A stretch of DNA of 64,000 nucleotides from Nocardia cyriacigeorgica NBRC 100375 (lineage in GTDB: Bacteria; Actinomycetota; Actinomycetes; Mycobacteriales; Mycobacteriaceae). Below are positions 1-64,000 of the stretch, in pieces. The stretch covers positions 1-64,000 of the forward strand of contig NZ_BAFY01000132.1 of assembly GCF_000308555.1 (NCBI RefSeq). Direction: 5' to 3'. The position numbers and the translations under genes are program-made. Position 1 is the first letter of the stretch. Every line of letters begins with the position of its first letter. A model generated the notes under the pieces. The model was given only the letters and a program-made list of their open reading frames with translations, did not search any database and had not been told where the DNA came from.

Positions 1-38
1 ACCGGCATCAGTGCGCCGAGCGGCGCCCGAAGAGATGG

Positions 39-683
39 TTACCGCGTGAGCAGGTGCGCTGTCACCGCATCTGTCAGCCAGTCACGGTATTTCGTTGCCG
101 GCCAGCCACTCTCGCGACGCAGCAGCCGGAACACGTGTGGTGAGGCGAGGGCGAACAAGCTGTCGGCGGCGGTATCGGCATCGATGTCCGGCCGCAAGGT
201 GCCGTGCTCGGCGAGGCTGCGCACGAAGGTCGCCCAGAAGGAGCGGGTGGCGGCGGCTCCGGCTTCGGACCAGGATTTCATGGCTGGATCGGCGGATGCG
301 GCGTCCACGCCGACCATGATGAGATCCCCGGCGCGCTCGAGCAGGCCGGCGTTGTAGTCGACGATGATGGCGACGGCCGCCCTCGGATCGGATTCGGCCA
401 GGGCGGCCAGGACCTCGGGACGTTCCGCCACGGCGACCGGCTCCTCATCACCCACCGTCGCCACATCGAGTACGTGTCGAAACAGTGCGAGTTTGTTCGG
501 GAAGGCGTCGTAGAGCGTGCGTTCCCCGATCCCGGCCCGGCGCGCGATCTCCCGCATCGGCGTGGCCGCGTATCCGCGTTCGACGAACAACTCGCCGGCC
601 GCCCGCCGGATCGCGGCCCTGGTGGCCGCCGCCGTCTCGGCGCGTTTGCCGGCCCGGTATTGCCTCTTGACGGTTTCGCTCAC
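39..683 (-). CDS. TetR/AcrR family transcriptional regulator
   Basis: Predicted DNA-binding repressor of 214 aa. The N-terminal TetR helix-turn-helix is clear (MREIARRAGIGERTLYDAF, followed by the NKLALFRHVL helix); the C-terminal ligand domain is divergent and gives no hint of the inducer. It is divergent from the VOC gene at 746, its likely target. GTG683 was chosen because the longer GTG707 start lies inside a 19-bp palindrome (706-724) that looks like the operator; starting at 707 would give 222 aa. Neither start has a good ribosome binding site, so a leaderless mRNA is possible. Family assignment is firm; target and start are inferred. Confidence 0.88.
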   Translation of the reverse strand: MSETVKRQYRAGKRAETAAATRAAIRRAAGELFVERGYAATPMREIARRAGIGERTLYDAFPNKLALFRHVLDVATVGDEEPVAVAERPEVLAALAESDPRAAVAIIVDYNAGLLERAGDLIMVGVDAASADPAMKSWSEAGAAATRSFWATFVRSLAEHGTLRPDIDADTAADSLFALASPHVFRLLRRESGWPATKYRDWLTDAVTAHLLTR

Positions 684-705
684 AAGGAGGATTCTAACAA
701 TATTC

Positions 706-724
706 ACCGCAGTGGCACTGCGGT
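706..724. promoter_or_regulatory. 19-bp palindromic operator between TetR and VOC genes
   Basis: ACCGCAGTG-G-CACTGCGGT is a perfect 9-bp inverted repeat around one base, in the short gap between the divergent TetR and VOC genes. Size and position fit a TetR operator controlling both promoters. Binding is inferred. Confidence 0.65.
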
Positions 725-745
725 CAAATTGAGGAGGTGGATCCG

Positions 746-1207
746 ATGCCCGACCTCGCTGGCATCCATCACGTCAAGATTCCGGTCTCCGACCTGCCCC
801 GTTCGGTGCGCTGGTATCGCGAAGTCTTCGGTTTCCGCCCGACCATGCAGTTCGCTGACAGTAGTGACGGCGTGGTCCGCGGCGCGGCCGGCGACATCCC
901 CGGCGTGGGCTTTGTCGCCCTGCGGGAAAATCCCGAAGCGGCCGCGGGTTGCAAGGGGTTCGACCCGGTGTGCTACGCGGTGAACGACCGCCCCGACCTG
1001 GAGCAGTGGGCCGCGCATCTGGACGGTCTCGGCATCCCGCACTCACCTGTCATGGACGCCTCGGTCGGCTGGATCCAGGTGTTCAACGATCCGGACGGCC
1101 TGGAGATCCACATGTACACCTGGGCGGAGCACGGCATCGACCAATCGGGCCGCCCTGGGTACGGCACCGCCATCGACGACCCGGACACCTGGGCACCCGC
1201 CCGCTGA
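746..1207 (+). CDS. VOC family (glyoxalase/dioxygenase fold) protein
   Basis: A 153-aa vicinal-oxygen-chelate protein. It opens with the family strand IHHVKIPVSDLPRSVRWYREVFGF and has the paired half-motif near the end (IQVFNDPDGLEIHMYTW), where the His and Glu are candidate metal ligands. Substrate cannot be told: family members include glyoxalases, extradiol dioxygenases and resistance proteins. ATG746 is preferred to GTG737 because GAGGAGG at 731-737 gives it 8-nt spacing while overlapping the GTG. The divergent TetR gene and shared palindrome suggest induction by a small molecule this protein may bind or convert. Confidence 0.88.
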   Translation: MPDLAGIHHVKIPVSDLPRSVRWYREVFGFRPTMQFADSSDGVVRGAAGDIPGVGFVALRENPEAAAGCKGFDPVCYAVNDRPDLEQWAAHLDGLGIPHSPVMDASVGWIQVFNDPDGLEIHMYTWAEHGIDQSGRPGYGTAIDDPDTWAPAR

Positions 1208-1477
1208 ATCCGAGGAATGTGCGCGTTCACGGTGTCGAACCGGGCGCCGCTCAACGGACCTGGTCTTCGGCGGCGTGCCGGCGAGTAGGCGGGCTGCAGC
1301 GTGGGGAGCCGTATGAAGCTGCCGACCGACCCGGTCGTCGCCATGAGGAGCAATGAGTGGGTACCGCTCACCTGGTTGTGGCGCGCATCACCCAGCCGCG
1401 GGTGTCACGGGGACCGCATCACCGGCGTCTTATCTCGAACCGACGGCATGTCCATCGATCGAGAAGGGAAGCAATTG

Positions 1478-2329
1478 ATGGCTATCACCGAGCACGGAGC
1501 CGTTTCGCTGGCAGGGAAGGTCGCGGTCGTTACCGGCGCGGGGTCAGGAATCGGCGCGGCGACGGCGGTCACGCTGGCGGCCAGGGGAGCGCGGGTGTGC
1601 TGCGCCGGACGCACCCTCGAACGCGTCGAGCGGACTGCCGAGCAGATCGTGGCCGCGGGTGGTGAGGCGTTCGGCTTGCGGGTCGACGTGGCGTCGCCGG
1701 AGGACAACGAAGCGATGGTCGGCGAGACGGTCGCACGGTACGGCGCCCTGCATTTCGCCCATCTCAATGCCGCGACAGGGCACTGGGCCGGTGTTCTGGA
1801 CTACCCGTTGGAGGAGTGGGACCGCACGATGGCGGTGAACCTGCGCGGTGTGCTGCTCGGTCTGCAGTCGGCAGGCCGGGCCATGCGTGATGCGGGTGGT
1901 GGCTCGATTGTGGTCACCTCATCGGCGGCTGGGCTTACCGGGGTGCGGATGTCCTCGGCGTATTCGGCCTCGAAGCACGGTGTGATCGGTCTTGGGAAAT
2001 CGGCTGCCCTCGAGCTGGGGCCCGTCGGTATTCGGGTCAACACCATCTGCCCCGGATATATCGCCAGCAACGAACTCACCCGAAAGATGGGCGAAGAGCT
2101 CCACGTCGGCAGCCGTTTTCCACTGCGTAGGCCGGGGCGTAGCGAGGAAGTTGCCGACTTGGTCGCGTTTCTCGCCAGTGACAGTGCCTCGTTCATCACC
2201 GGCAGTGTGTTCACCATCGACGGCGGGTGGCTGGCCGGCGGCATCGACCTCCAGGATGATTCGGCGGATCGAGCAACCGGCACCGACCGGGTTGCAGCCT
2301 TTGCCAACACGTATCCCCAGAACCAGTAG
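1478..2329 (+). CDS. SDR family NAD(P)-dependent oxidoreductase
   Basis: Classical short-chain dehydrogenase of 283 aa. It has the cofactor motif TGAGSGIGAA near residue 20, the NxA-type segment (LNAATG), the catalytic Ser in VVTSSAAG, and YSASK with Tyr and Lys, followed by the usual NTICPGYI stretch and the C-terminal FITGSVFTIDGGW. All catalytic residues are present. The reading frame is open back to 1301, but the extra residues are not SDR-like, and ATG1478 has GAGAAGGGAA at 1461-1470. Substrate unknown; there is no operon partner, and the following region is decayed. Confidence 0.9.
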   Translation: MAITEHGAVSLAGKVAVVTGAGSGIGAATAVTLAARGARVCCAGRTLERVERTAEQIVAAGGEAFGLRVDVASPEDNEAMVGETVARYGALHFAHLNAATGHWAGVLDYPLEEWDRTMAVNLRGVLLGLQSAGRAMRDAGGGSIVVTSSAAGLTGVRMSSAYSASKHGVIGLGKSAALELGPVGIRVNTICPGYIASNELTRKMGEELHVGSRFPLRRPGRSEEVADLVAFLASDSASFITGSVFTIDGGWLAGGIDLQDDSADRATGTDRVAAFANTYPQNQ

Positions 2330-2360
2330 GTCCCAAGGACGGGCGCATTCGGGCGAAGTC

Positions 2361-2430
2361 GTTGGCGTGAAGCCCATTGCGTGAGCGCGGCAGATCGCCG
2401 GGGCTTCAGCCCGGTGCCTGAACGACGGAC
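2361..2430 (+). mobile_element. Possible IS200/IS605-type right-end remnant
   Basis: A 60-70 bp stretch carries the inverted pair TGAAGCC / GGCTTCA around GTGAGCG, in the style of the structured 3' ends of actinobacterial TnpB elements. No tnpB reading frame is present nearby, so at most an end is left. It sits between the SDR stop codon and a patch of broken genes. Recognition is from memory of such ends and is weak. Confidence 0.3.
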
Positions 2431-2610
2431 TCGTCGACCACACGGCCGTTGGCATCGACGGGACGGATGCTGTGCACCGTGCTCGACAGAGGTGCTGGCT
2501 GAGTACAACCGGGCGCCGGGCCGACGCGCACGAGCGGCCGAACACCAGCGATTTGTCTTGGAAAGTTACCTGTGGGCCAGACCGTTCCGATGGTCAGTGC
2601 GCGACCTGCA

Positions 2611-3022
2611 TTATCGGACGGCTGTTTCCAGGGCAACCGTGAAATCGGCGCCGGTTGCTTCTCTGACGTCGGATTCGCTGACGCCGGGGGCGGTTTCTAC
2701 GAGGACCAGCCCGGCAGGGCGAATATCGAAGACGGCCAGGTCGGTGATGATCCGGTGCACACAGCCCGTTCCGGTCAGGGGCAGGCTGCACTGGTTCGAC
2801 GATCTTGGGTTGGCCGCTGCGCGTGCAGTGTTCCATCATCACGATGACCCGTTTCGCGCCGTGGACGAGGTCCATCGCGCCACCCATGCCTTTGACCATC
2901 TTGCCTGGGATCATCCAGTTGGCCAGGTCCCCGTGGGCGCTCACTTGCATGGCGCCGAGGACGGCGACGTCGACGCAGCCGCCGCGGATCATGCCGAAGG
3001 ATTGGGCCGAGTCGAAGTAGTG
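2611..3022 (-). pseudogene. Remnant of 3-oxoacid CoA-transferase subunit B (ScoB/PcaJ type)
   Basis: Translation of the minus strand gives the core of a CoA-transferase beta subunit: [14 protein letters not shown], then [20 protein letters not shown], then [19 protein letters not shown] and VIVMMEH. After KIVEP the homology moves to another frame, where [20 protein letters not shown] and a normal C-terminus ending in TAA at 2611-2613 are found. The gene has lost its N-terminal half, including the catalytic Glu region, and carries a frameshift near 2780. In intact form it would move CoA between succinyl-CoA and a 3-oxo acid. The 5' edge abuts another remnant on the opposite strand. Confidence 0.75.
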
Positions 3023-3268
3023 GTGGACATCTTCGCCTCGCGGCTGGCGCGGGCCGAACGCCTCGGCACCGATATGACACTGGTCGCGTCGTCATCGCTG
3101 GCTGAAGACATCGCCGAAGCCCTCGGCGGAGCAAGGCCCGACGTGGTGATCGTTGTGGGGGTGGAGTTCGTCGAGGCACCGGTCGGTTTGGCCGAGCTCG
3201 GTAACAGCCTCGACCGCCTCGCGGCCGGTCATGTCGAAGGAAAAGTTCTCATCGATCCCGCGGCATGA
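3017..3268 (+). pseudogene. Remnant of a zinc-type (MDR) dehydrogenase C-terminus
   Basis: The plus frame reads [20 protein letters not shown] then a GGARPDVVIVVGVEF stretch and ends LDRLAAGHVEGKVLIDPAA. This resembles the nucleotide-binding half and the extreme C-terminus of MDR alcohol dehydrogenases, but the part between them is too short, as if an internal segment were deleted. No N-terminal catalytic domain is present. The open frame continues left to 2381, but that part is antisense to the CoA-transferase remnant. Treated as a decayed fragment; the exact family is uncertain. Confidence 0.5.
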
Positions 3269-3283
3269 CCGGCCCGGCCGCAT

Positions 3284-3910
3284 TCACCGCGAATGACCGT
3301 GCAGGGTGAGTGTGTCCTCGATACAGCGAGCGATGAATGATCCATCGATCGGCCTGTCACCCACAATGATGCGGAAATACAGCGGAGCCGAAAGAGTTTC
3401 GAGCACCGCGCGGGGGTCTGTGTCCTGCGGGAGTTCGCCGCGCTCGATGGCCTTGCTGATCACCTGCGAGCTCAGCTCGAACCGATCGCTCCAGAACCGG
3501 CGTCGCGCGGCATCTACTTCGGGATCAGCCGACAGCGCCATCGTCGTGCCCACCAACCGGGTGACACCCGGTAGCTCGATCAGGTGCGTGATCTGTTCAG
3601 CGAGAACCTGCAGATCGGTGCGCAGTGCGCCGGTGTCCGGCAGGGGATTGCCCGCGGCAGCCATTTCGGTAACAGCCGCGGCGATCAGGGCGGTACGGGT
3701 TCCCCAGCGACGGTAGATCGTGGTCTCGGCAACACCGGCCCGCGCCGCAACGTCACCGATGGTCAGGCCCTCGATGCCGTGCTCGGCGACCTGCTCGAGG
3801 GTGGCGGTGAGCACAGCGTGACGCACCCGAGCCGAACGGCCCCCGGTCCGCCTGCGCGGACCGGGGGTCGGTTGCGTCTGCTCATCGACCTCACGCCCTT
3901 GCTGATCCAT
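3284..3910 (-). CDS. TetR/AcrR family transcriptional regulator
   Basis: Intact 208-aa regulator. The N-terminal HTH is typical (GLTIGDVAARAGVAETTIYRRW followed by the GTRTALIAAAV helix). The C-terminal part (RFWSDRFELSSQVISKAIERG, then LYFRIIVGDRPID) resembles the TetR C-terminal domain that usually follows an arginine-rich leader. It lies 66 bp downstream of, and on the same strand as, the exported protein at 3977-4861, so the two may be co-transcribed. It is the obvious candidate reader of the two matching palindromes between the paralogues at 4.9 and 5.1 kb; that link is inferred. Confidence 0.88.
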   Translation of the reverse strand: MDQQGREVDEQTQPTPGPRRRTGGRSARVRHAVLTATLEQVAEHGIEGLTIGDVAARAGVAETTIYRRWGTRTALIAAAVTEMAAAGNPLPDTGALRTDLQVLAEQITHLIELPGVTRLVGTTMALSADPEVDAARRRFWSDRFELSSQVISKAIERGELPQDTDPRAVLETLSAPLYFRIIVGDRPIDGSFIARCIEDTLTLHGHSR

Positions 3911-3976
3911 GGTCCAAGTTCTACTCGATCAGCAACGCGGGTGGCGAATGTGCGGGCCGTGGCGGACTAGGCTTAC

Positions 3977-4861
3977 TCAGCGCAGATAGGCCGAGATCCA
4001 GTTGCCGAACTCGCACGCCAAATGCCACTGATGCTCGGCCACATACAGTTGCGGCAGCGCAGCCGGGAAGGCGACTTGGAGCCGGCTGCGGAACCCGCCG
4101 CCGGGCTCGTCGCGGAACTGATGGCGAACACCGCCGATGACGAATCCGTCGGACAATGAGGCGACACCGGAGACGGCGAGTGGGAACGCCGGGTCCGAAG
4201 GCACCATTACCCGTGCGGTGTCGGTGTAGTCGATGAAGAACTGGCTGGCCAGTACCGCGCCGCCGGTTACCTCGATAACCTCCTGACGACCATCGGGCAG
4301 CGTAGCGATGATGTAGTGGTCTGGGCAGGCGTCGGTCCACACGGCGCGGTCGTCGGTCAGCCGGGCGCGGTCGAGCCAGTCGAGAAAGCCCTGAGCTGTG
4401 CCCCGATCGCTGGTGATCTCGGTGATCGAGTACTGCCAGTGCCCGTCCGAGGCCGCCACTGCGGTCCTCGCCGCGACTTCGGACGCGATGAGCTCGCCGG
4501 TGAGTAGTTCTCGCAAGCCATCCGGCCCGATCACCATCCGTGCTCGGGCCAGCGCAGAGCGTGCAGTGGAGATGTCGTCGACAGCGACTTCCAGGCGGGC
4601 CAGCAGCGAGTCGAGTTCGCCGACCAGCGCACCGGCGTAGTCCTTGCGCAAGCGCGCCGCGGCCACCGACAGCCGCCGTCGTTCCCACTCGACGATCTGC
4701 CTCTGATCCAGCATCTTCCCGTCGATGAAGGTGCGTAACCCGGGGCTGACCTGCCGATCCGGTGGAGACGCGAAGGTGGTACCGGTACCGAGACCTGCCG
4801 CCGCCACCGTAGCGGCGGTCGTCCCGGCGGCGCGGATCATGAAGGTTCTCCTGGTCAGCAT
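3977..4861 (-). CDS. Tat-exported protein of unknown function, paralogue A
   Basis: A 294-aa protein with a twin-arginine signal (LTRRTFMIRAAGTTAATVAA, residues 2-21) and probable cleavage after TFAS-type residues near 31. No known domain was recognised. The C-terminal 140 residues share blocks with the divergent gene at 5175: ACPDHY, LPDGRQEV, IDY, GFVIGGVRHQFRD and HQWHLACEFGNWI. The middle is helical and charged. Conserved His, Cys, Asp and Trp in these blocks could be functional. The pair arose by duplication, one copy exported and the other not. Spacing suggests an operon with the TetR gene behind it. Function unknown. Confidence 0.8.
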   Translation of the reverse strand: MLTRRTFMIRAAGTTAATVAAAGLGTGTTFASPPDRQVSPGLRTFIDGKMLDQRQIVEWERRRLSVAAARLRKDYAGALVGELDSLLARLEVAVDDISTARSALARARMVIGPDGLRELLTGELIASEVAARTAVAASDGHWQYSITEITSDRGTAQGFLDWLDRARLTDDRAVWTDACPDHYIIATLPDGRQEVIEVTGGAVLASQFFIDYTDTARVMVPSDPAFPLAVSGVASLSDGFVIGGVRHQFRDEPGGGFRSRLQVAFPAALPQLYVAEHQWHLACEFGNWISAYLR

Positions 4862-4915
4862 CGACCATTTCCTCTCGAGCTTTGGTTGTCATCGCGACGG
4901 CTATCGCGGCATACG

Positions 4916-4938
4916 TAACGCAAGTTTGTCCTGCGTTA
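4916..4938. promoter_or_regulatory. Inverted-repeat operator upstream of paralogue A
   Basis: TAACGCA-N9-TGCGTTA, lying 54 bp before the start codon of the minus-strand gene. The spacer begins AGTTTG, as in the second copy at 5096. Probably a repressor site. Confidence 0.65.
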
Positions 4939-5095
4939 GCGCAGCATGGGTTATCCGCGTCACGCTGTCAATGGTGTGCGCATGATTAATGCCTGAAAAG
5001 GTGGCCTTTATCTGCTCGGTCGAGGGGCTGTCGGCGTGCGTGCGGTCGATGGCGCGTCGCGCCGGGGTTGCGCAACATGCCCCAGAGAGGCATCC
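4939..5095. other. Intergenic region between paralogues A and B
   Basis: The gap between the divergent paralogues (4862-5174, 313 bp) holds the two operators and is locally AT-richer than its surroundings. No supported gene lies in it. A short AAAGG/CCTTT hairpin (near 4997-5011) is visible but too small to call. Confidence 0.5.
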
Positions 5096-5120
5096 TTAAT
5101 GCAAGTTTTGATTGCGTTAA
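5096..5120. promoter_or_regulatory. Inverted-repeat operator upstream of paralogue B
   Basis: TTAATGCA-N9-TGCGTTAA, with the same 9-nt spacer length as the copy at 4916 and a shared AGTTT start to the spacer. It ends 54 bp before the ATG at 5175, the same distance as the other copy from its gene. Confidence 0.65.
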
Positions 5121-5174
5121 AGATCTAGGGTCACAATCCCGCGACCACCCCTTTCGTGAAAGGCCGGACAGTTC

Positions 5175-5969
5175 ATGGTCGATCCGAACGACATCCGCGC
5201 GACCATCGGGCCGCGCGAGGCAACGCGGGATCAGGTACTTGCCTGGGAGTCTCGCCGCGCCGACGCCGTGCTCAGCAAATTCGCCGCCCGCCTCGGCGCG
5301 CTCGGCATGGGCGAGATCCTGCACGACCACACAGTCAGCGAACTACGCGCTGCCTCCCTGGATACGCGCCGGTCTGTATTGCTCTCGCTCAAGGCCCAGC
5401 TCGGTCACGTGGGTACCTACGCGATGCTCAAGCGCGAACTCGCGATTTCGGAACGGATCACCCGGCTCGCGGTCGCAACGAGCAGGGGACGGGCCAAATA
5501 CTCGGTCACCCGGCTGCGCGCCCCCGGCCTGTCGGCCGAACGTTTCGCAGCCTGGTTCGAGAACCTGGTCGTCCTCGATGACGAGGCCGAAATGAACTCC
5601 GCCTGCCCGGATCACTACCTCCTGCGCGGGCTGCCCGATGGGCGCCAGGAAGTCGTCGAGACCACCGGTGGATCGCCTGCTGCGACCCGATTCCTCATCG
5701 ACTATCAGCGCCCAGACGACATCACCGTCCCGGTCGACCCGGCCTACCCGATCCAGATCGTCGGCACCGCACTGCTCGACGACGGCCTGGTCATCGGCGG
5801 GGTTCGCCACCAGTTCCGCGACCGTGACGGCGCGCTCGAAGCACTGCTGACCGCGCAGTTCCCCGCTACCGTGCCTACCAGGAATATCGTTCAACACCAG
5901 TGGCATCTGGCGTGTGAGTTCAGCAATTGGATGATCGCCTCGGCGCCATCCGCGGCGACGACACGATGA
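5175..5969 (+). CDS. Protein of unknown function, paralogue B (no signal peptide)
   Basis: A 264-aa protein homologous to the Tat-exported protein at 3977 across its C-terminal half (SACPDHYLLRGLPDGRQEVV, IDYQ, GLVIGGVRHQFRD, HQWHLACEFSNWM), but starting directly with MVDPNDIRATIG and lacking any signal peptide or membrane segment. It should therefore act in the cytoplasm while its sister acts outside the membrane. The first 90 residues are mainly helical. It is divergent from paralogue A and has its own copy of the operator. It is followed closely by a recombinase remnant, so it may be cargo of a former integrated element. Function unknown. Confidence 0.8.
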   Translation: MVDPNDIRATIGPREATRDQVLAWESRRADAVLSKFAARLGALGMGEILHDHTVSELRAASLDTRRSVLLSLKAQLGHVGTYAMLKRELAISERITRLAVATSRGRAKYSVTRLRAPGLSAERFAAWFENLVVLDDEAEMNSACPDHYLLRGLPDGRQEVVETTGGSPAATRFLIDYQRPDDITVPVDPAYPIQIVGTALLDDGLVIGGVRHQFRDRDGALEALLTAQFPATVPTRNIVQHQWHLACEFSNWMIASAPSAATTR

Positions 5970-5975
5970 CGCTGA

Positions 5976-6503
5976 CCATCAAGCGCTCTGCCGCGACGGA
6001 TGCAATTCCACCCCGACCGGATCGAGCATTCGCTGACCATGCTCGACGGCGCCCAGACCGGCAACATGCCCGCCATCGAGAGTGCACGGCGATCGCTTGC
6101 CGAAGACGACCGCAAACTGTCGCGGTACCGGGCAGCACTGGAAGCGGGCACCGACCCGGCGCTCGTGGCGGGCTGGACCCAACAGGTGCAGCGTGAACGC
6201 CAGCCGACTGCGGCGCAGCTTTCCGCCTAGGAAGCCGAGCAACACCCAGATCAGTGCATGAACATGGAGCAGGTTCACCAGCTTGTGACGTCACTGGGCG
6301 GGCTGGTCCACATACTGAAGGCGGCTGACCCCACCGACAAACTCGAGGTCTACCGGAAACTCGGCCTGAAACTCACATACGACCACAAAAAACGGGTGGT
6401 CGTGGCAGAAACTGCTCCACAACCACCCGTGTGCGTACTGTCTGTGTCCGGAGGGGGACTTGAACCCCCACGCCCGATAAAGGGCACTAGCACCTCAAGC
6501 TAG
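5976..6503 (+). pseudogene. C-terminal remnant of a large serine recombinase
   Basis: One frame, broken by an amber codon at 6228-6230, carries the tail of a serine integrase. The coiled-coil segment (SLAEDDRKLSRYRAALEAG, then TDPALVAGWTQQVQ) is followed after the stop by VHQLVTSLGGLVHILKAADP and LEVYRKLGLKLTYD, blocks typical of the C-terminus of actinobacterial recombinases. The catalytic resolvase domain and zinc ribbon are missing. The frame ends at 6503 inside the antisense of the tRNA-Leu gene, as expected if the tRNA was the attachment site. Not functional. Confidence 0.72.
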
Positions 6504-6529
6504 CGCGTCTGCCATTCCGCCACCCGGAC
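6445..6529 (-). tRNA. tRNA-Leu (anticodon GAG)
   Basis: Read on the minus strand, the 85-nt gene starts GTCCGGGTGGCGGAATGG and has an anticodon arm CTAGC-TTGAGGT-GCTAG with GAG in the loop, a long variable arm (GCCC/GGGC) as in class II tRNAs, and the T arm GGGGGTTCAAGTCCCCC. The acceptor stem closes with TCCGGAC and discriminator A. The CCA end is not encoded. The tail of a decayed serine recombinase overlaps it on the other strand, which suggests past use as an integration site. Confidence 0.95.
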
Positions 6530-6866
6530 CGGTGTGCCCAGCAAGATTATCGGATGCCGAGGGGAAGCGCCAAATCGCGCCTTGACCTGGGGTTTGTTGG
6601 GGAATGGACGGTCGGGTGAGCCTAGCCATGGCGCGGAGTTCTCGGGTTCGGGCGGGGGACGGAGTGCGGCGACAGGGGCAAGCCTGGCGTGAATGGAAGG
6701 CATGATCGCCCCTCGGTCGTTGTTCTTGCGATTTCCTGAGCTTCGCCTTGTCGGGCTCGCGGTTGACCACGGCTCGTCAGCCTGCGCGGCTACTCCGAGC
6801 TGGCTGCGACATTCGGATCCGTCCGGCGAAGGCGGTAGAGCCGGGCCGACGGCTTAGCCTGTATGG
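6530..6866. other. Intergenic region upstream of tRNA-Leu
   Basis: 337 bp with no convincing gene on either strand. It must hold the tRNA promoter (minus strand) and the promoter of the SDR gene at 6867. No clear palindrome was found. Confidence 0.4.
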
Positions 6867-7523
6867 GTGACAACTCCCGTCCACCTGTCGATCGGCGCGG
6901 GCCCGGGCCTTGGTGTCGCGGTCGCACGCCGCTTCGCCCGTGCCGGATACCATGCCGCGCTCACCGCCCGCACTGCCGCCGATGCCGCGGGTCTGGCCGA
7001 AACGCTTGCTGCCGAGGGCTTTTCCGCCGAAGGCGCTGCCATCGATCTGCATGATGCGGACGACGTCGGCCGCGTGGTCGGCGATATCGGCGCCCGCCAC
7101 GGCCGGATCGATCTGCTGCACTTCAACCCCAGTGCGTGGCGGGAGAAGGATCCCCTGCACCTGACTGTGGCCGAATTGCTCGACGACGTCACTCTCGGAG
7201 TCGCGGCGCTGCTGCCCGCGGTCCAGGCCGCGCACCGCTTCATGTCGCGCGGCGCACGCATTCTGGTGACGGGCAGCGCGGCCGCCGACAAGCCGTGGCA
7301 CGGCGCGGCGTCGCTAGGTGTGCAGAAGGCCGGCGTCCGCAATCTCGTCACCAGCATCGACGCCACCCTGGCCGCGGAAGGGATCAGGGCCGTCGCCGTC
7401 CAGATCAACGGCCTGCTCGCCGAAACGGGTCCGTTCTCCCCGCCGCCCATCGCCGAAGCCATGTGGGCAGCGGTGTCCTGCTCCGAGGCGGAGTGGACGC
7501 CCCACGTGTCGTACGACGGGTGA
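6867..7523 (+). CDS. Atypical short-chain dehydrogenase-like protein
   Basis: A 218-aa Rossmann protein with an SDR cofactor motif (SIGAGPGLGVAVARRFARAG, residues 8-27) and the DLHDADDV acidic segment. The substrate half departs from the family: the position of the YxxxK pair reads ASLGVQKAGVRN, keeping Lys but lacking the catalytic Tyr, and the usual NNAG is FNPSAW. It may be a non-catalytic or differently acting member. GTG6867 is used; an overlapping ATG at 6863 is in another frame. It stands alone, so its role is open. Confidence 0.75.
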   Translation: MTTPVHLSIGAGPGLGVAVARRFARAGYHAALTARTAADAAGLAETLAAEGFSAEGAAIDLHDADDVGRVVGDIGARHGRIDLLHFNPSAWREKDPLHLTVAELLDDVTLGVAALLPAVQAAHRFMSRGARILVTGSAAADKPWHGAASLGVQKAGVRNLVTSIDATLAAEGIRAVAVQINGLLAETGPFSPPPIAEAMWAAVSCSEAEWTPHVSYDG

Positions 7524-7791
7524 TCGCGGAGGCGACCGCCCGGCGTCGACGAGAATCCTTGCGCACGTACCTGTCCGAGCAGTTCCCGCGCTTACTCGAG
7601 TAGGGTGAACATCCGCTGGTGCGCGCAGAGGCGGCCGGTATCTCGAGAACGGGGGCGTCGTGCATTACCTTGACCTGTTGATGAACGCCGGCTGGGTCGA
7701 TTTTTCGACGTGGGCGAGAGTCGACGTCTGGACGTCGGCGTCGGAGCAGGAGCTGGCGCGGGAAGTGTCGAGGAAATCGGGCGGGTCTGCC

Positions 7792-7968
7792 ATGTCCCTG
7801 GGCGCCATTGTCGGGGGCCTGTGCTGCCTTCTTGTCGTCATCGGTGTGATCGCCCTGATCATCATGTTGGTAATCCGCGCGAACAACGCCACGCCACCAC
7901 CGCGACCGCCCTACAATCCGCACCAGTACCCGCCCCACGGTGGTCAGTACCCGCCAGGGCATTACTGA
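7792..7968 (+). CDS. Small membrane protein with Pro/Tyr-rich tail
   Basis: A 58-aa protein consisting of one hydrophobic helix (LGAIVGGLCCLLVVIGVIAL and onward) and a short tail rich in Pro, Tyr, His and Gly (PPYNPHQYPPHGGQYPPGHY). Such small tailed proteins are common in actinomycetes and have no known function here. The frame is open to GTG7660, which would add 44 residues of unremarkable sequence and give 102 aa; neither start has a strong ribosome binding site. A strong hairpin follows the stop codon. Confidence 0.55.
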   Translation: MSLGAIVGGLCCLLVVIGVIALIIMLVIRANNATPPPRPPYNPHQYPPHGGQYPPGHY

Positions 7969-8034
7969 GCGCGGCGCGGGATTCTCCCCGCTCGCTGGGC
8001 CACGGCCGGCTTTTCGCAGGCCCATCTCCCCGCG

Positions 8035-8070
8035 CCCGCTGCCTCCGGCACCCGGGCCGGAGGCAGCGGG
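8035..8070. terminator. Bidirectional hairpin terminator
   Basis: A perfect 15-bp stem (8035-8049 with 8056-8070) and 6-nt loop lies between the convergent small membrane protein gene and the RidA gene. There is no T-tract, as is usual in actinomycetes. Confidence 0.75.
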
Positions 8071-8077
8071 GTCATCA

Positions 8078-8479
8078 TCACTCGACAGCAGTGGCCTCGA
8101 GTTCGACCATCTGGCCGGGAATCGCCAGCCGCGTGACGCCGAGCATCGTGGTGGCCGGTGCGACCTGGGCGGCGCCAAAACGCGCCGCGAGCACGCCGTA
8201 ATGCTGGAACAGCAGGCCGACGTCGGTGGTGTAGACATTGAGCCGGACGAGGTTCGCCAGGGACATGCCGGCCTTGCTGAGTACCGCCTCGACGTTGTCG
8301 AGGCTCAGCGCCAACTGCGCGGCCATGTCGCCGTCGTGCTGGGGTGTGCCGTCCGCGCTCATCGTGGTCTGGCCAGAGCAATACAGCGTCCGGGTGTGCC
8401 CGGCGACGAGCTCGCCCTGGTTGAACCCCATCTCCAGCGACCACGTCACAGGGTTCACTGCCGTTCGTTGCGCTACCAC
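8078..8479 (-). CDS. RidA family (YjgF/YER057c/UK114) protein
   Basis: A 133-aa single-domain protein of the Rid family. It shows LYCSGQTTMSADG, the helix LALSLDNVEAVLSKAG, the conserved strand LVRLNVYTTD with the Arg that binds the imine carboxylate in RidA, and the ending LAIPGQMVELEATAVE. RidA proteins hydrolyse reactive enamines/imines such as 2-aminoacrylate; Rid subfamilies outside RidA may have other substrates, and which this is cannot be decided here. It is divergent from a WYL regulator with a palindrome between them, so it is likely that regulator's target. Confidence 0.9.
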   Translation of the reverse strand: MVAQRTAVNPVTWSLEMGFNQGELVAGHTRTLYCSGQTTMSADGTPQHDGDMAAQLALSLDNVEAVLSKAGMSLANLVRLNVYTTDVGLLFQHYGVLAARFGAAQVAPATTMLGVTRLAIPGQMVELEATAVE

Positions 8480-8561
8480 AACTGCTCCATTCGATTCGGT
8501 GAAGGTCCTACATCTGTCCGTCGCCCGTGCGGGCGCCGTGCTGACGACCTTGCCAACGAAT

Positions 8562-8580
8562 CACGACATCTTGTGTCGTG
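8562..8580. promoter_or_regulatory. Palindrome between RidA and WYL regulator genes
   Basis: CACGACA-N5-TGTCGTG, a perfect 7-bp inverted repeat, lies 22 bp before the ATG of the WYL regulator and 82 bp before the RidA start. It probably serves as its operator. Confidence 0.6.
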
Positions 8581-8602
8581 TATTTCTGCGAAGATTTCCG
8601 GT

Positions 8603-9577
8603 ATGCGTGCTGATCGATTGGTCTCGCTGGTGCTGCTGCTGCGCCGGCGTGGACGGTTGACGGCGGCAGAGCTGGCCGATGAGCTCGAGGTCTCCACACG
8701 CACGGTCTTGCGTGACATCGAGGCGTTGTCCACGGCAGGTGTACCGGTGTACGCCGAACGCGGCCGGCACGGCGGTTTCGCCTTGCTGCCGGGGTTCCAG
8801 ACCGAACTCACCGGACTGAACCACGAGGAGGCGCTCGCCCTGCTGGTCGCCGGATCGCGGCGTGGGGCCCAGGTATTCGGCCTCGGTTCGGCACTGGCTT
8901 CGGCGATGCTGAAGGTGGTCGACGCGCTGCCGGACAGCTATCGGGCCACCGCCGACGAGGTGGCCGAGCGCCTGCTCATCGAGCCCGAGACCGATCTGCT
9001 TTCGCGCCGGCTGGTCGACGAGGAGGTGTCCGACGCCGTGGCCGCCGAGGTACGGCGCGCGGTGTTCACCGGGCACAAGCTGCGCATTCACTACGCCGCC
9101 GTGGACCAGGCCCCGGCGTGGCGAACAGTCGACCCGATCGGCCTGGTCACCGTGCGCGAGCATATCTATCTGCTGGCCACCAGAGCCGGTGCGGATCGCA
9201 CCTACCGGTTGTCGCGGGTGCTGGCCGCCGAGCAACTTCCCGAGCCCGCCCAGCGGCCCAGCCGGGTCGATCTCGATCGCGTCTGGCAGGAGCGCAGCAC
9301 ACGCTTTCGCTCCGGCGGCGACCAGATCACCGTGCTGGCGCGGGTGGATCCCGCCCGCCGCGAAGAGCTGGTCGGCACCGCTCTCGCCGTGCACACCGAG
9401 GCCTGCGACGAGGATGGCTGGTTGCGCCTCGAGGTGAGCTTTCAAGATTCCCGGCACGCCGAATGGGCGATGTGGCAACTCGCCACGGACGCGGAAGCCC
9501 TTGCCCCGCACTGGTTGCGCACTCGGCTGTACGAACGGGCCGCGACCATGGTCAGCTCGTACGCACAGCCGTCCTGA
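8603..9577 (+). CDS. YafY-type HTH/WYL-domain transcriptional regulator
   Basis: A 324-aa regulator. The N-terminal HTH_11 domain is plain (RLVSLVLLLRRRGRLTAAEL, then ELEVSTRTVLRDIEALSTAG, residues 5-48). The middle and C-terminus form a WYL domain (LRIHYAAVDQAPAWRTVDPI and IYLLATRAGADRTYRLSRVL, about residues 155-205) and a WCX-type extension. WYL domains sense small ligands or nucleic acid in other systems. The frame is open upstream to 7940, but that part overlaps the RidA gene. ATG8603 was taken because the MRADRLVSLVLLLRRRG start is conserved in the family. Confidence 0.92.
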   Translation: MRADRLVSLVLLLRRRGRLTAAELADELEVSTRTVLRDIEALSTAGVPVYAERGRHGGFALLPGFQTELTGLNHEEALALLVAGSRRGAQVFGLGSALASAMLKVVDALPDSYRATADEVAERLLIEPETDLLSRRLVDEEVSDAVAAEVRRAVFTGHKLRIHYAAVDQAPAWRTVDPIGLVTVREHIYLLATRAGADRTYRLSRVLAAEQLPEPAQRPSRVDLDRVWQERSTRFRSGGDQITVLARVDPARREELVGTALAVHTEACDEDGWLRLEVSFQDSRHAEWAMWQLATDAEALAPHWLRTRLYERAATMVSSYAQPS

Positions 9578-9776
9578 GGATGGCCACCTCTGCCGGACGC
9601 GTGACACTGTGCCGGACAAGCTCGCGACCCCGGGCCGCACCACGAGCGACGTCATTCACTCGAGGCCGCAGCCGTTCGACAAACAGGCGGTTGCGGTCTG
9701 AGTTCGTGATCTTCCGCCGAGTACCTGCCGTGCATTAGTGTCGAATGGGGGCGTATCGCACCCAGGAGGCGACGTG

Positions 9777-11378
9777 GTGATGCGTCGGCGCAGGAAGCTC
9801 GGAGCCATCGCGGCGGTCGTCGCCGCGGGACTGGTCGTGAGCAGTTGCGGGGGTGATGACAAGGCGGAGCCAGGGAGCGCGGGCCCATCGGAGACCGGCT
9901 CGGCCATGCCCAACCAGGTGGCAGGCGTCGAGATTCCGGATGGCCGGGTCATGGAGGCGGTCGATCGGGTCGGTGGGCTGGCCGAGGAGCTGATGGCATC
10001 CTCCGGAATCCCCGGGATGGCGGTGGCCATCGTGCACGACGGCAGGGTGGTCTACAGCGAGGGCTTCGGCGTCGGCAACGTCGACAGCAAGAGCGAGGTC
10101 GGGCCCGACACGGTGTTCCAGCTCGCTTCGGTCTCGAAATCGGTCGGCGCGACGGTGGTGGCGCAGCAGGTGACGGCTGGAAAAGTCGCCTGGGATACGC
10201 CCATCAACCAGCTCATGCCCACCTTCGCCCTGGGCGACCCCTACGTCACCGATCATGTCACTGTCGGCGATCTCTACGCCCACCGGTCCGGGCTCCCCGA
10301 TCATGCCGGCGATCTGCTCGAAGACCTCGGCTACGACCGCGATCAGGTGCTCGAGCGGCTGCGCCTGCTGCCGCTGGGACCGTTCCGAGATTCCTATGAA
10401 TACACCAACTTCGGAGTCACCGCGGCCGCCACGGCAGTAGCGCGGGCCGGCGCCACCGACTGGGAGACACTGTCGGCGCGAGAGCTGTACGAGCCGCTCG
10501 GCATGAATGCCACCAGTTCGCGCTACAGCGACTTCGCCGGCCGCGCGGACCGAGCCGACGGCCACGTCTTCGTCGACGGCGAATACCAGGTGGCCAATCC
10601 GGGGCGGCAACCCGACGCGCAATCGCCGGCCGGGGGAGTCAGTTCCTCGGTCAGCGACATGGCGAAATGGATGACGATGGTGCTCGCGAACGGCTCGGTG
10701 CACGGGCGCGCGCTGATCGAACCCGACGACTTGCTGCCCGCGATCTCGCCGCAATCGGTGGCGCATCCGCCGCAGGCGGCCGACGCACGGGCCGGCTTCT
10801 ACGGGTTCGGTTTCAACGTCGGCGAATCAGCGTCGGGCCGGGTGACACTCAGCCATTCGGGCGCGTTCGATCTCGGAGCAGCGACCGCCTTCACGCTGAT
10901 TCCCTCGGCCGGCGTCGGCATCGTCACCCTGACCAATGCGGCGCCGATCGGTGTGCCCGAGACGCTCAACGCCGAGTTCGCCGATCTGGTGCAGTTCGGC
11001 GACATCACTCAGGACTGGCGTGCCCTCTACCGGCAGGCGTTCGCGCCGATGAGTGAACCGACCGGCGAATTGGCAGGCGCCACTGCGCCCGCCGACCCGG
11101 CCGCGGCCCGCCCGCTGACGGACTACGCGGGCGTCTACGACAACCCGTATTACGGACCCGCGACCATCACCGAAACCGCCGGCGCGCTGACCCTGACGCT
11201 CGGCCCGGAGAACATGTCCTTCCCGCTGACTCACTGGGATGGGGACATTTTCGTCTTCACACCCACTGGGGAGAACGCTGTCCCCGGCACGGTCTCCAAG
11301 GCGACATTCGATGGTGATGAGCTCACGCTCGAGTACTTCGACCAGGACGGACTCGGGTCATTCGACCGGGGGAGCTGA
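9777..11378 (+). CDS. Serine hydrolase lipoprotein, beta-lactamase/class C family
   Basis: A protein of about 533 aa with a lipoprotein signal (VVAAGLVVSSCGG, lipid Cys near residue 20), so probably anchored outside the membrane. The beta-lactamase-like domain has the catalytic SVSK tetrad (QLASVSKSVGA), the YTN motif (SYEYTNFG) and HSG in place of KTG, placing it with EstB-like esterases and DD-peptidases rather than true lactamases. A C-terminal beta domain (LTDYAGVYDNPYYGPATI) is of DUF3471 type. AGGAGG at 9764-9769 favours GTG9777; GTG9774 and ATG9780 are alternatives. It stands alone. Confidence 0.9.
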   Translation: MMRRRRKLGAIAAVVAAGLVVSSCGGDDKAEPGSAGPSETGSAMPNQVAGVEIPDGRVMEAVDRVGGLAEELMASSGIPGMAVAIVHDGRVVYSEGFGVGNVDSKSEVGPDTVFQLASVSKSVGATVVAQQVTAGKVAWDTPINQLMPTFALGDPYVTDHVTVGDLYAHRSGLPDHAGDLLEDLGYDRDQVLERLRLLPLGPFRDSYEYTNFGVTAAATAVARAGATDWETLSARELYEPLGMNATSSRYSDFAGRADRADGHVFVDGEYQVANPGRQPDAQSPAGGVSSSVSDMAKWMTMVLANGSVHGRALIEPDDLLPAISPQSVAHPPQAADARAGFYGFGFNVGESASGRVTLSHSGAFDLGAATAFTLIPSAGVGIVTLTNAAPIGVPETLNAEFADLVQFGDITQDWRALYRQAFAPMSEPTGELAGATAPADPAAARPLTDYAGVYDNPYYGPATITETAGALTLTLGPENMSFPLTHWDGDIFVFTPTGENAVPGTVSKATFDGDELTLEYFDQDGLGSFDRGS

Positions 11379-11790
11379 CCGTCGTGGCCGCCTTCCCTCC
11401 ATGGAGGACAGGGGAGGGGCGCGTACAGGTGAGCGATGTAGGCAAGGGGAGTGCGGTCTGAGGGCATGGCCGGCTACCGGGTGCTGCCGTAGGAGGCAGA
11501 GGCTGAAGGTTGGGACGATCGAAGACTGGTACCGCCTACATGAGTGTTCAAACCTTGGCGATACGTAGATATGCGCATCTATTCATGCAATCCACAACCC
11601 AACACTGGACCCGCACGCCAGCGCACCCCACAAACACAAGGAGCGCGAGGGGCTCACTCCTTTGTTCAGTACTGGAACAACAACTCGGAAGCAGGCGGTA
11701 CAGCGCAGTGAGGGGAGTAGGACGCGAAGCGTGGACGGCTGCCTTTCGGCTGTTCGCGCGATGCCTTGAAGGCCGGGTGCGGTCGCCGCG
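11379..11790. other. 412-bp non-coding region with low-GC patch
   Basis: No supported gene. The stretch around 11560-11640 is clearly lower in GC than the rest of the window, and an inverted repeat TTGTTC-N7-GAACAA lies at 11662-11680 around an internal CAGTACTG palindrome. It could be a regulatory region, an RNA or leftover foreign DNA. Confidence 0.4.
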
Positions 11791-12615
11791 TCAGAGTTCC
11801 TGACCGCCGCCGGTCCGGCCGGCGCTGCTCGTCTCCGGTTCGACCGCCGGTTCTGGTGCGGTGAACCTCCCCGAAACGAACTCTTGGGCGGCGATCTTCG
11901 CTCGGACCACCGGTTCCCGGTAGCGGGTTTCGCGGGCTGCGGCTTTCGCGAGTTTCGGTGAGCCTGGGCGGTAGCGCCATCGAGCCCAGGGCGCGGTCGG
12001 CCGGCTGAGGCGGATGGCGCCGGCGATCAGCAGTGGCGGGAAGAACAGGCCGAGGAAGCCGGTCCAGAATTTGCCTTTGAGCAGGGTGATGGCGGCCAGG
12101 CCGTATTGGATGGTGAGGCCGGCGATGGTGGCGATCAGGGTGGCGACTTCGCCGTCGTCGGTGTATTCGTCGAAATCGTCGGCGAGACCGAGTGGATGGA
12201 TGCCCAGCAGGAACAGCACCGAGATGGCGAAGGCGACCATGACCGCGTCGATGCTGCTGCGGCCTTCTTCGCTCCAGTAGACGTCGCGTACGTGCAGAAC
12301 GAGGGCGAATTCGTCGAGTACGAGTGCGGATCCGATGCCGAAGAACGTGGCCAGCACGCAGTTGAGGACGGGTGTTTCGTGCGCGGCGAGTGCGACCAGC
12401 AATAGGCCGGACACCAGCATGGTGACGAGTCCGAAGATCACGTGGTGGATGTGCAGACCGCCGGGGGTGACGTTGCCCGGCCACCAGGAGACTTCGGCGC
12501 GGATCATCCGGGTGCTCATCCGGATGAAGAGGAACGTCAGTACGAAGGCGACCATGAGGAAGAACAGCGGCAGGCGGCCGTTGTCGACGATGGTGTCGGT
12601 GAACCAGCGTGTCAT
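11791..12615 (-). CDS. Multi-pass membrane protein of unknown function
   Basis: A 274-aa protein with about six hydrophobic segments, the first at LPLFFLMVAFVLTFLFIRM (residues 15-33). It has a polar HIHHVIFGL motif, then LDEFALVLHVRDVYWSEEGR, and a charged C-terminal tail ending in SSAGRTGGGQEL. The His pair and the DEF segment facing them could bind a ligand or metal, but no family was recognised. The frame extends upstream to 12744, but ATG12615, preceded by CGGAG, starts where the sequence becomes protein-like. Divergent from alkB across a long gap. Confidence 0.75.
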   Translation of the reverse strand: MTRWFTDTIVDNGRLPLFFLMVAFVLTFLFIRMSTRMIRAEVSWWPGNVTPGGLHIHHVIFGLVTMLVSGLLLVALAAHETPVLNCVLATFFGIGSALVLDEFALVLHVRDVYWSEEGRSSIDAVMVAFAISVLFLLGIHPLGLADDFDEYTDDGEVATLIATIAGLTIQYGLAAITLLKGKFWTGFLGLFFPPLLIAGAIRLSRPTAPWARWRYRPGSPKLAKAAARETRYREPVVRAKIAAQEFVSGRFTAPEPAVEPETSSAGRTGGGQEL

Positions 12616-13194
12616 GGGCAGGCTCCGGGAGTCCGCCCGTTGGTGTTGGTCCGGCCGCTGAGCATGGTGTGCCTTCCCTCTGGGGGAGGTGTCGGCCGGT
12701 CGGGTGGGCGATCTGCCTCCGCCCCTGGTTATCGTCGGCTTCAACTGTAGTTTGCCGTGGCGGGTGGCGGTTCGAATCCGCGGCGCGGAACCGGTTTGTG
12801 CGTGAGCGAAGAATTGTTGTCGTCCGGCCCGGCGTTACCGGTGCTGCTCGATTCTCGGGGCAGTTTCGGCCAGGTCGGAGGATGTGGGGATGATCCTTTT
12901 CGCAATGTGTGTGCGCAGGGCGGATGTCGCTGTGCGGCAGTATGTTTGCCGAGCTCGGCCCGATGCTCGGGTCGGCCGGATAGCCCATTATGCGGGTGGA
13001 TGAGTCCTTTTTAATGGATGCGCTTTCCGAATGGTCGCTTGGTCGATTCAGCGGCGCGTGCGAACCGTTGATCATGGCGTGGGCGGGTGGCAGAATCGAA
13101 AAGCCAAAGATTTGCTCCGGCTGTAACGGGCCGGGTGAGCATCCGGATTATCGGTTGTGGGGGATCCATAAGGCAACATTCGGAGTTGGTCTCA
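12616..13194. other. Long intergenic region between membrane protein and alkB
   Basis: Nearly 580 bp with no supported gene. An 11-base GGTTCGAATCC at 12770-12780 resembles a tRNA T loop, but no tRNA can be folded around it. It must hold the divergent promoters. Confidence 0.4.
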
Positions 13195-14361
13195 GTGCAA
13201 GCGGCGGGCGAATCGCGGGGTCCTCGGGATCGGAAGCAATATCTGTGGGTGCTGGGGCTGATAGCGCCCGGCTGTGCGCTGCTGCCTTCGCAATTGGTGC
13301 TGCGCACCGGATCCGAAGTGTTCTGGTGGATCGGTCCGATCATCGTGCTGATCGTGATTCCGATCCTGGATCTGATCGTCGGTGAGGACGGCTCCAACCC
13401 GCGCGATGAGGATTACGAGGCTCTGTCGAACAACCACTACTACCGGTGGTGCACGTATATGTTCCTGCCGATCCAGTTGCTGGGCCTGGTGATCGCCTCG
13501 TCGATGTGGGCCGGCGACGAATTGAGTTTCGTCGACAAGCTCGGCTTGGGGGTGACGCTGGGGTTCGTCAGCGGGATCGGCATCAACGCGGCGCATGAGC
13601 TGGGGCATCGAGCCGAGCATCTGGAACGCTGGCTGGCCAAGATCGCCTTGGCCCAATCCGGCTACGGACACTTCTTCGTCGAACACAACCGCGGCCATCA
13701 CGTGCGGGTGGCGACGCCGGAGGATCCGGCGAGTGCCCGACTGGGAGAGTCGCTGTACGAGTTCTTGCCGCGCACTGTCTCGGGTGGGTTCCGTTCGGCC
13801 ATCGCGCTCGAACGTGAGCGGTTGCAGCGGCACGGTCAGGGCTGGTGGTCGCCGCACAATCACATCTTGCAGGCCTGGGCGATGACGGTGGTGTTGTTCG
13901 GTTCCTTGCTCGCGGTGTTCGGTCTCGAGATCCTGCCGTGGCTGCTGTTGCAGGCGGTGATCGGCGCAGCCCTGCTCGAGACGGTCAACTACGTCGAGCA
14001 CTACGGTCTGCTGCGCAGGCGCCGCCCCAACGGCCGGTTCGAGCGCTGCTCGCCGCGTGACAGCTGGAACAGCGACAGGCTGGTCACCAATATCTTCCTG
14101 TTCCATTTGCAGCGGCACAGCGACCATCACGCGAACCCCGGTCGGCGCTATCAAACCTTGCGTAGTTCCAGCGAATCCCCGCAGCTGCCCGCCGGTTACG
14201 CGACCATGATCCTGCTCGCCGCTGTTCCGCCGTTGTGGCGGCGGGTGATGGATCCGCGGGTGCTCGCGCACTACGACGGGGATGTCACCCGGGCCAATAT
14301 CGAGCCGCGCAAACGGGAACGGATCCTGGCCGCGCATGGCGTCGGCACCGGGAATCGTTGA
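13195..14361 (+). CDS. alkB: Alkane 1-monooxygenase (AlkB family)
   Basis: Integral-membrane di-iron hydroxylase of 388 aa that oxidises terminal methyl groups of alkanes or fatty chains using rubredoxin electrons. Six membrane helices surround the His boxes: HELGHRAEH (from about residue 134), EHNRGHHVRVATPEDPASA (from about 164) and LQRHSDHHANPGRRYQTLR near 330, plus the NYVEHYG motif just before it. All ligands are present. GTG13195, with CGGAG upstream, puts the protein at family length; the frame is open to 13087. No rubredoxin, rubredoxin reductase or AlkU regulator is adjacent, so electrons must come from elsewhere. Confidence 0.92.
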   Translation: MQAAGESRGPRDRKQYLWVLGLIAPGCALLPSQLVLRTGSEVFWWIGPIIVLIVIPILDLIVGEDGSNPRDEDYEALSNNHYYRWCTYMFLPIQLLGLVIASSMWAGDELSFVDKLGLGVTLGFVSGIGINAAHELGHRAEHLERWLAKIALAQSGYGHFFVEHNRGHHVRVATPEDPASARLGESLYEFLPRTVSGGFRSAIALERERLQRHGQGWWSPHNHILQAWAMTVVLFGSLLAVFGLEILPWLLLQAVIGAALLETVNYVEHYGLLRRRRPNGRFERCSPRDSWNSDRLVTNIFLFHLQRHSDHHANPGRRYQTLRSSSESPQLPAGYATMILLAAVPPLWRRVMDPRVLAHYDGDVTRANIEPRKRERILAAHGVGTGNR

Positions 14362-14381
14362 GGCAGGCCGGGTGCGCCTGG

Positions 14382-15014
14382 TCAGTACGCCAGTGGGTAG
14401 TCGTCGTCGGGAAGCGGGGTGATCCAGGCCTGATCGATGCGGTCGACGGTGTCGGCGTGGTCGAAGGCTTCGCGGATGCGGGTCGTCAGCGGAGGTTCCG
14501 TGGTGTCGAGGCCTGCTTCGAGGTCGGTGGCGTAGGCGAGGGTGTGCTGGTCGCTGCGGTCGGCGTCGCTGCCGGTGGGGAACGGGGTCATCGCGTTACC
14601 TCCCTGCGTGCGATCGGGTGACGGGCCGAGGGCGGCCCGGAGAGTTCCGGGTCGCCCCGCGAAGAGTGACTGTGTTCGAGATGGTTGCTGTGAGTCGGTG
14701 TCGAACAGGGGCATCACCTCACTCGTGTCGATCTCGGCTGGCCGCGGCGGCACTGCGCGCTGGGGCGGTCCGCGCTGGGTCGGCTGCACGCCGGGCGGTC
14801 GACGCCCCCGTAGCGTCGCGACGAGCGCGGGATGCGCCGGTGCGCGCGGCGGTCGCTCGGGCCGGACCCGTTGGCGGGGGTGCTGTGGTGTGGGCCAATG
14901 GGCCAGCGCTTCGGCCACAATGGCGTCCATTTCGGCGAAGAGCTGCTCGATGTCGGGGTCGAGCAGGAGCATTCCGTTGTCGAACAGTTCCTCGCGCGAA
15001 TCGGTTCCGATCAT
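14382..15014 (-). CDS. Hypothetical protein next to Hsp20, possibly two cistrons
   Basis: A 210-aa open frame. Residues 1-45 (LLLDPDIEQLFAEMDAIVAE) look like a conserved acidic amphipathic helix, then comes an Arg/Pro-rich low-complexity stretch, and the last 69 residues form another acidic segment ending PLPDDDYPLAY. An internal ATG at 14591 is preceded by a strong GGGAGGT 7 nt upstream, so the last part may be a separate 69-aa protein (14382-14591). It follows hsp20 on the same strand by 38 bp and is probably in its operon. Function unknown. Confidence 0.55.
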   Translation of the reverse strand: MIGTDSREELFDNGMLLLDPDIEQLFAEMDAIVAEALAHWPTPQHPRQRVRPERPPRAPAHPALVATLRGRRPPGVQPTQRGPPQRAVPPRPAEIDTSEVMPLFDTDSQQPSRTQSLFAGRPGTLRAALGPSPDRTQGGNAMTPFPTGSDADRSDQHTLAYATDLEAGLDTTEPPLTTRIREAFDHADTVDRIDQAWITPLPDDDYPLAY

Positions 15015-15052
15015 TGCCCTGCCTCCTCGAAGGAGTGCCGGGCCGTGCCGAG

Positions 15053-15472
15053 TCAGGCGTTGATGGCCTGACGCCGTTCGGCCCGCTCGACCGCGATCTT
15101 GCGGGGTTTGGCCTTCTCCGCGACCGGGATGGACAGGCGCAGCACGCCGTCGGTGTAGTCGGCGCGGATGTGATCGGTGTCGAGGCCCTCGCCGAGGAAC
15201 AGCTGGCGGCTGAAGACGCCACGGGAGCGTTCCGCGGCGATCATCTCGCGGTCGCCCGTCAACTCCGGACGTGTGGCGCGGACTGTCACGACGTTGCGTT
15301 CGACATCGAGATCCAGCGATGCGGGGTCGATGCCGGGTAGGTCGAACTCGACCAGGAATTCGTCGCCCTCACGCCAGGCGTCCATCGGCATGACGGCCGG
15401 GCGGGCCACTGTGCCGAACACCTGCTGCGTCAGTCGGTCCAGATCACGGAACGGATCGGTGCGCATCAGCAT
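15053..15472 (-). CDS. Hsp20/alpha-crystallin small heat shock protein
   Basis: A 139-aa chaperone that holds unfolding proteins. The alpha-crystallin domain spans about residues 30-125, with [31 protein letters not shown] and the C-terminal strand [20 protein letters not shown], which ends in the typical IxI-like region. ATG15472 with GGAGG 9 nt upstream is preferred over GTG15481. It is divergent from an HspR-like MerR regulator, the standard arrangement for hsp20/hspR control, with a palindrome between the two. Confidence 0.93.
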
Positions 15473-15521
15473 GGTCGCCACCTCCAGATCACTCCATCCT
15501 CTGTAGTGGTAAGCAGATAAC

Positions 15522-15539
15522 CTATGTCATCTGACATAG
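15522..15539. promoter_or_regulatory. Palindromic operator between hsp20 and MerR-type gene
   Basis: CTATGTCA-TC-TGACATAG is a perfect 8-bp inverted repeat, 49 bp before the Hsp20 start and 82 bp before the regulator. It does not match the HAIR element (CTTGAGT-N7-ACTCAAG) read by classical HspR. Confidence 0.65.
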
Positions 15540-15621
15540 ATTCTTTATAGCTCGGCAATTAGATGAGCGCAAGGGCTTAGGATAGAAAATCTGAAAGGAA
15601 TGGCAGGAGTGAGGAGCACGG

Positions 15622-15939
15622 ATGACGCAGGAGAGTCACGAGCCTCGTCTCCCCGACTCGACGCAGGCGGTCTACGCGATCTCGGTGGCCGCCGACCTGG
15701 CCGGTATCGGGGTGCAGACCCTGCGCCTGTACGAACGCCACGGGCTGATCACCCCGGCCCGTAGCGACGGCGGAACCCGCCGCTACAGCGGCGACGATCT
15801 GGCGCGGCTGCATCGCATCGCGGCGTTGGCCGCCGAGGGGGTGAACCTCGCGGGCATCGGCCGCATTCTCGAACTCGAAGACGCCAACGCCGCTCTGCAC
15901 GCCGACCTCGCGCGGCTACGCCGCCGCAGCAACAGTTGA
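15622..15939 (+). CDS. MerR family regulator, HspR-like
   Basis: A 105-aa protein with the MerR/HspR winged helix: YAISVAADLAGIGVQTLRLY (recognition part), ERHGLITPARSDGGTRRYS, and DLARLHRIAALAAEGVNLAG. It lacks a long coiled coil or effector domain, as in HspR repressors, which act with DnaK or alone to silence heat-shock genes. ATG15622 is preceded by GAGGAG. Divergence from hsp20 supports repression of that gene. Nine bases after its stop codon begins the convergent DJ-1/PfpI gene. Confidence 0.88.
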   Translation: MTQESHEPRLPDSTQAVYAISVAADLAGIGVQTLRLYERHGLITPARSDGGTRRYSGDDLARLHRIAALAAEGVNLAGIGRILELEDANAALHADLARLRRRSNS

Positions 15940-15947
15940 GCCGGTGT

Positions 15948-16520
15948 TCAGGCCGCTCGGCCGGCCAGGGTGAGGTCGATGCGTTCGATGAAGTCGCCGA
16001 TGTCTTTGGGGGAGCGTGAGGTGATCAGCGGATAGCCGTGGGTGTCGTCGAGGACGACCGAACGGTCCACCCAGTCGGCGGCGCCGGCATTGCGGAGGTC
16101 GGTCTTCAGGGAGGGGTATGAGGTGAGCGTCTTGTCGCCGACGATGCCGGCTTCGACGAGCATCCACGGTCCGTGGCAGATCGCGGCGATGGGTGTGCCC
16201 GCGGCCGCGATCCGGCGGGTGATCTCGACCGCGGCGTCGTTGAGGCGCAGCGAATCGGCGTTGACGGTACCGCCGGGAATGAGCAGCAGGTCGTAGTCGG
16301 TGGGGTTCACCTCGTCGAGGGTGGCGGTGGGTTGAACGGTGGTGCCGGGATTCTTGTCGTGCACCAGGGTCTGGATGGTGTCGCCGGATTCCGCGGCGAT
16401 ATCCACGGTGGCGCCCCCGTCACGTAGATGCTGCACGGGAACCATGAGTTCGTCCTGTTCGACGCCGTAATTGGTGACGATCGCCAGAATGCGGCGCTGG
16501 GTGAGATCGGTGCCTGCCAT
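15948..16520 (-). CDS. DJ-1/PfpI family protein (protease/glyoxalase-like)
   Basis: A 190-aa single-domain protein with the DJ-1/PfpI fold. It shows ILAIVTNYGVEQDELMVPVQ, LLLIPGG and the nucleophile elbow AICHGPWML with its Cys, followed by LTSYPSLKTDLRNAGA. The motif matches PfpI-like general stress proteins (YraA/YhbO type). The catalytic Cys and neighbouring His are present; a Glu in the VEQDE region may complete the triad. ATG16520 has AAGGAG upstream; the frame is open to 16598. Divergent from the sigma factor and probably part of the same stress response. Confidence 0.9.
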   Translation of the reverse strand: MAGTDLTQRRILAIVTNYGVEQDELMVPVQHLRDGGATVDIAAESGDTIQTLVHDKNPGTTVQPTATLDEVNPTDYDLLLIPGGTVNADSLRLNDAAVEITRRIAAAGTPIAAICHGPWMLVEAGIVGDKTLTSYPSLKTDLRNAGAADWVDRSVVLDDTHGYPLITSRSPKDIGDFIERIDLTLAGRAA

Positions 16521-16744
16521 GCTCGCGCTCCTTCGTTCGATGCCTGGTGCCCGTGTTCGGCTTCTTCGGCCGGGGTTCGTGCGACTCGTTCCCGGCATAC
16601 CCGGGTGTTCGGTGCCGACACGTCGGGGCCGTTCACGGTGCGGCGAACGTCGGCGTGGGCGATCACTTTTCGATTACGGGGAAGTGGGTACTCCTCATTC
16701 AGGTCGAGCCGAACGTCAGCCGATTGGGGAACCGAGGAGGCCCA

Positions 16745-17602
16745 ATGAACCAGTTGAAGCACGCTCAGACCACCACAACCGCATCGGCAGCCCGATCCGT
16801 CGGTACCGCTGCGGGGAAACACGGAGAATCTTCGGACAGTTACGAGAACATCGAGCCGTGGTTCGACAAGCTCGAAGCATTGGACCCCGACGACCCGCAC
16901 CGCGCGCACATCCGCGACGAAATCATCGAGTTGTGTCTTCCCTTGGCCGAGCACATCGCGCGCCGTTTCGGTGGACGCGGTGAATCCTTCGACGATCTGC
17001 AACAGGTGGCAAGGGTGGGGTTGATCCAGGCCGTGGACCGTTTCGATCTCAGCCGCGGCAGCACGTTCCTTGCCTATGCGGTGCCCACCATGATGGGTGA
17101 GGTGCGCCGCCACTTCCGCGACCGCACGTGGGCGGTGCGGGTGCCGCGCACGATGAAAGACATCCAGTTGCGCATCGGTCCGGCCACCGAAGCCCTGTCG
17201 CAGCGGCTCGGACGGGTGCCGACCGCCCGTGAAGTCGCCGCCGAGCTGGGGGTGGAGCTGGCCCAGCTGACCCAGGCGATGGTCGCGGCGAATGGGCACA
17301 CCAGCAATTCGCTGGAGTCGATCGCCCGTGATGACGATGACGCGGGCAGTGCGGTGCAGCGCAGGCTCGGCAGTGAGGAGCCCTGCTACGAACTGCTCGA
17401 GGACGCCATGGCGGTGCGACCGCTGATCGCCGCGCTGCCACGGCGGGAACGTCAGGTGCTGGTATGGCGGTTCTACGGGTCGATGACCCAGAACCAGATC
17501 GCCGAACGGCTTGGTGTGTCCCAGATGCAGGTGTCGCGGATCTTGTCGCGCACGCTGGCGAGCCTGCGGGAGCAGGCACTGGCCGAGCCGGCTGCTGCCT
17601 AG
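16745..17602 (+). CDS. RNA polymerase sigma factor, SigF/SigB (group 3) type
   Basis: A 285-aa sigma factor of the SigB/SigF/SigG stress-sporulation class. Region 2 is clear (LAEHIARRFGGRGESFDDLQ, QVARVGLIQAVDRFDLSRGS, TFLAYAVPTMMGEVRRHFRD), region 3 starts at RVPRTMKDIQLRI, and region 4 has the HTH (MTQNQIAERLGVSQMQVSRI). GAGGAGG before ATG16745 fixes the start; the frame is open to 16547. No anti-sigma factor gene is adjacent, unlike the rsbW-sigF pair of mycobacteria, so its control must come from elsewhere. Likely directs general stress genes. Confidence 0.92.
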   Translation: MNQLKHAQTTTTASAARSVGTAAGKHGESSDSYENIEPWFDKLEALDPDDPHRAHIRDEIIELCLPLAEHIARRFGGRGESFDDLQQVARVGLIQAVDRFDLSRGSTFLAYAVPTMMGEVRRHFRDRTWAVRVPRTMKDIQLRIGPATEALSQRLGRVPTAREVAAELGVELAQLTQAMVAANGHTSNSLESIARDDDDAGSAVQRRLGSEEPCYELLEDAMAVRPLIAALPRRERQVLVWRFYGSMTQNQIAERLGVSQMQVSRILSRTLASLREQALAEPAAA

Positions 17603-17662
17603 CTCTTGCCGGTCCGGCTGGATGGCCGGCGATTGTTGTCATATTTGAGACATCAGTGGGTT

Positions 17663-17678
17663 TGTGACTGGTATCACA
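17663..17678. promoter_or_regulatory. Crp-type palindrome upstream of carboxylic acid reductase
   Basis: TGTGA-CTGGTA-TCACA matches the cAMP receptor protein consensus TGTGA-N6-TCACA exactly on both arms. It lies about 97 bp before the reductase start codon and 60 bp after the sigma-factor stop. Confidence 0.6.
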
Positions 17679-17774
17679 CCCGATTGGAGCTGTGTTGAGG
17701 CCCCTCGGCTGGCATCTTGCTTAGGCACGCTAACGTTCGGGACTTTGCTCGACCGGCCGGGGAGGCACCAACAC

Positions 17775-20700
17775 ATGTCGATCGAGACGCCGGCAGCTCG
17801 GCGCAGGCAGCGCATCGCTCTGCTCTACAACGATGATCACCAGGCTCGCGCGGCCGCACCGGATGAGGCGGTGCTCGATGCGGTACGGACACCCGGCATC
17901 GGAGTCGCACAGATCGTGGCCAGTGTGCTCACCGGCTACGCCGAACGTCCCGCGCTCGGCCGGCGTGCGTTCGAGATCGTGCGCGATCCGGTCACCGGAC
18001 ACCATGAGCGTCGCTGGCTGGACCACTTCGACACCATTACCTACGCCGAAGTGGCCGATCGCGTCGAGGCGGTAGCCGCCGCGTGGCGGGGCACGGCCGG
18101 AGTCGAGCCGGGCACGATGATCGCGGTTCTCGGAGTGACCGGCGTCGAATTGACCATCGTCGATCTGACCTGCGCACGTCTCGGGGCGGTGGTTGTGCCG
18201 CTGCAAGCCGGTGCGCCCGGTCCGGCGCTGGCCCAGATCGTCACCGAGACCGAACCGCGGGTGCTGGTGTCCACGCCCGAACTGCTCGACCGTGCGGTCG
18301 ATTGCGCGCTGGCCTGCCCGGCGCTGCGGCGTCTGGTGGTGATCGATCATGTCGCCGAGGTGGACGCGCACCGGTCGGCGCTCGCCGCGGCAGCTGAGCG
18401 ACTGGCGGGCACGTCGATCACGCTCGAGACCCTGGCCGAGGTGATCGAGGCCGGCCGCGATATGCCCGGGCCCGCACCGTATTTCACCGAGCCCGACACC
18501 GACCCGCTGGCGATGCTGATCTACACCTCGGGCAGCACCGGTACCCCCAAGGGGGCGATGTATACCGATCGGCTGGCCGCGGGGATCTGGTTGCAGGGGT
18601 TGGCCAGGAAGGCGGGCTCGAATCCGCCGGCCATCAGCGTGAACTACATGCCGTTGAGTCATCTCGCCGGACGGCTGGCGCTGGCGGGGGTGCTGGTGCG
18701 CGGCGGGACCGCGTATTTCACGGCCGCGGCGGACATGTCGACACTGTTCGACGACATCGCGCTGGTCCGGCCCACCGAGATGGTGCTCGTACCGCGGGTC
18801 AGCGAGATGATCTACCAGCGGTATCAGAGCGAGTTGGCGGGCGGGCGGACCGATGCGCAGGCGCGGGCGCAGCTGCGTCGCGAGCTGCTCGGCGGCAGGT
18901 TGATCTCGGCGTCGACCGGTAGCGCGCCGCTGGCGCCGGAGCTGAAGACGTTCATGGAATCGCTGCTCGAGATCGAGGTACACGACGCCTACGGGTCCAC
19001 CGAGGCCGGCGGCGGCCTGGTGGTCGACAACCGGGTGCGCAGGCCGGTGGTGATCGACTACAAGCTCGTCGATGTCCCCGAACTCGGCTACCGCACCACC
19101 GATGCGCCCTATCCGCGTGGTGAGCTGCTGCTCAAGACCACGACGATGATCCCCGGCTACTACCGCCGTCCCGACATCACCGCGCAGGTCTTCGACGCCG
19201 ACGGTTTCTACCGCACCGGCGACATCGTCGCCGAGATCGGCCCGGATCGGCTGCGCTATCTGGATCGGCGCAACAATGTGCTGAAGCTGTCCCAAGGTGA
19301 GTTCGTCGCCGTCGCGCAGCTGGAGGCGGTGTTCGCGGGCAGTCCGCTGATCCGGCAGATCTTCGTCTACGGCAGCAGTGTGCGCGCCTACCTGCTCGCG
19401 GTGGTGGTGCCGACCGAGGCCGCGCTCGCCGCGGCCGCCGACACCGGCGAGCTCACGGCCTCGATCGCGGCCTCGGTGCGTGCGGTGGCCGCCGAGGCCG
19501 GGCTGGAACCGTATGAGATTCCGCGCGAGTTCATCGTGGAGACCGAACCGTTCACGATCGAGAACGGGCTGCTGTCGGGCATCGGCAAGCTGCTGCGCCC
19601 GGCGCTGGAACGACGGTACGGTCCGCGGCTCGAGCAGATGTATCGCGACCGCGCCGAGGGGCGTTCGGCGCAACTGCTGGCCTTGCGTGCCGGTGCGGGC
19701 GAGGTCGCCGTGGTGGAAACGGTGGTGCGAGCCGCACGTGCCGTGCTCGATTGCACGGTCGAGCAGTCGAGCCCGCAGGCGCATTTCGCCGACCTCGGCG
19801 GTGATTCACTCTCGGCGCTGTCGCTGGCGAATCTGCTGACCGAGATCTTCGGGGTCGAGGTGCCGGTCAGTGTGGTGACCAGCCCGGCGACGACGCTGGG
19901 TGATCTGGCCGAATACATCGCCACCGCACGGGAATCCGGCACCGCAGTGGTGTCGTTCGCCGGTGTGCACGGGGCCGGACCCGACCAGGTGGCGGCCGCG
20001 GATCTGAAGCTGGAGAAGTTCATCGACGCCGAGACCTTGGCGGCGGCGCCGGGGCTGCCGGTGGCGGCGACGACGTCGACGGTGTTGCTCACCGGCGCCA
20101 ACGGCTACCTCGGGCGATGGCTGTGCCTGCGGTGGTTGGAGCGGATGGCGGCCGTCGGCGGGCGGGTGCTGTGTGTGGTGCGCGGCAAGGACATCGACAG
20201 CGCCAGCCGCAGGCTGGAGGCGGCGTTCGACTCCGGAGACCCGGAATTGCTGCGCCGCTACCGTGAATTGGCGCACGACCATCTCGAGGTGATCGCCGGC
20301 GATATCAGCGCACCCCGCCTCGGGCTGGGCGAGGCGGCCTGGCAGGAGTTGGCGCGGCGGGTGGACCGGATCGTGCACTGTGCCGCGCTGGTGAATCACG
20401 TGTTGCCGTATGCGCAGTTGTTCGGGCCCAATGTGGTCGGCACCGCCGAGATGATCCGGTTGGCGCTGACCCATCGGCTCAAGCCGGTGACCTATCTGTC
20501 GACGGTCGCGGTGGCCGCCGATGTCGACCGCGCGGTGTTCACTGAGGGCGGCGATATCCGGGCCGGTAGCCCGGTGCGCGGCAACGGCGCCGGGTACGCC
20601 ACCGGTTACGGCAACAGCAAATGGGCCGGGGAAGTGCTGCTGCGCGAAGCGCACGATCTGTGCGGGCTGCCGGTGGCGGTGTTCCGCTCGGATATGGTGC

Positions 20701-21260
20701 TGGCCCATCCGCACTACCGCGGGCAGCTCAACGTGCCGGACATGTTCACCCGGCTGCTGATCGGGTTGGCCGCCACCGGTCTGGCGCCCTCCTCGTTCTA
20801 TCGCGGTGGGCGCGGTGTCCGCGCCCACTATGACGGGCTGCCCGCGGATTTCACGGCCGAGGCGATCACCGTGCTCGGCGGCGCCGTCGACGAGGGCCAT
20901 CACAGCTTCCATGTGGTGAACCCGCACGATGACGGGATCTCCCTCGATACGGTGGTCGACTGGCTGATCGCGGCCGGTGTCGCGATCGAACGCGTCGACG
21001 ACTACGCCGAGTGGCTGGCTCGGTTCGAGGCGGCGCTGCGCGCGCTGCCCGAGCCGCAGCGCAGCGCCTCGGTGCTGCCACTGTTGCATGCCTTCGCCCG
21101 CCCGGCGCCGGCGATCGCGGGTTCGGCCATCCCGGCCACCGAGTTCCGGGCCGCGGTGCGCGCCGCGGAACTCGGTGCCGACGCCGATATTCCGCACCTG
21201 AGTGCGGAACTGATCACCAAATACGTGGGTGACCTTCGATTGCACGGGCTGATCGCTTGA
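17775..21260 (+). CDS. car: Carboxylic acid reductase (CAR)
   Basis: A 1161-aa enzyme that reduces aromatic or fatty acids to aldehydes with ATP and NADPH. The N-terminal adenylation domain (to about 640) has [13 protein letters not shown] near residue 250 and YRTGDIV. The carrier domain holds [10 protein letters not shown] with the phosphopantetheine attachment Ser678. The reductase domain starts near 765 with [19 protein letters not shown] and has YGNSK (Tyr/Lys near 946). All three domains are intact and of family length. ATG17775 has GGGAGG 9 nt upstream; the frame is open to 17664. Activity needs a phosphopantetheinyl transferase, which is not in this window. A Crp-like site lies upstream. 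Confidence 0.95.
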
Positions 21261-21404
21261 GGGACCGGCGCGTCAGGGATGGTCCGGTGCGCGGTCGAAT
21301 CGGTCGCCCGGGCACCCAGCGCCGGTCAGTGCGGATGTGGTTGCATCAGTGTGGCGCAGGCGTTCCCGTGCGGCGCTGGTCGACACCGGGTCGGACGGGG
21401 TCGG

Positions 21405-22325
21405 TCAGGGCTGGAGCACGTAGCGTCCGCGCGTTCCGGTCTCGGCCATGGCCCGGTGGGCGTCGGCGGCCCGTGCCAACGGCAGGACGGCGTGAACGCG
21501 GGCCGGCAGCCGACCGGACTCGGCGAGGGTGAGCAGCTGCTCGAGTCGAGTGCGGTCCGGCTGGGTCAGCAACGCGTGCACCGTGATCCCGCGTTCGGGG
21601 GCGGGTGCCAGGTTGGGCCGGACACCCACGAACACACCGCCGTCGCGGACCGGGGTCAGGCCCCACACCTGCTGTGAGGTGGTGTCGACGACCGCGTCCC
21701 AGCCCGGTTCGGCCTCGGTGACGAAGTCGGCGCCCAGACCGCGCACGAACCCCTCGTCGGCGGTGCGGGCCAGACCGGTCACCTGCCAGCCGCGTTCGGG
21801 GGCCAGCGCGGTCACATTGGCTCCGATCGCACCGGCCGCACCGGTCACCAGCAGCCGATTGCCGTCGGCGGGTGCGTCGCCGAGCAGGTCGACGATCTGC
21901 GCCGCCCCCAACCCGTTGAGCGGCACCGTCGCCGCCGCGACCAGATCGAGCCCCTCGGGCACCACCGCCACCTCGGCGGCGGGCACGACGAGTTGTTCGG
22001 CGTAGGTGCCGAAGTCGCGGTCGAAACCGAGAACCACACCGGCCACTCGCGTGCCGGCGACCAGACCAACGCCAGGCCCGGCAGCGAGCACGATGCCGGC
22101 GAAGTCCCAGCCCAGCCCGGTATGGGCGGGTTGGTCGATCATGCCGAGCTGATGGAAGAAGCCGCCGACGACACCGAGATCGGTGGGATTGACCGGTGCG
22201 GCCGCCACCGCCACACGCACCTCACCCGGACCTGGTTCGGTGACGGGTACGTCGATGATCTCGATCGAGTCGGGTCCGCTCGGCGTGCGGACGACGGCGG
22301 CCCGGAAACTGGTTGTGCTGCTCAC
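21405..22325 (-). CDS. NADP-dependent MDR (quinone-oxidoreductase-like) enzyme
   Basis: A 306-aa medium-chain dehydrogenase without structural zinc, close to quinone oxidoreductases. The GroES-like half has PVNPTDLGVVGGF and GWDFAGIVLAAGPGV; the Rossmann half has LLVTGAAGAIGANVTALA near residue 175 and ends GRYVLQP. No catalytic Cys/His zinc set is seen. GTG22325 is chosen because GGAGGAG lies 6-7 nt before it and overlaps the alternative ATG22340. Its promoter carries the same triple repeat and 12-bp core as the DUF4267 gene, so it is a likely SARP target. Substrate unknown. Confidence 0.88.
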   Translation of the reverse strand: MSSTTSFRAAVVRTPSGPDSIEIIDVPVTEPGPGEVRVAVAAAPVNPTDLGVVGGFFHQLGMIDQPAHTGLGWDFAGIVLAAGPGVGLVAGTRVAGVVLGFDRDFGTYAEQLVVPAAEVAVVPEGLDLVAAATVPLNGLGAAQIVDLLGDAPADGNRLLVTGAAGAIGANVTALAPERGWQVTGLARTADEGFVRGLGADFVTEAEPGWDAVVDTTSQQVWGLTPVRDGGVFVGVRPNLAPAPERGITVHALLTQPDRTRLEQLLTLAESGRLPARVHAVLPLARAADAHRAMAETGTRGRYVLQP

Positions 22326-22356
22326 GATGTGCTCCTCCATCAGTTCGGTTCTGATG

Positions 22357-22406
22357 GCTCGAGACTGCTCCCGGCGTTTTGGAAGGCGCTTGGAGCCGGC
22401 TTGGAA
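22357..22406 (-). promoter_or_regulatory. SARP-type triple direct repeat and promoter core of the MDR gene
   Basis: On the minus strand TTCCAA, CTCCAA and TTCCAA follow each other at exact 11-bp steps (22406 to 22379), then 10 nt, then GCAGTCTCGAGC (22368-22357), about 30 bp before the start. The same layout precedes the gene at 26137. Confidence 0.72.
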
Positions 22407-22606
22407 ACGCGGGGCGGCGGCCCACAATCGGTTCGGCCCTCGTCGGCTGACCGGTGCCCGACGCGCTCGGCCCGCACCGGCTCGAGGCAGACCACCACCA
22501 GGCCGCCGGGAGCGACCCGGTCGGCGAAAAACTGCCGCTGAGCGTGGCGTGGAAGGTGCGCCCGGCGACGCCACGACGCCGGCCGAATCCAGTGCGCGCG
22601 CACTGA

Positions 22607-25600
22607 TTACGGGTCTTGGCCTGGCCGAGATTCCTGCAGCGGCGGACAGCCCCACACTGCGGCGATGTCGGCGGCGCGGGCGTAGTGTTCGGCGGCTTCG
22701 TCCTCGCGGTCGAGGAAGCGGGCGAGTTCACCGAGGGTGTGGGCGACCGGGCGCACGGCCAGTGACAAGCTCTCCGCGCCGGCCGGTGGGCCGTCTCGAT
22801 GGGGGAGCAGGTCGGTGTAGATCTGCTCGGCGGCGGCGCGGTCGCCGAGGGCGAGGATCGCCATGGCGCGCAGGCTGGTCAGGAAGGTGAAGAAGAAGTC
22901 CGGGCGGATCGGGGCCGGTGCGGTGCGGGACCGGTGTGCTTCGTCATCGCGGCCGGCGGCGTGCAGGGCGAGGGTGAGCAGATCGGCGACCATCGGGCCG
23001 AGCGCGGCATGCAGATCGCGGATGTCGTCGAGGTGCTCGCCGAGAGTGCCCTCGTTGAGCCAGGTCGCCGCGAGCGCCAGCCGCAAAAAGCCGGTGGCGT
23101 GCACGGATCCGGCCCGCTCCAGGCGTTCGGTGGCCTCGGTGTAGAGGCGTTCGGCGTCGGCGAACCTGCCCTCGATGAGCACCAGCGACGCCAGCGCGAT
23201 CTCGGCGGCGCCGATCGCCTCCGGCATCCGGTAGGTGCGGGCCAGCTCGAGCGCTTGCCCGATCAGCGCGCGCATGGCGGCCGGGTCGTTGGCCGCCGCG
23301 GCATTGGCGGCCAGGTTGAGCAGCCCGGTCACCCGGTAGACCGGCAGGTCGTGCTCGATGCCGATCTGCACCAGCTCACGGGAGTAATCCTGTCGTCCCG
23401 AATCGCGCGCGAGAACCAGCAGCGCCCCGGCCCGCAGGCGCGGCGAGGAGGCGAGGTCGAGCGCTTCGCGCCCGGCCACCAGGACCGTCGGGTCGGCCTC
23501 GCCGACCAGCTCATGGGTGTAGGCGATGAGCAGGTGGGCGCGCACCTCGGTGGCAAGGTCGGTGCGGTCGAGCAGACGGCGCAGGCGCTCGACGATGGGA
23601 CGGTCGACCGTGCCGTAGGTGCGGGCCAGCCAGGGCGTGGGTTCGGTCCAGGCGGTGAACGCCGCGATCATCAGGTCCTCGCGACCCAGTGACTCGGCGT
23701 AGGTCACGGCCCGTTCGCGGGTCTGTCTGGCCGCGGCGACGTCGCCGGCTCTGACCTGCGCGCGCAGCAGCCTGCCGTAGAGGTCGACGCGCTCGTCCGG
23801 GTCGTTGCAGTGGGTGACGGCGTCGGTGAGCAGTGTGGCCGCGACGTCGTGGGCGTAGCGGGCCTCGGCCAGTTCGGCGGCGCGCACGCAGTAGCCGACG
23901 GCCTTCGGTGAGCCGGCGCGTGCGTAGTGGTGGGCGAGCGCGGCGACGTCGCCGGTGCCTTCCAGGGCCGCGGCGATCCTGGCGTGCATCCGGGTGATGC
24001 GCAGTCGGCTGACGTCGGTGATGAGGGTGTCTCGGACCAGGGCGTGCACGAACCGGACGCGACCGGGTCCGGGTTCGTCGAGCAATCCGGCGATGACGCC
24101 GGCGTCCAGTGCGTCCAGGACGCCGTCCTCGTCGGTGTCGGCGGCCTTGACCAGGACGTCGACCGAGCTTTCGCGACCGGCCACGGCGGCGAGCCGCAAT
24201 ACCGACACCCCGCTTTCGGGTAGCCGCGCCAGCCGCCGGCGCAGCACATCGCGCACGCCGTCGGGAACGTCCGACAGTGCGATGAGCGCGCCCTCGCCAT
24301 GCAGTAGCCGTGCGCTTTCCCGCACGTAGAACGGGTTGCCGCCGGTGCGGTCGGCGATCCCGGTCACCGTGTCGTCGTCGGCGGGGCATTCGGCGCGGAC
24401 CAGTTCGGCGACGGAGTCGCGGTCGAGTCCGGGCAGGTCGAGCCGCAGGGGCGCGATGCGGGCCAGCGATGCCAGTGTCGCGGTGAGGCGGTCGCTTTCG
24501 TCGCCGCGGTAGGCGGCGACGACCAGGATCGGGGCGTGCACGTCGATGCAGCCGCCGAGCAGTTCCAGTGTGGCGGTGTCGGCCCAATGCAGGTCGTCGA
24601 CGAGGACGGCGACCGGACGCTCGGCGGCGGCCACCGTGAGCCAGGCCCACACGGCCTGTCGCAGCCGGAAACGCCCGGCCGCCGCATCGCCGGTGGCCGC
24701 GGCGGCGTCGGACAGCAGTGGCGCGAGATCGTCGGCGAATTCGCCTGCCGGCACACCCGCGGCCACGGTCCGCAGAATCTGCACCCACGCCCAGGCCGGT
24801 GGTGCGCTGTCGAGGTCGGGGCAGCGACCGGTGGCCACCAGCCACCCGTCGTGTTCGAGTCGCATGGCGAGATGTTCGAGCAGTGTCGATTTGCCGAGCC
24901 CCGCCTCGCCGGTGACCACTGCGAGGTGTGCGCCCGCGTCCTCGGCCTTGGCGGCGGCGGCCCGGAGCGCCGAGAGTTCGGCGTCGCGGCCGACGAACGC
25001 CGGTGCGCTACGCTCGGCGACCACACCCGGCACCGTGGCCACCACTCCGTCGCCGGGCAAGCCCTGCATCATCGGGGACGGTTCTTCGCTGGACCGGACG
25101 CCGTCTGCGCGGGACGGACTCCTCTCTCCGCGCGAAATGCCCGCGTCGGCGGGGGAGGCGCTTGTGGCCGCGCGAAGCGAGCCGGATTCGGCGAGGAATG
25201 CGCTCGTATCTGCCCGGGGCGCAACGACAGCCGCACGGAGGACGTCGGTGCGCTGGGTGAGGATCGCTTCCTCCAGCGCCACCAGGTCGGGGCCGGGGTC
25301 GAGGCCGAGTTCGTCGGCGAAGGTGGCGCGGGCGCGGCGGAGGGCGGCGAGGGCGTCGGCTTGGCGGCCGCTGCTCCACAGCGCGAGGGCGTGCAGGCGC
25401 CAAGCCTCCTCGCGCAGGGGATGTTCGCGGGTGAGGGTCTGGGTATCGGGGGCGACCGTGGCGGGGTGGTCGAGCCGCAGCCGGGTCGCGATGTGCAGTT
25501 CACGCGCGACCAAACGCAGCTCGCCGAGCCGGGTGGTTTCGGTGACGGCCCACGGCTCGTCGGCGAACTCGGCGAACGCCGGCCCCTGCCACAGCGCCAG

Positions 25601-25987
25601 CGCATCCTCGAGCAGATCGCGCACCGCGTGGGAATCGGTGTGGGTGCGGGCTTGCTCGATCATTTCCTCGAATCGCCAGGCGTCCACGGCTGTCCGCGGC
25701 AGCCGCAGGGCGTAGCCGGGTGCGGCGCTCACCAGCAGGCGGGCCGGAGTGCGTGGCGGACGGCCCGGTTCGAGCAGGCGGCGCAGGTTGGAGATGTAGG
25801 CCTGCAATGACGCCAGGGCACGGGCGGGCGCTTCGCCGCGCCACAGGTCCTCGACCATCCGGTCGACCGGCACGACCTGTCCGCGCGCGGCCACCAGCAG
25901 GGCGAGTACACCACGCTGGCGTGGGCCGCCGAGGGGAATGGGTTCAGCGTCGGATTCGGCCGTGAACGAACCCAGTACCCGGAGCAT
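22607..25987 (-). CDS. AfsR/SARP family regulator with BTAD, ATPase and TPR domains
   Basis: A large regulator of about 1126 aa. Residues 1-95 form the OmpR-like winged helix (LGGPRQRGVLALLVAARGQV, LASLQAYISNLRRLLEPGR), 98-243 the bacterial transcriptional activation domain (AWRFEEMIEQAR). A low-complexity linker (about 265-345) precedes an AAA/NB-ARC-like ATPase with Walker A VVTGEAGLGKSTLL near 355 and Walker B VLVDDLHWAD. The rest is helical, TPR-like. Such proteins activate transcription at 11-bp-spaced repeats, which are found before both flanking genes. ATG25987 is used; ATG25993 and ATG26005 are alternatives. Confidence 0.9.
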   Translation of the reverse strand: MLRVLGSFTAESDAEPIPLGGPRQRGVLALLVAARGQVVPVDRMVEDLWRGEAPARALASLQAYISNLRRLLEPGRPPRTPARLLVSAAPGYALRLPRTAVDAWRFEEMIEQARTHTDSHAVRDLLEDALALWQGPAFAEFADEPWAVTETTRLGELRLVARELHIATRLRLDHPATVAPDTQTLTREHPLREEAWRLHALALWSSGRQADALAALRRARATFADELGLDPGPDLVALEEAILTQRTDVLRAAVVAPRADTSAFLAESGSLRAATSASPADAGISRGERSPSRADGVRSSEEPSPMMQGLPGDGVVATVPGVVAERSAPAFVGRDAELSALRAAAAKAEDAGAHLAVVTGEAGLGKSTLLEHLAMRLEHDGWLVATGRCPDLDSAPPAWAWVQILRTVAAGVPAGEFADDLAPLLSDAAAATGDAAAGRFRLRQAVWAWLTVAAAERPVAVLVDDLHWADTATLELLGGCIDVHAPILVVAAYRGDESDRLTATLASLARIAPLRLDLPGLDRDSVAELVRAECPADDDTVTGIADRTGGNPFYVRESARLLHGEGALIALSDVPDGVRDVLRRRLARLPESGVSVLRLAAVAGRESSVDVLVKAADTDEDGVLDALDAGVIAGLLDEPGPGRVRFVHALVRDTLITDVSRLRITRMHARIAAALEGTGDVAALAHHYARAGSPKAVGYCVRAAELAEARYAHDVAATLLTDAVTHCNDPDERVDLYGRLLRAQVRAGDVAAARQTRERAVTYAESLGREDLMIAAFTAWTEPTPWLARTYGTVDRPIVERLRRLLDRTDLATEVRAHLLIAYTHELVGEADPTVLVAGREALDLASSPRLRAGALLVLARDSGRQDYSRELVQIGIEHDLPVYRVTGLLNLAANAAAANDPAAMRALIGQALELARTYRMPEAIGAAEIALASLVLIEGRFADAERLYTEATERLERAGSVHATGFLRLALAATWLNEGTLGEHLDDIRDLHAALGPMVADLLTLALHAAGRDDEAHRSRTAPAPIRPDFFFTFLTSLRAMAILALGDRAAAEQIYTDLLPHRDGPPAGAESLSLAVRPVAHTLGELARFLDREDEAAEHYARAADIAAVWGCPPLQESRPGQDP

Positions 25988-26028
25988 GACCATGACCTGC
26001 CACATCGTACGCACGGCGATGTCCAGCG

Positions 26029-26078
26029 CTCCAAGTCGGTTCCTGGTGGGTTCCAAATCCGCTCGCGCAGTCTCGAGC
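26029..26078 (+). promoter_or_regulatory. SARP-type triple direct repeat and promoter core of the DUF4267 gene
   Basis: CTCCAA, TTCCTG and TTCCAA at exact 11-bp steps (26029, 26040, 26051), then 10 nt, then GCAGTCTCGAGC (26067-26078). The core is identical to that before the MDR gene and lies at the same distance from the repeats. Confidence 0.72.
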
Positions 26079-26136
26079 AGACCGATCCAGCAGTCCCCGG
26101 CGGCAACGCTCCGCCGGCGAAACGAGGAGAACCATC

Positions 26137-26589
26137 GTGACGAAGTATCGCCTGACCACCCTGCTCGCCGTGCTCTGCGCCGTCGCACCCCTGTACTTCG
26201 GGCTGAACTTCCTGTTCGCGCCCGGTATAGCCCCCACCGGCTTCGGTATCGAACCGTGGCCGACCGGCAACGCCGACGGCTATTTCATCGTCAAGGGTGT
26301 GCGCGATCTCGCCGTCGCCGCCGTCACCTTCCTGCTGCTCGGGCTCGGGCAACGTCGGGTGCTGGGCTGGGTTGTGCTGATCAACGCCTTCATCCCGGCC
26401 GGCGACGCGCTGGCGGTGGTGACCCACGGCGGCAGTGTGGCGACCGCGCTGATCGTGCACATCTCGGCGATGACGGTCGTGCTGGTGACGGCGGCACTGC
26501 TGCTGACCGAGCGCCCGCAGACCACCGAATCCGCGGCCACGAAACGACAGGTCCGTCCCCGCGTCATGGCATCCCGTGTCGGCGTCTGA
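26137..26589 (+). CDS. DUF4267 family membrane protein
   Basis: A 150-aa protein with about four membrane helices (LTTLLAVLCAVAPLYFGLNF first). The signature GYFIVKGVRDLAVAAVTFLL and VLINAFIPAGDALAVV fit the DUF4267 family, of unknown function. GTG26137 is preceded by GAGGAG at 7 nt. It is divergent from the SARP gene, has the SARP-type repeat in its promoter and is followed after 43 bp by the hemerythrin gene, so the two are probably one transcription unit. Confidence 0.85.
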   Translation: MTKYRLTTLLAVLCAVAPLYFGLNFLFAPGIAPTGFGIEPWPTGNADGYFIVKGVRDLAVAAVTFLLLGLGQRRVLGWVVLINAFIPAGDALAVVTHGGSVATALIVHISAMTVVLVTAALLLTERPQTTESAATKRQVRPRVMASRVGV

Positions 26590-26632
26590 TGCCCTCCAGC
26601 CCTGCGCACAACCGGTGAAAGGCAAGAAACAC

Positions 26633-27292
26633 ATGAGCGTCGACACCCAGGACATGAAGATCGTGCACCGCGCCTTCCGCCGCGAGTCACGGTTGCTGAT
26701 GGAACTCGTCGCCGCAGTCGCACCGGGCGATACCCGACGTGCCGCGGTGATCGCCGCCCACTTCCGCGATTACCGGCTGGGATTGACGAACCACCACGAG
26801 GGCGAGGACGAGCTGTTGTGGCCGCCGCTGCTCTCGCGCGTCGACCTGGGGGCCGAGGTCATCCTGCGGATGCAACGCCAGCACGAGCGCGTGGAAGCTA
26901 CGCTGGCGAGCTTGGATACCGCGGTCCCGGCGTGGGAGGCCACTGCCGGAGCCGATGAACGTGACACCCTGGTCGCGGCGCTCGCCGACCACCGTGCGGT
27001 GCTGATCGAACACCTCGACGACGAAGAGAACCTGCTGCTTCCCGTCGCGGCCGACTACATCACCGACGCCGAATGGGCTTCCCTTGGCGAGCATCTGGTG
27101 GCCAACACACCGAAACTCACCCTGCTCACGCTGTTCGGACTCGTGCTCGAGGACGCCGACCCCGGCGAACGGGCGCTGCTGCTGGGCGTCCTCCCGGCAC
27201 CGGTGCGCGTGATCTGGCATGTGATCGGTCGTCCCCGCCATGTCCGCCACATGCGTCGAGTGCGTGCGGGTGCTCGGACCGCGGGGCTATGA
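26633..27292 (+). CDS. Hemerythrin-like (HHE domain) protein
   Basis: A 219-aa protein with an N-terminal four-helix HHE bundle. Probable iron ligands lie in IVHRAFRRESR (His), LTNHHEGEDELLWPPLL (His-His-Glu), RQHERVEA (His) and HRAVLIEHLDDEENLLLPVA (His, Glu). The C-terminal 70 residues are helical (LLTLFGLVLEDADPGERALL) and end in a basic tail. Such proteins bind oxygen, nitric oxide or iron. ATG26633 was chosen because upstream codons overlap the end of the DUF4267 gene. Cotranscription with DUF4267 and the SARP box upstream suggest a redox role beside the MDR enzyme. Confidence 0.9.
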   Translation: MSVDTQDMKIVHRAFRRESRLLMELVAAVAPGDTRRAAVIAAHFRDYRLGLTNHHEGEDELLWPPLLSRVDLGAEVILRMQRQHERVEATLASLDTAVPAWEATAGADERDTLVAALADHRAVLIEHLDDEENLLLPVAADYITDAEWASLGEHLVANTPKLTLLTLFGLVLEDADPGERALLLGVLPAPVRVIWHVIGRPRHVRHMRRVRAGARTAGL

Positions 27293-27296
27293 CTTG

Positions 27297-27329
27297 CCGC
27301 GGCCACCGGCGTGCTGTCGGTGGCCGCGG
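27297..27329. terminator. Hairpin terminator after hemerythrin gene
   Basis: CCGCGGCCACCG (27297-27308) and CGGTGGCCGCGG (27318-27329) form a perfect 12-bp stem with a 9-nt loop, 5 nt after the stop codon. No T-tract. Confidence 0.75.
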
Positions 27330-27573
27330 GAAGGTCTGTCCGACAAGCAATTACGAGTTGCAGCGCTTGTCGGAGCCTGCGGTGGTGGCCAGCCGGGAAC
27401 GGTTTGCCGTCAGCGTTCCGCATTCCGGCGGCCGCTGGCCCCTCGCGTGGGTGCCCGCACCGGGAACGTCGACCGTGTCGATTTCCAGCAGCCGTCGCAG
27501 CCACCCATCATCGGGTGCTGCGGCGAGCGCCCGACTCGGCCGGTGAGGCTCCGCACGACAGAATTCGCCGTGA

Positions 27574-28452
27574 TCACTCGGCGCGTTCCGGTGGCGACGC
27601 CGCGCCCTCGGCTTGGGCGCGAGAAAGCCACACGGCCGCAACACACATCACCACCACCGACACCAGGACCACCATCGTGCCCGCAGTACCGGTGTCGAGC
27701 TTCTCCTCGAGGACGGTCAGGCCGAGGAACATCGCCGCGAGTGGTTCGGCCACGGTGAACGCAGGCAACGACGCCGACAGCGCACCGACCTGATACGCGC
27801 GCTGTTGCATATACAACCCCAGCAGGCCCGTCGCGACCATCGTGTAGGGCTCCCAGCTACGCAGCGCGACACCGACACCGTCGCCGAACAACTCGACCAC
27901 ATGCTGGGTCACCGCCGCCGACACGCCGAACAACAGCCCGGCCGCCGCACCCAGCACCATCGCGCGGATCCCGGTGGCGCGCACCACGACCGCGGCCACC
28001 ACCGCCGCGGCGACAAGCCCGAACACCAGCGTCAGCGGCCCGAACCAGTGCGACCACGGCGCATCCCGCACACCCGGCGCCGGATCGCCCACCACCAGAA
28101 AACACGCCAGCGCCACCGACAAGGCGATGGCCTGCGCCCATGCCGTGCGCGTCACCGGGACGTGGTTGTAGCGGGCCGCCAGCGGCAACGCGAAGATCAA
28201 CGACGTCACCAGGATCGGTTGCACGACCAGCATCGACCCCAATGCCAGCGCCACGATCTGGAAGACGAACGCGCCGCCGTCCCCGACGATCCCCGCCCAC
28301 CAGCGCGGGCTGCGCGCCAACCCGGCCAGAAAAGCCTCGCCCTCGGGCACCTCGGCCGCCGCCCGCTGCTGCGCGACGGCCGCCACCGCGAACCCGAGCG
28401 CGGCAACGAACGCGCACACGACCGCCGCGATCGGGACATTGCTCACCCGCAT
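27574..28452 (-). CDS. DMT/EamA-type membrane transporter
   Basis: A 292-aa membrane protein with about nine to ten helices (VPIAAVVCAFVAALGFAVAA first). It contains the internal glycine-rich GAAAGLLFGVSAAVTQHVVE and an EamA-like repeat near the end (AEPLAAMFLGLTVLEEKLDT). Members of this superfamily export metabolites or amino acids; the substrate here is unknown. The frame is open to 28728, but the added part is Arg-rich and not protein-like, so ATG28452 is used; GTG28446 is possible. The gene stands alone. Confidence 0.82.
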   Translation of the reverse strand: MRVSNVPIAAVVCAFVAALGFAVAAVAQQRAAAEVPEGEAFLAGLARSPRWWAGIVGDGGAFVFQIVALALGSMLVVQPILVTSLIFALPLAARYNHVPVTRTAWAQAIALSVALACFLVVGDPAPGVRDAPWSHWFGPLTLVFGLVAAAVVAAVVVRATGIRAMVLGAAAGLLFGVSAAVTQHVVELFGDGVGVALRSWEPYTMVATGLLGLYMQQRAYQVGALSASLPAFTVAEPLAAMFLGLTVLEEKLDTGTAGTMVVLVSVVVMCVAAVWLSRAQAEGAASPPERAE

Positions 28453-28819
28453 CAGTGTGCCGGGGGCGGCGGGCAGCCGACGGCACCGACGCGCGGTGGC
28501 GAACGCCGTGGCCCGGATCCGCGTGGGACGGCGCATTCGGTCCCAGCGGCGGCACCAGGTCCCCGCACCGGCGCGTTCCCGTGATCGGCTCCTGGCTGCT
28601 GTCGTCGTCGCGGCCGCGGGCCGGGTCGCGTGGCAGGCCAGCGCCTGTAGCCGCTGTCGCGCCCGGTCCCGCCGCGTATCGGCGGCGCCCAGGATGAGCG
28701 GATAGCGGGCGAGCTCTGGCCGGTGCATCTCGCGTCACAAGGAGCCGAGCGAGGCCGGGCGGGCACGTCGGGGCGGTGAGAATGCCGCGGCGGGCCGGAC
28801 AGTTGCCCGCACCGAGAAC
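28453..28819. other. Intergenic region between DMT transporter and ChoD-like genes
   Basis: 367 bp with no supported gene. It carries the promoter of the DMT gene and the end of the ChoD-like operon. No clear hairpin or palindrome was found. Confidence 0.35.
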
Positions 28820-30550
28820 TCAGTCGTGCACCACCGGCTGCTGTGTGCCGGAAATCTCGACGATCGGCAGACGCAGCGCGGCCGGCGCGGTGGCAGGTAC
28901 CGCCGGGGCGACCGGCGCAATGGGTGCCAGCCGCCGATACGGCGCCCCCAGTTCGGGCCGCGGATCCGGCTCACCCTTGTTGGGCCACAAGGCGATCGCG
29001 CGTTCGGCCTGGGCGGTGATGGTCAGCGACGGGTTGACCCCGAGATTGGCCGAGATGGTGGAGCCATCGATGACATGCAAGCCCGGATGGCCGTAGAGGC
29101 GATGGTACGGGTCGACCACACCGGTGGCGGGGGAGTCGCCGATGGCGCAGCCGCCGATGAAATGACCGGTCGCCGGGATGTTGACGATGCTGCTGGTGGC
29201 GCCGGTGGGGAAGCCGTCGATCTTGTCGGCGACACGGCAGGCGACCTCGTGGCCGATGGGGATCCACGTGGGATTGGGTTCGCCCTCGCCCTGTTTGGTC
29301 GTCATCTTGCGCCGCCCGAACATGCTTCGGGTGGTGTAGGTGGTGATGGAGTTGTCCACCGACTGCATCACCAGCAGCCCGATCATCTGCTGCGACCACC
29401 GGTGCGGATTGTGCATGTGCAGCAGGTCGCGGCGGTTGCGTCGCAGTTGGTGCAGCCATTGCCGCCAGCGCGGGCGGATGCCGTCGTCACCGACCATCGC
29501 GGTGGTGATCAACGCCAGCGCGTTGCTGCCCTTGCCGTAGCGCACCGGTTCGATATGGGTGTGCTCGTCGGGATGAATCGAGGAGGTGATGGCGACACCC
29601 TTGGTGAAATCGGCGTCGCGGCGTCGGCTGCGCACCGACAGCAGCTCCTCGGAATTCGTGCGCGACAGATAGCCCAGCCGCGGCGAGATGTTGGGCAGCG
29701 ACCCGCGATCACGCAGCCGGTGCAGCAGTTTCTGGGTGCCGAGCGCGGCGGCGGAGAACACCACCTGTTCGGCGGTGAAGACACGCGCGTCCGCGCGGAC
29801 CCAACGGCCGGTGCGCCGGGTGTGCACGGTGTATCCGCCGCCGGGGCGGGGCCGCACATCCACCACCGTGGTCAGCGGATGTACCTGTGCGCCTGCCTGC
29901 TCGGCCAGATACAGGTAGTTCTTGACCAAGGTGTTCTTGGCGTTGTGGCGGCATCCGGTCATGCATTCGCCGCAGTGGGTGCAGGTGCGCCGCGCCGGGC
30001 CGACACCGCCGAAGAACGGATCGGGCACCTGCTGGCCCGGCCGTGCCCCGGCACCACCGAACAGCACACCCACCGGGGTCTGGCGGTAGGTGTGGCCGAC
30101 GCCGAGTTCGTCGGCGACTTCGCGCAGGATGCGGTCGCTGGGGGTGGTGGCCGGGTTGGTGGTGACTCCGAGCATGCGTTTGGCCTGGTCGTAGTGCGGG
30201 GCCAGTTCGGCGCGCCAGTCGGTGATGGCGGCCCACTGTTTGTCGGCGTAGAACGCGGCGGGCGGCTCGTAGAGGGTGTTGGCATAGACCAGCGAACCGC
30301 CGCCCACACCGGCGCCGCTCATGATGAAGGTGTTCTTCAGCAACGTCAGCCGCTGAATGCCGAAGCACCCCAATCGCGGCGCCCACAGGAACTGCCGCGC
30401 CCGCCACGAGGTCGCGGCGAATTCGTCATCGGCGAAGCGGCGTCCGGCCTCGAGCACGCCGACCCGGTAGCCCTTCTCGGTCAGCCGCAGCGCGGACACG
30501 CTGCCGCCGAAGCCCGAACCGATCACCAGCACGTCGTAGTCGAACGCCAT
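28820..30550 (-). CDS. choD: GMC oxidoreductase, cholesterol oxidase ChoD-like
   Basis: A 576-aa FAD enzyme very like mycobacterial ChoD (Rv3409c, 578 aa). It starts with the FAD motif VLVIGSGFGGSVSALRLTEK and keeps ARQFLWAPRLGCFGIQR, GAGVGGGSLVYANTLY, a Cys-rich segment (TCTHCGECMTGCRHNAKNTL), ITSSIHPDEHTHIEPVRYG and the C-terminal GC motif ISANLGVNPSLTITAQAERA. The family oxidises sterols or other alcohols; whether cholesterol is the substrate is not shown. In M. tuberculosis choD lies next to guaB; here it follows a SnoaL-like gene under a divergent MarR regulator, so it may be a paralogue with its own control. Confidence 0.9.
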   Translation of the reverse strand: MAFDYDVLVIGSGFGGSVSALRLTEKGYRVGVLEAGRRFADDEFAATSWRARQFLWAPRLGCFGIQRLTLLKNTFIMSGAGVGGGSLVYANTLYEPPAAFYADKQWAAITDWRAELAPHYDQAKRMLGVTTNPATTPSDRILREVADELGVGHTYRQTPVGVLFGGAGARPGQQVPDPFFGGVGPARRTCTHCGECMTGCRHNAKNTLVKNYLYLAEQAGAQVHPLTTVVDVRPRPGGGYTVHTRRTGRWVRADARVFTAEQVVFSAAALGTQKLLHRLRDRGSLPNISPRLGYLSRTNSEELLSVRSRRRDADFTKGVAITSSIHPDEHTHIEPVRYGKGSNALALITTAMVGDDGIRPRWRQWLHQLRRNRRDLLHMHNPHRWSQQMIGLLVMQSVDNSITTYTTRSMFGRRKMTTKQGEGEPNPTWIPIGHEVACRVADKIDGFPTGATSSIVNIPATGHFIGGCAIGDSPATGVVDPYHRLYGHPGLHVIDGSTISANLGVNPSLTITAQAERAIALWPNKGEPDPRPELGAPYRRLAPIAPVAPAVPATAPAALRLPIVEISGTQQPVVHD

Positions 30551-30648
30551 CTGCTTGTGTCCTCCATCACCGTTGACTGTTGTTCGAGCGTAGAGCGGCG
30601 CACGACATCGACAGCAAGGACTGGCGGCCACAAAATCGAGATATTCGG

Positions 30649-31098
30649 TCAGGCGGTGGTGCCCGGTTGCGGGGCGCGGGCCAGCGGTTCGGTCAGTGCG
30701 ACCGGGACGACGTCGAGTGAGTCGAAGCGCCAGCCTGCCGGGGTGCGGCGAGCCCGATAGTGGTGGATGCCCGCGGCGACGGCTTCGGCGCTGTCGTCGA
30801 TGACGAAGACCGCCAGGTCGTGGGCGCGCACGGTCGCGGTGTCGCCGTCGATGTCGACGACGACGTTGGACTTGTTGTGCAGGGTCTGGGTGTAGGTGCC
30901 GTGGCCGCTGCGCATGAGCGCTTCGAGGGCGGCGATGCCGTGGGCTTGTCCACGCGGGGAGCTCACCACGACGTCGTCGGTGAAGAGGCGGTCGGTGCCG
31001 GTGGCCCCCTCGTCGACCCACAGGCTGTGGCGGGCAACGAGATCGGACAGTTCCGCGCGGTCGGCGAGCTCACGGATCAGGGCGTCGGTGGTGGTCAT
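30649..31098 (-). CDS. SnoaL-like / NTF2-fold protein
   Basis: A 149-aa single-domain protein. The N-terminus (LADRAELSDLVARHSLWVDE) and LFTDDVVVSSPRGQAHGIAA are typical of SnoaL-like polyketide cyclase/steroid isomerase folds, and IHHYRARRTPAGWRFDSLDV closes the barrel. Catalysis cannot be assigned. It lies 98 bp upstream of the ChoD-like gene on the same strand and probably shares its operon. Steroid isomerases and oxidases often cooperate; that link is inference. It is divergent from the MarR regulator with two palindromes between. Confidence 0.87.
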   Translation of the reverse strand: MTTTDALIRELADRAELSDLVARHSLWVDEGATGTDRLFTDDVVVSSPRGQAHGIAALEALMRSGHGTYTQTLHNKSNVVVDIDGDTATVRAHDLAVFVIDDSAEAVAAGIHHYRARRTPAGWRFDSLDVVPVALTEPLARAPQPGTTA

Positions 31099-31124
31099 GG
31101 AGAACTCCTACAATCTGTTCGTGA

Positions 31125-31138
31125 CACTAACGTTAGTG
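31125..31138. promoter_or_regulatory. MarR operator 1
   Basis: CACTAACGTTAGTG is a perfect 14-bp palindrome in the gap between the divergent SnoaL and MarR genes, 27 bp before the SnoaL start. Confidence 0.72.
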
Positions 31139-31156
31139 CCATAAACGAATCTAGAT

Positions 31157-31173
31157 CGTTAGTAGCACTAACG
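31157..31173. promoter_or_regulatory. MarR operator 2
   Basis: CGTTAGT-AGC-ACTAACG shares the ACTAACG half-site with operator 1 and lies 20 bp before the MarR start, probably for autoregulation. Confidence 0.7.
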
Positions 31174-31193
31174 CAAGCAGGTAGGCTCTGCGC

Positions 31194-31703
31194 ATGGACA
31201 CCGATGAGGAGATGCGCTTCGACCACGGCGCGCGCACCCCGGCGCGGCTGAAGAAACAACTCTCACGCCTGACCTCGATGACCGCCGCCCAGATGACGCG
31301 CCTGTCACGGGAGGCGCTGCGCGCCGTCGGAGCCCGCAAAGACCACTTCGTGGTGCTGGCCGCGCTCGCCGAATTCGGACCGGCCAGCCAGGCGGCGCTG
31401 TCGCAGCGAACCAGCGTCTACAAAAGCGATCTCGTCGCCGTCCTCAACGACCTCGAAGAGGGCGGATGGGTACGCCGCGCCCCCGACGAGGCCGACAAAC
31501 GCCGCAACGTCATCACCATCACCGAACCGGGCCGACGCCGTCTCGCCGAACTCGACCGCGTCCTCGACGAGGTCAACGACCACATCATGACCCCCCTCGA
31601 CCGCGCCGAACGCGCCCAGCTGTTCGCCCTGCTCGGCCGTATCAACGCCCACCTCGCCACCGCGCCGGGCGTCGCCGCTATCCCGGGCGGACACATCGAC
31701 TGA
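31194..31703 (+). CDS. MarR family transcriptional regulator
   Basis: A 169-aa regulator with a MarR winged helix: HFVVLAALAEFGPASQAALS, then TSVYKSDLVAVLNDLEEGGW and the wing VRRAPDEADKRRNVITITEP. The dimerisation helices flank this. Members answer to phenolic or lipophilic ligands. Two palindromes with ACTAACG half-sites lie in the gap to the divergent SnoaL/ChoD genes and support repression of that operon and of itself. Confidence 0.92.
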   Translation: MDTDEEMRFDHGARTPARLKKQLSRLTSMTAAQMTRLSREALRAVGARKDHFVVLAALAEFGPASQAALSQRTSVYKSDLVAVLNDLEEGGWVRRAPDEADKRRNVITITEPGRRRLAELDRVLDEVNDHIMTPLDRAERAQLFALLGRINAHLATAPGVAAIPGGHID

Positions 31704-31739
31704 CGCCCCTGATGTCGAGGGCCGACGCCGAAGCCCGCG

Positions 31740-31865
31740 TCGTCTCCTCACCTCTGCCGCCCGGCTCAGTACCGTCGGCGAGCCGGATGACCTCGGGGTG
31801 CTGTCGGCAGTAGTCCAAGATTCGTCCCGCGTATTCGGGAAGGTGGTCGGGGTGTAGGTGAAGCG
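31740..31865 (-). pseudogene. Fragment of a TetR-like regulator
   Basis: The minus strand reads ADALHLHPDHLPEYAGRILD then YCRQHPEVIRLADGTEP, the typical middle of a TetR-family C-terminal domain (HPDHLPEYAGRIFDYY... pattern). Neither the HTH nor a proper end is present. A decayed remnant. Confidence 0.45.
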
Positions 31866-32147
31866 CATCGGCAACGGTGGCCGGGTGACGGTCGGCTCCT
31901 GCGGCAGGCCGCTCGGCGACTCAGTGCCCGGATTCGCCGAGGTCCTGCCGCCGCAGGCACGTGCGCACTACATCGATCTGATGAAGCGCACGTATGGGCT
32001 GGTCGCTCGGGCCGGGCTGCCGGGCAGCAGGCTGCGCGGGGGCTCCGGGCGCATGGCGGGCATCCGGATTCGGCTGGATGAGTGAGCGATCGGTGTTCGG
32101 CGTCGAGTCGGCATACCTATTGCAGACCGGGCCGGCGGCAACACCGA
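31866..32147. other. Decayed region between MarR and MerR genes
   Basis: No intact gene was found. An open frame on the plus strand (31858-32085, 75 aa, VLPPQARAHYIDLMKRTYGL in it) is not recognisable. An 18-bp imperfect inverted repeat (32080-32097 with 32140-32157, 16 of 18 pairs) with a 42-nt loop lies at the right side. Confidence 0.4.
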
Positions 32148-32558
32148 TCACTCGCTCGTCGGCCCCTGCCGGCGCACCTGCGCGAGGTGGGCGCGGTAGT
32201 TCGGGCAGGTCGTGATGTCCTCGTGTGAGCAGTTCATGCCGGCTTCGAGTAGATCCAGCGCCGCGCGCAGCGCGGCCATCCTGGCCTGCAGGGCGCGATG
32301 GTTGCGGTGCAGGACTTCCTTCCGGGCGGACGGGTCGCCGGCGGCGAGGAACGTCCCGATGTCCTTGAGCGGCAGGCCCGCTTGCTTCGCGATCACGATC
32401 GACGCCACCCGGACAAGGTCGTCGTGGGTGTAGCGGCGGCGGTCACCGGCGACGCGAGTGGGGCGCAGCAGGCCGACCGACTCCCAGTGCCGCAGGACGT
32501 GTGCCGGCAGGCCGAAGCGGTCGGCCACCTGGCCGATTGTCAGCGCACTTGACTTCAT
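32148..32558 (-). CDS. MerR family transcriptional regulator
   Basis: A 136-aa regulator. The MerR HTH is evident: LTIGQVADRFGLPAHVLRHW, ESVGLLRPTRVAGDRRRY. After a coiled coil (LHRNHRALQARMAALRAALD) comes MNCSHEDITTCPNYRAHLA with Cys and His that may bind a metal or redox cue. ATG32558 is used; ATG32579 and ATG32588 are possible. The gene is divergent from a methyltransferase gene, with a near-perfect 20-bp dyad at 32552-32571. Confidence 0.9.
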   Translation of the reverse strand: MKSSALTIGQVADRFGLPAHVLRHWESVGLLRPTRVAGDRRRYTHDDLVRVASIVIAKQAGLPLKDIGTFLAAGDPSARKEVLHRNHRALQARMAALRAALDLLEAGMNCSHEDITTCPNYRAHLAQVRRQGPTSE

Positions 32559-32571
32559 GTCGACATTAAGT
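32552..32571. promoter_or_regulatory. MerR-type dyad between divergent genes
   Basis: A 20-bp near-perfect palindrome built around ATGTCGACAT (32556-32565... with ACTT and AAGT outside). It covers the ATG32558 start codon of MerR and lies 6 bp before the ATG of the methyltransferase. Confidence 0.5.
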
Positions 32572-32577
32572 CGAACC

Positions 32578-33282
32578 ATGGCAGACATGTCCACTTTGCT
32601 TGCTGTCCTAGACGCCATCGACGCGCAGCCGCTGTCGGTCGAGCTACGCCGACGTTCCTACGAGTTGCTCGGCGACCTCACCGGCCGAACAGTGGTCGAC
32701 GTCGGTTGCGGCGGTGGCCGTGCGGTCGCCGAATTGGCCGAGCGCGGGGTCCGCGCCATCGGCGTCGACCACGACCCCGACATGATCGCCGCGGCACTGC
32801 GACGCTGGTCGACCGGTGAGTTCCGCGTCGGCGATGCCTGCGAGCTGCCGTTGGAGAACGGTTCGGTGGCCGGCTACCGCGCAGACAAGGTGCTGCACAC
32901 CCTCGCCGATCCGGTGCGAGCCGTGGCCGAGGCCCGCCGGGTGCTCGCACCAGGCGGCCGGGCGGTGCTGCTCGGCCAGGACTGGGACACCGTCGTCATC
33001 GACTCCGACGACCCGGAGACCACCCGCCGGCTGATCCACGCCAAGGCGGACGCACTCCCGTCGCCGCGCATCGCCCGCCGTTACCGCAACCTGCTACTGG
33101 ACGCCGGTTTCACCGACCCGGTCGTCGAGGTGCACACCAGTGTGTTCACCGACGACACCGCGCTGGCCCTGCTGCGCCGGATCACCGACCAGCAGAGCTG
33201 GCTCGCCGAACAAGCCGAACGGGCCCGCACCAACCGGATCTTCGTCGCAGTGCCGATGTTCGTCGTCGCTGCGCAGCGATAG
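32578..33282 (+). CDS. Class I SAM-dependent methyltransferase
   Basis: A 234-aa Rossmann methyltransferase. Motif I is VVDVGCGGGRAVAELAERG near residue 40, the acidic loop GVDHDPDM follows, and GDACELPLENGSVAGYRADK is the SAM-adenine region; RRVLAPGGRAVLLGQDWD completes the core. This layout fits the UbiE/COQ5-like small-molecule methyltransferases. Substrate unknown. ATG32578 (next ATG 32587) is near the MerR dyad; a leaderless transcript is likely. MerR regulation of this gene is probable. Confidence 0.88.
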   Translation: MADMSTLLAVLDAIDAQPLSVELRRRSYELLGDLTGRTVVDVGCGGGRAVAELAERGVRAIGVDHDPDMIAAALRRWSTGEFRVGDACELPLENGSVAGYRADKVLHTLADPVRAVAEARRVLAPGGRAVLLGQDWDTVVIDSDDPETTRRLIHAKADALPSPRIARRYRNLLLDAGFTDPVVEVHTSVFTDDTALALLRRITDQQSWLAEQAERARTNRIFVAVPMFVVAAQR

Positions 33283-33394
33283 CGGACCACCACCACCGCC
33301 CGGCGCGGCAGGCTCGCCTGCTGCACCGGGTACCTCTCGGGTGCCCAGACAGTGCTCCTCGACCGACCGGGTGTCGCGGGAACGCGGCTTGCGG

Positions 33395-35626
33395 TCAGCG
33401 GCGGTCATCGGTGGCCGACAGCAGGGCGTCGAGGTCGGCGGCCGGCATGCCGAAACCGGTGAGCCGGTCCAGTGGGATGGATGCCAGCATGCGCATCATG
33501 TCGACGCCGAGGCCGTGGCCGTCGCCGTCGCCGGTCATCGCGGCGAACATCTGTGACAGCACCGCGGCGGCGGCCGGGTCGGCCAGTACCTCGCCGAGAG
33601 TGGACTGGCGGGTGATCGGCAGGCGCAGCTCGTCGCCGGGCACCTCGACGTCGACCGTGGCGCGGATATCGCGGCTGGACGCACCGGCCATCACCCGGTA
33701 CGTGCCGCCCTCCACCACCCAGGCCTCGGTGCGGGTCTCCCAGTAGGCCAGCCAGTCACGCTCGATCGGGAGCGAGACCCGTTGGCTGGCACCGGGTGCC
33801 AGCTCATCGGTCAGCGCATGGCCCTTGAGCTCGCGTGGCGGACGGGTGATCGCCGATGCGGGCAACGTGGTGTAGATCTGCACGACCTCGCGGCCGCGAC
33901 GGTCACCGGTGTTGGTGACCGTGACCTGCACGGTGAGCCCGTCCGCGCTCGCCTGCACCGACAGATCCGAGTAGGCGAAGCTGGTGTAGGACAGGCCGTG
34001 CCCGAACGGGAAGCTCACCGCCATCTCGCGGGCGTCATACCAGCGGTAGCCGACGAAAATCCCTTCGCCGTAACGGATATGGGAGTTCTCGCCGGGGAAG
34101 TTCAGGTAGGCGGGCACATCCTGAAGCCGCAGCGGCACCGTCTCGGTGAGCCGGCCCGACGGATTGACCTGCCCGAACAGCACATCCGCCAGTGCACCAC
34201 CACCGGCCTGACCGAGCAGGGCGCCATCGACGATGGCCGGCACGAGATCGGTCACCGGCGCCAGCCGCAGCACGCCACCGTGAGAGAGCACCACCACGGT
34301 CTTCGGCTGCACCGCGACGACCTCAGCCAGCAGCGCGAGCTGATCAGCGGGTAGCTCGATATCGTCGCGGTCGAAGCCCTCCGATTCCTGGCCCGCGCCC
34401 AACCCGAGAAACACCACCGCCACCTCGGCCTCACGCGCCGCGGCAACCGCTTCGGCCACCAGCACGGGATCACGGCCGGTGGAGTCGGTGCGGAAACCGC
34501 GCGCATAGCGCACCTGCCCGGGTTCGGCCGCGGCGCGGATCTCGTCGACGGGCACATCCAGGCGGGTCGGATTCACATGCGAGCTGCCGCCGCCCTGATA
34601 GCGCGGGGTCTGCGCGAACTCACCGATCACCGCCAGCGACTGACCCGCCCGCAACGGCAGCAGCGCACCGTCGTTGCGCAACAACACCACACAGCGCGCG
34701 GCGACCTCACGCGCGAGCCGATGATGGGCGTCCGGGTCCGGCGCTGCCGGGGCCGCCGCTCGGCCGGCGACCACCTTCGCCGCCAGCTCGGCCACCTTCT
34801 GCGCGGCCCGGTCCACCGCACCGACATCGAGCGCGCCCGATTCCACCGCCGCCACCACCTGGGCGTCGGGATCACCGCTGCCGCCGGGCATCTGCAAATC
34901 CAGGCCCGCAGCGACCGAGGCCACCCGGTCGGAGACGGCACCCCAGTCGCTGACCACCAGCCCGTCGAAACCCCATTGCCCGCGCAGCACGTCGGTGAGC
35001 AGCCAGCGGTTGTGCGCGGCGTAGACGCCGTTGATCCGGTTGTAGGAACACATCACCGTCCACGGCCGGGCGGTACGCACGATATGGGCGAAGGCGCGCA
35101 GATAGATCTCCCGCAACGGCCGCGCGTCCACATCCGAACTCGACCGCATCCGGTCGTGTTCGGCATTGTTGACCGCGAAATGCTTGAGCGAGGCACCCAC
35201 CCCGGTGCTCTGCACGCCCCGCACCCACGCCGCCCCCAGCACACCGGTGAGCAGCGGATCCTCGGAGTAGTACTCGAACACGCGCCCGCACCGCGGATCC
35301 CGTTTGATGTTGATTCCCGGCCCCAGCAGCACATCCACCTCGAGGTCACGTGCTTCACGACCGAGCGCTTCGCCGACCCGGCGCACCAGATCGGCATCCC
35401 AGCTCTGCCCGAGCCCGACCGCCGGCGGGAAACAGGTGGCCGGTCGGCTCTCGGCCAGCCCCAGATGATCGGTGGCGCCGGCCTGCCTGCGCACCCCGTG
35501 CGGGCCGTCGGTCAGCAGGATCGACGGCACCGGGCCCACCGCCTTGGTGGTCCAGAAATCCGCGCCGCTGCCGAGGGCGGCCTTCTCGGCCAGGGACAGG
35601 TCGCTGATATCCGTAGATGCCGTCAT
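33395..35626 (-). CDS. Glycoside hydrolase family 3 beta-glucosidase-type enzyme
   Basis: A 743-aa enzyme with no signal peptide, so probably cytoplasmic. The GH3 N-terminal barrel holds SILLTDGPHGVR, DVLLGPGINIKRDPRCGRVF, SLKHFAVNN (Lys148-His149) and the nucleophile Asp227 in GLVVSDWGAV. The C-terminal domain (LPADQLALLAEVVAVQPKTV) and a fibronectin-III-like domain (VQVTVTNTGDRRGREVVQIY) follow. It cleaves beta-glucosides or related glycosides; specificity cannot be read. No sugar transporter or regulator adjoins. Confidence 0.93.
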   Translation of the reverse strand: MTASTDISDLSLAEKAALGSGADFWTTKAVGPVPSILLTDGPHGVRRQAGATDHLGLAESRPATCFPPAVGLGQSWDADLVRRVGEALGREARDLEVDVLLGPGINIKRDPRCGRVFEYYSEDPLLTGVLGAAWVRGVQSTGVGASLKHFAVNNAEHDRMRSSSDVDARPLREIYLRAFAHIVRTARPWTVMCSYNRINGVYAAHNRWLLTDVLRGQWGFDGLVVSDWGAVSDRVASVAAGLDLQMPGGSGDPDAQVVAAVESGALDVGAVDRAAQKVAELAAKVVAGRAAAPAAPDPDAHHRLAREVAARCVVLLRNDGALLPLRAGQSLAVIGEFAQTPRYQGGGSSHVNPTRLDVPVDEIRAAAEPGQVRYARGFRTDSTGRDPVLVAEAVAAAREAEVAVVFLGLGAGQESEGFDRDDIELPADQLALLAEVVAVQPKTVVVLSHGGVLRLAPVTDLVPAIVDGALLGQAGGGALADVLFGQVNPSGRLTETVPLRLQDVPAYLNFPGENSHIRYGEGIFVGYRWYDAREMAVSFPFGHGLSYTSFAYSDLSVQASADGLTVQVTVTNTGDRRGREVVQIYTTLPASAITRPPRELKGHALTDELAPGASQRVSLPIERDWLAYWETRTEAWVVEGGTYRVMAGASSRDIRATVDVEVPGDELRLPITRQSTLGEVLADPAAAAVLSQMFAAMTGDGDGHGLGVDMMRMLASIPLDRLTGFGMPAADLDALLSATDDRR

Positions 35627-35741
35627 CGTCAGCTCCGATCAGTCGCCGCGGTCAGGGAAACGCTGCACCGACATCGAATCACGATCGCCGCCTCCGTCGT
35701 ACGGTGCTACCGGGACACGCCGTCAGCGCTGAGGAGGGTTC

Positions 35742-37454
35742 GTGGAGATCACTCTGGTCGTGGTCGTCGGCATCGTCGCGATCGTGGTGGTCGCGGCGTT
35801 CTCCGACACCCTCGGCGTGGCCGCGCCGCTGAGTCTGGCCGTGGTCGGTATCGCACTGAGTTTCGTGCCGGGCATCCCGCACCCGCAGGTCGAGCCCGAA
35901 CTCATCCTGACCGTGGTGCTGCCGCCGCTGCTGTATTCGGCGGCGGTGAACATGCCCGCGGTCGATTTCCGGCGCAACCTCAAACCGATCGCCGGTCTGG
36001 CGGTGCTGTTGGTCGTGGTCACCACCCTCGGAACGGGCTGGCTGTTTCATCAGCTGCTGCCCGATATCGGCTGGCCGGCGGCGTTCGCGCTGGGTGCGGT
36101 GATCAGCCCGACCGACCCGATCGCGGCCACCTCGGTGGGCAAGCGGCTCGGGTTGCCGTCGCGGTTGCTGACGATGCTGGAGGGGGAGGGGCTGGTCAAC
36201 GACGCGACCGCACTGGTGCTGCTGCGCTCGGCGGTGGCCGCGCTGGCGGCGACGGTGTCGCTGTGGCAGGTACTCGGTGATTTCGTGGTCGCGGTGGTGG
36301 TCGCGGTGATCGCCGGGCTGCTGGTGGGCTGGGTCGGGGTGCGGGCGCGGGCCATGCTCGACGACCCGGTCGCCACCACCGCGGTGTCGTTCGTGATCCC
36401 GTTCCTGGCGTATCTGCCCGCCGAGGAGTTCCACGGATCGGGGGTGCTGGCGGTCGTCGTCGCAGGCCTGGTGAGTGGCCATCTGAGCCCGCGACATCTC
36501 GGCGCCCAGGACCGGCTCGTCGACGCCACCAACTGGCGCACCGTCGCCTTCCTGCTGGAAAGCGCGATCTTCCTGCTCATGGGCCTGAGCCTGTCCGGGC
36601 TGATCGACGATGTGCACGGCGAACAGCTCAGCGCCGCACAAGCATTCGGGATCGGTTTGCTGGCCGCGCTGGTGGTGATGGTGATCCGTGCGGTGTTCAT
36701 CGTCCCGCTGGTGGCGTCCCTGCGCCTGGACCAGCGCCGCGCCGCCGAAGCCAAACCGCGACTCGAGCAGATCAGCGCGCGCATCGCCGACACCGGGCTG
36801 CCGCCGGAGAGCAAACGCCTGCGGATGATGCTGCGCCGGCTCGGCAAGGTCTCGGCCACCGTCGAATTCCGGCTCACCGAAACCGTCGGCGCCCGCGGCG
36901 GCGCGGTACTGGCCTGGTCGGGGATGCGTGGCGCGGTCACCGTCGCGGCGGCGCAAACCCTGCCCGCCGAGACACCCATGCGCTCGGAACTCGTGCTGAT
37001 CGCCTTCGTCGTGGCCATCACCACGTTGCTGGTGCAGGGGCTGAGCCTGCCGACAGTGATCCGCGTCGTCCGGGTGCCCGGCGATGATCCCGAGCGGTTG
37101 CACGACGACGTCGTCGAGCTGAGGACGCTGCTGTCCGAGGCCGCCGAAGACGTCCTCGACACCCCGGGGCTGGTCGACGACGACGGCAACCCGTACCCGG
37201 AGACCCTGGTGGGGATGGTCCGCGACGACACCGTCCGCAAAGGATCGGCGGCGCAACGGGATCTGCCGGCCGCGGGTCCCGACCCGCGCGAACAGTACCG
37301 GCAGCTGCGGTTGCGGGTAGTGGCCGCGCAGCGGGCCGCGCTGCTGCGCGCACGCGATCGGGAACGCTTCGGCGCCAAGGCGCTGGCCCGATGCCAGCAC
37401 ATGCTCGACCTCGACGAAGCCCGCCTGCAACAGCTCGGCCGCCCCGATGCCTGA
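35742..37454 (+). CDS. CPA1-type Na+/H+ antiporter (NhaP-like)
   Basis: A 570-aa cation:proton antiporter with about twelve helices over its first 430 residues. It has ALGAVISPTDPIAATSVGKR with the ion-binding Asp, LEGEGLVNDATALVLLRS with the paired Asn-Asp, and the AWSGMRGAVTVAAA loop. The C-terminal 130 residues are a charged cytoplasmic helix (LRLRVVAAQRAALLRARDRE). GTG35742 has GAGGAGG 4 to 10 nt upstream. It exports sodium or potassium in return for protons, serving pH and salt balance. The GntR gene follows 56 bp later. Confidence 0.93.
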   Translation: MEITLVVVVGIVAIVVVAAFSDTLGVAAPLSLAVVGIALSFVPGIPHPQVEPELILTVVLPPLLYSAAVNMPAVDFRRNLKPIAGLAVLLVVVTTLGTGWLFHQLLPDIGWPAAFALGAVISPTDPIAATSVGKRLGLPSRLLTMLEGEGLVNDATALVLLRSAVAALAATVSLWQVLGDFVVAVVVAVIAGLLVGWVGVRARAMLDDPVATTAVSFVIPFLAYLPAEEFHGSGVLAVVVAGLVSGHLSPRHLGAQDRLVDATNWRTVAFLLESAIFLLMGLSLSGLIDDVHGEQLSAAQAFGIGLLAALVVMVIRAVFIVPLVASLRLDQRRAAEAKPRLEQISARIADTGLPPESKRLRMMLRRLGKVSATVEFRLTETVGARGGAVLAWSGMRGAVTVAAAQTLPAETPMRSELVLIAFVVAITTLLVQGLSLPTVIRVVRVPGDDPERLHDDVVELRTLLSEAAEDVLDTPGLVDDDGNPYPETLVGMVRDDTVRKGSAAQRDLPAAGPDPREQYRQLRLRVVAAQRAALLRARDRERFGAKALARCQHMLDLDEARLQQLGRPDA

Positions 37455-37468
37455 CGCACTCGCCGCAG

Positions 37469-37480
37469 CTGGGATACCAA
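37469..37480. promoter_or_regulatory. GntR-type site upstream of the GntR gene
   Basis: CTGGGATACCAA matches TTGGTATACCAA in 10 of 12 positions, 30 bp before the GntR start. Probably an autoregulatory site. Confidence 0.5.
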
Positions 37481-37510
37481 ATACAGCGGGATGGGTGCGA
37501 GAATGCGGTG

Positions 37511-38179
37511 ATGAGCGCGTCGCCGGGGTTCGCCTCCGAATCCGAACGAGTCACCCGCATCCTGCGCGACCAGATCCTCGACGGCGTGCGCGCACCGGGG
37601 TCCAAACTGGTCGAACGCGAACTCGCCGCCGAACTCGGCGTCTCCAGGCTGCCCGTGCGCGAAGCGCTGAAAATGCTGGTGACCGAAGGATTGGTGACCC
37701 CGCGCCCGCGCAGCTGGGCGGTGGTGCGCCAGTTCAGCGCCACCGATATCGCCGACCTGATCGAAGTGCGCTCTGCGGTCGAAGTGCTGGCCTTCCGGCT
37801 CGCCGCACAACGCGCCACCCGCGCCGGACTCGACGAACTGCGCCGCGACCTGGACGCCGAATGGGATGCCGCCCGTTCCGGTGATGCCGTCGCCGCGCGC
37901 CGGGCGGCCGCCGATTTCCACGAAACCGTCATCCGGCTCACCGGCAACGAGCTGCTCGGCGAAATGCACGCCACCCTGCGCAGCCGGATGCGCTGGTTAC
38001 TGGGCCGCCACGACGACCTGATCACCGTGGCGCGCGAACACCAACAGCTCTATGACGCCATCGCCAACCGTGACCTCGCACGCGTGGAGGAGCTGGCCGT
38101 CGCGCACATCGACACCAGCCGTGCTCTCGCAGTCCGACGCGCCGCCGCCGAAGCAGGCGAGAGCGTCACCGAGAACTGA
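37511..38179 (+). CDS. GntR family (FadR/FCD subfamily) transcriptional regulator
   Basis: A 222-aa regulator with an N-terminal winged helix (RVTRILRDQILDGVRAPGSK, VSRLPVREALKMLVTEGLVT) and a helical FCD domain (FHETVIRLTGNELLGEMHAT; MRWLLGRHDDLITVAREHQQ; the two later His of the metal site are in REHQQLYDAI and VAHIDTSRA). ATG37511 was chosen because the upstream codons overlap the antiporter tail. Sites matching the FCD-type operator TTGGTATACCAA lie before itself and before the deaminase and ankyrin genes. Confidence 0.9.
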   Translation: MSASPGFASESERVTRILRDQILDGVRAPGSKLVERELAAELGVSRLPVREALKMLVTEGLVTPRPRSWAVVRQFSATDIADLIEVRSAVEVLAFRLAAQRATRAGLDELRRDLDAEWDAARSGDAVAARRAAADFHETVIRLTGNELLGEMHATLRSRMRWLLGRHDDLITVAREHQQLYDAIANRDLARVEELAVAHIDTSRALAVRRAAAEAGESVTEN

Positions 38180-38297
38180 ACCGGTGAGCCGCTGAGCTCG
38201 GCCCGACCGGATCACCGAGGCCGACCAACCGTGGGTCGGCACTCGAGCCTGGCCACGGACGTCGGGCCGCGGCGATTCATGCTGGACAGTGCCGGGC

Positions 38298-38807
38298 TCA
38301 CCCGAGCAGCCGGGCGGCCAACTGTTGGTGCAGCGACTTGATCTCGGCTTCGAGGCCGGGCTCGGGACCGGCCACCGCGACCGACGGCGCGACGGCGGTG
38401 ATGGGGAGCGCGGCGACCGGCCCCGGCGGCAAGCCCCATTCCCGCTGCCAGCGGCCGAGCTGCTCGGAGCTCACCGCATACACGATGCGGCCGAGGCCGG
38501 CCCAGGCGTGCGCGGCGCTGCACATCGGGCAGTGTTCGCCGGAGGTGTAGACGACCGCGGCCGCGCGCTGTGGGGGCGGCAGGTGGATCCCGGCCCAGCG
38601 GGCGATCTCGAATTCCGGATGCTGGGTCGGGTCGCCGGTGACGATGCGGTTGCGGGCTTCGAACAGGACCGAGCCCTCGGCGTCGACCAGGATCGATCCG
38701 AAAGGTTCGTCACCGTCGTTCAGCGCGGTGCGGGCCAGATCCACACACCGGCGCAGATACTGCCGGTCGCGGTCGGTGAGGAGGTAGCGCTCGCCGGATT
38801 CGCTCAT
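38298..38807 (-). CDS. Nucleoside/nucleobase deaminase (cytidine deaminase-like)
   Basis: A 169-aa deaminase of the CMP/dCMP zinc-binding family. It has PFGSILVDAEGSVLFEARNR, HPEFEIARW with His and Glu of the zinc site and TSGEHCPMCSAAHAWAG with the two Cys. The usual His-Ala-Glu reads His-Pro-Glu, as in yeast-cytosine-deaminase or guanine-deaminase-like enzymes. It probably deaminates a purine or pyrimidine base or a related heterocycle; the substrate is not known. A TTGGTATACCGG site lies 19 bp before the start, so the GntR protein probably controls it. Confidence 0.9.
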   Translation of the reverse strand: MSESGERYLLTDRDRQYLRRCVDLARTALNDGDEPFGSILVDAEGSVLFEARNRIVTGDPTQHPEFEIARWAGIHLPPPQRAAAVVYTSGEHCPMCSAAHAWAGLGRIVYAVSSEQLGRWQREWGLPPGPVAALPITAVAPSVAVAGPEPGLEAEIKSLHQQLAARLLG

Positions 38808-38825
38808 GCCGACACGATAGCAAGT

Positions 38826-38837
38826 TTGGTATACCGG
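38826..38837. promoter_or_regulatory. GntR-type site before the deaminase gene
   Basis: TTGGTATACCGG, 10 of 12 positions of a perfect TTGGTATACCAA palindrome; 18 nt before the deaminase start codon. Confidence 0.58.
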
Positions 38838-38913
38838 CAAACCCAGTTGGCGGTGTCTGCCACCACAGTTTCCTCCAGATCTTGGACAAACGCTCCGTCC
38901 CCCTCCACGATAG

Positions 38914-38925
38914 TTGGTATACCAA
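38914..38925. promoter_or_regulatory. GntR-type site before the ankyrin lipoprotein gene
   Basis: TTGGTATACCAA is a perfect 12-bp palindrome, 11 nt before the ATG at 38937; the ribosome binding site AAGGAG follows directly. Confidence 0.68.
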
Positions 38926-38936
38926 AAGGAGAGTCG

Positions 38937-39749
38937 ATGATGACGAGCCGTCAACCCCGAAGCAGAACAAGCGCAAACCGCAGACTGCTGACCGGCGCCA
39001 CTGTCGCCGCGTCGGCGGCCATCCTGGCAGCGACCGTGGCGTGCACGGCCGAGCCCGCGACGACCTCGGCCCCGCCGACGGTCACCACATCCGCTGGCGC
39101 ACCGGCAGCGGTCGAGCAGCAGTCCCCGGCCACCGCGCCGGCGACGCCATCGCACGATCCCGCCCTCGACGACGACTTGCTCGCCGCGGCCGCAGCCGAC
39201 GACGCGGCCACAGTGCGCGATCTGCTCGCCCGCGGAGCCGATATCGAAGCCCGCGGACCACACCAGCGCACCCCGCTCATCGAAGCCACCAAGAACCGCG
39301 CCACCGACGCCGCCCGTGCGCTGACCGAGGCCGGGGCCGACGTCAACGCCGAAGACGCCCTGCAGGATTCGGCCTACCTGTATGCCGGTGCCGAAGGACT
39401 CGACACCATCCTCGACCTCACCCTCACCCACGGCGCCGACCTCACCAGTGTCAACCGCTACGGCGGCACCGCGCTCATCCCCGCGGCCGAACACGGCTCG
39501 GTCAGCACGGTGCGACGGCTCATCGACGCCGGCGTGGACGTGAACCACGTCAACACCCCGGGCTGGACCGCGCTGCAGGAAGCGATCGTCTACGGCGACG
39601 GCAGCAGCCGCTACCAGCAGGTCATCACCGACCTGCTCGCCGCCGGCGCCGACCCCGAGATCCGCGACAGCGACGGCAACACCGCCCTCGACAACGCCCT
39701 CGCACGCGGACAGTCCGAGATCGCCGCCCTCCTGCGCGCCCACCGCTGA
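38937..39749 (+). CDS. Ankyrin-repeat lipoprotein
   Basis: A 270-aa exported protein with a lipoprotein signal (LLTGATVAASAAILAATVAC, lipid Cys near 36), then a Thr/Pro/Ala-rich linker, then four to five ankyrin repeats from about residue 80 (DDDLLAAAAADDAATVRDLL, RTPLIEATKNRATDAARALT, GGTALIPAAEHGSVSTVRRL, GWTALQEAIVYGDGSSRYQQ). It should be anchored outside the membrane and bind a protein partner. RBS AAGGAG precedes ATG38937. Control by the GntR regulator is suggested by the palindrome directly upstream. Partner unknown. Confidence 0.9.
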   Translation: MMTSRQPRSRTSANRRLLTGATVAASAAILAATVACTAEPATTSAPPTVTTSAGAPAAVEQQSPATAPATPSHDPALDDDLLAAAAADDAATVRDLLARGADIEARGPHQRTPLIEATKNRATDAARALTEAGADVNAEDALQDSAYLYAGAEGLDTILDLTLTHGADLTSVNRYGGTALIPAAEHGSVSTVRRLIDAGVDVNHVNTPGWTALQEAIVYGDGSSRYQQVITDLLAAGADPEIRDSDGNTALDNALARGQSEIAALLRAHR

Positions 39750-39929
39750 CACCCGTCGGAGATAGGCGCGCGTGGGTCCTTGCCCGCGCCGGGGACTGCG
39801 GCCCGCGCTCGGCCCGGCCCACCTGCACGGTCACCGCGCGCGGCCGGACTCGTCGAGGTGGGCACGCCCCGAATCTGTTGTCGTGCGGATGGGCTGTTTG
39901 CCCGGCCGGGGCGCGGGCATCCCGCGCAT

Positions 39930-40301
39930 ATGGCGACAGAAACCGGACCAGGCGACACCTTGGGCCCCACCGAGAGCCTCGACTCCGACGAGGTCCGCAA
40001 CGACGACGGTGACATCGTGGTCGACCCGCCCGAGGACTGGACCGGCGCCGACAAATTCGGCATGACACCCGCCGAACAGCGCGCCGGCGAATCCCTCGGA
40101 CAGCGACTGGCCGAAGAAGAACCCGACCTCGGCGCCGCCGAGCCGGGCGAACCGGCCGCCGGACAACCCGGCACCATCGACGAAGGCGACGATATCGACC
40201 AACTACCCGCCGAGGCCACCGACGAGACCTTCGGCGAACACCGCGGGCAAATCGACGGCGCCCCCGAGGACGGAGAATCGTTCTTCCCGACCGAAGACTG
40301 A
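39930..40301 (+). CDS. DUF5709 domain protein
   Basis: A 123-aa acidic hydrophilic protein with the layout of DUF5709 proteins: DEVRNDDGDIVVDPPEDWTG, ADKFGMTPAEQRAGESLGQR and LAEEEPDLGAAEPGEP, followed by a disordered acidic tail. The function is unknown; such proteins are common in actinomycetes. The frame is open to 39780, but ATG39930 fits the conserved start. Confidence 0.82.
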   Translation: MATETGPGDTLGPTESLDSDEVRNDDGDIVVDPPEDWTGADKFGMTPAEQRAGESLGQRLAEEEPDLGAAEPGEPAAGQPGTIDEGDDIDQLPAEATDETFGEHRGQIDGAPEDGESFFPTED

Positions 40302-40422
40302 CAGACCGACGGCACCGCGCGTCCGGATGACGCACAGCGCGTCCCGGGCCTCGGCGGCACCCGTCTGCCCCACCATCGACTGCTCCGCCGACCGATCGCG
40401 GCGGCCGAAACGACCGCGCGTC

Positions 40423-41217
40423 TCACGACCCACCGACGGCGGGCGGTGCGGTCGTGGGCGAGATGTCGGGTGTGCGGGTGACCTCGGCGCCCAGCGTGCC
40501 CGCTGAACGGGCGAAAACGGCCGCATCGTAGATCGCCGCGCCGCCCGGGTCGTTGTTGAAATACACCTCCACCTCAGCCGATTGCGGCCATGTTCGGGTG
40601 AGGCGGCGGGCCCACTCGGTCAAGGTGCCGGGGTGGTAGCGCGGCCAGGGATCGGCGGTGCCGTGGTGCAGGCGCAGATAGCCCCAATCGGTGGTGCGCC
40701 ACAGCGGTGTCACCGGCTGCTCGCCCGCATCCGCCCAGCACAGCGCCGCCCCTCGGCGTTCGAGCACCTGCCTGGTCTCATCTGTCCACCAGGACTCGTG
40801 GCGCGGTTCGACCGCCACCCGCGTGCCGGCCGGAAAGCACCGCAGGCACTGCTCGAGCAGTGCGGGATCGGCGCGCAGCGTCGGCGGCAGTTGCAGCAGG
40901 ATGGGCCCGAGTCGCTCACCCAGGCTCGCGGCCCGGCCCATCAGCCGCGCCACCGGTTCCTCGGGGTCGCGCAGCCGTTTGATGTGGGTGAGGAACCGGC
41001 TGGCCTTGACCGCGATCCGGAAACCCGGCGGCGTGCGAGCCCGCCAGGAGGCAAAGGTCTCGGCGCTGGGCAGCCGGTAGAACGCATTGTTGAGTTCGAC
41101 CGTGGCGAAAGACTGCGCGTACTGCTCGAGCCACAGCCGTTGCGGCACACCCTGCGGATACAGCACCCCGCGCCAGTCGCGGTACTGCCACCCGGAGGTG
41201 CCCACCAACAACGTCAT
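40423..41217 (-). CDS. DUF72 domain protein
   Basis: A 264-aa TIM-barrel-like DUF72 protein (YecE type). It begins with LLVGTSGWQYRDWRGVLYPQ, then FATVELNNAFYRLPSAETFA, GFRIAVKASRFLTHIKRLRD, LGPILLQLPPTLRADPALLE and VYFNNDPGGAAIYDA, all family blocks. The function of DUF72 proteins is unclear; they may be metal-dependent and act in DNA repair. Its start, ATG41217, is 40 bp after the end of the Sir2 gene on the same strand; the frame is open to 41253. Confidence 0.9.
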   Translation of the reverse strand: MTLLVGTSGWQYRDWRGVLYPQGVPQRLWLEQYAQSFATVELNNAFYRLPSAETFASWRARTPPGFRIAVKASRFLTHIKRLRDPEEPVARLMGRAASLGERLGPILLQLPPTLRADPALLEQCLRCFPAGTRVAVEPRHESWWTDETRQVLERRGAALCWADAGEQPVTPLWRTTDWGYLRLHHGTADPWPRYHPGTLTEWARRLTRTWPQSAEVEVYFNNDPGGAAIYDAAVFARSAGTLGAEVTRTPDISPTTAPPAVGGS

Positions 41218-41257
41218 ACCCGGGGCGTACCCGCCTACGGGCCGGTGACGCACCCGC

Positions 41258-42112
41258 TCACACCGCGACCTGTGCCCCGAGGTGGTCGGCGAGTGCGCTC
41301 AGCGTCGGCGAACATCCGGCGTCGACGGTGTGGGTGGCGAATTCGTCGCCGCGGGTGCGGCCGCGGTTGACGATGATCACCGGCGTCCCCGATTTGGCGG
41401 CGTGGCGCACGAATCGCAGACCCGACATCACCGTCAGCGACGAACCGGCCACCAGCAGCACCTCGGCATCATCGACGACGTCATAGGCCGCGCGCACCCT
41501 GTCCTTCGGCACATTCTCCCCGAAATAGACGATGTCGGGTTTGAGGATGCCGCCGCACCGCACGCACCCCACCATGCAGAACGCGGCGGTATCGGCGATC
41601 ACCGCGTCCGCGTCGGGCGCGACCTCCACGCCGGTGACTTCGACAGCGTCGGCGAAGCCCGGATTGGCGGCCTCGAGCCGCTCGGCCAGCGACATCCGCG
41701 ACACCAGATGATCGCAGCTCAGGCAGCGCACCCGCGCGTAGGTGCCGTGCAGGTCGATCACCCGGCGATGGCCGGCCTTGGTGTGCAGCAGGTCGACGTT
41801 CTGGGTGATCAGCCCGCGCACCACACCGAGGCGTTCGAGCGCGGCCAGCGCCCGATGACCGGCGTTGGGGCGCGCGGCGTCCATGCGCCGCCAGCCCACA
41901 TGGTTGCGCGCCCAATACCGTTGCCGGAACGCGGCGTCGCCGATGAACTGCTGGAAGGTCATCGGGGTGCGGGGTGGGGAGCCGGGGCCGCGATAGTCCG
42001 GGATCCCGCTGTCGGTGGACATTCCGGCCCCGGTCAGCACCGCGACCCGGCGCCCGGTGATCATCTGCGCGAGCCGCTCGATCTCGGCCCGCCCGGCGGT
42101 GTGATCGGGCAT
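41258..42112 (-). CDS. Sir2 family NAD-dependent protein deacylase
   Basis: A 284-aa sirtuin that uses NAD to remove acyl groups from lysine. It has VLTGAGMSTDSGIPDYRGP near residue 25, LITQNVDLLHTKAG, the catalytic His in VIDLHGTYARVRCLSC, the second zinc pair in MVGCVRCGGILKPDIVYFGE and LLVAGSSLTVMSGLRFVRHA. All zinc Cys and catalytic residues are present. ATG42112 was used; the frame is open to 42133. It lies 59 bp behind the glutamate dehydrogenase gene, possibly in one transcript with it and DUF72. Confidence 0.93.
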   Translation of the reverse strand: MPDHTAGRAEIERLAQMITGRRVAVLTGAGMSTDSGIPDYRGPGSPPRTPMTFQQFIGDAAFRQRYWARNHVGWRRMDAARPNAGHRALAALERLGVVRGLITQNVDLLHTKAGHRRVIDLHGTYARVRCLSCDHLVSRMSLAERLEAANPGFADAVEVTGVEVAPDADAVIADTAAFCMVGCVRCGGILKPDIVYFGENVPKDRVRAAYDVVDDAEVLLVAGSSLTVMSGLRFVRHAAKSGTPVIIVNRGRTRGDEFATHTVDAGCSPTLSALADHLGAQVAV

Positions 42113-42171
42113 GCACCCAGGGTACGGACGCACCGCCGCCCACCATCGTCACCTGCTGCCGATGCCGGCGC

Positions 42172-43644
<1,473 letters not shown>

Positions 43645-43689
43645 TCAGCCGCCATCGGCGGCCGCAACGACCCGTGGCCCGGGGCGAGG

Positions 43690-44559
43690 TCAGGCGATTT
43701 CTTCGACCGTGCGCTCGAACGCCAGCCCACCGTTGCCCTCGGCGATCTGACGGTCGATCAGGTGCTGCATGGGCGCCAGGAAATCCGGGGCCGCGCCGGC
43801 ATCGCGGGTGGCACGCACGATCGCGTCGACGGCAGGCTTGTGGAATGCGACATCCTGGACGCCATCGCGGTAGTCACCGGCGTCGATGAGCTTTCCGTAG
43901 TCGGGCAGCAGCTGCGCCATCGCCGTCACCCACGCGGCCGCCCGTTCGGCATAGGCCTGGGCCGACACCCCCACCGAGCGAGTCATCGCCACACCGTTGA
44001 AGAAACCACCGAACATGCCGTACATCGCCGACAGCAGCGAGAAATCCAACGTCGAGGCCAGACCGGCGTCGGCGCCGAAGTATTCGGCCGAGGCTAGCAG
44101 TTCCAGTGTCACGCGGTGCTCGTCGAAAACCGTCTGAGCGCCGCTGTAGAGGATCGACGCGCCGGGCTGCCCGATCATCGGCGGGACCGCCATGATGCCG
44201 CCGTCGAGGTAGTCGATGCCGTGCGCTTCGGCCCACCGCGCCGAGGCGCGGGACTCCTCGGGCGTGGTGCTGGTCAGGTTGATCACCGCGCGCCCGGACA
44301 GTTGGTCGGCGACCGGGTCGAGGGTGGCGTGCACCGAGGCGTGGTCGAGCAGCAGCACGATGATCACCGGACTCGCGGCGATGGCGTCGGTGAGCGAAGC
44401 GGCACTGCTCGCGCCGGCGGCGACGAGCTCGGCGTCCTTGCCGGGGGTGCGGTTCCAGACCGTGACGGATCGGCCGCCCTTCAGCAGCGTGGCGACGAAG
44501 GCTCGGCCCATGGCGCCGAGGCCGAGGACGGTGACCGGTGCAGGGGTGGTGTCGGGCAT
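43690..44559 (-). CDS. Imine reductase-like NADP(H) oxidoreductase
   Basis: A 289-aa protein of the 6PGDH/beta-hydroxyacid dehydrogenase superfamily, closest to imine reductases. The N-terminal Rossmann fold has VTVLGLGAMGRAFVATLLKG and the Arg after VTVWNRT that marks NADPH use. The C-terminal helical domain contains TLDFSLLSAMYGMFGGFFNG, whose Asp probably matches the catalytic Asp of R-selective imine reductases. AGGAG lies 10 nt before ATG44559; ATG44568 is possible. It is divergent from an HxlR regulator with an inverted repeat between, suggesting induction by its substrate or a toxic aldehyde/imine. Confidence 0.87.
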   Translation of the reverse strand: MPDTTPAPVTVLGLGAMGRAFVATLLKGGRSVTVWNRTPGKDAELVAAGASSAASLTDAIAASPVIIVLLLDHASVHATLDPVADQLSGRAVINLTSTTPEESRASARWAEAHGIDYLDGGIMAVPPMIGQPGASILYSGAQTVFDEHRVTLELLASAEYFGADAGLASTLDFSLLSAMYGMFGGFFNGVAMTRSVGVSAQAYAERAAAWVTAMAQLLPDYGKLIDAGDYRDGVQDVAFHKPAVDAIVRATRDAGAAPDFLAPMQHLIDRQIAEGNGGLAFERTVEEIA

Positions 44560-44637
44560 GGAAGACATCTCCTGGGTTCGGCAGCGCGCTCGTTCGCGCC
44601 GCATGCACCAACCCTGCGGTGTACCGGATATCTCGAC

Positions 44638-44664
44638 AAGTACCTACTATTTTGTCGGGTACTT
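44638..44664. promoter_or_regulatory. HxlR-type operator
   Basis: AAGTACC-N13-GGTACTT, a perfect 7-bp inverted repeat, in the divergent promoter region; the flanking GACAA and inner TTGTC add a second, overlapping repeat. Confidence 0.62.
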
Positions 44665-44699
44665 ACCAAACTGTATGTGAACAGGTAGCGAGGTCGGCC

Positions 44700-45056
44700 A
44701 TGGGTGTGAAGAGATCCGGACCATATTTCTGCGGCATCGACGCCGCCATGGATGTCGTCGGCGGGAAATGGAAATCGCTGATCCTGTGGGAGCTGCACAA
44801 CCACGGCATGCGCCGCTTCGGCGAATTGCGCCGCGGCCTGCCCGGCATCTCGGAGAAGATGCTCATCCAGCAGCTGCGCGAACTCGAAGAAGACGAGATC
44901 GTCGAGCGCACTGTCTACGCCGAGGTGCCGCCGCGAGTGGAATACCGGCTCACCGAGCTCGGTGCCGCCCTCAACACCGCGCTGGGCCCGCTGGGGGAGT
45001 GGGGGCGCGAGCGGATCGCGCGGATCGGCGCGGACAAGATCCGGGTCGCCTCCTAG
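44700..45056 (+). CDS. HxlR family transcriptional regulator
   Basis: A 118-aa winged-helix regulator of the HxlR type. It shows YFCGIDAAMDVVGGKWKSLI, LWELHNHGMRRFGELRRGLP, ISEKMLIQQLRELEEDEIVE and the wing YAEVPPRVEYRLTELG. The Cys near residue 11 (YFCG) matches the sensor Cys of redox- or aldehyde-sensing family members. It is divergent from the imine-reductase gene and probably controls it through the inverted repeat between them. The frame is open to 44538, but ATG44700 fits the family start. Confidence 0.92.
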   Translation: MGVKRSGPYFCGIDAAMDVVGGKWKSLILWELHNHGMRRFGELRRGLPGISEKMLIQQLRELEEDEIVERTVYAEVPPRVEYRLTELGAALNTALGPLGEWGRERIARIGADKIRVAS

Positions 45057-45230
45057 CAGCCGGCGACGGACCGGCGCGGATAATGCCGCGCGCACCGTGA
45101 CGATGCTGGGTAGCATCGCCGGTCGTGGAGTGATGACCGCACGGCAGCCCTGATCGCGTCCCGGTGACCCGGACGCGATGGATGGTGCTGCCCGCAGGGT
45201 CTTTTCATCACTGCTATCCAGAGGACACTC

Positions 45231-45980
45231 ATGACCGACGAGCAGTTTCTCGCCCACCTCACCGACCGATTGGCCGCGTTGCCCGCGGTGCGAGCGGTCA
45301 CCCTCGGCGGGTCCCGCGCCGAAGGCACCCACACCGCCGACAGCGACTGGGATCTGGCCGTCTACTACCGCGACGGCTTCGACCCGGCCGACCTGCGCGC
45401 CGTCGGCTGGCCCGGCGAGGTGTTCGACCTCGGCGCCTGGGGCGGCGGGGTGTTCAACGGCGGCGCCTGGCTCACCATCGACGGCCGCCGCGTCGACATC
45501 CACTACCGCGACCTCGCCGCCGTCGACCGCGAACTCGCCGAAGCCGAGGCTGGCCGATTCCATTGGGAACCGTTGATGTTCCATCTGGCGGGCATACCCA
45601 GCTACCTGCTGCTCGCCGAACTCGCGATCAACACCGTCCTGCACGGTGAGCTGCCGCGCCCGCACTACCCGCGAGCGCTGCGCGAATCCGCGCCCCCGGT
45701 GTGGCGGGAACGCGCCGCACTCACCCTCACCTACGCCGAGAACGCCTACGCCGCACGCGGACAGCTCACCGAGGTGGCAGGTGCGCTGGCGACGGCGGCG
45801 GTGCAGACCGCGCACGCGGTGCTCGCCGCCCGCGGCACCTGGGTGGTCAACGAGAAGCGGATGCTGAACCGGGCGGGACTGCGCGGCGTCGACGACATCG
45901 TCGCGGGCCTGGCTGCCGAGCCGCGGCGTTTGCGCGAGGCCGTCGTGCGGACGCGCGAGCTGTTCGACGCGGCCCAATAG
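45231..45980 (+). CDS. Nucleotidyltransferase domain protein
   Basis: A 249-aa protein with a minimal nucleotidyltransferase active site: VTLGGSRAEGTHTADSDWDL, that is GS-x10-DxD, with a third carboxylate probably in RRVDIHYRD. The C-terminal half is helical (LALTYAENAY-type) and may be a substrate domain. Such stand-alone enzymes adenylylate proteins, RNAs or aminoglycosides. It is not the MntA antitoxin type as no HEPN partner is adjacent. Function is uncertain. Confidence 0.82.
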   Translation: MTDEQFLAHLTDRLAALPAVRAVTLGGSRAEGTHTADSDWDLAVYYRDGFDPADLRAVGWPGEVFDLGAWGGGVFNGGAWLTIDGRRVDIHYRDLAAVDRELAEAEAGRFHWEPLMFHLAGIPSYLLLAELAINTVLHGELPRPHYPRALRESAPPVWRERAALTLTYAENAYAARGQLTEVAGALATAAVQTAHAVLAARGTWVVNEKRMLNRAGLRGVDDIVAGLAAEPRRLREAVVRTRELFDAAQ

Positions 45981-46171
45981 CCACGGGGTGACCGTCACCC
46001 GCGCAACAGGCTTCGCGCCGTCCCGATGCCGACGGGTCGGCGCGAAGTGGCCTCGGCAGCTGCGGGTTTGCCGCCGGCGTGGCCGGGTGGGGCGTCAGGT
46101 CGTGTGTCTGGTGTCGTCCGGGCCGATCACAGCGAGCGAGCGGGCCCGACCGGTCACGCGATCGGTGCGTT

Positions 46172-46768
46172 TCACCCCACCCGCACCAAGGCGGTGGCGC
46201 CCAATTCGGATCGGGCCGCGGCCACCAGGTCGACTTCGATGGCCGCGATCGCGCGGTAGCTGGCGATGTAGTGCTCGATCAGCGTCTTGTGTTCGTCGAA
46301 ACCGATCGGTTCGCGAGCGACGGTCGCCGCGGCGGCCTTGGTCACCGAGTGCAGGGCCTGGCCGAGCCGGTCGCATTCCTCGAGCAGAGCGTCATCGGCG
46401 AGCAGGCGAATCACATTGAACAGCACCGGAAGCCGGTCCAACGTCTGCAGGATCTGGGCCTCGGCGTCGTCGACGGTGTCGGCGCTCCACTCCGCGCGCC
46501 GATCGAGCGCATCGGTGACCTCCTCGGAGATGGCGAGGATGTCGGAGACCGCGTCGAGCACCTTCTCCCGTCGCCACCGGTCGTGGTCACGGCTCGCGGC
46601 GGCGCCGTGGGTGGCTTCGGTGGTGCGTTGCGCTGCTTCCACGGCCGCGGCCGCGCGCTCGTCGGCGGCGTCGATCGCGCGACGATGGGAGCGATTCGTC
46701 GCGAAGATCGTCAACGACAGCGCAACGACGACAACAACCGAACTGATGAGGGGCAGCCACGCAGTCAC
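46172..46768 (-). CDS. Membrane-anchored coiled-coil protein of unknown function
   Basis: A 198-aa protein with one N-terminal membrane helix (WLPLISSVVVVVALSLTIFA, residues 4-23) followed by an Ala/Arg/Glu-rich helical region (RRAIDAADERAAAAVEAAQR) likely to be a coiled coil in the cytoplasm, and more helices to the end. No known domain was recognised. GTG46768 is the natural start. It lies 74 bp downstream of the DNA methyltransferase gene on the same strand and may be in its operon, which raises the chance of a linked role. Confidence 0.65.
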   Translation of the reverse strand: MTAWLPLISSVVVVVALSLTIFATNRSHRRAIDAADERAAAAVEAAQRTTEATHGAAASRDHDRWRREKVLDAVSDILAISEEVTDALDRRAEWSADTVDDAEAQILQTLDRLPVLFNVIRLLADDALLEECDRLGQALHSVTKAAAATVAREPIGFDEHKTLIEHYIASYRAIAAIEVDLVAAARSELGATALVRVG

Positions 46769-46842
46769 GCCGCCATCATCGCACCACCGCCTGCGGTGGC
46801 GTCCCGCGGTCGGTGATACTCCCAGTGAATGAGACACCACAC

Positions 46843-48483
46843 CTACAGTCCGAACGCCGCGTCGACCAACGTGTCGATCACCGCGCACTGGTGCGGGGAC
46901 GGCACCGCGCCCGCGCCGAGGACCTCGGCGACCAAAGCGACGATTTCGCGGGCCGGGCCGCACTCCGGGACAGGCAGCGGCAACTGGGCCACGTACTGCG
47001 TCATCCAGCGGCGGCGCCCGGAATAGAGCCGGTTGCCGCATACTTCGTCGTAGAAGCGCAGGCCCAGCCGGGAATTGGCGACGGCCAGCATCAGATAGGC
47101 CAGCTCGTCGCCGCCGATATCGGGCAGCGACATCCAGTAGCAATTGCCGTTGACGATCGCACCGGACCGATCGAGCGCGAACCGCGCGGTGGCACTGATA
47201 TCGGGGAACACGATCTTCGGTTGCGCCCACCGGGCAGGCTGCTGCGGTACCCAGATCTCGAACCATTCGCGCCCACCCTCGGCGACATAGCGGCGGCTGC
47301 GCAACCGCTCGGCATGCGCCTCGAGGTAGGCGCGGGTATCCGGGTAGTCGTCCAGATCGACCACGGTCCGCTTGGCGTGATCGAGCACATACGGATACAG
47401 CACCCGGCTCGCCGGGGTCGGCGACACCCGCCACGGCAGCAGATCATGCTGGGTCAGCAGCGGCCGCAACAGCGCATCCTCCGGGCGGGGGTCGCGTTCG
47501 TGCCAGCGCTCGGAGATGAACACCGGATCCGCGGTGGTCTTGATGCCCACCCGGATGCGCGCCACCTCACCGAAACTGGCCCAGGTGCCTGCGTGCACCC
47601 GCTGCAACCACGCATCGCCTGCCGCATGCGACAACCGCCAGGGCCTGCGCGCCTCCTCGGGCGGCGCGAGATGCCCGGACCGGATCGCGATGGTGCGCCC
47701 GCCGTGGCCGATGACCGTGTCACCACCCTTGGTCAGCGCCTCGTACAGGCCGATCGCACTGGTCGGCGCCGCCTCCGTGTCCTGGTAGGCCGAGGCGTAC
47801 ACGCACCGGAACGCCGCATCGGGGGCCTGGTTGCGGGCGATGACGATCGCGGGGAGCACCGCGGCGGCGAACAGTTTGGTGTCGCCGAGGTCGTAGAGCT
47901 CGACGGGCTGCAGCGACTGCTGCAACACCGCGCGCACATTGGCGCCTGCGCGGGTGGTGAGGAACCGGTTCGAACACAGCAACCCCACCACCCCGTCCGG
48001 GCGCAGCAGCGCAGGCAGCAACGCCACGAACGGGTGCGTGAGATCGATGCGACCGCGCAGCCCGAACCGGGCGGCCAGCAGTTGCGCGGTTGCCTGCCCG
48101 AGCTGCTGGACCCGCACATACGGCGGATTGGTGATCACCGCATCGAAGCGGGCGGTATCGAGTTCGGTTCGTGCGTCGAGGAAATCGCCGGCATGCAGTT
48201 CGACGGTGACACCGAGGCCCGCGGCCCGCACCCGCGCCACCTCCAGTGCGTCCTGGTCCAGGTCGTAGCCGGTCAGCGTCACCGCGACGCCCGGTCGGCG
48301 CTCGCTCAGCACCCGGTGGGCGGCCAACAGCAACTCGCCGTCACCACAGGCCGGGTCGACGATGCGCAGTTCGCCGCGTGCGCCGTCGAGGTGTTCGACG
48401 ACCCGTTCGGCGAGGAACCGCGCGAGATCGGTGGGCGTGTAGTGCTTGCCGTGCCGCTTGATCTCGGCCGGACTCTCGCTCAC
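46843..48483 (-). CDS. N6-adenine DNA methyltransferase (TaqI/Eco57I type), orphan
   Basis: A 546-aa enzyme that methylates adenine in DNA. The catalytic half has HGKHYTPTDLARFLAERVVE, the SAM motif IVDPACGDGELLLAAHRVL (residues 41-59) and the catalytic NPPY at 119-122. The rest (EVARIRVGIKTTADPVFISE, RTVVDLDDYPDTRAYLEAHA, VNGNCYWMSLPDIGGDELAY) resembles the TaqI-type target-recognition domain and central spacer. There is no endonuclease domain and no restriction gene adjacent, so it is an orphan or part of an unnoticed system. GTG48483 has GGAG at 9 nt. The membrane protein gene follows. Confidence 0.88.
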   Translation of the reverse strand: MSESPAEIKRHGKHYTPTDLARFLAERVVEHLDGARGELRIVDPACGDGELLLAAHRVLSERRPGVAVTLTGYDLDQDALEVARVRAAGLGVTVELHAGDFLDARTELDTARFDAVITNPPYVRVQQLGQATAQLLAARFGLRGRIDLTHPFVALLPALLRPDGVVGLLCSNRFLTTRAGANVRAVLQQSLQPVELYDLGDTKLFAAAVLPAIVIARNQAPDAAFRCVYASAYQDTEAAPTSAIGLYEALTKGGDTVIGHGGRTIAIRSGHLAPPEEARRPWRLSHAAGDAWLQRVHAGTWASFGEVARIRVGIKTTADPVFISERWHERDPRPEDALLRPLLTQHDLLPWRVSPTPASRVLYPYVLDHAKRTVVDLDDYPDTRAYLEAHAERLRSRRYVAEGGREWFEIWVPQQPARWAQPKIVFPDISATARFALDRSGAIVNGNCYWMSLPDIGGDELAYLMLAVANSRLGLRFYDEVCGNRLYSGRRRWMTQYVAQLPLPVPECGPAREIVALVAEVLGAGAVPSPHQCAVIDTLVDAAFGL

Positions 48484-48793
48484 CCGCTCTCCGCTCCGTC
48501 GGTGCCGGCTTCGGTGTGGACAGCGTACGAGGCGAACGACCTGCGGTTACCGGAATCGGCTCAGGTGTCGTGCGCGGGATCGGGCAGCGCCGCAGTATCC
48601 GCTCGACCGACCCTGCGGCTATCAAGCCCGCATTCGACCTCCCCGAGGCGCGCGCAGGCCGGATTCGGCTCACCGCGACTCGAATCCGCCAGGCCGTGCC
48701 GACCGCCCCGACCTGCGGATCGGTTGCTATTCGCGCGCCGGGTGACCGACCGAACCGCTGGCAACCCGGTGCGCGGATGGTAGGAAAGGGTAC
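48484..48793. other. Intergenic region between methyltransferase and M20 peptidase genes
   Basis: 310 bp holding the divergent promoters; no gene, palindrome or hairpin of note was found. Confidence 0.35.
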
Positions 48794-50155
48794 GTGTCGG
48801 CAACTGGCGGAGTACCGGGTTCACAGCAACGTTCTCGCGCGGTGTCGGAGGTGGTGGAGCTGGTCAGTGCGCTGATCCGGTTCGACACCTCCAATACCGG
48901 GGAGCTGGCCACCACCAAAGGCGAACAGGAATGCGCCGAATGGGTGGCCGAGAAACTACGCGAGGTCGGCTACACCACCGAATACGTCGAATCCGGTGCA
49001 CCGGGCCGCGGCAACGTCTTCGCCCGTCTCCCCGGTGCCGACTCCTCCCGGGGCGCGCTGCTCATGCACGGCCACCTGGATGTGGTGCCCGCCCGGGCCG
49101 AGGACTGGAGCGTGCACCCGTTCTCCGGCGCGGTCCGCGACGGCTATGTGTGGGGCCGCGGCGCGGTCGATATGAAGGACATGGTCGGGATGATGCTGGC
49201 GGTGGCGCGCCAGTTCAAGATCGAAGGCACCGTCCCGCCGCGCGATCTGGTGTTCGCCTTCCTCGCCGATGAGGAAAACGGCGGCAAGTGGGGCTCGCAC
49301 TGGCTGGTCGACAATCGCCCCGACCTGTTCGCCGGCATCACCGAAGCGGTCGGGGAGGTGGGCGGCTTCTCGCTGACGGTGCCGCGCCCCGACGGCGGGG
49401 AGCGACGGCTGTATCTGGTGGAGACCGCGGAGAAGGGGTTGGGGTGGATGCGGTTGCGGGCCAAGGCCCGCGCCGGGCACGGCTCGTTCCTGCACGAAGA
49501 CAATGCCGTCACCATCCTCGCCGGTGCGGTCGCACGCCTGGGCACCCACACCTTCCCGCTGGTGATCTCGGATTCGGTGGCGGAATTCCTTGCCGCGGTG
49601 TCGCAGGAGTCAGGCCTCGATTTCGACCCGCACAGCCCCGACATCGAGGGCACCCTCGCCAAGCTGGGATCCATCGCGCGCATCATCGGCGCCACCCTGC
49701 GCGATACCGCGAACCCGACAATGCTCGAGGCCGGCTACAAGGCCAACGTCATCCCGCAGACCGCGGAAGCGGTGGTCGACTGCCGGGTGGTGCCGGGGCG
49801 GCAGGCCGCCTTCGAACGCGAGGTCGACGAACTCATCGGCCCGGATGTGGAGCGGGAGTGGATCACCAAACTCGACTCCTACGAAACCACCTTCGACGGC
49901 CACCTCGTCGACGCCATGAACGAGGCGATCCTGGCCCACGACCCGCACGGCCGCACCGTGCCCTACATGCTCTCCGGGGGTACCGACGCGAAAGCGTTCG
50001 CCCGCCTGGGAATCCGCTGCTTCGGCTTCGCCCCACTGCGACTGCCGCCGGAACTGGACTTCGCCGCCCTGTTCCACGGCGTCGACGAACGCGTCCCGGT
50101 CGATGCCCTCGAATTCGGCACCCAGGTGCTGGAACACTTCCTGCTGCACAGCTGA
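48794..50155 (+). CDS. M20/M25/M40 family metallopeptidase (Rv2141c-like)
   Basis: A 453-aa di-zinc hydrolase of the DapE/ArgE/peptidase M20 group. Metal motifs are [12 protein letters not shown] (near residue 95), [13 protein letters not shown], the catalytic FLADEENGG and [30 protein letters not shown] lies in the dimerisation domain. It probably removes an acyl group or splits a dipeptide. It corresponds to Rv2141c, called DapE2 in some lists, though a role in lysine synthesis is not shown. GTG48794 has GGAAAGG upstream. The YbhB gene follows at 22 bp. Confidence 0.92.
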
Positions 50156-50177
50156 ACCGATCCGAGATGAGGAGCCA

Positions 50178-50705
50178 ATGAGCTACAACCCCTATGACGC
50201 TCTCCCGCAGGTCCCGTCCTTCACCGTGACCTCCGACGACGTGGCCGACGGCCAAAGGTTCGGCAACGACCAGGTCAGCGGCGTGTTCGGCGCCGGAGGC
50301 AAAGACGTGTCGCCGCAGCTGTCGTGGTCGGGGTTCCCCGCCGAAACCAAGAGCTTCGCGGTGACGGTGTTCGACCCGGACGCGCCGACGGCCTCCGGCT
50401 TCTGGCATTGGGCCGTCGCCGACCTTCCGGCGTCGGTGACCGGCCTGCCCGCCGGTGCGGGCAGCCAGGGCGGCGAATTGCCCGACGGCGCAGTGCAATT
50501 GCGCAATGACGGCGGGTTCGCCGGCTACGTCGGCGCCGCCCCGCCGCCGGGACACGGACCGCACCGCTACTTCATCGTCGTGCACGCCGTCGACGTCGAC
50601 TCCCTCGATATCCCCGCCGACGCCAGCCCGGCCTTCCTCGGCTTCAACCTCTTCTCCCACACCCTCGCCCGCGCCACCCTGGTCGCCACCTACGAACAGA
50701 ACTGA
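50178..50705 (+). CDS. YbhB/YbcL family (PEBP-like) protein, Rv2140c-like
   Basis: A 175-aa phosphatidylethanolamine-binding-protein homologue. It has [60 protein letters not shown] and [19 protein letters not shown], the full PEBP core with the anion-binding pocket (DPDAP, HW, HRY). The mycobacterial homologue is Rv2140c (TB18.6). Function is not settled. ATG50178 has GGAG at 5 nt and follows the M20 gene by 22 bp: one operon. A strong hairpin follows. Confidence 0.93.
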
Positions 50706-50715
50706 CCCGGATACG

Positions 50716-50751
50716 GCTGTGGCCCTGAGCGTGCTCGCTCAGGGCCACAGC
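50716..50751. terminator. Bidirectional hairpin terminator
   Basis: A perfect 15-bp stem (50716-50730 with 50737-50751) and 6-nt loop, 10 nt after the YbhB stop and before the convergent acyl-CoA synthetase gene. Confidence 0.8.
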
Positions 50752-50771
50752 GCCATCGGCAGGTCCTTCCG

Positions 50772-52601
50772 CTAGTCGACGTTGATCACGCCCTCGGGCG
50801 CCGGATCGGCGTAGAGGGAAGCGATCCGATCGGCGTACTTCGCCGCGATCGGCTGACGTTTCAACGACATCTTCGGAGTCAACTCGTCGCCGCCGGGTTC
50901 CCACACCGCGCCCAGCACGGTGAACCGTTTGATCTGCTCCACTCGCGAGAGCTTCTTGTTGCCCGCCTGCACCGCGGCCAGCACCTCGTCGAGGATTTCG
51001 CGGCGCGTGGCCAGGCCCGCGATATCGGTGTCGGTGGCATCGAGCTCCTTGGCCCGCACCGCCGCGATATCGGGGTCGAGCACGATCAGCGCCGAAATGT
51101 AGGGCTTGGCGTCGCCGATGGCCACGACCTGCCCGATCAGCGACGAGGCCGCCTTGACCGAGTTCTCGATATTGCTGGGGGCGATGTTCTTGCCCGCCTC
51201 GTTGATGATCAGTTCCTTCTTGCGGTCCACGATGCGCAGGTAGCCGTCGCCGTCGAGGGTGCCGACATCGCCGGTGCGCAACCAGCCGTCGTCATCGAAG
51301 GCCTCGGCGGTCTTGTCGGGCATATTGCGGTAGCCGCGGGTGACGATCGGCCCGCGCACCAGCACCTCGCCATCGGCGTCCAACCGCAACTCCAGGCCGT
51401 CGACCGGACGCCCGACCGTGCCGGGGCGCGGCTTGTCGAGTTCGGTGTAGGTGCCGACACCGGTGGTTTCGGACATGCCCCACACCTCCGACACGGTGAA
51501 CCCGAGGCCCAGGAAGTACTCGAGGGTCTCCGCCGGAATGGGCGCCGCACCTGAGGACGCCACCTTCAACTGATCCAATCCGAGCGCGGCCCGCAGCTTC
51601 GACAGCACCAGTGTGTCGGCGATCGGATGCTGCAGACGCAGCGCCAGCGGGCGTCCGCTGCCGGCCAGATCGGCGCGCGCGGCGGCGACACCGGTACTGA
51701 TCGCCCACTGGGCCAGCGACTTCTTCACCCCGGTTTCGGCGGCGAGCTTGGCTTCGATACCGGCCTTGATCTTCTGCCACACCCGCGGCACCCCGAAGAA
51801 CACCGTGGGCGGGGCATCGGGCAGCGCCGCGGCGACCTCACGCGGGTCGGGCACGGTGGTGAGCTGGATGCCGGTGAGCAGATTCATCGCATGCGCCGAA
51901 ATCCGGTCCGCGACATGCGCGGCAGGTAGATACGACACACCCCGATCGTCGATCCCCACCGACAGCGGGCCGTTGACCAGCGCGATCACCTGCGCGAGCA
52001 CATTGCGGTGGGTGATCTCCACACCCTTGGACGGGCCGGTGGTTCCGGAGGTGTAGATGAGAGTGGCCAGATCGTCGGGCTGCACCGCCTGCCAGGCGGC
52101 GTCGAAGTCGAAATCCTCGCCGGCGGCGGCTTCGACGTCGGTCAAGGTGAGCGCGCCGGTGACGGGGCCGTCCACGACGATCAGATGCTCGACCGGCACT
52201 CCGGAACCTTTGATGACGTCGAGGAACTTCTGCTCGGTGACCACCACCGTGTTGGCGGCATTGGTGAACAGGTGGGTGATCTGCTCGGCGGAGCTGGTGT
52301 TGTAGATCGAGAAGGGCGTGGCACCCAGATGCAGGGCGGCGGTGTCGATCAGGTTGAACTCGGGCCGGTTGGTGAGCATGATGCCGACGGTGTCGCCGCG
52401 CCCGACGCCCAGCCCGGCCAGTCCCGCGGCCAGCGCGCGCACCCGTTCGCCGTACTCCCGCCAGGTGATCTCCTGGGTGCCGCCGACCGTGCGCAACGCG
52501 ACCTGATCCGGACGCAGGGTGAGGGTCTGCTGGAAGGCTTGCGGCACCGTATAGACGGTGCTGCCGCTGGGATGGGCGTAGCCGATTTCTGTTGTGGTCA
52601 T
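50772..52601 (-). CDS. Long-chain fatty acid-CoA ligase (FadD15-like)
   Basis: A 609-aa AMP-forming acyl-CoA synthetase of the FadD15/FACL long-chain group. ATP motif LIYTSGTTGPSKGVEITHRN near residue 180, then VFFGVPRVWQKIKAGIEAKL, VWGMSETTGVGTYTELDKPR and DGWLRTGDVGTLDGDGYLRI followed by DRKKELIINEAGKNIAPSNI. It activates long-chain acids to acyl-CoA for beta-oxidation or lipid synthesis. Its C-terminal half is complete, so it should be active. ATG52601 was chosen because upstream codons are not family-like. Confidence 0.93.
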   Translation of the reverse strand: MTTTEIGYAHPSGSTVYTVPQAFQQTLTLRPDQVALRTVGGTQEITWREYGERVRALAAGLAGLGVGRGDTVGIMLTNRPEFNLIDTAALHLGATPFSIYNTSSAEQITHLFTNAANTVVVTEQKFLDVIKGSGVPVEHLIVVDGPVTGALTLTDVEAAAGEDFDFDAAWQAVQPDDLATLIYTSGTTGPSKGVEITHRNVLAQVIALVNGPLSVGIDDRGVSYLPAAHVADRISAHAMNLLTGIQLTTVPDPREVAAALPDAPPTVFFGVPRVWQKIKAGIEAKLAAETGVKKSLAQWAISTGVAAARADLAGSGRPLALRLQHPIADTLVLSKLRAALGLDQLKVASSGAAPIPAETLEYFLGLGFTVSEVWGMSETTGVGTYTELDKPRPGTVGRPVDGLELRLDADGEVLVRGPIVTRGYRNMPDKTAEAFDDDGWLRTGDVGTLDGDGYLRIVDRKKELIINEAGKNIAPSNIENSVKAASSLIGQVVAIGDAKPYISALIVLDPDIAAVRAKELDATDTDIAGLATRREILDEVLAAVQAGNKKLSRVEQIKRFTVLGAVWEPGGDELTPKMSLKRQPIAAKYADRIASLYADPAPEGVINVD

Positions 52602-52808
52602 GTTCCGTTCCCGATGTCGCTGCAGGAACCGAGCGTCCGGGCCGGCTGCCTCGCCGGTGGGCGCGTCGGTCTGTGCCGGCACACCGGCTCACCGAGGCGG
52701 CACCGAGTGACGCGGCTCACTCATGGTAGCCGGAAATCGGACATTGTGACCTGGGTAACGACAGACCGGCCCAGGGGCCGCGACGGCGCCCGGACCGGCG
52801 CGTCCGCG

Positions 52809-53477
52809 CTAGTTGTGGCCCTGGTGCTGCGGTTCGGACCGATCCAGCAGGGCGGCTTGCGACTCCCACGCGCTGGTGTCGGCGGGAATCCAGTGTCCGC
52901 GCCGCTGCCGCTTGGCTTCCAGATATTGCGCCGCCCGGTCGCTGAGCGGGGTCGTGGCCAGGGGTACCGCGGTGACCGCGATTCCGGCGTCGGTGAGGGC
53001 GGCGACCTTGTCGGGGTTGTTGGTGAGCAGCCGCACCCGGGTCAATCCCAGTGCGAGCAGGCTGGTCGCGGCATGGGTGTAGGTGCGGGCGTCGGCGGGC
53101 AGACCCAGGCGCTCGTAACTGGTGAACGTGTCGGCGCCGGAGCGTTCGCTTTCCCGATAGCCGTGTGCCTTGGCGACCAGCCCGCAACCGCGGCCTTCCT
53201 GCTCCAGATACACCAGTACGCCGGCGCCCTCGTCCTGGATGTGGTCGAGCGACTTGGCGAGTTCGGGACCGCAGTCGCAATCCTGGGAACCGAGAGCCTC
53301 GCCGTAGAGGCAGCGCGAATGCACCCGGACCAGGCAGCCGTTGGCGGGCTCACCGAAGACGAGCACATGCCCGTCGTCGGCGCCGCCGGCCACTTCGTGG
53401 ACCCGGACCCTGATATCGCGCCCGCCGCGGGTGAACCGGTGACCGGTGTCGCCGGTCGGTACCGCAACTATGGTCAA
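52809..53477 (-). CDS. ribA: GTP cyclohydrolase II (stand-alone)
   Basis: A 222-aa stand-alone GTP cyclohydrolase II. It opens the guanine ring of GTP to give the first riboflavin (or deazaflavin/pterin-like) precursor. It has LVRVHSRCLYGEALGSQDCD with the zinc Cys set (C-x10-C-x-C), LEQEGRGCGLVAKAHGYRES, keeping the Tyr at the position whose change to Met alters product in some paralogues, and RLLTNNPDKVAALTDAG. There is no DHBP synthase domain. The start is TTG53477 with AGGAGG 4 nt upstream. It follows a PfkB kinase by 88 bp. Confidence 0.92.
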   Translation of the reverse strand: MTIVAVPTGDTGHRFTRGGRDIRVRVHEVAGGADDGHVLVFGEPANGCLVRVHSRCLYGEALGSQDCDCGPELAKSLDHIQDEGAGVLVYLEQEGRGCGLVAKAHGYRESERSGADTFTSYERLGLPADARTYTHAATSLLALGLTRVRLLTNNPDKVAALTDAGIAVTAVPLATTPLSDRAAQYLEAKRQRRGHWIPADTSAWESQAALLDRSEPQHQGHN

Positions 53478-53565
53478 CGCGCCTCCTGTGTCGAACGGGG
53501 TGGTGCCCCCGCCGGTTCGGCGCGTGCTGGGCGATCACGGCCGAACCGATTCTCGAGTGGTGTGG

Positions 53566-55047
53566 TTACCGCTCTTCCGGGCCGAGCCGGACGAGTCGGT
53601 CGATCTCGCCTGCCAGCGGCATGGCGCCCGGGATATCGCCGAACGATTGGGTCGCCACCATCGCAGCGGTCGCCCACACATAGTCCTGCTCCTGTGCCGG
53701 ACGGCGCGCCGACAGGAGCCTATACGCCAGCGCCCCCGCGAACGCGGCCCGGGCGCCCGGGGAATCGCTGAGCGCGGCGGGGAAGCGGCCGACGTCGAGA
53801 TCGAGATCCTCCGAACGCACCGTGCACGCGAAATCGTCGATGACACAGACGGTTCGGACGCCGAGCGCACGCAGATGACGGGCGATGTGATCACCGGAAC
53901 TGGCCTTGACCTCCGGCACCATTTCGTCCAGTTCCCAGGTGGCGCCGATCAGATAATCGACCGCCCCCAGATGCTGATACAGATGCTGGGGTGCCTCCAC
54001 CGGCGGAGCCGGATGCACCAACAGCAGCGGTCGCGGGCGCATCTGCCGTACGTGCGCCATCACCTGCTCGATCACCGGTAGCGGCTGCTCGAAGGTCAGC
54101 AGGATCGCGTCGGAGGCCGCGAGCGCCGCGTGCAGCGCGGGACCGGTGAGTTCGCGTTCACCCAGCCGGATGCGGTCGTCCTTGCAGCCGATGCTGGCCG
54201 CCACGCCGGTGGCGGTGATCATCACCGACGTCACCGGCGTGGCGGCATCGCGCACGACGGTCACCAGCTCGGTATCGACATTCTCCGCGCGGAGATAGTC
54301 CAGGATCTGCCGTCCGGCCTCGTCGTCGCCGACGGCGGCCACCAATCGCACATCCAGGCCCAGCCGGGCGGCGGCCACCGCGCGGTTGAGGCCCTTGCCG
54401 CCGGGATGGGCTTCGAAACTGCCGCGGGTGGATGTGCCCGCGGCGGGGACGTGATCGACGCGGTAGATGTGATCGATCACGGCGTCGCCGATCACCGTCA
54501 ACACACCGGGTGCCGGCTCGTGCGCCCCCGTGGTGTCCACGCTGATGCCCGTGTCGACGGGGGTGCCGAACACCGGGCCGGTCGTCAGCAGTCCCGCCAG
54601 CGCGCTGAACGCGCGGCGTTCCGGGGTGGCCCGCAACGAGCGCACGGTCGGCGTGGGCGGGATCTGTTCGGCGCCGGCGATCTCGTGCAGCCGCTGCCAC
54701 TGCTGGGTCAGGTATTCGCGGCGCTCGCCGAGATCCTGGGCGTAGAGGCGGTCGGCATCGATGCCCTCGGGCGTGTCGTCTCGGTACAGGCCCAGTGACA
54801 ATTCGGCATCGGTGATCAGGCGATGGGTCGCGGGCAGATGGCGGGCGAGATCGCGGACCACCGGCAGCACCGCCTCCTCGGGCGTGAGTCCGCTGCGGTG
54901 GGCGTGTCGGCGCACCGCGGGCAGGTCCAGCAACGGGCCGACGTCGATTTCGGTGGTGCGCAAGCGTTCCGGGCTCAGGCCGGACCGTTTGCACAGCCGC
55001 GTGAGGATATTGCGCACGGCGACCATGCCCGAGTCCTGCTGGACCAT
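53566..55047 (-). CDS. PfkB-family kinase with N-terminal extension
   Basis: A 493-aa protein. The C-terminal 300 residues are a PfkB/ribokinase domain: VIGDAVIDHIYRVDHVPAAG, GGKGLNRAVAAARLGLDVRL, VAAVGDDEAGRQILDYLRAE and, at the catalytic base, ALSDSPGARAAFAGALAYRL (GA-GD-like site altered to SPGARAAF). The N-terminal 190 residues (LTRLCKRSGLSPERLRTTEI, DVGPLLDLPAVRRHAHRSGL, LIDAELSLG-like) form an unknown domain, maybe HTH-like. The normal GAGD anion-hole motif is not obvious, so activity is uncertain. It precedes GTP cyclohydrolase II in a likely operon and may act on a related nucleoside or sugar. Confidence 0.82.
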   Translation of the reverse strand: MVQQDSGMVAVRNILTRLCKRSGLSPERLRTTEIDVGPLLDLPAVRRHAHRSGLTPEEAVLPVVRDLARHLPATHRLITDAELSLGLYRDDTPEGIDADRLYAQDLGERREYLTQQWQRLHEIAGAEQIPPTPTVRSLRATPERRAFSALAGLLTTGPVFGTPVDTGISVDTTGAHEPAPGVLTVIGDAVIDHIYRVDHVPAAGTSTRGSFEAHPGGKGLNRAVAAARLGLDVRLVAAVGDDEAGRQILDYLRAENVDTELVTVVRDAATPVTSVMITATGVAASIGCKDDRIRLGERELTGPALHAALAASDAILLTFEQPLPVIEQVMAHVRQMRPRPLLLVHPAPPVEAPQHLYQHLGAVDYLIGATWELDEMVPEVKASSGDHIARHLRALGVRTVCVIDDFACTVRSEDLDLDVGRFPAALSDSPGARAAFAGALAYRLLSARRPAQEQDYVWATAAMVATQSFGDIPGAMPLAGEIDRLVRLGPEER

Positions 55048-55395
55048 GGCGTCCCACCTTTCGGCGTTTCCCGGTTGCGAACGAGGTTTAACGACCGGAC
55101 GTTTCGGCAATTACCATATCGCAACGGCAATTGACCGCCATTCCCGGCAAATGACACACTGGGTGGTGAGAAAGCGCCGCACCAGACGGACGGGAGGCCC
55201 TGGTGATGACAACGACGCTGAGGTTGTGCAGCCGCCGCCGCAGGCACACAGCGCCCGACGGCCACATCGGGACGGACCCGGACGCATCCGCATCGCGCGG
55301 TAACGCCCGATCATCCCGCTCCACACGACGGTAGCGACGCCGCGCCGGGGCAGACCCGGCCCGGTCTCGGTGCCGGAGTTCGTCAGGAGGCAGCT
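55048..55395. other. Intergenic region before the 121-aa gene
   Basis: 348 bp between the kinase gene (minus) and a short plus-strand gene. It may hold a 42-codon ORF at 55206 (see separate entry) but no other supported gene. Confidence 0.4.
55206..55334 (+). CDS. Possible 42-aa small protein
   Basis: ATG55206 with GGGAGG 8 nt upstream opens a 42-codon frame starting MTTTLRLCSRRRRH and ending in SRSTRR. It is Arg-rich and has no family resemblance. The LCSRRR start recalls actinobacterial cysteine-leader peptides, but no sulfur genes follow and it lacks the second Cys. Weak candidate. Confidence 0.25.
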   Translation: MTTTLRLCSRRRRHTAPDGHIGTDPDASASRGNARSSRSTRR

Positions 55396-55761
55396 GTGAC
55401 CATCTACGCCACCGACTGGTCGATGACCAGCGATATCACACCCGAAACAGCCCATCGGGTACCCGGTGACTTCACCCTGGCCTGGCGGCTGAGCTGGTTA
55501 CCGGACCGGCGGCTGAGCGCCGAGCAGGCCCGCGCGGGCATGGAGCTCGACGAAATCGTCAGCGACCCGGCCCTGGTGTACGACCAGGCCGCCCTCGCTC
55601 GCGGCGCGCACTGCGCCGGCATGCTCGGGCTGCTGTGGGAACACGCGATCGTGCTGCTGTCCAAGCGGCTCAGCGCCCGGATGCGCGACGGTGCGACGGT
55701 GCCCGCGGACCTGGATGAGGACCTCCGGTTCGCGGGCGACCCGCCATGCGTGCTGAGCTGA
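55396..55761 (+). CDS. Hypothetical protein
   Basis: A 121-aa protein started at GTG55396 with AGGAGG 6 nt upstream, a strong signal. No domain was recognised. It contains ITPETAHRVPGDFTLAWRLS, WLPDRRLSAEQARAGMELDE and a C-terminal helix LLWEHAIVLLSKRLSARMRD. It may be an actinomycete-specific small protein. It ends 14 bp from the convergent pyrD gene. Confidence 0.6.
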   Translation: MTIYATDWSMTSDITPETAHRVPGDFTLAWRLSWLPDRRLSAEQARAGMELDEIVSDPALVYDQAALARGAHCAGMLGLLWEHAIVLLSKRLSARMRDGATVPADLDEDLRFAGDPPCVLS

Positions 55762-55775
55762 TCGCGCCGCGGCCG

Positions 55776-56858
55776 TCAGGCGCGTGCGGTGTGCTCGGAG
55801 CCCACGGCCTCGGCCAGGCTCGCGTAACCGTTCTCGCGCAACTTCTGCGCCAGCCCGCGATGAATGCGGCGCGTCCACAGCAGACCGCCGTAGATGAACC
55901 CGGTGTAGCCCTGCAGCAGGCTCGCACCGGCCCGAATGCGTTCCCACGCCTGATCGACGGTTTCGATGCCGCCCACCGACACCAGCACCAGCCGGTCGCC
56001 GACCCGCGCGTACAGCCTGCGCAGCACCTCGAGCGAGCGATCGGCCACCGGGGGACCCGACAGGCCGCCCGCCCCGATCTGCTCGACCGCCGCCGGATCG
56101 CTGGCCAGGCCGGTTCGCCCGATGGTGGTGTTGGTGGCCACGATTCCGGCCAGCCCCAACTCCACCGCCAGATCGGCGACGGCGTCGATGTCGTCGTCGG
56201 ACAGATCCGGTGCGATCTTCACCAGCACCGGCACCTCGACGGTGTCGAGCACCGCGCGCAGCAGCGGACGCAGCGACTCGACGGCCTGCAGATCACGCAA
56301 CCCCGGGGTGTTGGGGGAGCTGACATTGACGACGACGAAATCGGCGAGCGGACCCAGCAGCCGGGCGCTGGTGGCGTAATCCTCGGCGGCGCGCTCGGGT
56401 TCGACGATCTTGGTCTTGCCGATGTTCGCCCCGATCGGCACCGTCGGGCGGCGCCGGGCGTGCAGCCGCGCGGCCGCCGCCGCCGCGCCCTCGTTGTTGA
56501 AGCCCATCCGGTTGATCAGCGCGCGGTCGGCCGGTAGCCGAAACAGCCGCGGCGCCGGATTGCCGGGCTGGGCCTGCGCGGTGACGGTGCCGATCTCGGC
56601 GAACCCGAACCCCATCGGACCCCACGCGTCGGCGCCGGTGGCGTTCTTGTCGAAACCGGCCGCCAACCCCAGCGGCGCCGGGAACTCGACCCCGAACACG
56701 GTGCTGCGCAGGATCGGATCGTGGCTGACCAGCAGCCGGTTCAATACCGCACGCGAGGGCGGGAACGCGGTCGCCGCACGCAGGACCGCGAAGACGAGAT
56801 GATGGATGCGCTCCGGGGGAACCAGGAACATCACCCGCAGCAATAATCGGTACAGCAT
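55776..56858 (-). CDS. pyrD: Dihydroorotate dehydrogenase (quinone), class 2
   Basis: A 360-aa membrane-associated FMN enzyme that oxidises dihydroorotate to orotate, passing electrons to quinone, in pyrimidine synthesis. N-terminal helices ([20 protein letters not shown]) mark class 2. Core blocks are [56 protein letters not shown] with the catalytic Ser, and [13 protein letters not shown]56858 is used, GTG56867 overlaps the DUF5703 stop. It is the last gene of an lppL-DUF5703-pyrD operon and corresponds to Rv2139. Confidence 0.96.
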
Positions 56859-56863
56859 CGAAC

Positions 56864-57115
56864 TCACATCCCCGGCTCGGCGGAGACCGGGCTGCTCAGC
56901 GGGGTGCGGCGGCGGCGCAACAACACCCGACGGCTGCCGTCGGTGTAGGCGCGCACCCGCGACAGCTCCCAGCCGCCGTATTCGGCCTGGATCGCCAGCC
57001 GCATCGATGCGGTCACCCTGGTCACATCCGGGGGCAGCCGCAGCGGCACGTATTCGTAATCGTCGGTGCTGGTTTCCCAGCCGGCCGGTAGCGCCGCGCG
57101 CCGGCTCGCTGCCAT
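56864..57115 (-). CDS. DUF5703 family protein
   Basis: An 83-aa protein with the DUF5703 layout: [40 protein letters not shown] and RRVLLRRR. Function unknown; it is widely kept in actinomycetes. Its ATG57115 overlaps the TGA of the LppL gene (ATGA-type overlap), which points to translational coupling; GTG57118 is the alternative. It sits between lppL and pyrD in one operon. Confidence 0.87.
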
Positions 57116-58149
57116 CACTGCCCTCTCTTCCGCTCGTCCGCGCGAATCCGCTGCAGACCGTCACCGGTCGCGGACCCGACGAACAGATCGCCGCTGCGCT
57201 CATCGACGGTCACCGAGTTCGGTTGCCCGACGGTGGGGTAGCGGCCCACTTCCTCCGGTATACCCGTCGACAGATCGAAACCGACGACTTCGTTGCTCTG
57301 CGTGCACGTCACCCAGACGGTGTCCGACTCCTGGTCATAGGCGAGTGCGTAAGGCGACGATCTTACCGGGAAACGCTGATGCAGGACGAGCGGTCCGGTC
57401 GTGTACACCAGCAGTTCCCCGCCCGCGGTGTCGGTGACGACGATGCGCCCGAAGCGGTCGCCGATCATGTTGGTGGCCCCGTCGCCGGCGCGCAACGCCA
57501 GCCCGAGGTGGTCTTCGGCGGGGTCGATCTCGGTGATCGAGGTCTGGTGGCGATCCAGCACCGCCACCCGGTCCCCGGCCACCGTCAGTGCGTCCGCCGA
57601 GATCAGGCCGTCCACGCTGTCGGTGACGTTGCCGTGCGCATCGAGCCAGAGCACCCGGCCATCGGCGGTGCCGACGACGAGCCCGCCGTCGGCGCCCGGA
57701 TGCACCGATCGCGCATCGGCGTCGACGGGGACGTCGGTGACCGCACCGCTGGTGACGTCGACACGCAGCACCCGCCCCGACGCCGGAATCAACACCTCGC
57801 CGGGTGCGCCCTGGACCACCGTGGCACCGGGCGCCACCAACGCGACCGTGCGCGTGCCTGTCTCGGGCGAGGGGTCGGCGGGGTCGATGAGGTAGACCGC
57901 GGCGGTGCCTGCGCGCGCGTCGAGGGCCGCGATCCGGCCTGTCCGCGCCTCGGCGACCAGCGCGCCGATCGGCGCCGGCGCGCTCAGCACCGTCCCCGCG
58001 GGTGTGGTGGCCTGGCCGGGGGAGACGGCGGCGGTGGCGGGATCTCGGGTGGGCACCTTGTCCGAGTCGGTGTCGGACGAACAGCCCGCGAGCAACGCCA
58101 GCACCGTCACACCTGCCAGTATTGCGGGGACCGAGCCGCGTGGGCGCAT
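57115..58149 (-). CDS. lppL: LppL-like lipoprotein (beta-propeller)
   Basis: A 344-aa exported lipoprotein with signal [17 protein letters not shown] (lipid Cys at 23), a Thr/Pro-rich linker and a YncE-like repeat region ([79 protein letters not shown]), which probably forms a beta-propeller. It corresponds to Rv2138 (LppL). Role unknown, perhaps envelope scaffolding. It heads the operon with DUF5703 and pyrD. Confidence 0.87.
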
Positions 58150-58309
58150 CCACGAACTCCTCTACCTTGTGACACAACCGCGAACCACACCATCTGACCA
58201 CGTGCGCTGCGGTGAGCATGCGGGAGGGGTTTGGCGACCGCTTCCGACGGATAATTGTGGCGGGGAGTTACGGTTGAGCCAGCACAGCGTCCAATGTCAG
58301 GAGTTCCGG

Positions 58310-58660
58310 TTGAAATCAGAACATCCTTCGGGATTTTCGATCGATGACTTAACGATTGGTCCGTTTGCTCATGGTTTCGGGACGACCGAGGACGGCCGGC
58401 CGTTCGCCTTCCGCACGGTCCGCTCCACGCTGCGCCTCGAGATCTACCGCCCCGACCTCGACACCGAGGTACCCGCACCCGAAGACCTCGTCGCCGTCGC
58501 CGAGGTGAAGGTCACCGATATCGACCTCGACGACGAACGCAGCGTGATCGCGCTGGTGCGTGACCTGGTCCCCGAGGCCGCACCCACCGTCGCCGACCGC
58601 GATGTCACCACCGTCCGGGCGCTGCTCGGCCGAATCAGCTCCGTGATCGATGGTATGTAG
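58310..58660 (+). CDS. Hypothetical protein (Rv2137c-like position)
   Basis: A 116-aa protein with a TTG start at 58310, chosen because AGGAG lies 6 nt upstream and no ATG/GTG in frame fits. It contains DDLTIGPFAHGFGTTEDGRP, FAFRTVRSTLRLEIYRPDLD and a C-terminal helix VTTVRALLGRISSVIDGM. Function not known. It is divergent from lppL, the place held by Rv2137c in M. tuberculosis. Confidence 0.65.
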   Translation: MKSEHPSGFSIDDLTIGPFAHGFGTTEDGRPFAFRTVRSTLRLEIYRPDLDTEVPAPEDLVAVAEVKVTDIDLDDERSVIALVRDLVPEAAPTVADRDVTTVRALLGRISSVIDGM

Positions 58661-58666
58661 GTAGTG

Positions 58667-59221
58667 ATGCGTTACACACCCTTCTCCCGCGCCGTCCGAC
58701 CTGTCCGCGCCGCACTGGCGGCCGCGGCGCTGGTCGCGCTGGCCGCCACCTCGGCCTGCGGTTCGGGAGTCGACGACGATGCCGTCGCCGCCGCCCGCTC
58801 CGCGGCGAACGCGGCCCTGTCGTCCTCGGCCGCCGCCACCTCCTCCTCGGTCGCCGCGCGGGTCCTGCCGACCGCCGCCGAACTCGACGCCCAGATCAGG
58901 CGGGCGCTCGACCCGGCGCTGCCCGACGACGAACGCACCGCGCTCATCGAAGACGGTGAGGCCTTCCGCGACGCCATCCCCGACATGTACAAGGCGTTGC
59001 AGGACAACCCGCATGCCGTCTACGGGGTCACCGATCCGGTCTTCGACAATCACGACGGCACGCTGACCGCGACCATGCGCCTGGACAAGGACGGCACCGG
59101 CACCCAGATCCGCACCACCGTCGTGCATTTCGTGTATCTGGACGGCAAGTGGAAGATTTCGCGCACCGATCTGTGCGGCATCCTGCGCTCGGCCGATTAC
59201 CGCACCCCGGCCTGCGGCTGA
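58667..59221 (+). CDS. MTB12-like secreted lipoprotein
   Basis: A 184-aa protein with a lipoprotein signal (LAAAALVALAATSAC, lipid Cys near 31), a Ser/Ala-rich linker and a C-terminal domain like low-molecular-weight antigen MTB12: AELDAQIRRALDPALPDDER, FDNHDGTLTATMRLD and DGKWKISRTDLCGIL. Such proteins are surface or secreted, function unknown. ATG58667 follows GTG58664. The MmpL transporter follows by 22 bp and they probably share a transcript. Confidence 0.85.
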   Translation: MRYTPFSRAVRPVRAALAAAALVALAATSACGSGVDDDAVAAARSAANAALSSSAAATSSSVAARVLPTAAELDAQIRRALDPALPDDERTALIEDGEAFRDAIPDMYKALQDNPHAVYGVTDPVFDNHDGTLTATMRLDKDGTGTQIRTTVVHFVYLDGKWKISRTDLCGILRSADYRTPACG

Positions 59222-59243
59222 CCCGGCGACCTCACCGACACCG

Positions 59244-61409
59244 ATGATCTCCACTGGCTCGCAACGGTGGGGGCGGTTCGTCTACCGCCACCGCTACCTC
59301 GTCTTCGCCGTATTCCTGCTCGCGGTCGCCCTGTCCGGCTTCTACGGCCGCGATCTGTCGGGCCGGTTGACCCAGGAAGGCTGGTTCGACGAATCCAGCG
59401 AATCGGTCGCCGCGTCGAAGCTGGCCGACGCCACCTTCGGCCGCGACACCGACAGCGATTTGATCCTGCTCTACACCGCTCCCGAGGGCCGCACCGTCGA
59501 CGACCCGCAGGTCCGTGACGCGGTCACCGCCCAACTCGCCGGGTTGATCGCCGAGCATCCCGACCGCATCCTCAAGATCGACAGCTACTGGGACAGCGCG
59601 TTCACCAGCGGCTTCGCCGACGACTCCCGCACGCACGCGTTCGCCAGCGTCGGTTTGCGCGGTGAAGGCACCGCCACCGTCGACAACTACACCGCCATCA
59701 AATCCGACCTGCGCGCCGGTGAACCGGGCGCCGGTCCCGCGGGGACGACGGTGCAGCTGGCCGGGCTGCAACCGGTGGTGGAGGGCATCAACCACGGCAT
59801 GCAGGACGACATCCACCGCGCCGAATTGATCGCGCTGCCGATCGTGGCGATCCTGCTGTATTTCGTGTTCGGCGGCGTCATCGCCGCGCTGCTGCCGGTG
59901 CTGATCGGCGGGATGACGATCCTGGGTACCCAGGGCATCATGCGGCTGCTCACCGACCACATCGAGGTCAACGTATTCGCCAGTGCGGTGGTGACATTGG
60001 TGAGTCTGGGCCTGGCCATCGACTACGGGCTGTTCACCGTCACCCGGTTCCGGGAAGAGCTGGCGGCCGGGCGCAGCGTCGAGGACGCGGTGGCGCGCAC
60101 CGTCGCCACGGCCGGGCGCACGGTGCTGTTCTCGGCGGCGATCATCGCCGTCAGCCTCGGCGCGCTGCTCATCTACCCGAACGGCGTACTGCGGTCGGTG
60201 CCCTACGGCGGTATCAGCTCGGTGCTGCTCGCGGCGGTGCTGTCGGTGACGGCGCTGCCCGCGGTACTGGCCATCATCGGGCACCGCATCGACCTGTGGG
60301 GCTGGCATCGGTTCGCCAAATCCAAGACCGCCGAAGAGATCGATGCCGGATTCTTCTCCCGGCTGGCGACTCTGGCGATGAAGCGGCCGTGGCTGGTGAT
60401 CGTGCCGATCGTGCTGGCGCTGCTGGCCTTGATCGTGCCGTTCCGCCATATCGAATTCGGTGGATTGAGTGAACGCTATCTCGCCGACGACAACCCGGCG
60501 CGCGTCGCCCAGGAACAGTTCGACGAGCTGTTTCCCGGATTCCGCACCGAACCGCTGAAACTGGTGGTGGTCGGTGCGGATCCGCAGCAGCTCAGCGATA
60601 TCCGCTTTCAGGCCAACCACACTCCCGGTCTGACGGGACCGTTCGAACCGGCCGCACCCACCAAGGACGGCATCAACGTCCTCAACGCCGGCCTGGTCGA
60701 CGAACGAGCCGCCGACACCGCCATCGCCACACTGCGCGCCATCGACGCCCCACCGGGTGTGCAGGTGATGGTGGCCGGGGTGCCCGCGCTCGAACGCGAC
60801 AGCATCAACGGTCTCATCGAGGGACTGCCGCTGCTGGCCGCGCTGCTGGTGGCCGCGGCGCTGGCGCTGATGTATCTGGCGTTCCGGTCGATGGTGCTCG
60901 CGGTCAAGGCGGTGGCGATGTCGGCGCTGAGCCTCGGCGCCACGCTCGGCATCCTGACCTGGATCTTCGTCGAAGGGCACGGCGCGCAACTGTTCGATTT
61001 CACGCCGGGCCCACTCATGTTCGCGGTGCTGGTGCTGATCGTGACGGTGGTATTCGGCCTGTCCACCGACTACGAGGTGTTTCTGTTGTCGCGGATGTCG
61101 GAGGCGCGCGCCGAGGGCGCCGATCCACCCGAAGCCATCCGCTACGGCATTGCCCACACCGGCGGGGTGATCACCTCGGCGGCCGCGATCCTCATCGTCG
61201 TCACCGGCGCGTTCGGATTCTCCGATCTGGTGCTGATGAAATACATCGCCTACGGCATGATCGCGGCCCTGATCCTGGACGCGACCGTGGTGCGGATGCT
61301 GCTCACGCCCGCGCTGTTGAAAATCATCTGGCGCGATCGCCGACGGCCAGGCCGTGCTCGGCCGGTTGCGCCAGCGGTTGCGGCCGAAAAGGCCTCGGAC
61401 CCGGCCTGA
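59244..61409 (+). CDS. MmpL-type RND membrane transporter
   Basis: A 721-aa membrane transporter of the MmpL class, with twelve helices and two periplasmic porter domains. It has VTLVSLGLAIDYGLFTVTRF in helix 4 and VVFGLSTDYEVFLLSRMSEA in helix 10, where Asp and Tyr pairs carry protons. MmpL proteins flip lipids or export siderophores. The C-terminal tail is short. ATG59244 follows the MTB12-like gene by 22 bp. The load cannot be told. Confidence 0.93.
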   Translation: MISTGSQRWGRFVYRHRYLVFAVFLLAVALSGFYGRDLSGRLTQEGWFDESSESVAASKLADATFGRDTDSDLILLYTAPEGRTVDDPQVRDAVTAQLAGLIAEHPDRILKIDSYWDSAFTSGFADDSRTHAFASVGLRGEGTATVDNYTAIKSDLRAGEPGAGPAGTTVQLAGLQPVVEGINHGMQDDIHRAELIALPIVAILLYFVFGGVIAALLPVLIGGMTILGTQGIMRLLTDHIEVNVFASAVVTLVSLGLAIDYGLFTVTRFREELAAGRSVEDAVARTVATAGRTVLFSAAIIAVSLGALLIYPNGVLRSVPYGGISSVLLAAVLSVTALPAVLAIIGHRIDLWGWHRFAKSKTAEEIDAGFFSRLATLAMKRPWLVIVPIVLALLALIVPFRHIEFGGLSERYLADDNPARVAQEQFDELFPGFRTEPLKLVVVGADPQQLSDIRFQANHTPGLTGPFEPAAPTKDGINVLNAGLVDERAADTAIATLRAIDAPPGVQVMVAGVPALERDSINGLIEGLPLLAALLVAAALALMYLAFRSMVLAVKAVAMSALSLGATLGILTWIFVEGHGAQLFDFTPGPLMFAVLVLIVTVVFGLSTDYEVFLLSRMSEARAEGADPPEAIRYGIAHTGGVITSAAAILIVVTGAFGFSDLVLMKYIAYGMIAALILDATVVRMLLTPALLKIIWRDRRRPGRARPVAPAVAAEKASDPA

Positions 61410-61545
61410 TCCGTCCTCGGTGGATATCGGCGGGCACCTGGATGCCCGAAACGCCATAGACCGCCGCGATCGCGACAGACACGGCGCAGGTTTCCGGGTG
61501 TGAGCCGCTGGACCCTCCTGCTACCGGAGGGATCATGATCAGGAC

Positions 61546-62547
61546 ATGATCGTCGACGGCGTCGAGGCACGCGGGATGCAGCACTGTGAGACCACCGCAC
61601 TGGGTGTGCTGTTGCGGCATCAGGGGCTGGATCTGTCCGAGCCGATGCTCTTCGGACTCGGTGCCGGGCTGTCGTTCATCTACTGGGACAGCAAGACGCT
61701 GGATTTCCCGTTCCTCGGCGGACGGGTCAAACCGTTCGAGCTGACCAGGAACCTGGCGGGCACACTCGGGTTCGGCCTCGAGGTGCGCGAAACCAGCTCG
61801 CGGCGGCGGGCGTGGGAGAACGTGGTGGACTGCCTCCACTCCGGCCGGCCGGTCGGCTTGCAGCTCGACAGCTTCTACCTGGACTATTTCGGGTCCCGGG
61901 TGCACTTCGGCGGTCACGTCGTCGCGATGTACGGCTACGACGCCGACAACGCCTATCTGATCGATACCGGCCAGCAAGGCGGAGCTGTCACCACCAGCCT
62001 GAGTAGCCTCGCCCAGGCCAGGGCAGCACGCGGACCGATGACGGCCCGACACCGCTGCTTCACCCTGACCATCTCCGGCGATCTGCCCGATGTGCGCACC
62101 TCGATCGCCCCAGCCATCACCGCCTGCGCGAACTCCTTCCTGCACCCGCCGATCGCCAACCTCGGCTATCGCGGAATCGCCAAGGCAGGCAAGCTGATCC
62201 GCACCTGGCTCGACCGGACCGACGACCCGCGACACGATCTCGCGCAGGCTGCGCTGCTGATGGAGAAAGCCGGCACCGGCGGCGCGTTGTTCCGCAATCT
62301 GTACCGCGACTTCCTCGGCGAATGCGCCGAGCTGCTCGACAGCGCTCGGCTGCGCACCGGCCACCGGCTCTACGCCGAAGCCGCCAGCGGGTGGACCGAG
62401 GTTGCGAGGCTGATCACCGAGGCCGGCCTCTCCGGGGAGCAGCAATTGCTGGACCGGGCCGGCGGGCTGCTCGGCGATCTGGCACGGCTCGAGCACGAGG
62501 CCATGGGGGTGCTGAGCGAATTGGGCATCGACGACACTCGGCGTTGA
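61546..62547 (+). CDS. BtrH-like N-terminal domain protein with DUF4872
   Basis: A 333-aa protein like the butirosin acyltransferase BtrH. The papain/C39-like N-terminal domain has MQHCETTALGVLLRHQGLDL with the nucleophile Cys (near 14), GAGLSFIYWDSK, and VHFGGHVVAMYGYDADNAYL with the His. The C-terminal half (LAQAALLMEKAGTGGALFRN) is DUF4872. BtrH transfers an acyl-peptide group from a carrier protein to an aminoglycoside; carrier protein and sugar pathway are lacking here. The ATG61546 has no Shine-Dalgarno of its own, but a 4-codon frame just before it overlaps it. Confidence 0.85.
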   Translation: MIVDGVEARGMQHCETTALGVLLRHQGLDLSEPMLFGLGAGLSFIYWDSKTLDFPFLGGRVKPFELTRNLAGTLGFGLEVRETSSRRRAWENVVDCLHSGRPVGLQLDSFYLDYFGSRVHFGGHVVAMYGYDADNAYLIDTGQQGGAVTTSLSSLAQARAARGPMTARHRCFTLTISGDLPDVRTSIAPAITACANSFLHPPIANLGYRGIAKAGKLIRTWLDRTDDPRHDLAQAALLMEKAGTGGALFRNLYRDFLGECAELLDSARLRTGHRLYAEAASGWTEVARLITEAGLSGEQQLLDRAGGLLGDLARLEHEAMGVLSELGIDDTRR

Positions 62548-62856
62548 GCAATCCGATCCCCGGGTGGCGGTCACGGCGGACGTGCGGGGACTTCGAGCGG
62601 GAGGATGCGCCGCACAACGCCGCCGACGAACGCGGCTGATGCTGCAGAGCACCAGCGGGTTTCCCGGTGACAGCCCCCGCGCGACGACTACCGAAGGCAA
62701 TCACTGGGCACAGGCATCTCCCGCGATGTGTGGTCGCGCGGTGACGGGGAGGGTTCGGCCGTGCCCGTGAAATCCACAGAGTTCTCTCACACGACAGGGG
62801 AGTTCGAGCACGTCCGTACCCAGTAGAGTCCGCCGGGAACGGTGAGGAGATCGAAC
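62548..62856. other. Intergenic region before the right-edge gene
   Basis: 309 bp between the BtrH-like gene and the next gene on the same strand. No supported gene or palindrome was seen. Confidence 0.35.
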
Positions 62857-64000
62857 ATGGTTGGTGGGCGCAACGGATTCCTGTTGCCCGCGGGAGTGGC
62901 GTCGGTGGCGGCGGGTGCGTTGCACTTGTTCGGGGCCGGGCTGCACACCGAGCACGCGACGCTGGCCCGGCTGATGGTGCTGCTGGCCGCCGCACAGTGC
63001 GCGGCTGGGCTGCTGGCGGCGCTGAGCGCGCGAAAGACCGTGGCCGCCACGGTGATCGGCGTGAATCTCGTCGCCGTCGCCGTCTGGGGGTACACGAGGT
63101 TCGCCGGACTGCCGTGGCCGGACGGGTTGTCGGCGGCCGAATCACCGCAGCTGCTCGACACCGTGTGCGCGGCGCTGGGAATGCTCGCGATCGCCGGCGC
63201 CGCGGTGGCCTTGGTGCGGCCGGGCGCGACGCTGCCCGCGGTGTCGAGCGCGACGGCCGCGAGTCTGGCAGGTGTCCTCGCCGTCGCCGCGATGCTCGGC
63301 GGTGCCGGGCACGTGCACAGCCACGGCGACGGCGCAGACCACGCCCACTCCCACGCCGCCGGCGACGAGCACACCGGCCACGACCACGACACCGCCGCCG
63401 GATGGCCGCGCCCGTGGGATCCGGCCGACCCGATCGATGTGTCCGGTGTGCCCGGCGTGACGCCGGCGCAGGAGCAGCGCGCCACCGAACTCATCCGCAG
63501 CACCCTGGCCCAGCTGCCGGCCTTCGCTGACGTCAACACGATCGGCGCCTTGGGATTCCGCTCCATCGGCGACGCCTCCACCGGCCATGAGCACTACATC
63601 AACACCGCCTACATCCGCGACGACCGCTTCCTCGATCCCGCCTACCCGGAATCGCTGGTCTACCGGGTCGACGGCGATCAACGCACGCTCGTCTCGGCGA
63701 TGTACATCGCCAACGACAAGAAGATCGACGACCCCGAACTGGTGGATTTCGGCGGCCCGCTGATGCAGTGGCACGTCCACGACAACCTGTGCTGGAAGCG
63801 CGGCGACAACGGTCCGGTCGTCGCCGGCGTCACCGACGAAGCAGGCAACTGCCCGCCGAACTCGATGAACCCGGGCGCGGGCGACCCGATGGTGCACGTG
63901 TGGATCACCGCCCACCACTGCGGGCCGTTCGCGGCCCTGGAAGGCCATGGCGCCGGACAAGCCGCCGGCACACATGGCCGCCGTACCGATACCTGCTCCC
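62857..64000 (+). CDS. Membrane protein with His-rich loop, right-edge partial
   Basis: An open frame of at least 381 codons runs off the window end. The start ATG62857 has GAGGAG upstream. Residues 1-160 hold about five hydrophobic segments (FLLPAGVASVAAGALHLFGA; LMVLLAAAQCAAGLLAAL; VIGVNLVAVAVWG). A His/Asp-rich loop follows (about 148-178, HVHSHGDGADHAHSHAAGDE then HTGHDHD), likely metal-binding, and then a soluble domain with GALGFRSIGDASTGHEHYIN, LMQWHVHDNLCWKRG and VHVWITAHHCGPFAALEGHG. No family was recognised. The His-rich part suggests metal sensing or transport. Confidence 0.7.
   Translation, partial: MVGGRNGFLLPAGVASVAAGALHLFGAGLHTEHATLARLMVLLAAAQCAAGLLAALSARKTVAATVIGVNLVAVAVWGYTRFAGLPWPDGLSAAESPQLLDTVCAALGMLAIAGAAVALVRPGATLPAVSSATAASLAGVLAVAAMLGGAGHVHSHGDGADHAHSHAAGDEHTGHDHDTAAGWPRPWDPADPIDVSGVPGVTPAQEQRATELIRSTLAQLPAFADVNTIGALGFRSIGDASTGHEHYINTAYIRDDRFLDPAYPESLVYRVDGDQRTLVSAMYIANDKKIDDPELVDFGGPLMQWHVHDNLCWKRGDNGPVVAGVTDEAGNCPPNSMNPGAGDPMVHVWITAHHCGPFAALEGHGAGQAAGTHGRRTDTCS

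Follow-up and report, generated by a model that had tools for sequence, protein, structure and literature searches.

Why would one protein family be represented by two divergent genes, one encoding a protein with an export signal and the other a protein without, next to a single regulator gene? The question arises from the window analysed here, a stretch of 64,000 nucleotides from Nocardia cyriacigeorgica NBRC 100375. Gene A (3977..4861, minus strand, 294 aa) and gene B (5175..5969, plus strand, 264 aa) are divergent paralogues, and gene T (3284..3910, minus strand), a candidate repressor gene of the TetR family acting on A-T and B, follows A in the same orientation at a distance of 66 bp, as direct inspection of the sequence confirmed for the earlier, sequence-only reading of this DNA. 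That reading had also assigned A and B a shared C-terminal domain. The sharing is real but not restricted to the C-terminus, since the two proteins are 40% identical across B residues 7-255, nearly the full chain.

The A-B pair, its regulator gene and their distribution

The N-terminus of A, read directly from the sequence as MLTRRTFMIRAAGTTAATVAAAGLGTGTTFASPP, contains the motif TRRTF, which fits the S/T-R-R-x-F pattern and precedes a hydrophobic stretch; the predicted twin-arginine signal spans residues ~1-33. B carries no signal sequence, and the proposal that only one paralogue has such a signal is thus borne out. Recognition of the signal was motif-based, Pfam TAT_signal matching one of 14 rows, at 0.022; residues 1-38 of A have a pLDDT below 50 in the predicted model. 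Of 17 A-type N termini, 15 have the RR motif in frame, the other two showing a KR variant (L217) or an RR out of frame (L094). A-type proteins form one clade across genera, in a tree of the A/B family for which TreeKit issued a long-branch warning on distant rows. Judged from these sequence features, A is probably exported and B kept inside.

T belongs to the TetR family according to Pfam, with matches to TetR_N (6.3e-12, 45.5 bits against a cut-off of 24) and TetR_C_11 (9.1e-26, above the cut-off). Twelve comparisons of the three genes with relatives gave dN/dS ratios of ~0.11-0.29 (~0.14-0.17 for T), indicating that A, B and T are all constrained. Two frames considered as recombinase tails by a tRNA (6000-6227 and 6258-6503) had no convincing Pfam match and were set aside.

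The enzyme family occurs in 29 of 148 Nocardia genomes, seven of which (G000, G045, G057, G060, G066, G094 and G112) contain divergent A-B pairs. Pairs were also found in other genera: G336 (signal of A out of frame), G840, G908 and G991 (B probably frameshifted). The pair is therefore retained elsewhere, which the sequence-only reading had set as a test of its proposal. Not all loci have it, however: loss of A or its reduction to a remnant is frequent, many B-carrying loci having a decayed A or none and six showing a remnant next to B; A-T is kept in G125 and G139, where no B was found. Orthologues of T (at least 61% identity) were present in at least 21 of the 148 Nocardia genomes, all of them among the 29 with the enzyme family, a count based on scoring the best candidates per genome among the matches listed. 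T adjoins an A/B-family gene in 20 of these 21 genomes, again among the matches listed; in the remaining one, G094, it lies 1.26 Mb from the A-B pair. Among 20 loci from other genera, 15 also have a T-like TetR gene. The T gene of G136 contains an in-frame stop.

Several relatives carry dioxygenase, Fe-ADH, PcaI/J, PcaR and thiolase genes near the module. Relatives' genes were called with a composition-based caller, which missed the window's own TetR gene, supplemented by tblastn, and neighbour numbers are accordingly lower bounds. The PcaJ-type CoA-transferase gene, intact next to the module in relatives, is a remnant here (2620..3019, minus strand), detected by tblastn as two pieces in different frames with 76% and 95% identity to c7. 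Beside it lies a remnant of the zinc alcohol dehydrogenase gene c11 (3023..3268, plus strand), supported by tblastn over 3023-3142 (75% identity) and, for the C-terminal end, by eye; c11 is intact beside T in L063. The catabolic neighbours are thus scars or unmatched in the own genome, and they were unmatched in most of the 20 other-genus loci. A dioxygenase search of the own genome returned nothing at E 1e-10, an empty result that shows little without a positive genome.

Palindromes that accompany the regulator gene

Two operator-like palindromes of the TAACGCAAG-N5-CTTGCGTTA family lie between A and B. The sequence-only reading had given each gene an inverted repeat with a 9-nt spacer, 54 bp from the start codon. 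This description is accurate for A, whose palindrome (4916..4938, TAACGCA-N9-TGCGTTA) is perfect and 54 nt from the start; the palindrome of B (5097..5119, TAATGCA-N9-TGCGTTA) has an arm mismatch that had gone unmentioned, and its distance is 55 nt. Both sit in a 31-nt direct repeat that is 77% identical.

A scan of the window at up to three mismatches yielded three matches, with 0, 1 (the A and B palindromes) and 3 mismatches, against 0.94 expected by shuffles; 4 of 100 shuffles equalled this number. In the own genome, TAAYGCA-N9-TGCGTTA at up to two mismatches matched at the A and B places (0-1 mismatch) and at five others (2 each). A backwards control pattern was more frequent (12 and 14 versus 4 and 7), so that the pattern at two mismatches is unspecific by itself; the restriction of close matches to the A and B palindromes nevertheless suggests a regulon of two promoters. 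At up to three mismatches, matches occurred in 116 of 148 Nocardia genomes and the control was commoner in most of them, among the matches listed; consequently, the pattern is meaningful only near the genes of the module.

Near the genes, the palindrome follows the regulator. It was found in all 22 tested loci with a close T (at least 63% identity), in all 30 of their tested upstream regions (shuffle p ≤0.010), the two numbers differing because A and B of one pair share intergenic space. At p 0.01 it was found in none of four loci with a diverged T, namely L088 and L089 (T 61-62%), L095 (p 0.043) and L098, and none of the four tested loci from T-less genomes had it. The null was first-order Markov resampling with 300 replicates (p floor 0.003), and the Nocardia consensus was shaped by sites in those same loci. 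Some start codons were guessed, with non-start triplets at L068 B, L070 B, L088, L089 and L098. The test left out L064 (64 nt upstream), L069 and L071 (B truncated at the N-terminus), L090-L093, L099, L100 and every A remnant except that of L083.

The 20 other-genus loci were added after the consensus had been fixed, a palindrome being counted when at least 14 of the 18 positions, or 11 of the 12 in the core, agreed. Ten had the palindrome, all of them TetR-adjacent, corresponding to 10 of the 15 TetR-linked loci; it was not found at L221, L222, L223, L226 and L231, loci with a diverged TetR. In all ten, the palindrome either separates the enzyme gene from the regulator gene or immediately precedes the enzyme gene. 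Moreover, palindromes are kept after gene separation, both at a B gene alone on contig C30 of G136 and at the G094 pair, whose distant T has no palindrome of the A/B type within its 15-kb stretch (L177). The palindromes are therefore conserved in other genomes, as the sequence-only reading had required, their presence and absence following the TetR gene; relatives, shuffles and other genera together rule out a chance origin. T is likely the switch controlling both A and B.

For A, pattern matching and alignment point to a candidate promoter, TTGACA-17-CATGCT (4943..4971, minus strand). This pattern occurs once in the window against 0.01 expected, having been chosen after the site was seen; its TTGACA is kept in six of seven aligned intergenic regions, and the operator of A begins 4 nt past the -10-like hexamer. 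A weaker putative promoter of B, TTGCGC-17-CATCCT (5068..5096, plus strand), abuts its operator, beside which a GCA block is conserved in the aligned intergenic regions. A strict promoter scan found no promoter.

Predicted fold and conserved residues of A and B

Curated family libraries gave no convincing match to A or B, and a Pfam search of window A returned no family. Weak Pfam matches of single family members (best 0.011) were discarded, as were the weak matches of profile A1 to PDB sequences, which covered short stretches only and had designed propeller proteins at their head; profile A4 had no match among PDB sequences. The shared part, described in the sequence-only reading as a domain of unknown function, is not featureless. 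In the predicted models, A and B each combine a Bet v1-like domain with N-terminal helices, as PhlG does, and their best whole-chain matches are zinc C-C hydrolases, PhlG (3hwp) and phloretin hydrolase (5xey/5xe5). Foldseek searches with the B model (pLDDT 88.6) placed phloretin hydrolase or PhlG chains in all top six positions (E 8.5e-5 to 7e-4), at low TM-scores of 0.40-0.46. VIA comparisons with B gave Z scores of 11.9, 11.7 and 11.6 over 175-182 aligned residues, N-terminal helices included, and with A the top three were 3hwp (Z 11.3), 5xey (10.9) and 5xe5 (10.6); PhlG-type chains lead other Bet v1 folds by only ~0.6-1 Z units. With A, the best Foldseek match was Ms6760, PhlG ranking 12 and phloretin hydrolase 36.

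Across 37 diverse members, the sole invariant columns are L85, P145, H147, E162, H244 and E248. In 70 rows, P145, E162, H244 and E248 are conserved in all, H147 and H241 in 69 and H212 in 66. H147, E162, H244 and E248 are a putative PhlG-like metal tetrad: this invariant or nearly invariant set occupies elements corresponding to those of PhlG, and the H-x3-E on the last helix matches PhlG, phloretin hydrolase and the Nocardia PF18089 proteins. The H147-E162 spacing is 15 in A/B versus 31 in PhlG. The metal ligands of PhlG, residues 129, 160, 270 and 274, fit the chain positions at an offset of 8.

Membership in the PhlG family itself was not adopted, as both model and profile tests failed. None of the 37 A/B-family members matched PF18089 (DAPG_hydrolase/PhlG) at E up to 1, and the own genome had no PF18089 match. 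An hhalign comparison of the A/B family with profile A3, built from 12 full Nocardia PF18089 frames with four partial matches left out, was not significant (probability 0.1%, E 0.41); its best path, in this non-significant alignment, set H147, E162 and H212 opposite residues of HPDAH, DEYIG and LAHQVRP. For this reason, A and B are called PhlG-like here and not filed as PhlG.

A candidate two-sided module and known systems

Our preferred reading, held with slightly more confidence than doubt, is that T and two paralogous PhlG-like metal hydrolases, A exported and B cytoplasmic, form one module in which T represses both enzymes. T, produced from the A-T unit, would bind TAACGCAAG-N5-CTTGCGTTA at both divergent promoters, just past the -10 regions, and jointly repress A-T and B. 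A phenolic or acyl-aromatic compound would bind T and release both promoters. B would act in the cytoplasm, whereas A would fold inside, be exported by Tat and act outside the membrane, so that the compound would be attacked on both sides by metal-assisted hydrolysis of an acyl-aromatic ring bond. The product might feed the neighbouring aromatic ring-cleavage and 3-oxoadipate pathway in several relatives; in the own genome, where that cluster has left scars only, the module may serve detoxification. The general idea, a single family divided between both sides of the membrane and sharing a switch, appears well supported by the comparative sequence data. A narrower version, in which a single TetR sensor drives both hydrolases against one aromatic compound, outside and then inside, is tentative and somewhat doubtful. 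Under it, the compound could perhaps be a plant or microbial acyl-phenol antibiotic, and some relatives would funnel it into their ring-cleavage pathway.

The identity of the chemistry is where alternatives weigh most. A and B might be PhlG-fold metal hydrolases of another type (ester, lactone or decarboxylase) that make ring-cleavage substrates. This is unlikely in our estimation, yet the enzyme family is linked to dioxygenase/Fe-ADH/PcaIJ clusters both in Nocardia and in two genomes from a different family of that order (L096 and L097), and the lack of a sequence-level link to PhlG means that the chemistry may have drifted; against it, the module stands without that cluster in the own window and at most loci of other genera. 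We give a lower probability to A and B being START/Bet v1-type ligand carriers or sensors, with A capturing a ligand outside, B buffering or presenting it inside and T responding. Non-enzymatic Bet v1/START proteins of the same fold do fill most structural match lists, but the longest matches are to hydrolases, and two His and two Glu that are invariant among the 37 members (69-70 of 70 rows) are typical of a metal or catalytic site and not of a pocket that varies with its ligand.

The arrangement of the genes could also reflect plain duplication, A being a redundant, decaying exported copy and the mirrored operators a copied promoter. The 31-nt repeat around the palindromes and the A remnants in six loci agree with this, but A is strongly constrained (dN/dS ~0.11-0.24, 4 comparisons), forms one clade that has kept a signal of its own in different genera and persists with T in the two genomes without a detected B; we regard this explanation, like that of ligand carriage, as quite improbable. 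That the palindromes belong to another regulator, the cupin-HTH or PcaR of the neighbouring cluster, with T a bystander, seems very improbable. Such regulators (c3 and c10) lie near the module in several genomes; however, the palindromes are kept where neither was found in the stretch examined (the window, L061, L067 and L214-L217), are missing from the four tested loci of T-less genomes and stand beside T in other genera.

If the preferred reading holds, the fold, active site, regulator and operator of an uncharacterised actinobacterial family become open to testing, the PhlG-type hydrolase architecture, which is rare, would reach beyond its Pfam family, and a co-regulated exported and internal pair would offer a simple system for asking why one chemistry is placed on both membrane sides. 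The sequence-only reading had considered the arrangement undescribed. This applies to the duplicated exported copy and to the enzyme family, which has no model in the libraries searched; the combination of a TetR regulator with a PhlG-type hydrolase is already known from PhlH-PhlG. Among the titles and abstract openings listed from one open library, none described two such paralogues, exported and cytoplasmic, controlled by a TetR regulator, or a PhlG-like gene in a ring-cleavage cluster.

Among the nearest known proteins, the phloretin hydrolase of Mycobacterium abscessus (5xey, 5xe5) gives B its best structural match over the whole chain (Z 11.6-11.9). Like B, it has N-terminal helices and a Bet v1 domain, but identity is ~14-15% and it matches the PF18089-protein profile, whereas A and B have no PF18089 match. 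The Nocardia PF18089 proteins, found in 14 of 59 genomes, come from the same genus as A and B; unlike them, they match PF18089 clearly and have longer loops (HPDAH...DEYIG...HCGQE), and their homology to A/B is undetectable by profile. All 12 full frames examined bear an N-terminal RR motif, so exported members of the PhlG fold would not be unique to A.

T resembles TetR repressors of the TetR_C_11 type, with TetR_N and TetR_C_11 domains and an adjoining palindrome of its own kind. According to passages of two reports, phlG is under repression by the TetR protein PhlH, which DAPG releases; phloretin has been reported as a signal as well (PMC8003664, PMC11878095). By analogy with these passages, relief by a phenolic ligand might be expected for T too (PMC8003664, PMC11878095). 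As far as those sources describe it, the Pseudomonas PhlH-PhlG system likewise sets a Bet v1-like hydrolase gene beside a TetR repressor gene with the operator between them, the same adjacency that we found here. PhlG binds its metal through an H/E/H/E set whose H-x3-E lies on the last helix, and a set of this kind is predicted for A and B. No DAPG synthesis genes were seen with the module, unlike in the PhlH-PhlG system. Furthermore, A and B have no significant sequence relation to PhlG and a shorter H-to-E hairpin, and their module differs from PhlH-PhlG in being actinobacterial and in having two paralogues, one of them probably exported.

Locus and putative promoters of the divergent pair

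Gene A (3977-4861, minus strand), encoding the predicted exported paralogue, and gene B (5175-5969, plus strand), encoding the predicted cytoplasmic one, were read from the sequence as divergent genes separated by 313 bp. The A protein starts with MLTRRTFMIRAAG and continues with an alanine-rich segment closing in TFASPP; this N terminus is a typical predicted Tat-type signal, while B has no signal sequence, confirming the pair as the sequence-only reading had described it. The same reading had assigned the two products a shared C-terminal domain; they are indeed homologous, with about 40% identity across nearly their entire length and not just at the C terminus. The TetR gene T (3284-3910, minus strand) lies on the strand of A and downstream of it, as had been noted.

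Inverted repeats had also been placed 54 bp from both start codons. The palindrome of A (4916-4938) is perfect and lies 54 nt before the start codon, whereas that of B (5097-5119) carries TAATGCA in one arm and lies at 55 nt. Both palindromes belong to a direct repeat of 31 nt whose copies are 77% identical. A strict promoter scan returned no promoter; a pattern chosen once the site had been seen matched a promoter-like TTGACA-17-CATGCT ending 4 nt ahead of the A palindrome. A weaker TTGCGC-17-CATCCT, read from the sequence, abuts that of B. Both elements would be compatible with steric repression.

Predicted fold and conserved site

Neither A nor B matched any Pfam family at E values up to 1, and each gave a single weak NCBIfam match, far under the cut-off. 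Likewise, 37 relatives produced just weak, scattered Pfam matches, none of them to PF18089 (DAPG_hydrolase/PhlG). AlphaFold models, for which the input sequences were the window and the relatives L003-L011 only, reached pLDDT values of 88.6 (B) and 78.4 (A), with residues 1-38 of A below 50, as expected of a signal. In both predicted structures, helices at the N terminus precede a Bet v1-like helix-grip domain. The top six Foldseek matches of B were all phloretin hydrolase/PhlG chains, at low TM-scores (0.40-0.46); the best match of A was Ms6760, with PhlG (3hwp) at rank 12 and the Mycobacterium abscessus phloretin hydrolase (5xey) at rank 36. In VIA-align, B was led by 5xey (Z 11.9), 3hwp (11.7) and 5xe5 (11.6, again phloretin hydrolase), over 175-182 residues with rmsd 3.7-4.0, the remaining Bet v1 folds scoring Z 10.9 and below over 126-143 residues. 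For A, 3hwp (Z 11.3, rmsd 3.7, 175 residues), 5xey (Z 10.9, 3.5, 167) and 5xe5 (Z 10.6, 3.5, 170) preceded other Bet v1 folds (Z 10.0 and below). On these models the PhlG-type matches are distinguished by longer coverage, the lead in Z being small. For the shared part, previously considered of unknown function, structure prediction points to a Bet v1-like fold with PhlG/phloretin hydrolase as best whole-chain matches.

The only invariant columns in 37 diverse members were L85, P145, H147, E162, H244 and E248 (B numbering). In a 70-row set (48 rows of the tree set plus 22 from other genera), P145, E162, H244 and E248 were retained in 70/70, H147 and H241 in 69/70, S103 in 68/70 and H212 in 66/70. 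In the B model, H147 and E162 are predicted on adjacent strands, and H244 and E248 on the last helix, one turn apart; in PhlG-type enzymes, one His and one Glu sit on strands, and the last helix bears H-x3-E. The PhlG residues, which we take to be H129, E160, H214, H270 and E274, agree with the chain positions once numbering is shifted by 8, and the PhlG-type His/Glu positions can be seen in an alignment of 3hwp and 5xe5 with a profile built from 12 Nocardia PF18089 proteins. Membership of A and B in the PhlG family itself was set aside, since profile-profile comparison with PF18089 was not significant (probability 0.1%), even if the best path of that non-significant comparison pairs H147, E162 and H212 with their PF18089 counterparts. 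For this reason, A and B are proposed to work like PhlG. They most likely represent a two-compartment pair under TetR control, in which predicted PhlG-like metal hydrolases act on an aromatic compound, a reading in which we infer the chemistry and the substrate.

Of 59 Nocardia genomes, 14 encode clear PF18089 proteins. A twin-arginine type signal opens all 12 full frames examined (L101-L112), which suggests that Nocardia contains predicted exported PhlG relatives.

Conservation of the pair and of its putative switch

The A/B family was detected in 29/148 Nocardia genomes, in 13/249 genomes of an order-wide sample that included some Nocardia, in 33/301 sampled from the family, covering 14 of 31 genera, and in 4/396 sampled from the phylum. 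Co-occurrence in other genomes was verified: divergent A-B pairs are present in Nocardia (G000, the window's own genome, G045, G057, G060, G066, G094 and G112) and in other genera (G336, with the A signal out of frame relative to the remainder, G840, G908 and G991, with B probably frameshifted). A and B lie on separate contigs in G136, and in G038 each is about 0.5 kb or less from a contig start, so that adjacency is not judgeable. An A remnant adjoins B in six loci (L071, L074, L076, L081, L083 and L084), B being N-terminally truncated in L071 and ending at the contig end in L084; L093 holds fragments of both, and some other loci have B without any A beside it. This repeated decay of the exported A next to a better-kept B reads as if enzyme export were useful only conditionally. 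In a 48-row tree, A (100/99) and B (95/96) each form a single clade. The twin-arginine motif is in frame in 15 of 17 A-type rows (L217 has KR, and RR is out of frame in L094), and none of 30 B-type rows judged by eye starts with such a signal, several starts being truncated or unclear.

Orthologues of T (at least 61% identity, E ≤6.5e-72; next TetR 1e-46) occur in 21/148 Nocardia genomes, all 21 among the 29 with the A/B family, and T adjoins an A/B-family gene in 20 of them. In G094, T is 1.26 Mb distant and palindromes nonetheless occur at both pair promoters; the surroundings of this T (L177, a 15-kb stretch) hold no palindrome of the A/B-upstream kind. In L062 (contig C40 of G136), the T orthologue adjoining A carries an in-frame TGA, and palindromes are retained at both this A and the unlinked B.

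Among the 26 loci tested that had a T, whether adjacent to the enzyme or in the same genome, the palindrome was upstream in 22/22 loci (30/30 regions) whose T showed at least 63% identity, matching 13-18 of 18 positions (p ≤0.010). The four loci with T at 51-62% identity missed the threshold: L088, L089 and L098 matched 11 of 18 positions, and L095 had a related site (12 of 18, p 0.043). In L095, a differing but symmetrical site, TATCGCTAT-ACTTG-ATAGCGATA, lies upstream of the TetR-linked enzyme, as if operator and regulator had changed in concert. The four loci from genomes without T (L077, L078, L079 and L087) matched 9-11 of 18 positions (p ≥0.186), and L096 and L097, with no T nearby, matched weakly (12 of 18, p 0.040) at a site far from the start. 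In 20 other-genus loci fetched after the consensus was fixed, a T-like TetR was adjacent in 15; sites were found in 10 (two in L217), all of them among these 15 and located between enzyme and regulator or immediately upstream of the enzyme. In the five TetR-linked loci that lacked a site, the TetR showed 39-46% identity. The half-sites also stand out as islands of conservation in a 7-pair intergenic alignment. Chance occurrence was weighed with a whole-genome control allowing up to 3 mismatches: 116/148 genomes contained a match, and the backwards control was commoner in most of those listed; the window's own genome gave a comparable result. The pattern is unspecific genome-wide, and the case for the sites therefore rests on position and match quality. 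Conservation of the palindromes was borne out within and beyond Nocardia.

Aromatic gene context and known parallel

In several relatives, the module neighbours an intradiol ring-cleavage dioxygenase, an Fe-ADH of maleylacetate-reductase size, PcaI/PcaJ, PcaR, a PcaF-like thiolase, an aromatic-acid-type MFS transporter and others. Across 41 neighbourhoods (40 loci of relatives and the window), the dioxygenase cluster c8 appeared in 6, c5 in 9, c6 in 7 and c7 (PcaJ-type CoA-transferase) in 7. PcaI-family, PcaR-family and thiolase-subfamily NCBIfam models scored above cut-off; "hydroxyquinol dioxygenase" and "maleylacetate reductase" are our own reading, the related models scoring below it. In L096 and L097, from another family of the order, A/B-family members lie beside the same aromatic cluster. 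This catabolic cluster, intact in relatives, persists in the window only as scars beside T, namely pieces of a PcaJ gene (2620-3019) and a piece of a Zn-alcohol dehydrogenase gene (3023-3268), and the window's own genome gave no dioxygenase match at E 1e-10; thus, the A-B-T module seems to outlast the aromatic pathway. A tRNA-Leu (gag) gene (6444-6529, minus strand) lies about 475 bp beyond B, and short leftover frames nearby (6000-6227 and 6258-6503) matched no Pfam family convincingly; this region may mark where a decayed inserted element ends. A second TetR gene and a divergent glyoxalase-family gene also lie in the window (39-707 and 737-1207).

No title or abstract opening among those listed from an open literature library describes the A-B-T arrangement. 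The sequence-only reading had regarded it as undescribed; the pair and its palindromes proved conserved, and the association of a TetR regulator with a PhlG-type hydrolase has a known parallel in PhlH-phlG. A structure-based PhlG-like annotation is reported for Rv1775 of M. tuberculosis in PMC8562490. According to PMC8003664 and PMC11878095, PhlG is a Bet v1-like, zinc-dependent enzyme that cleaves a C-C bond, and the TetR protein PhlH represses phlG through an operator between the two genes. DAPG releases PhlH, and phloretin, a plant flavonoid, is reported as a further signal.
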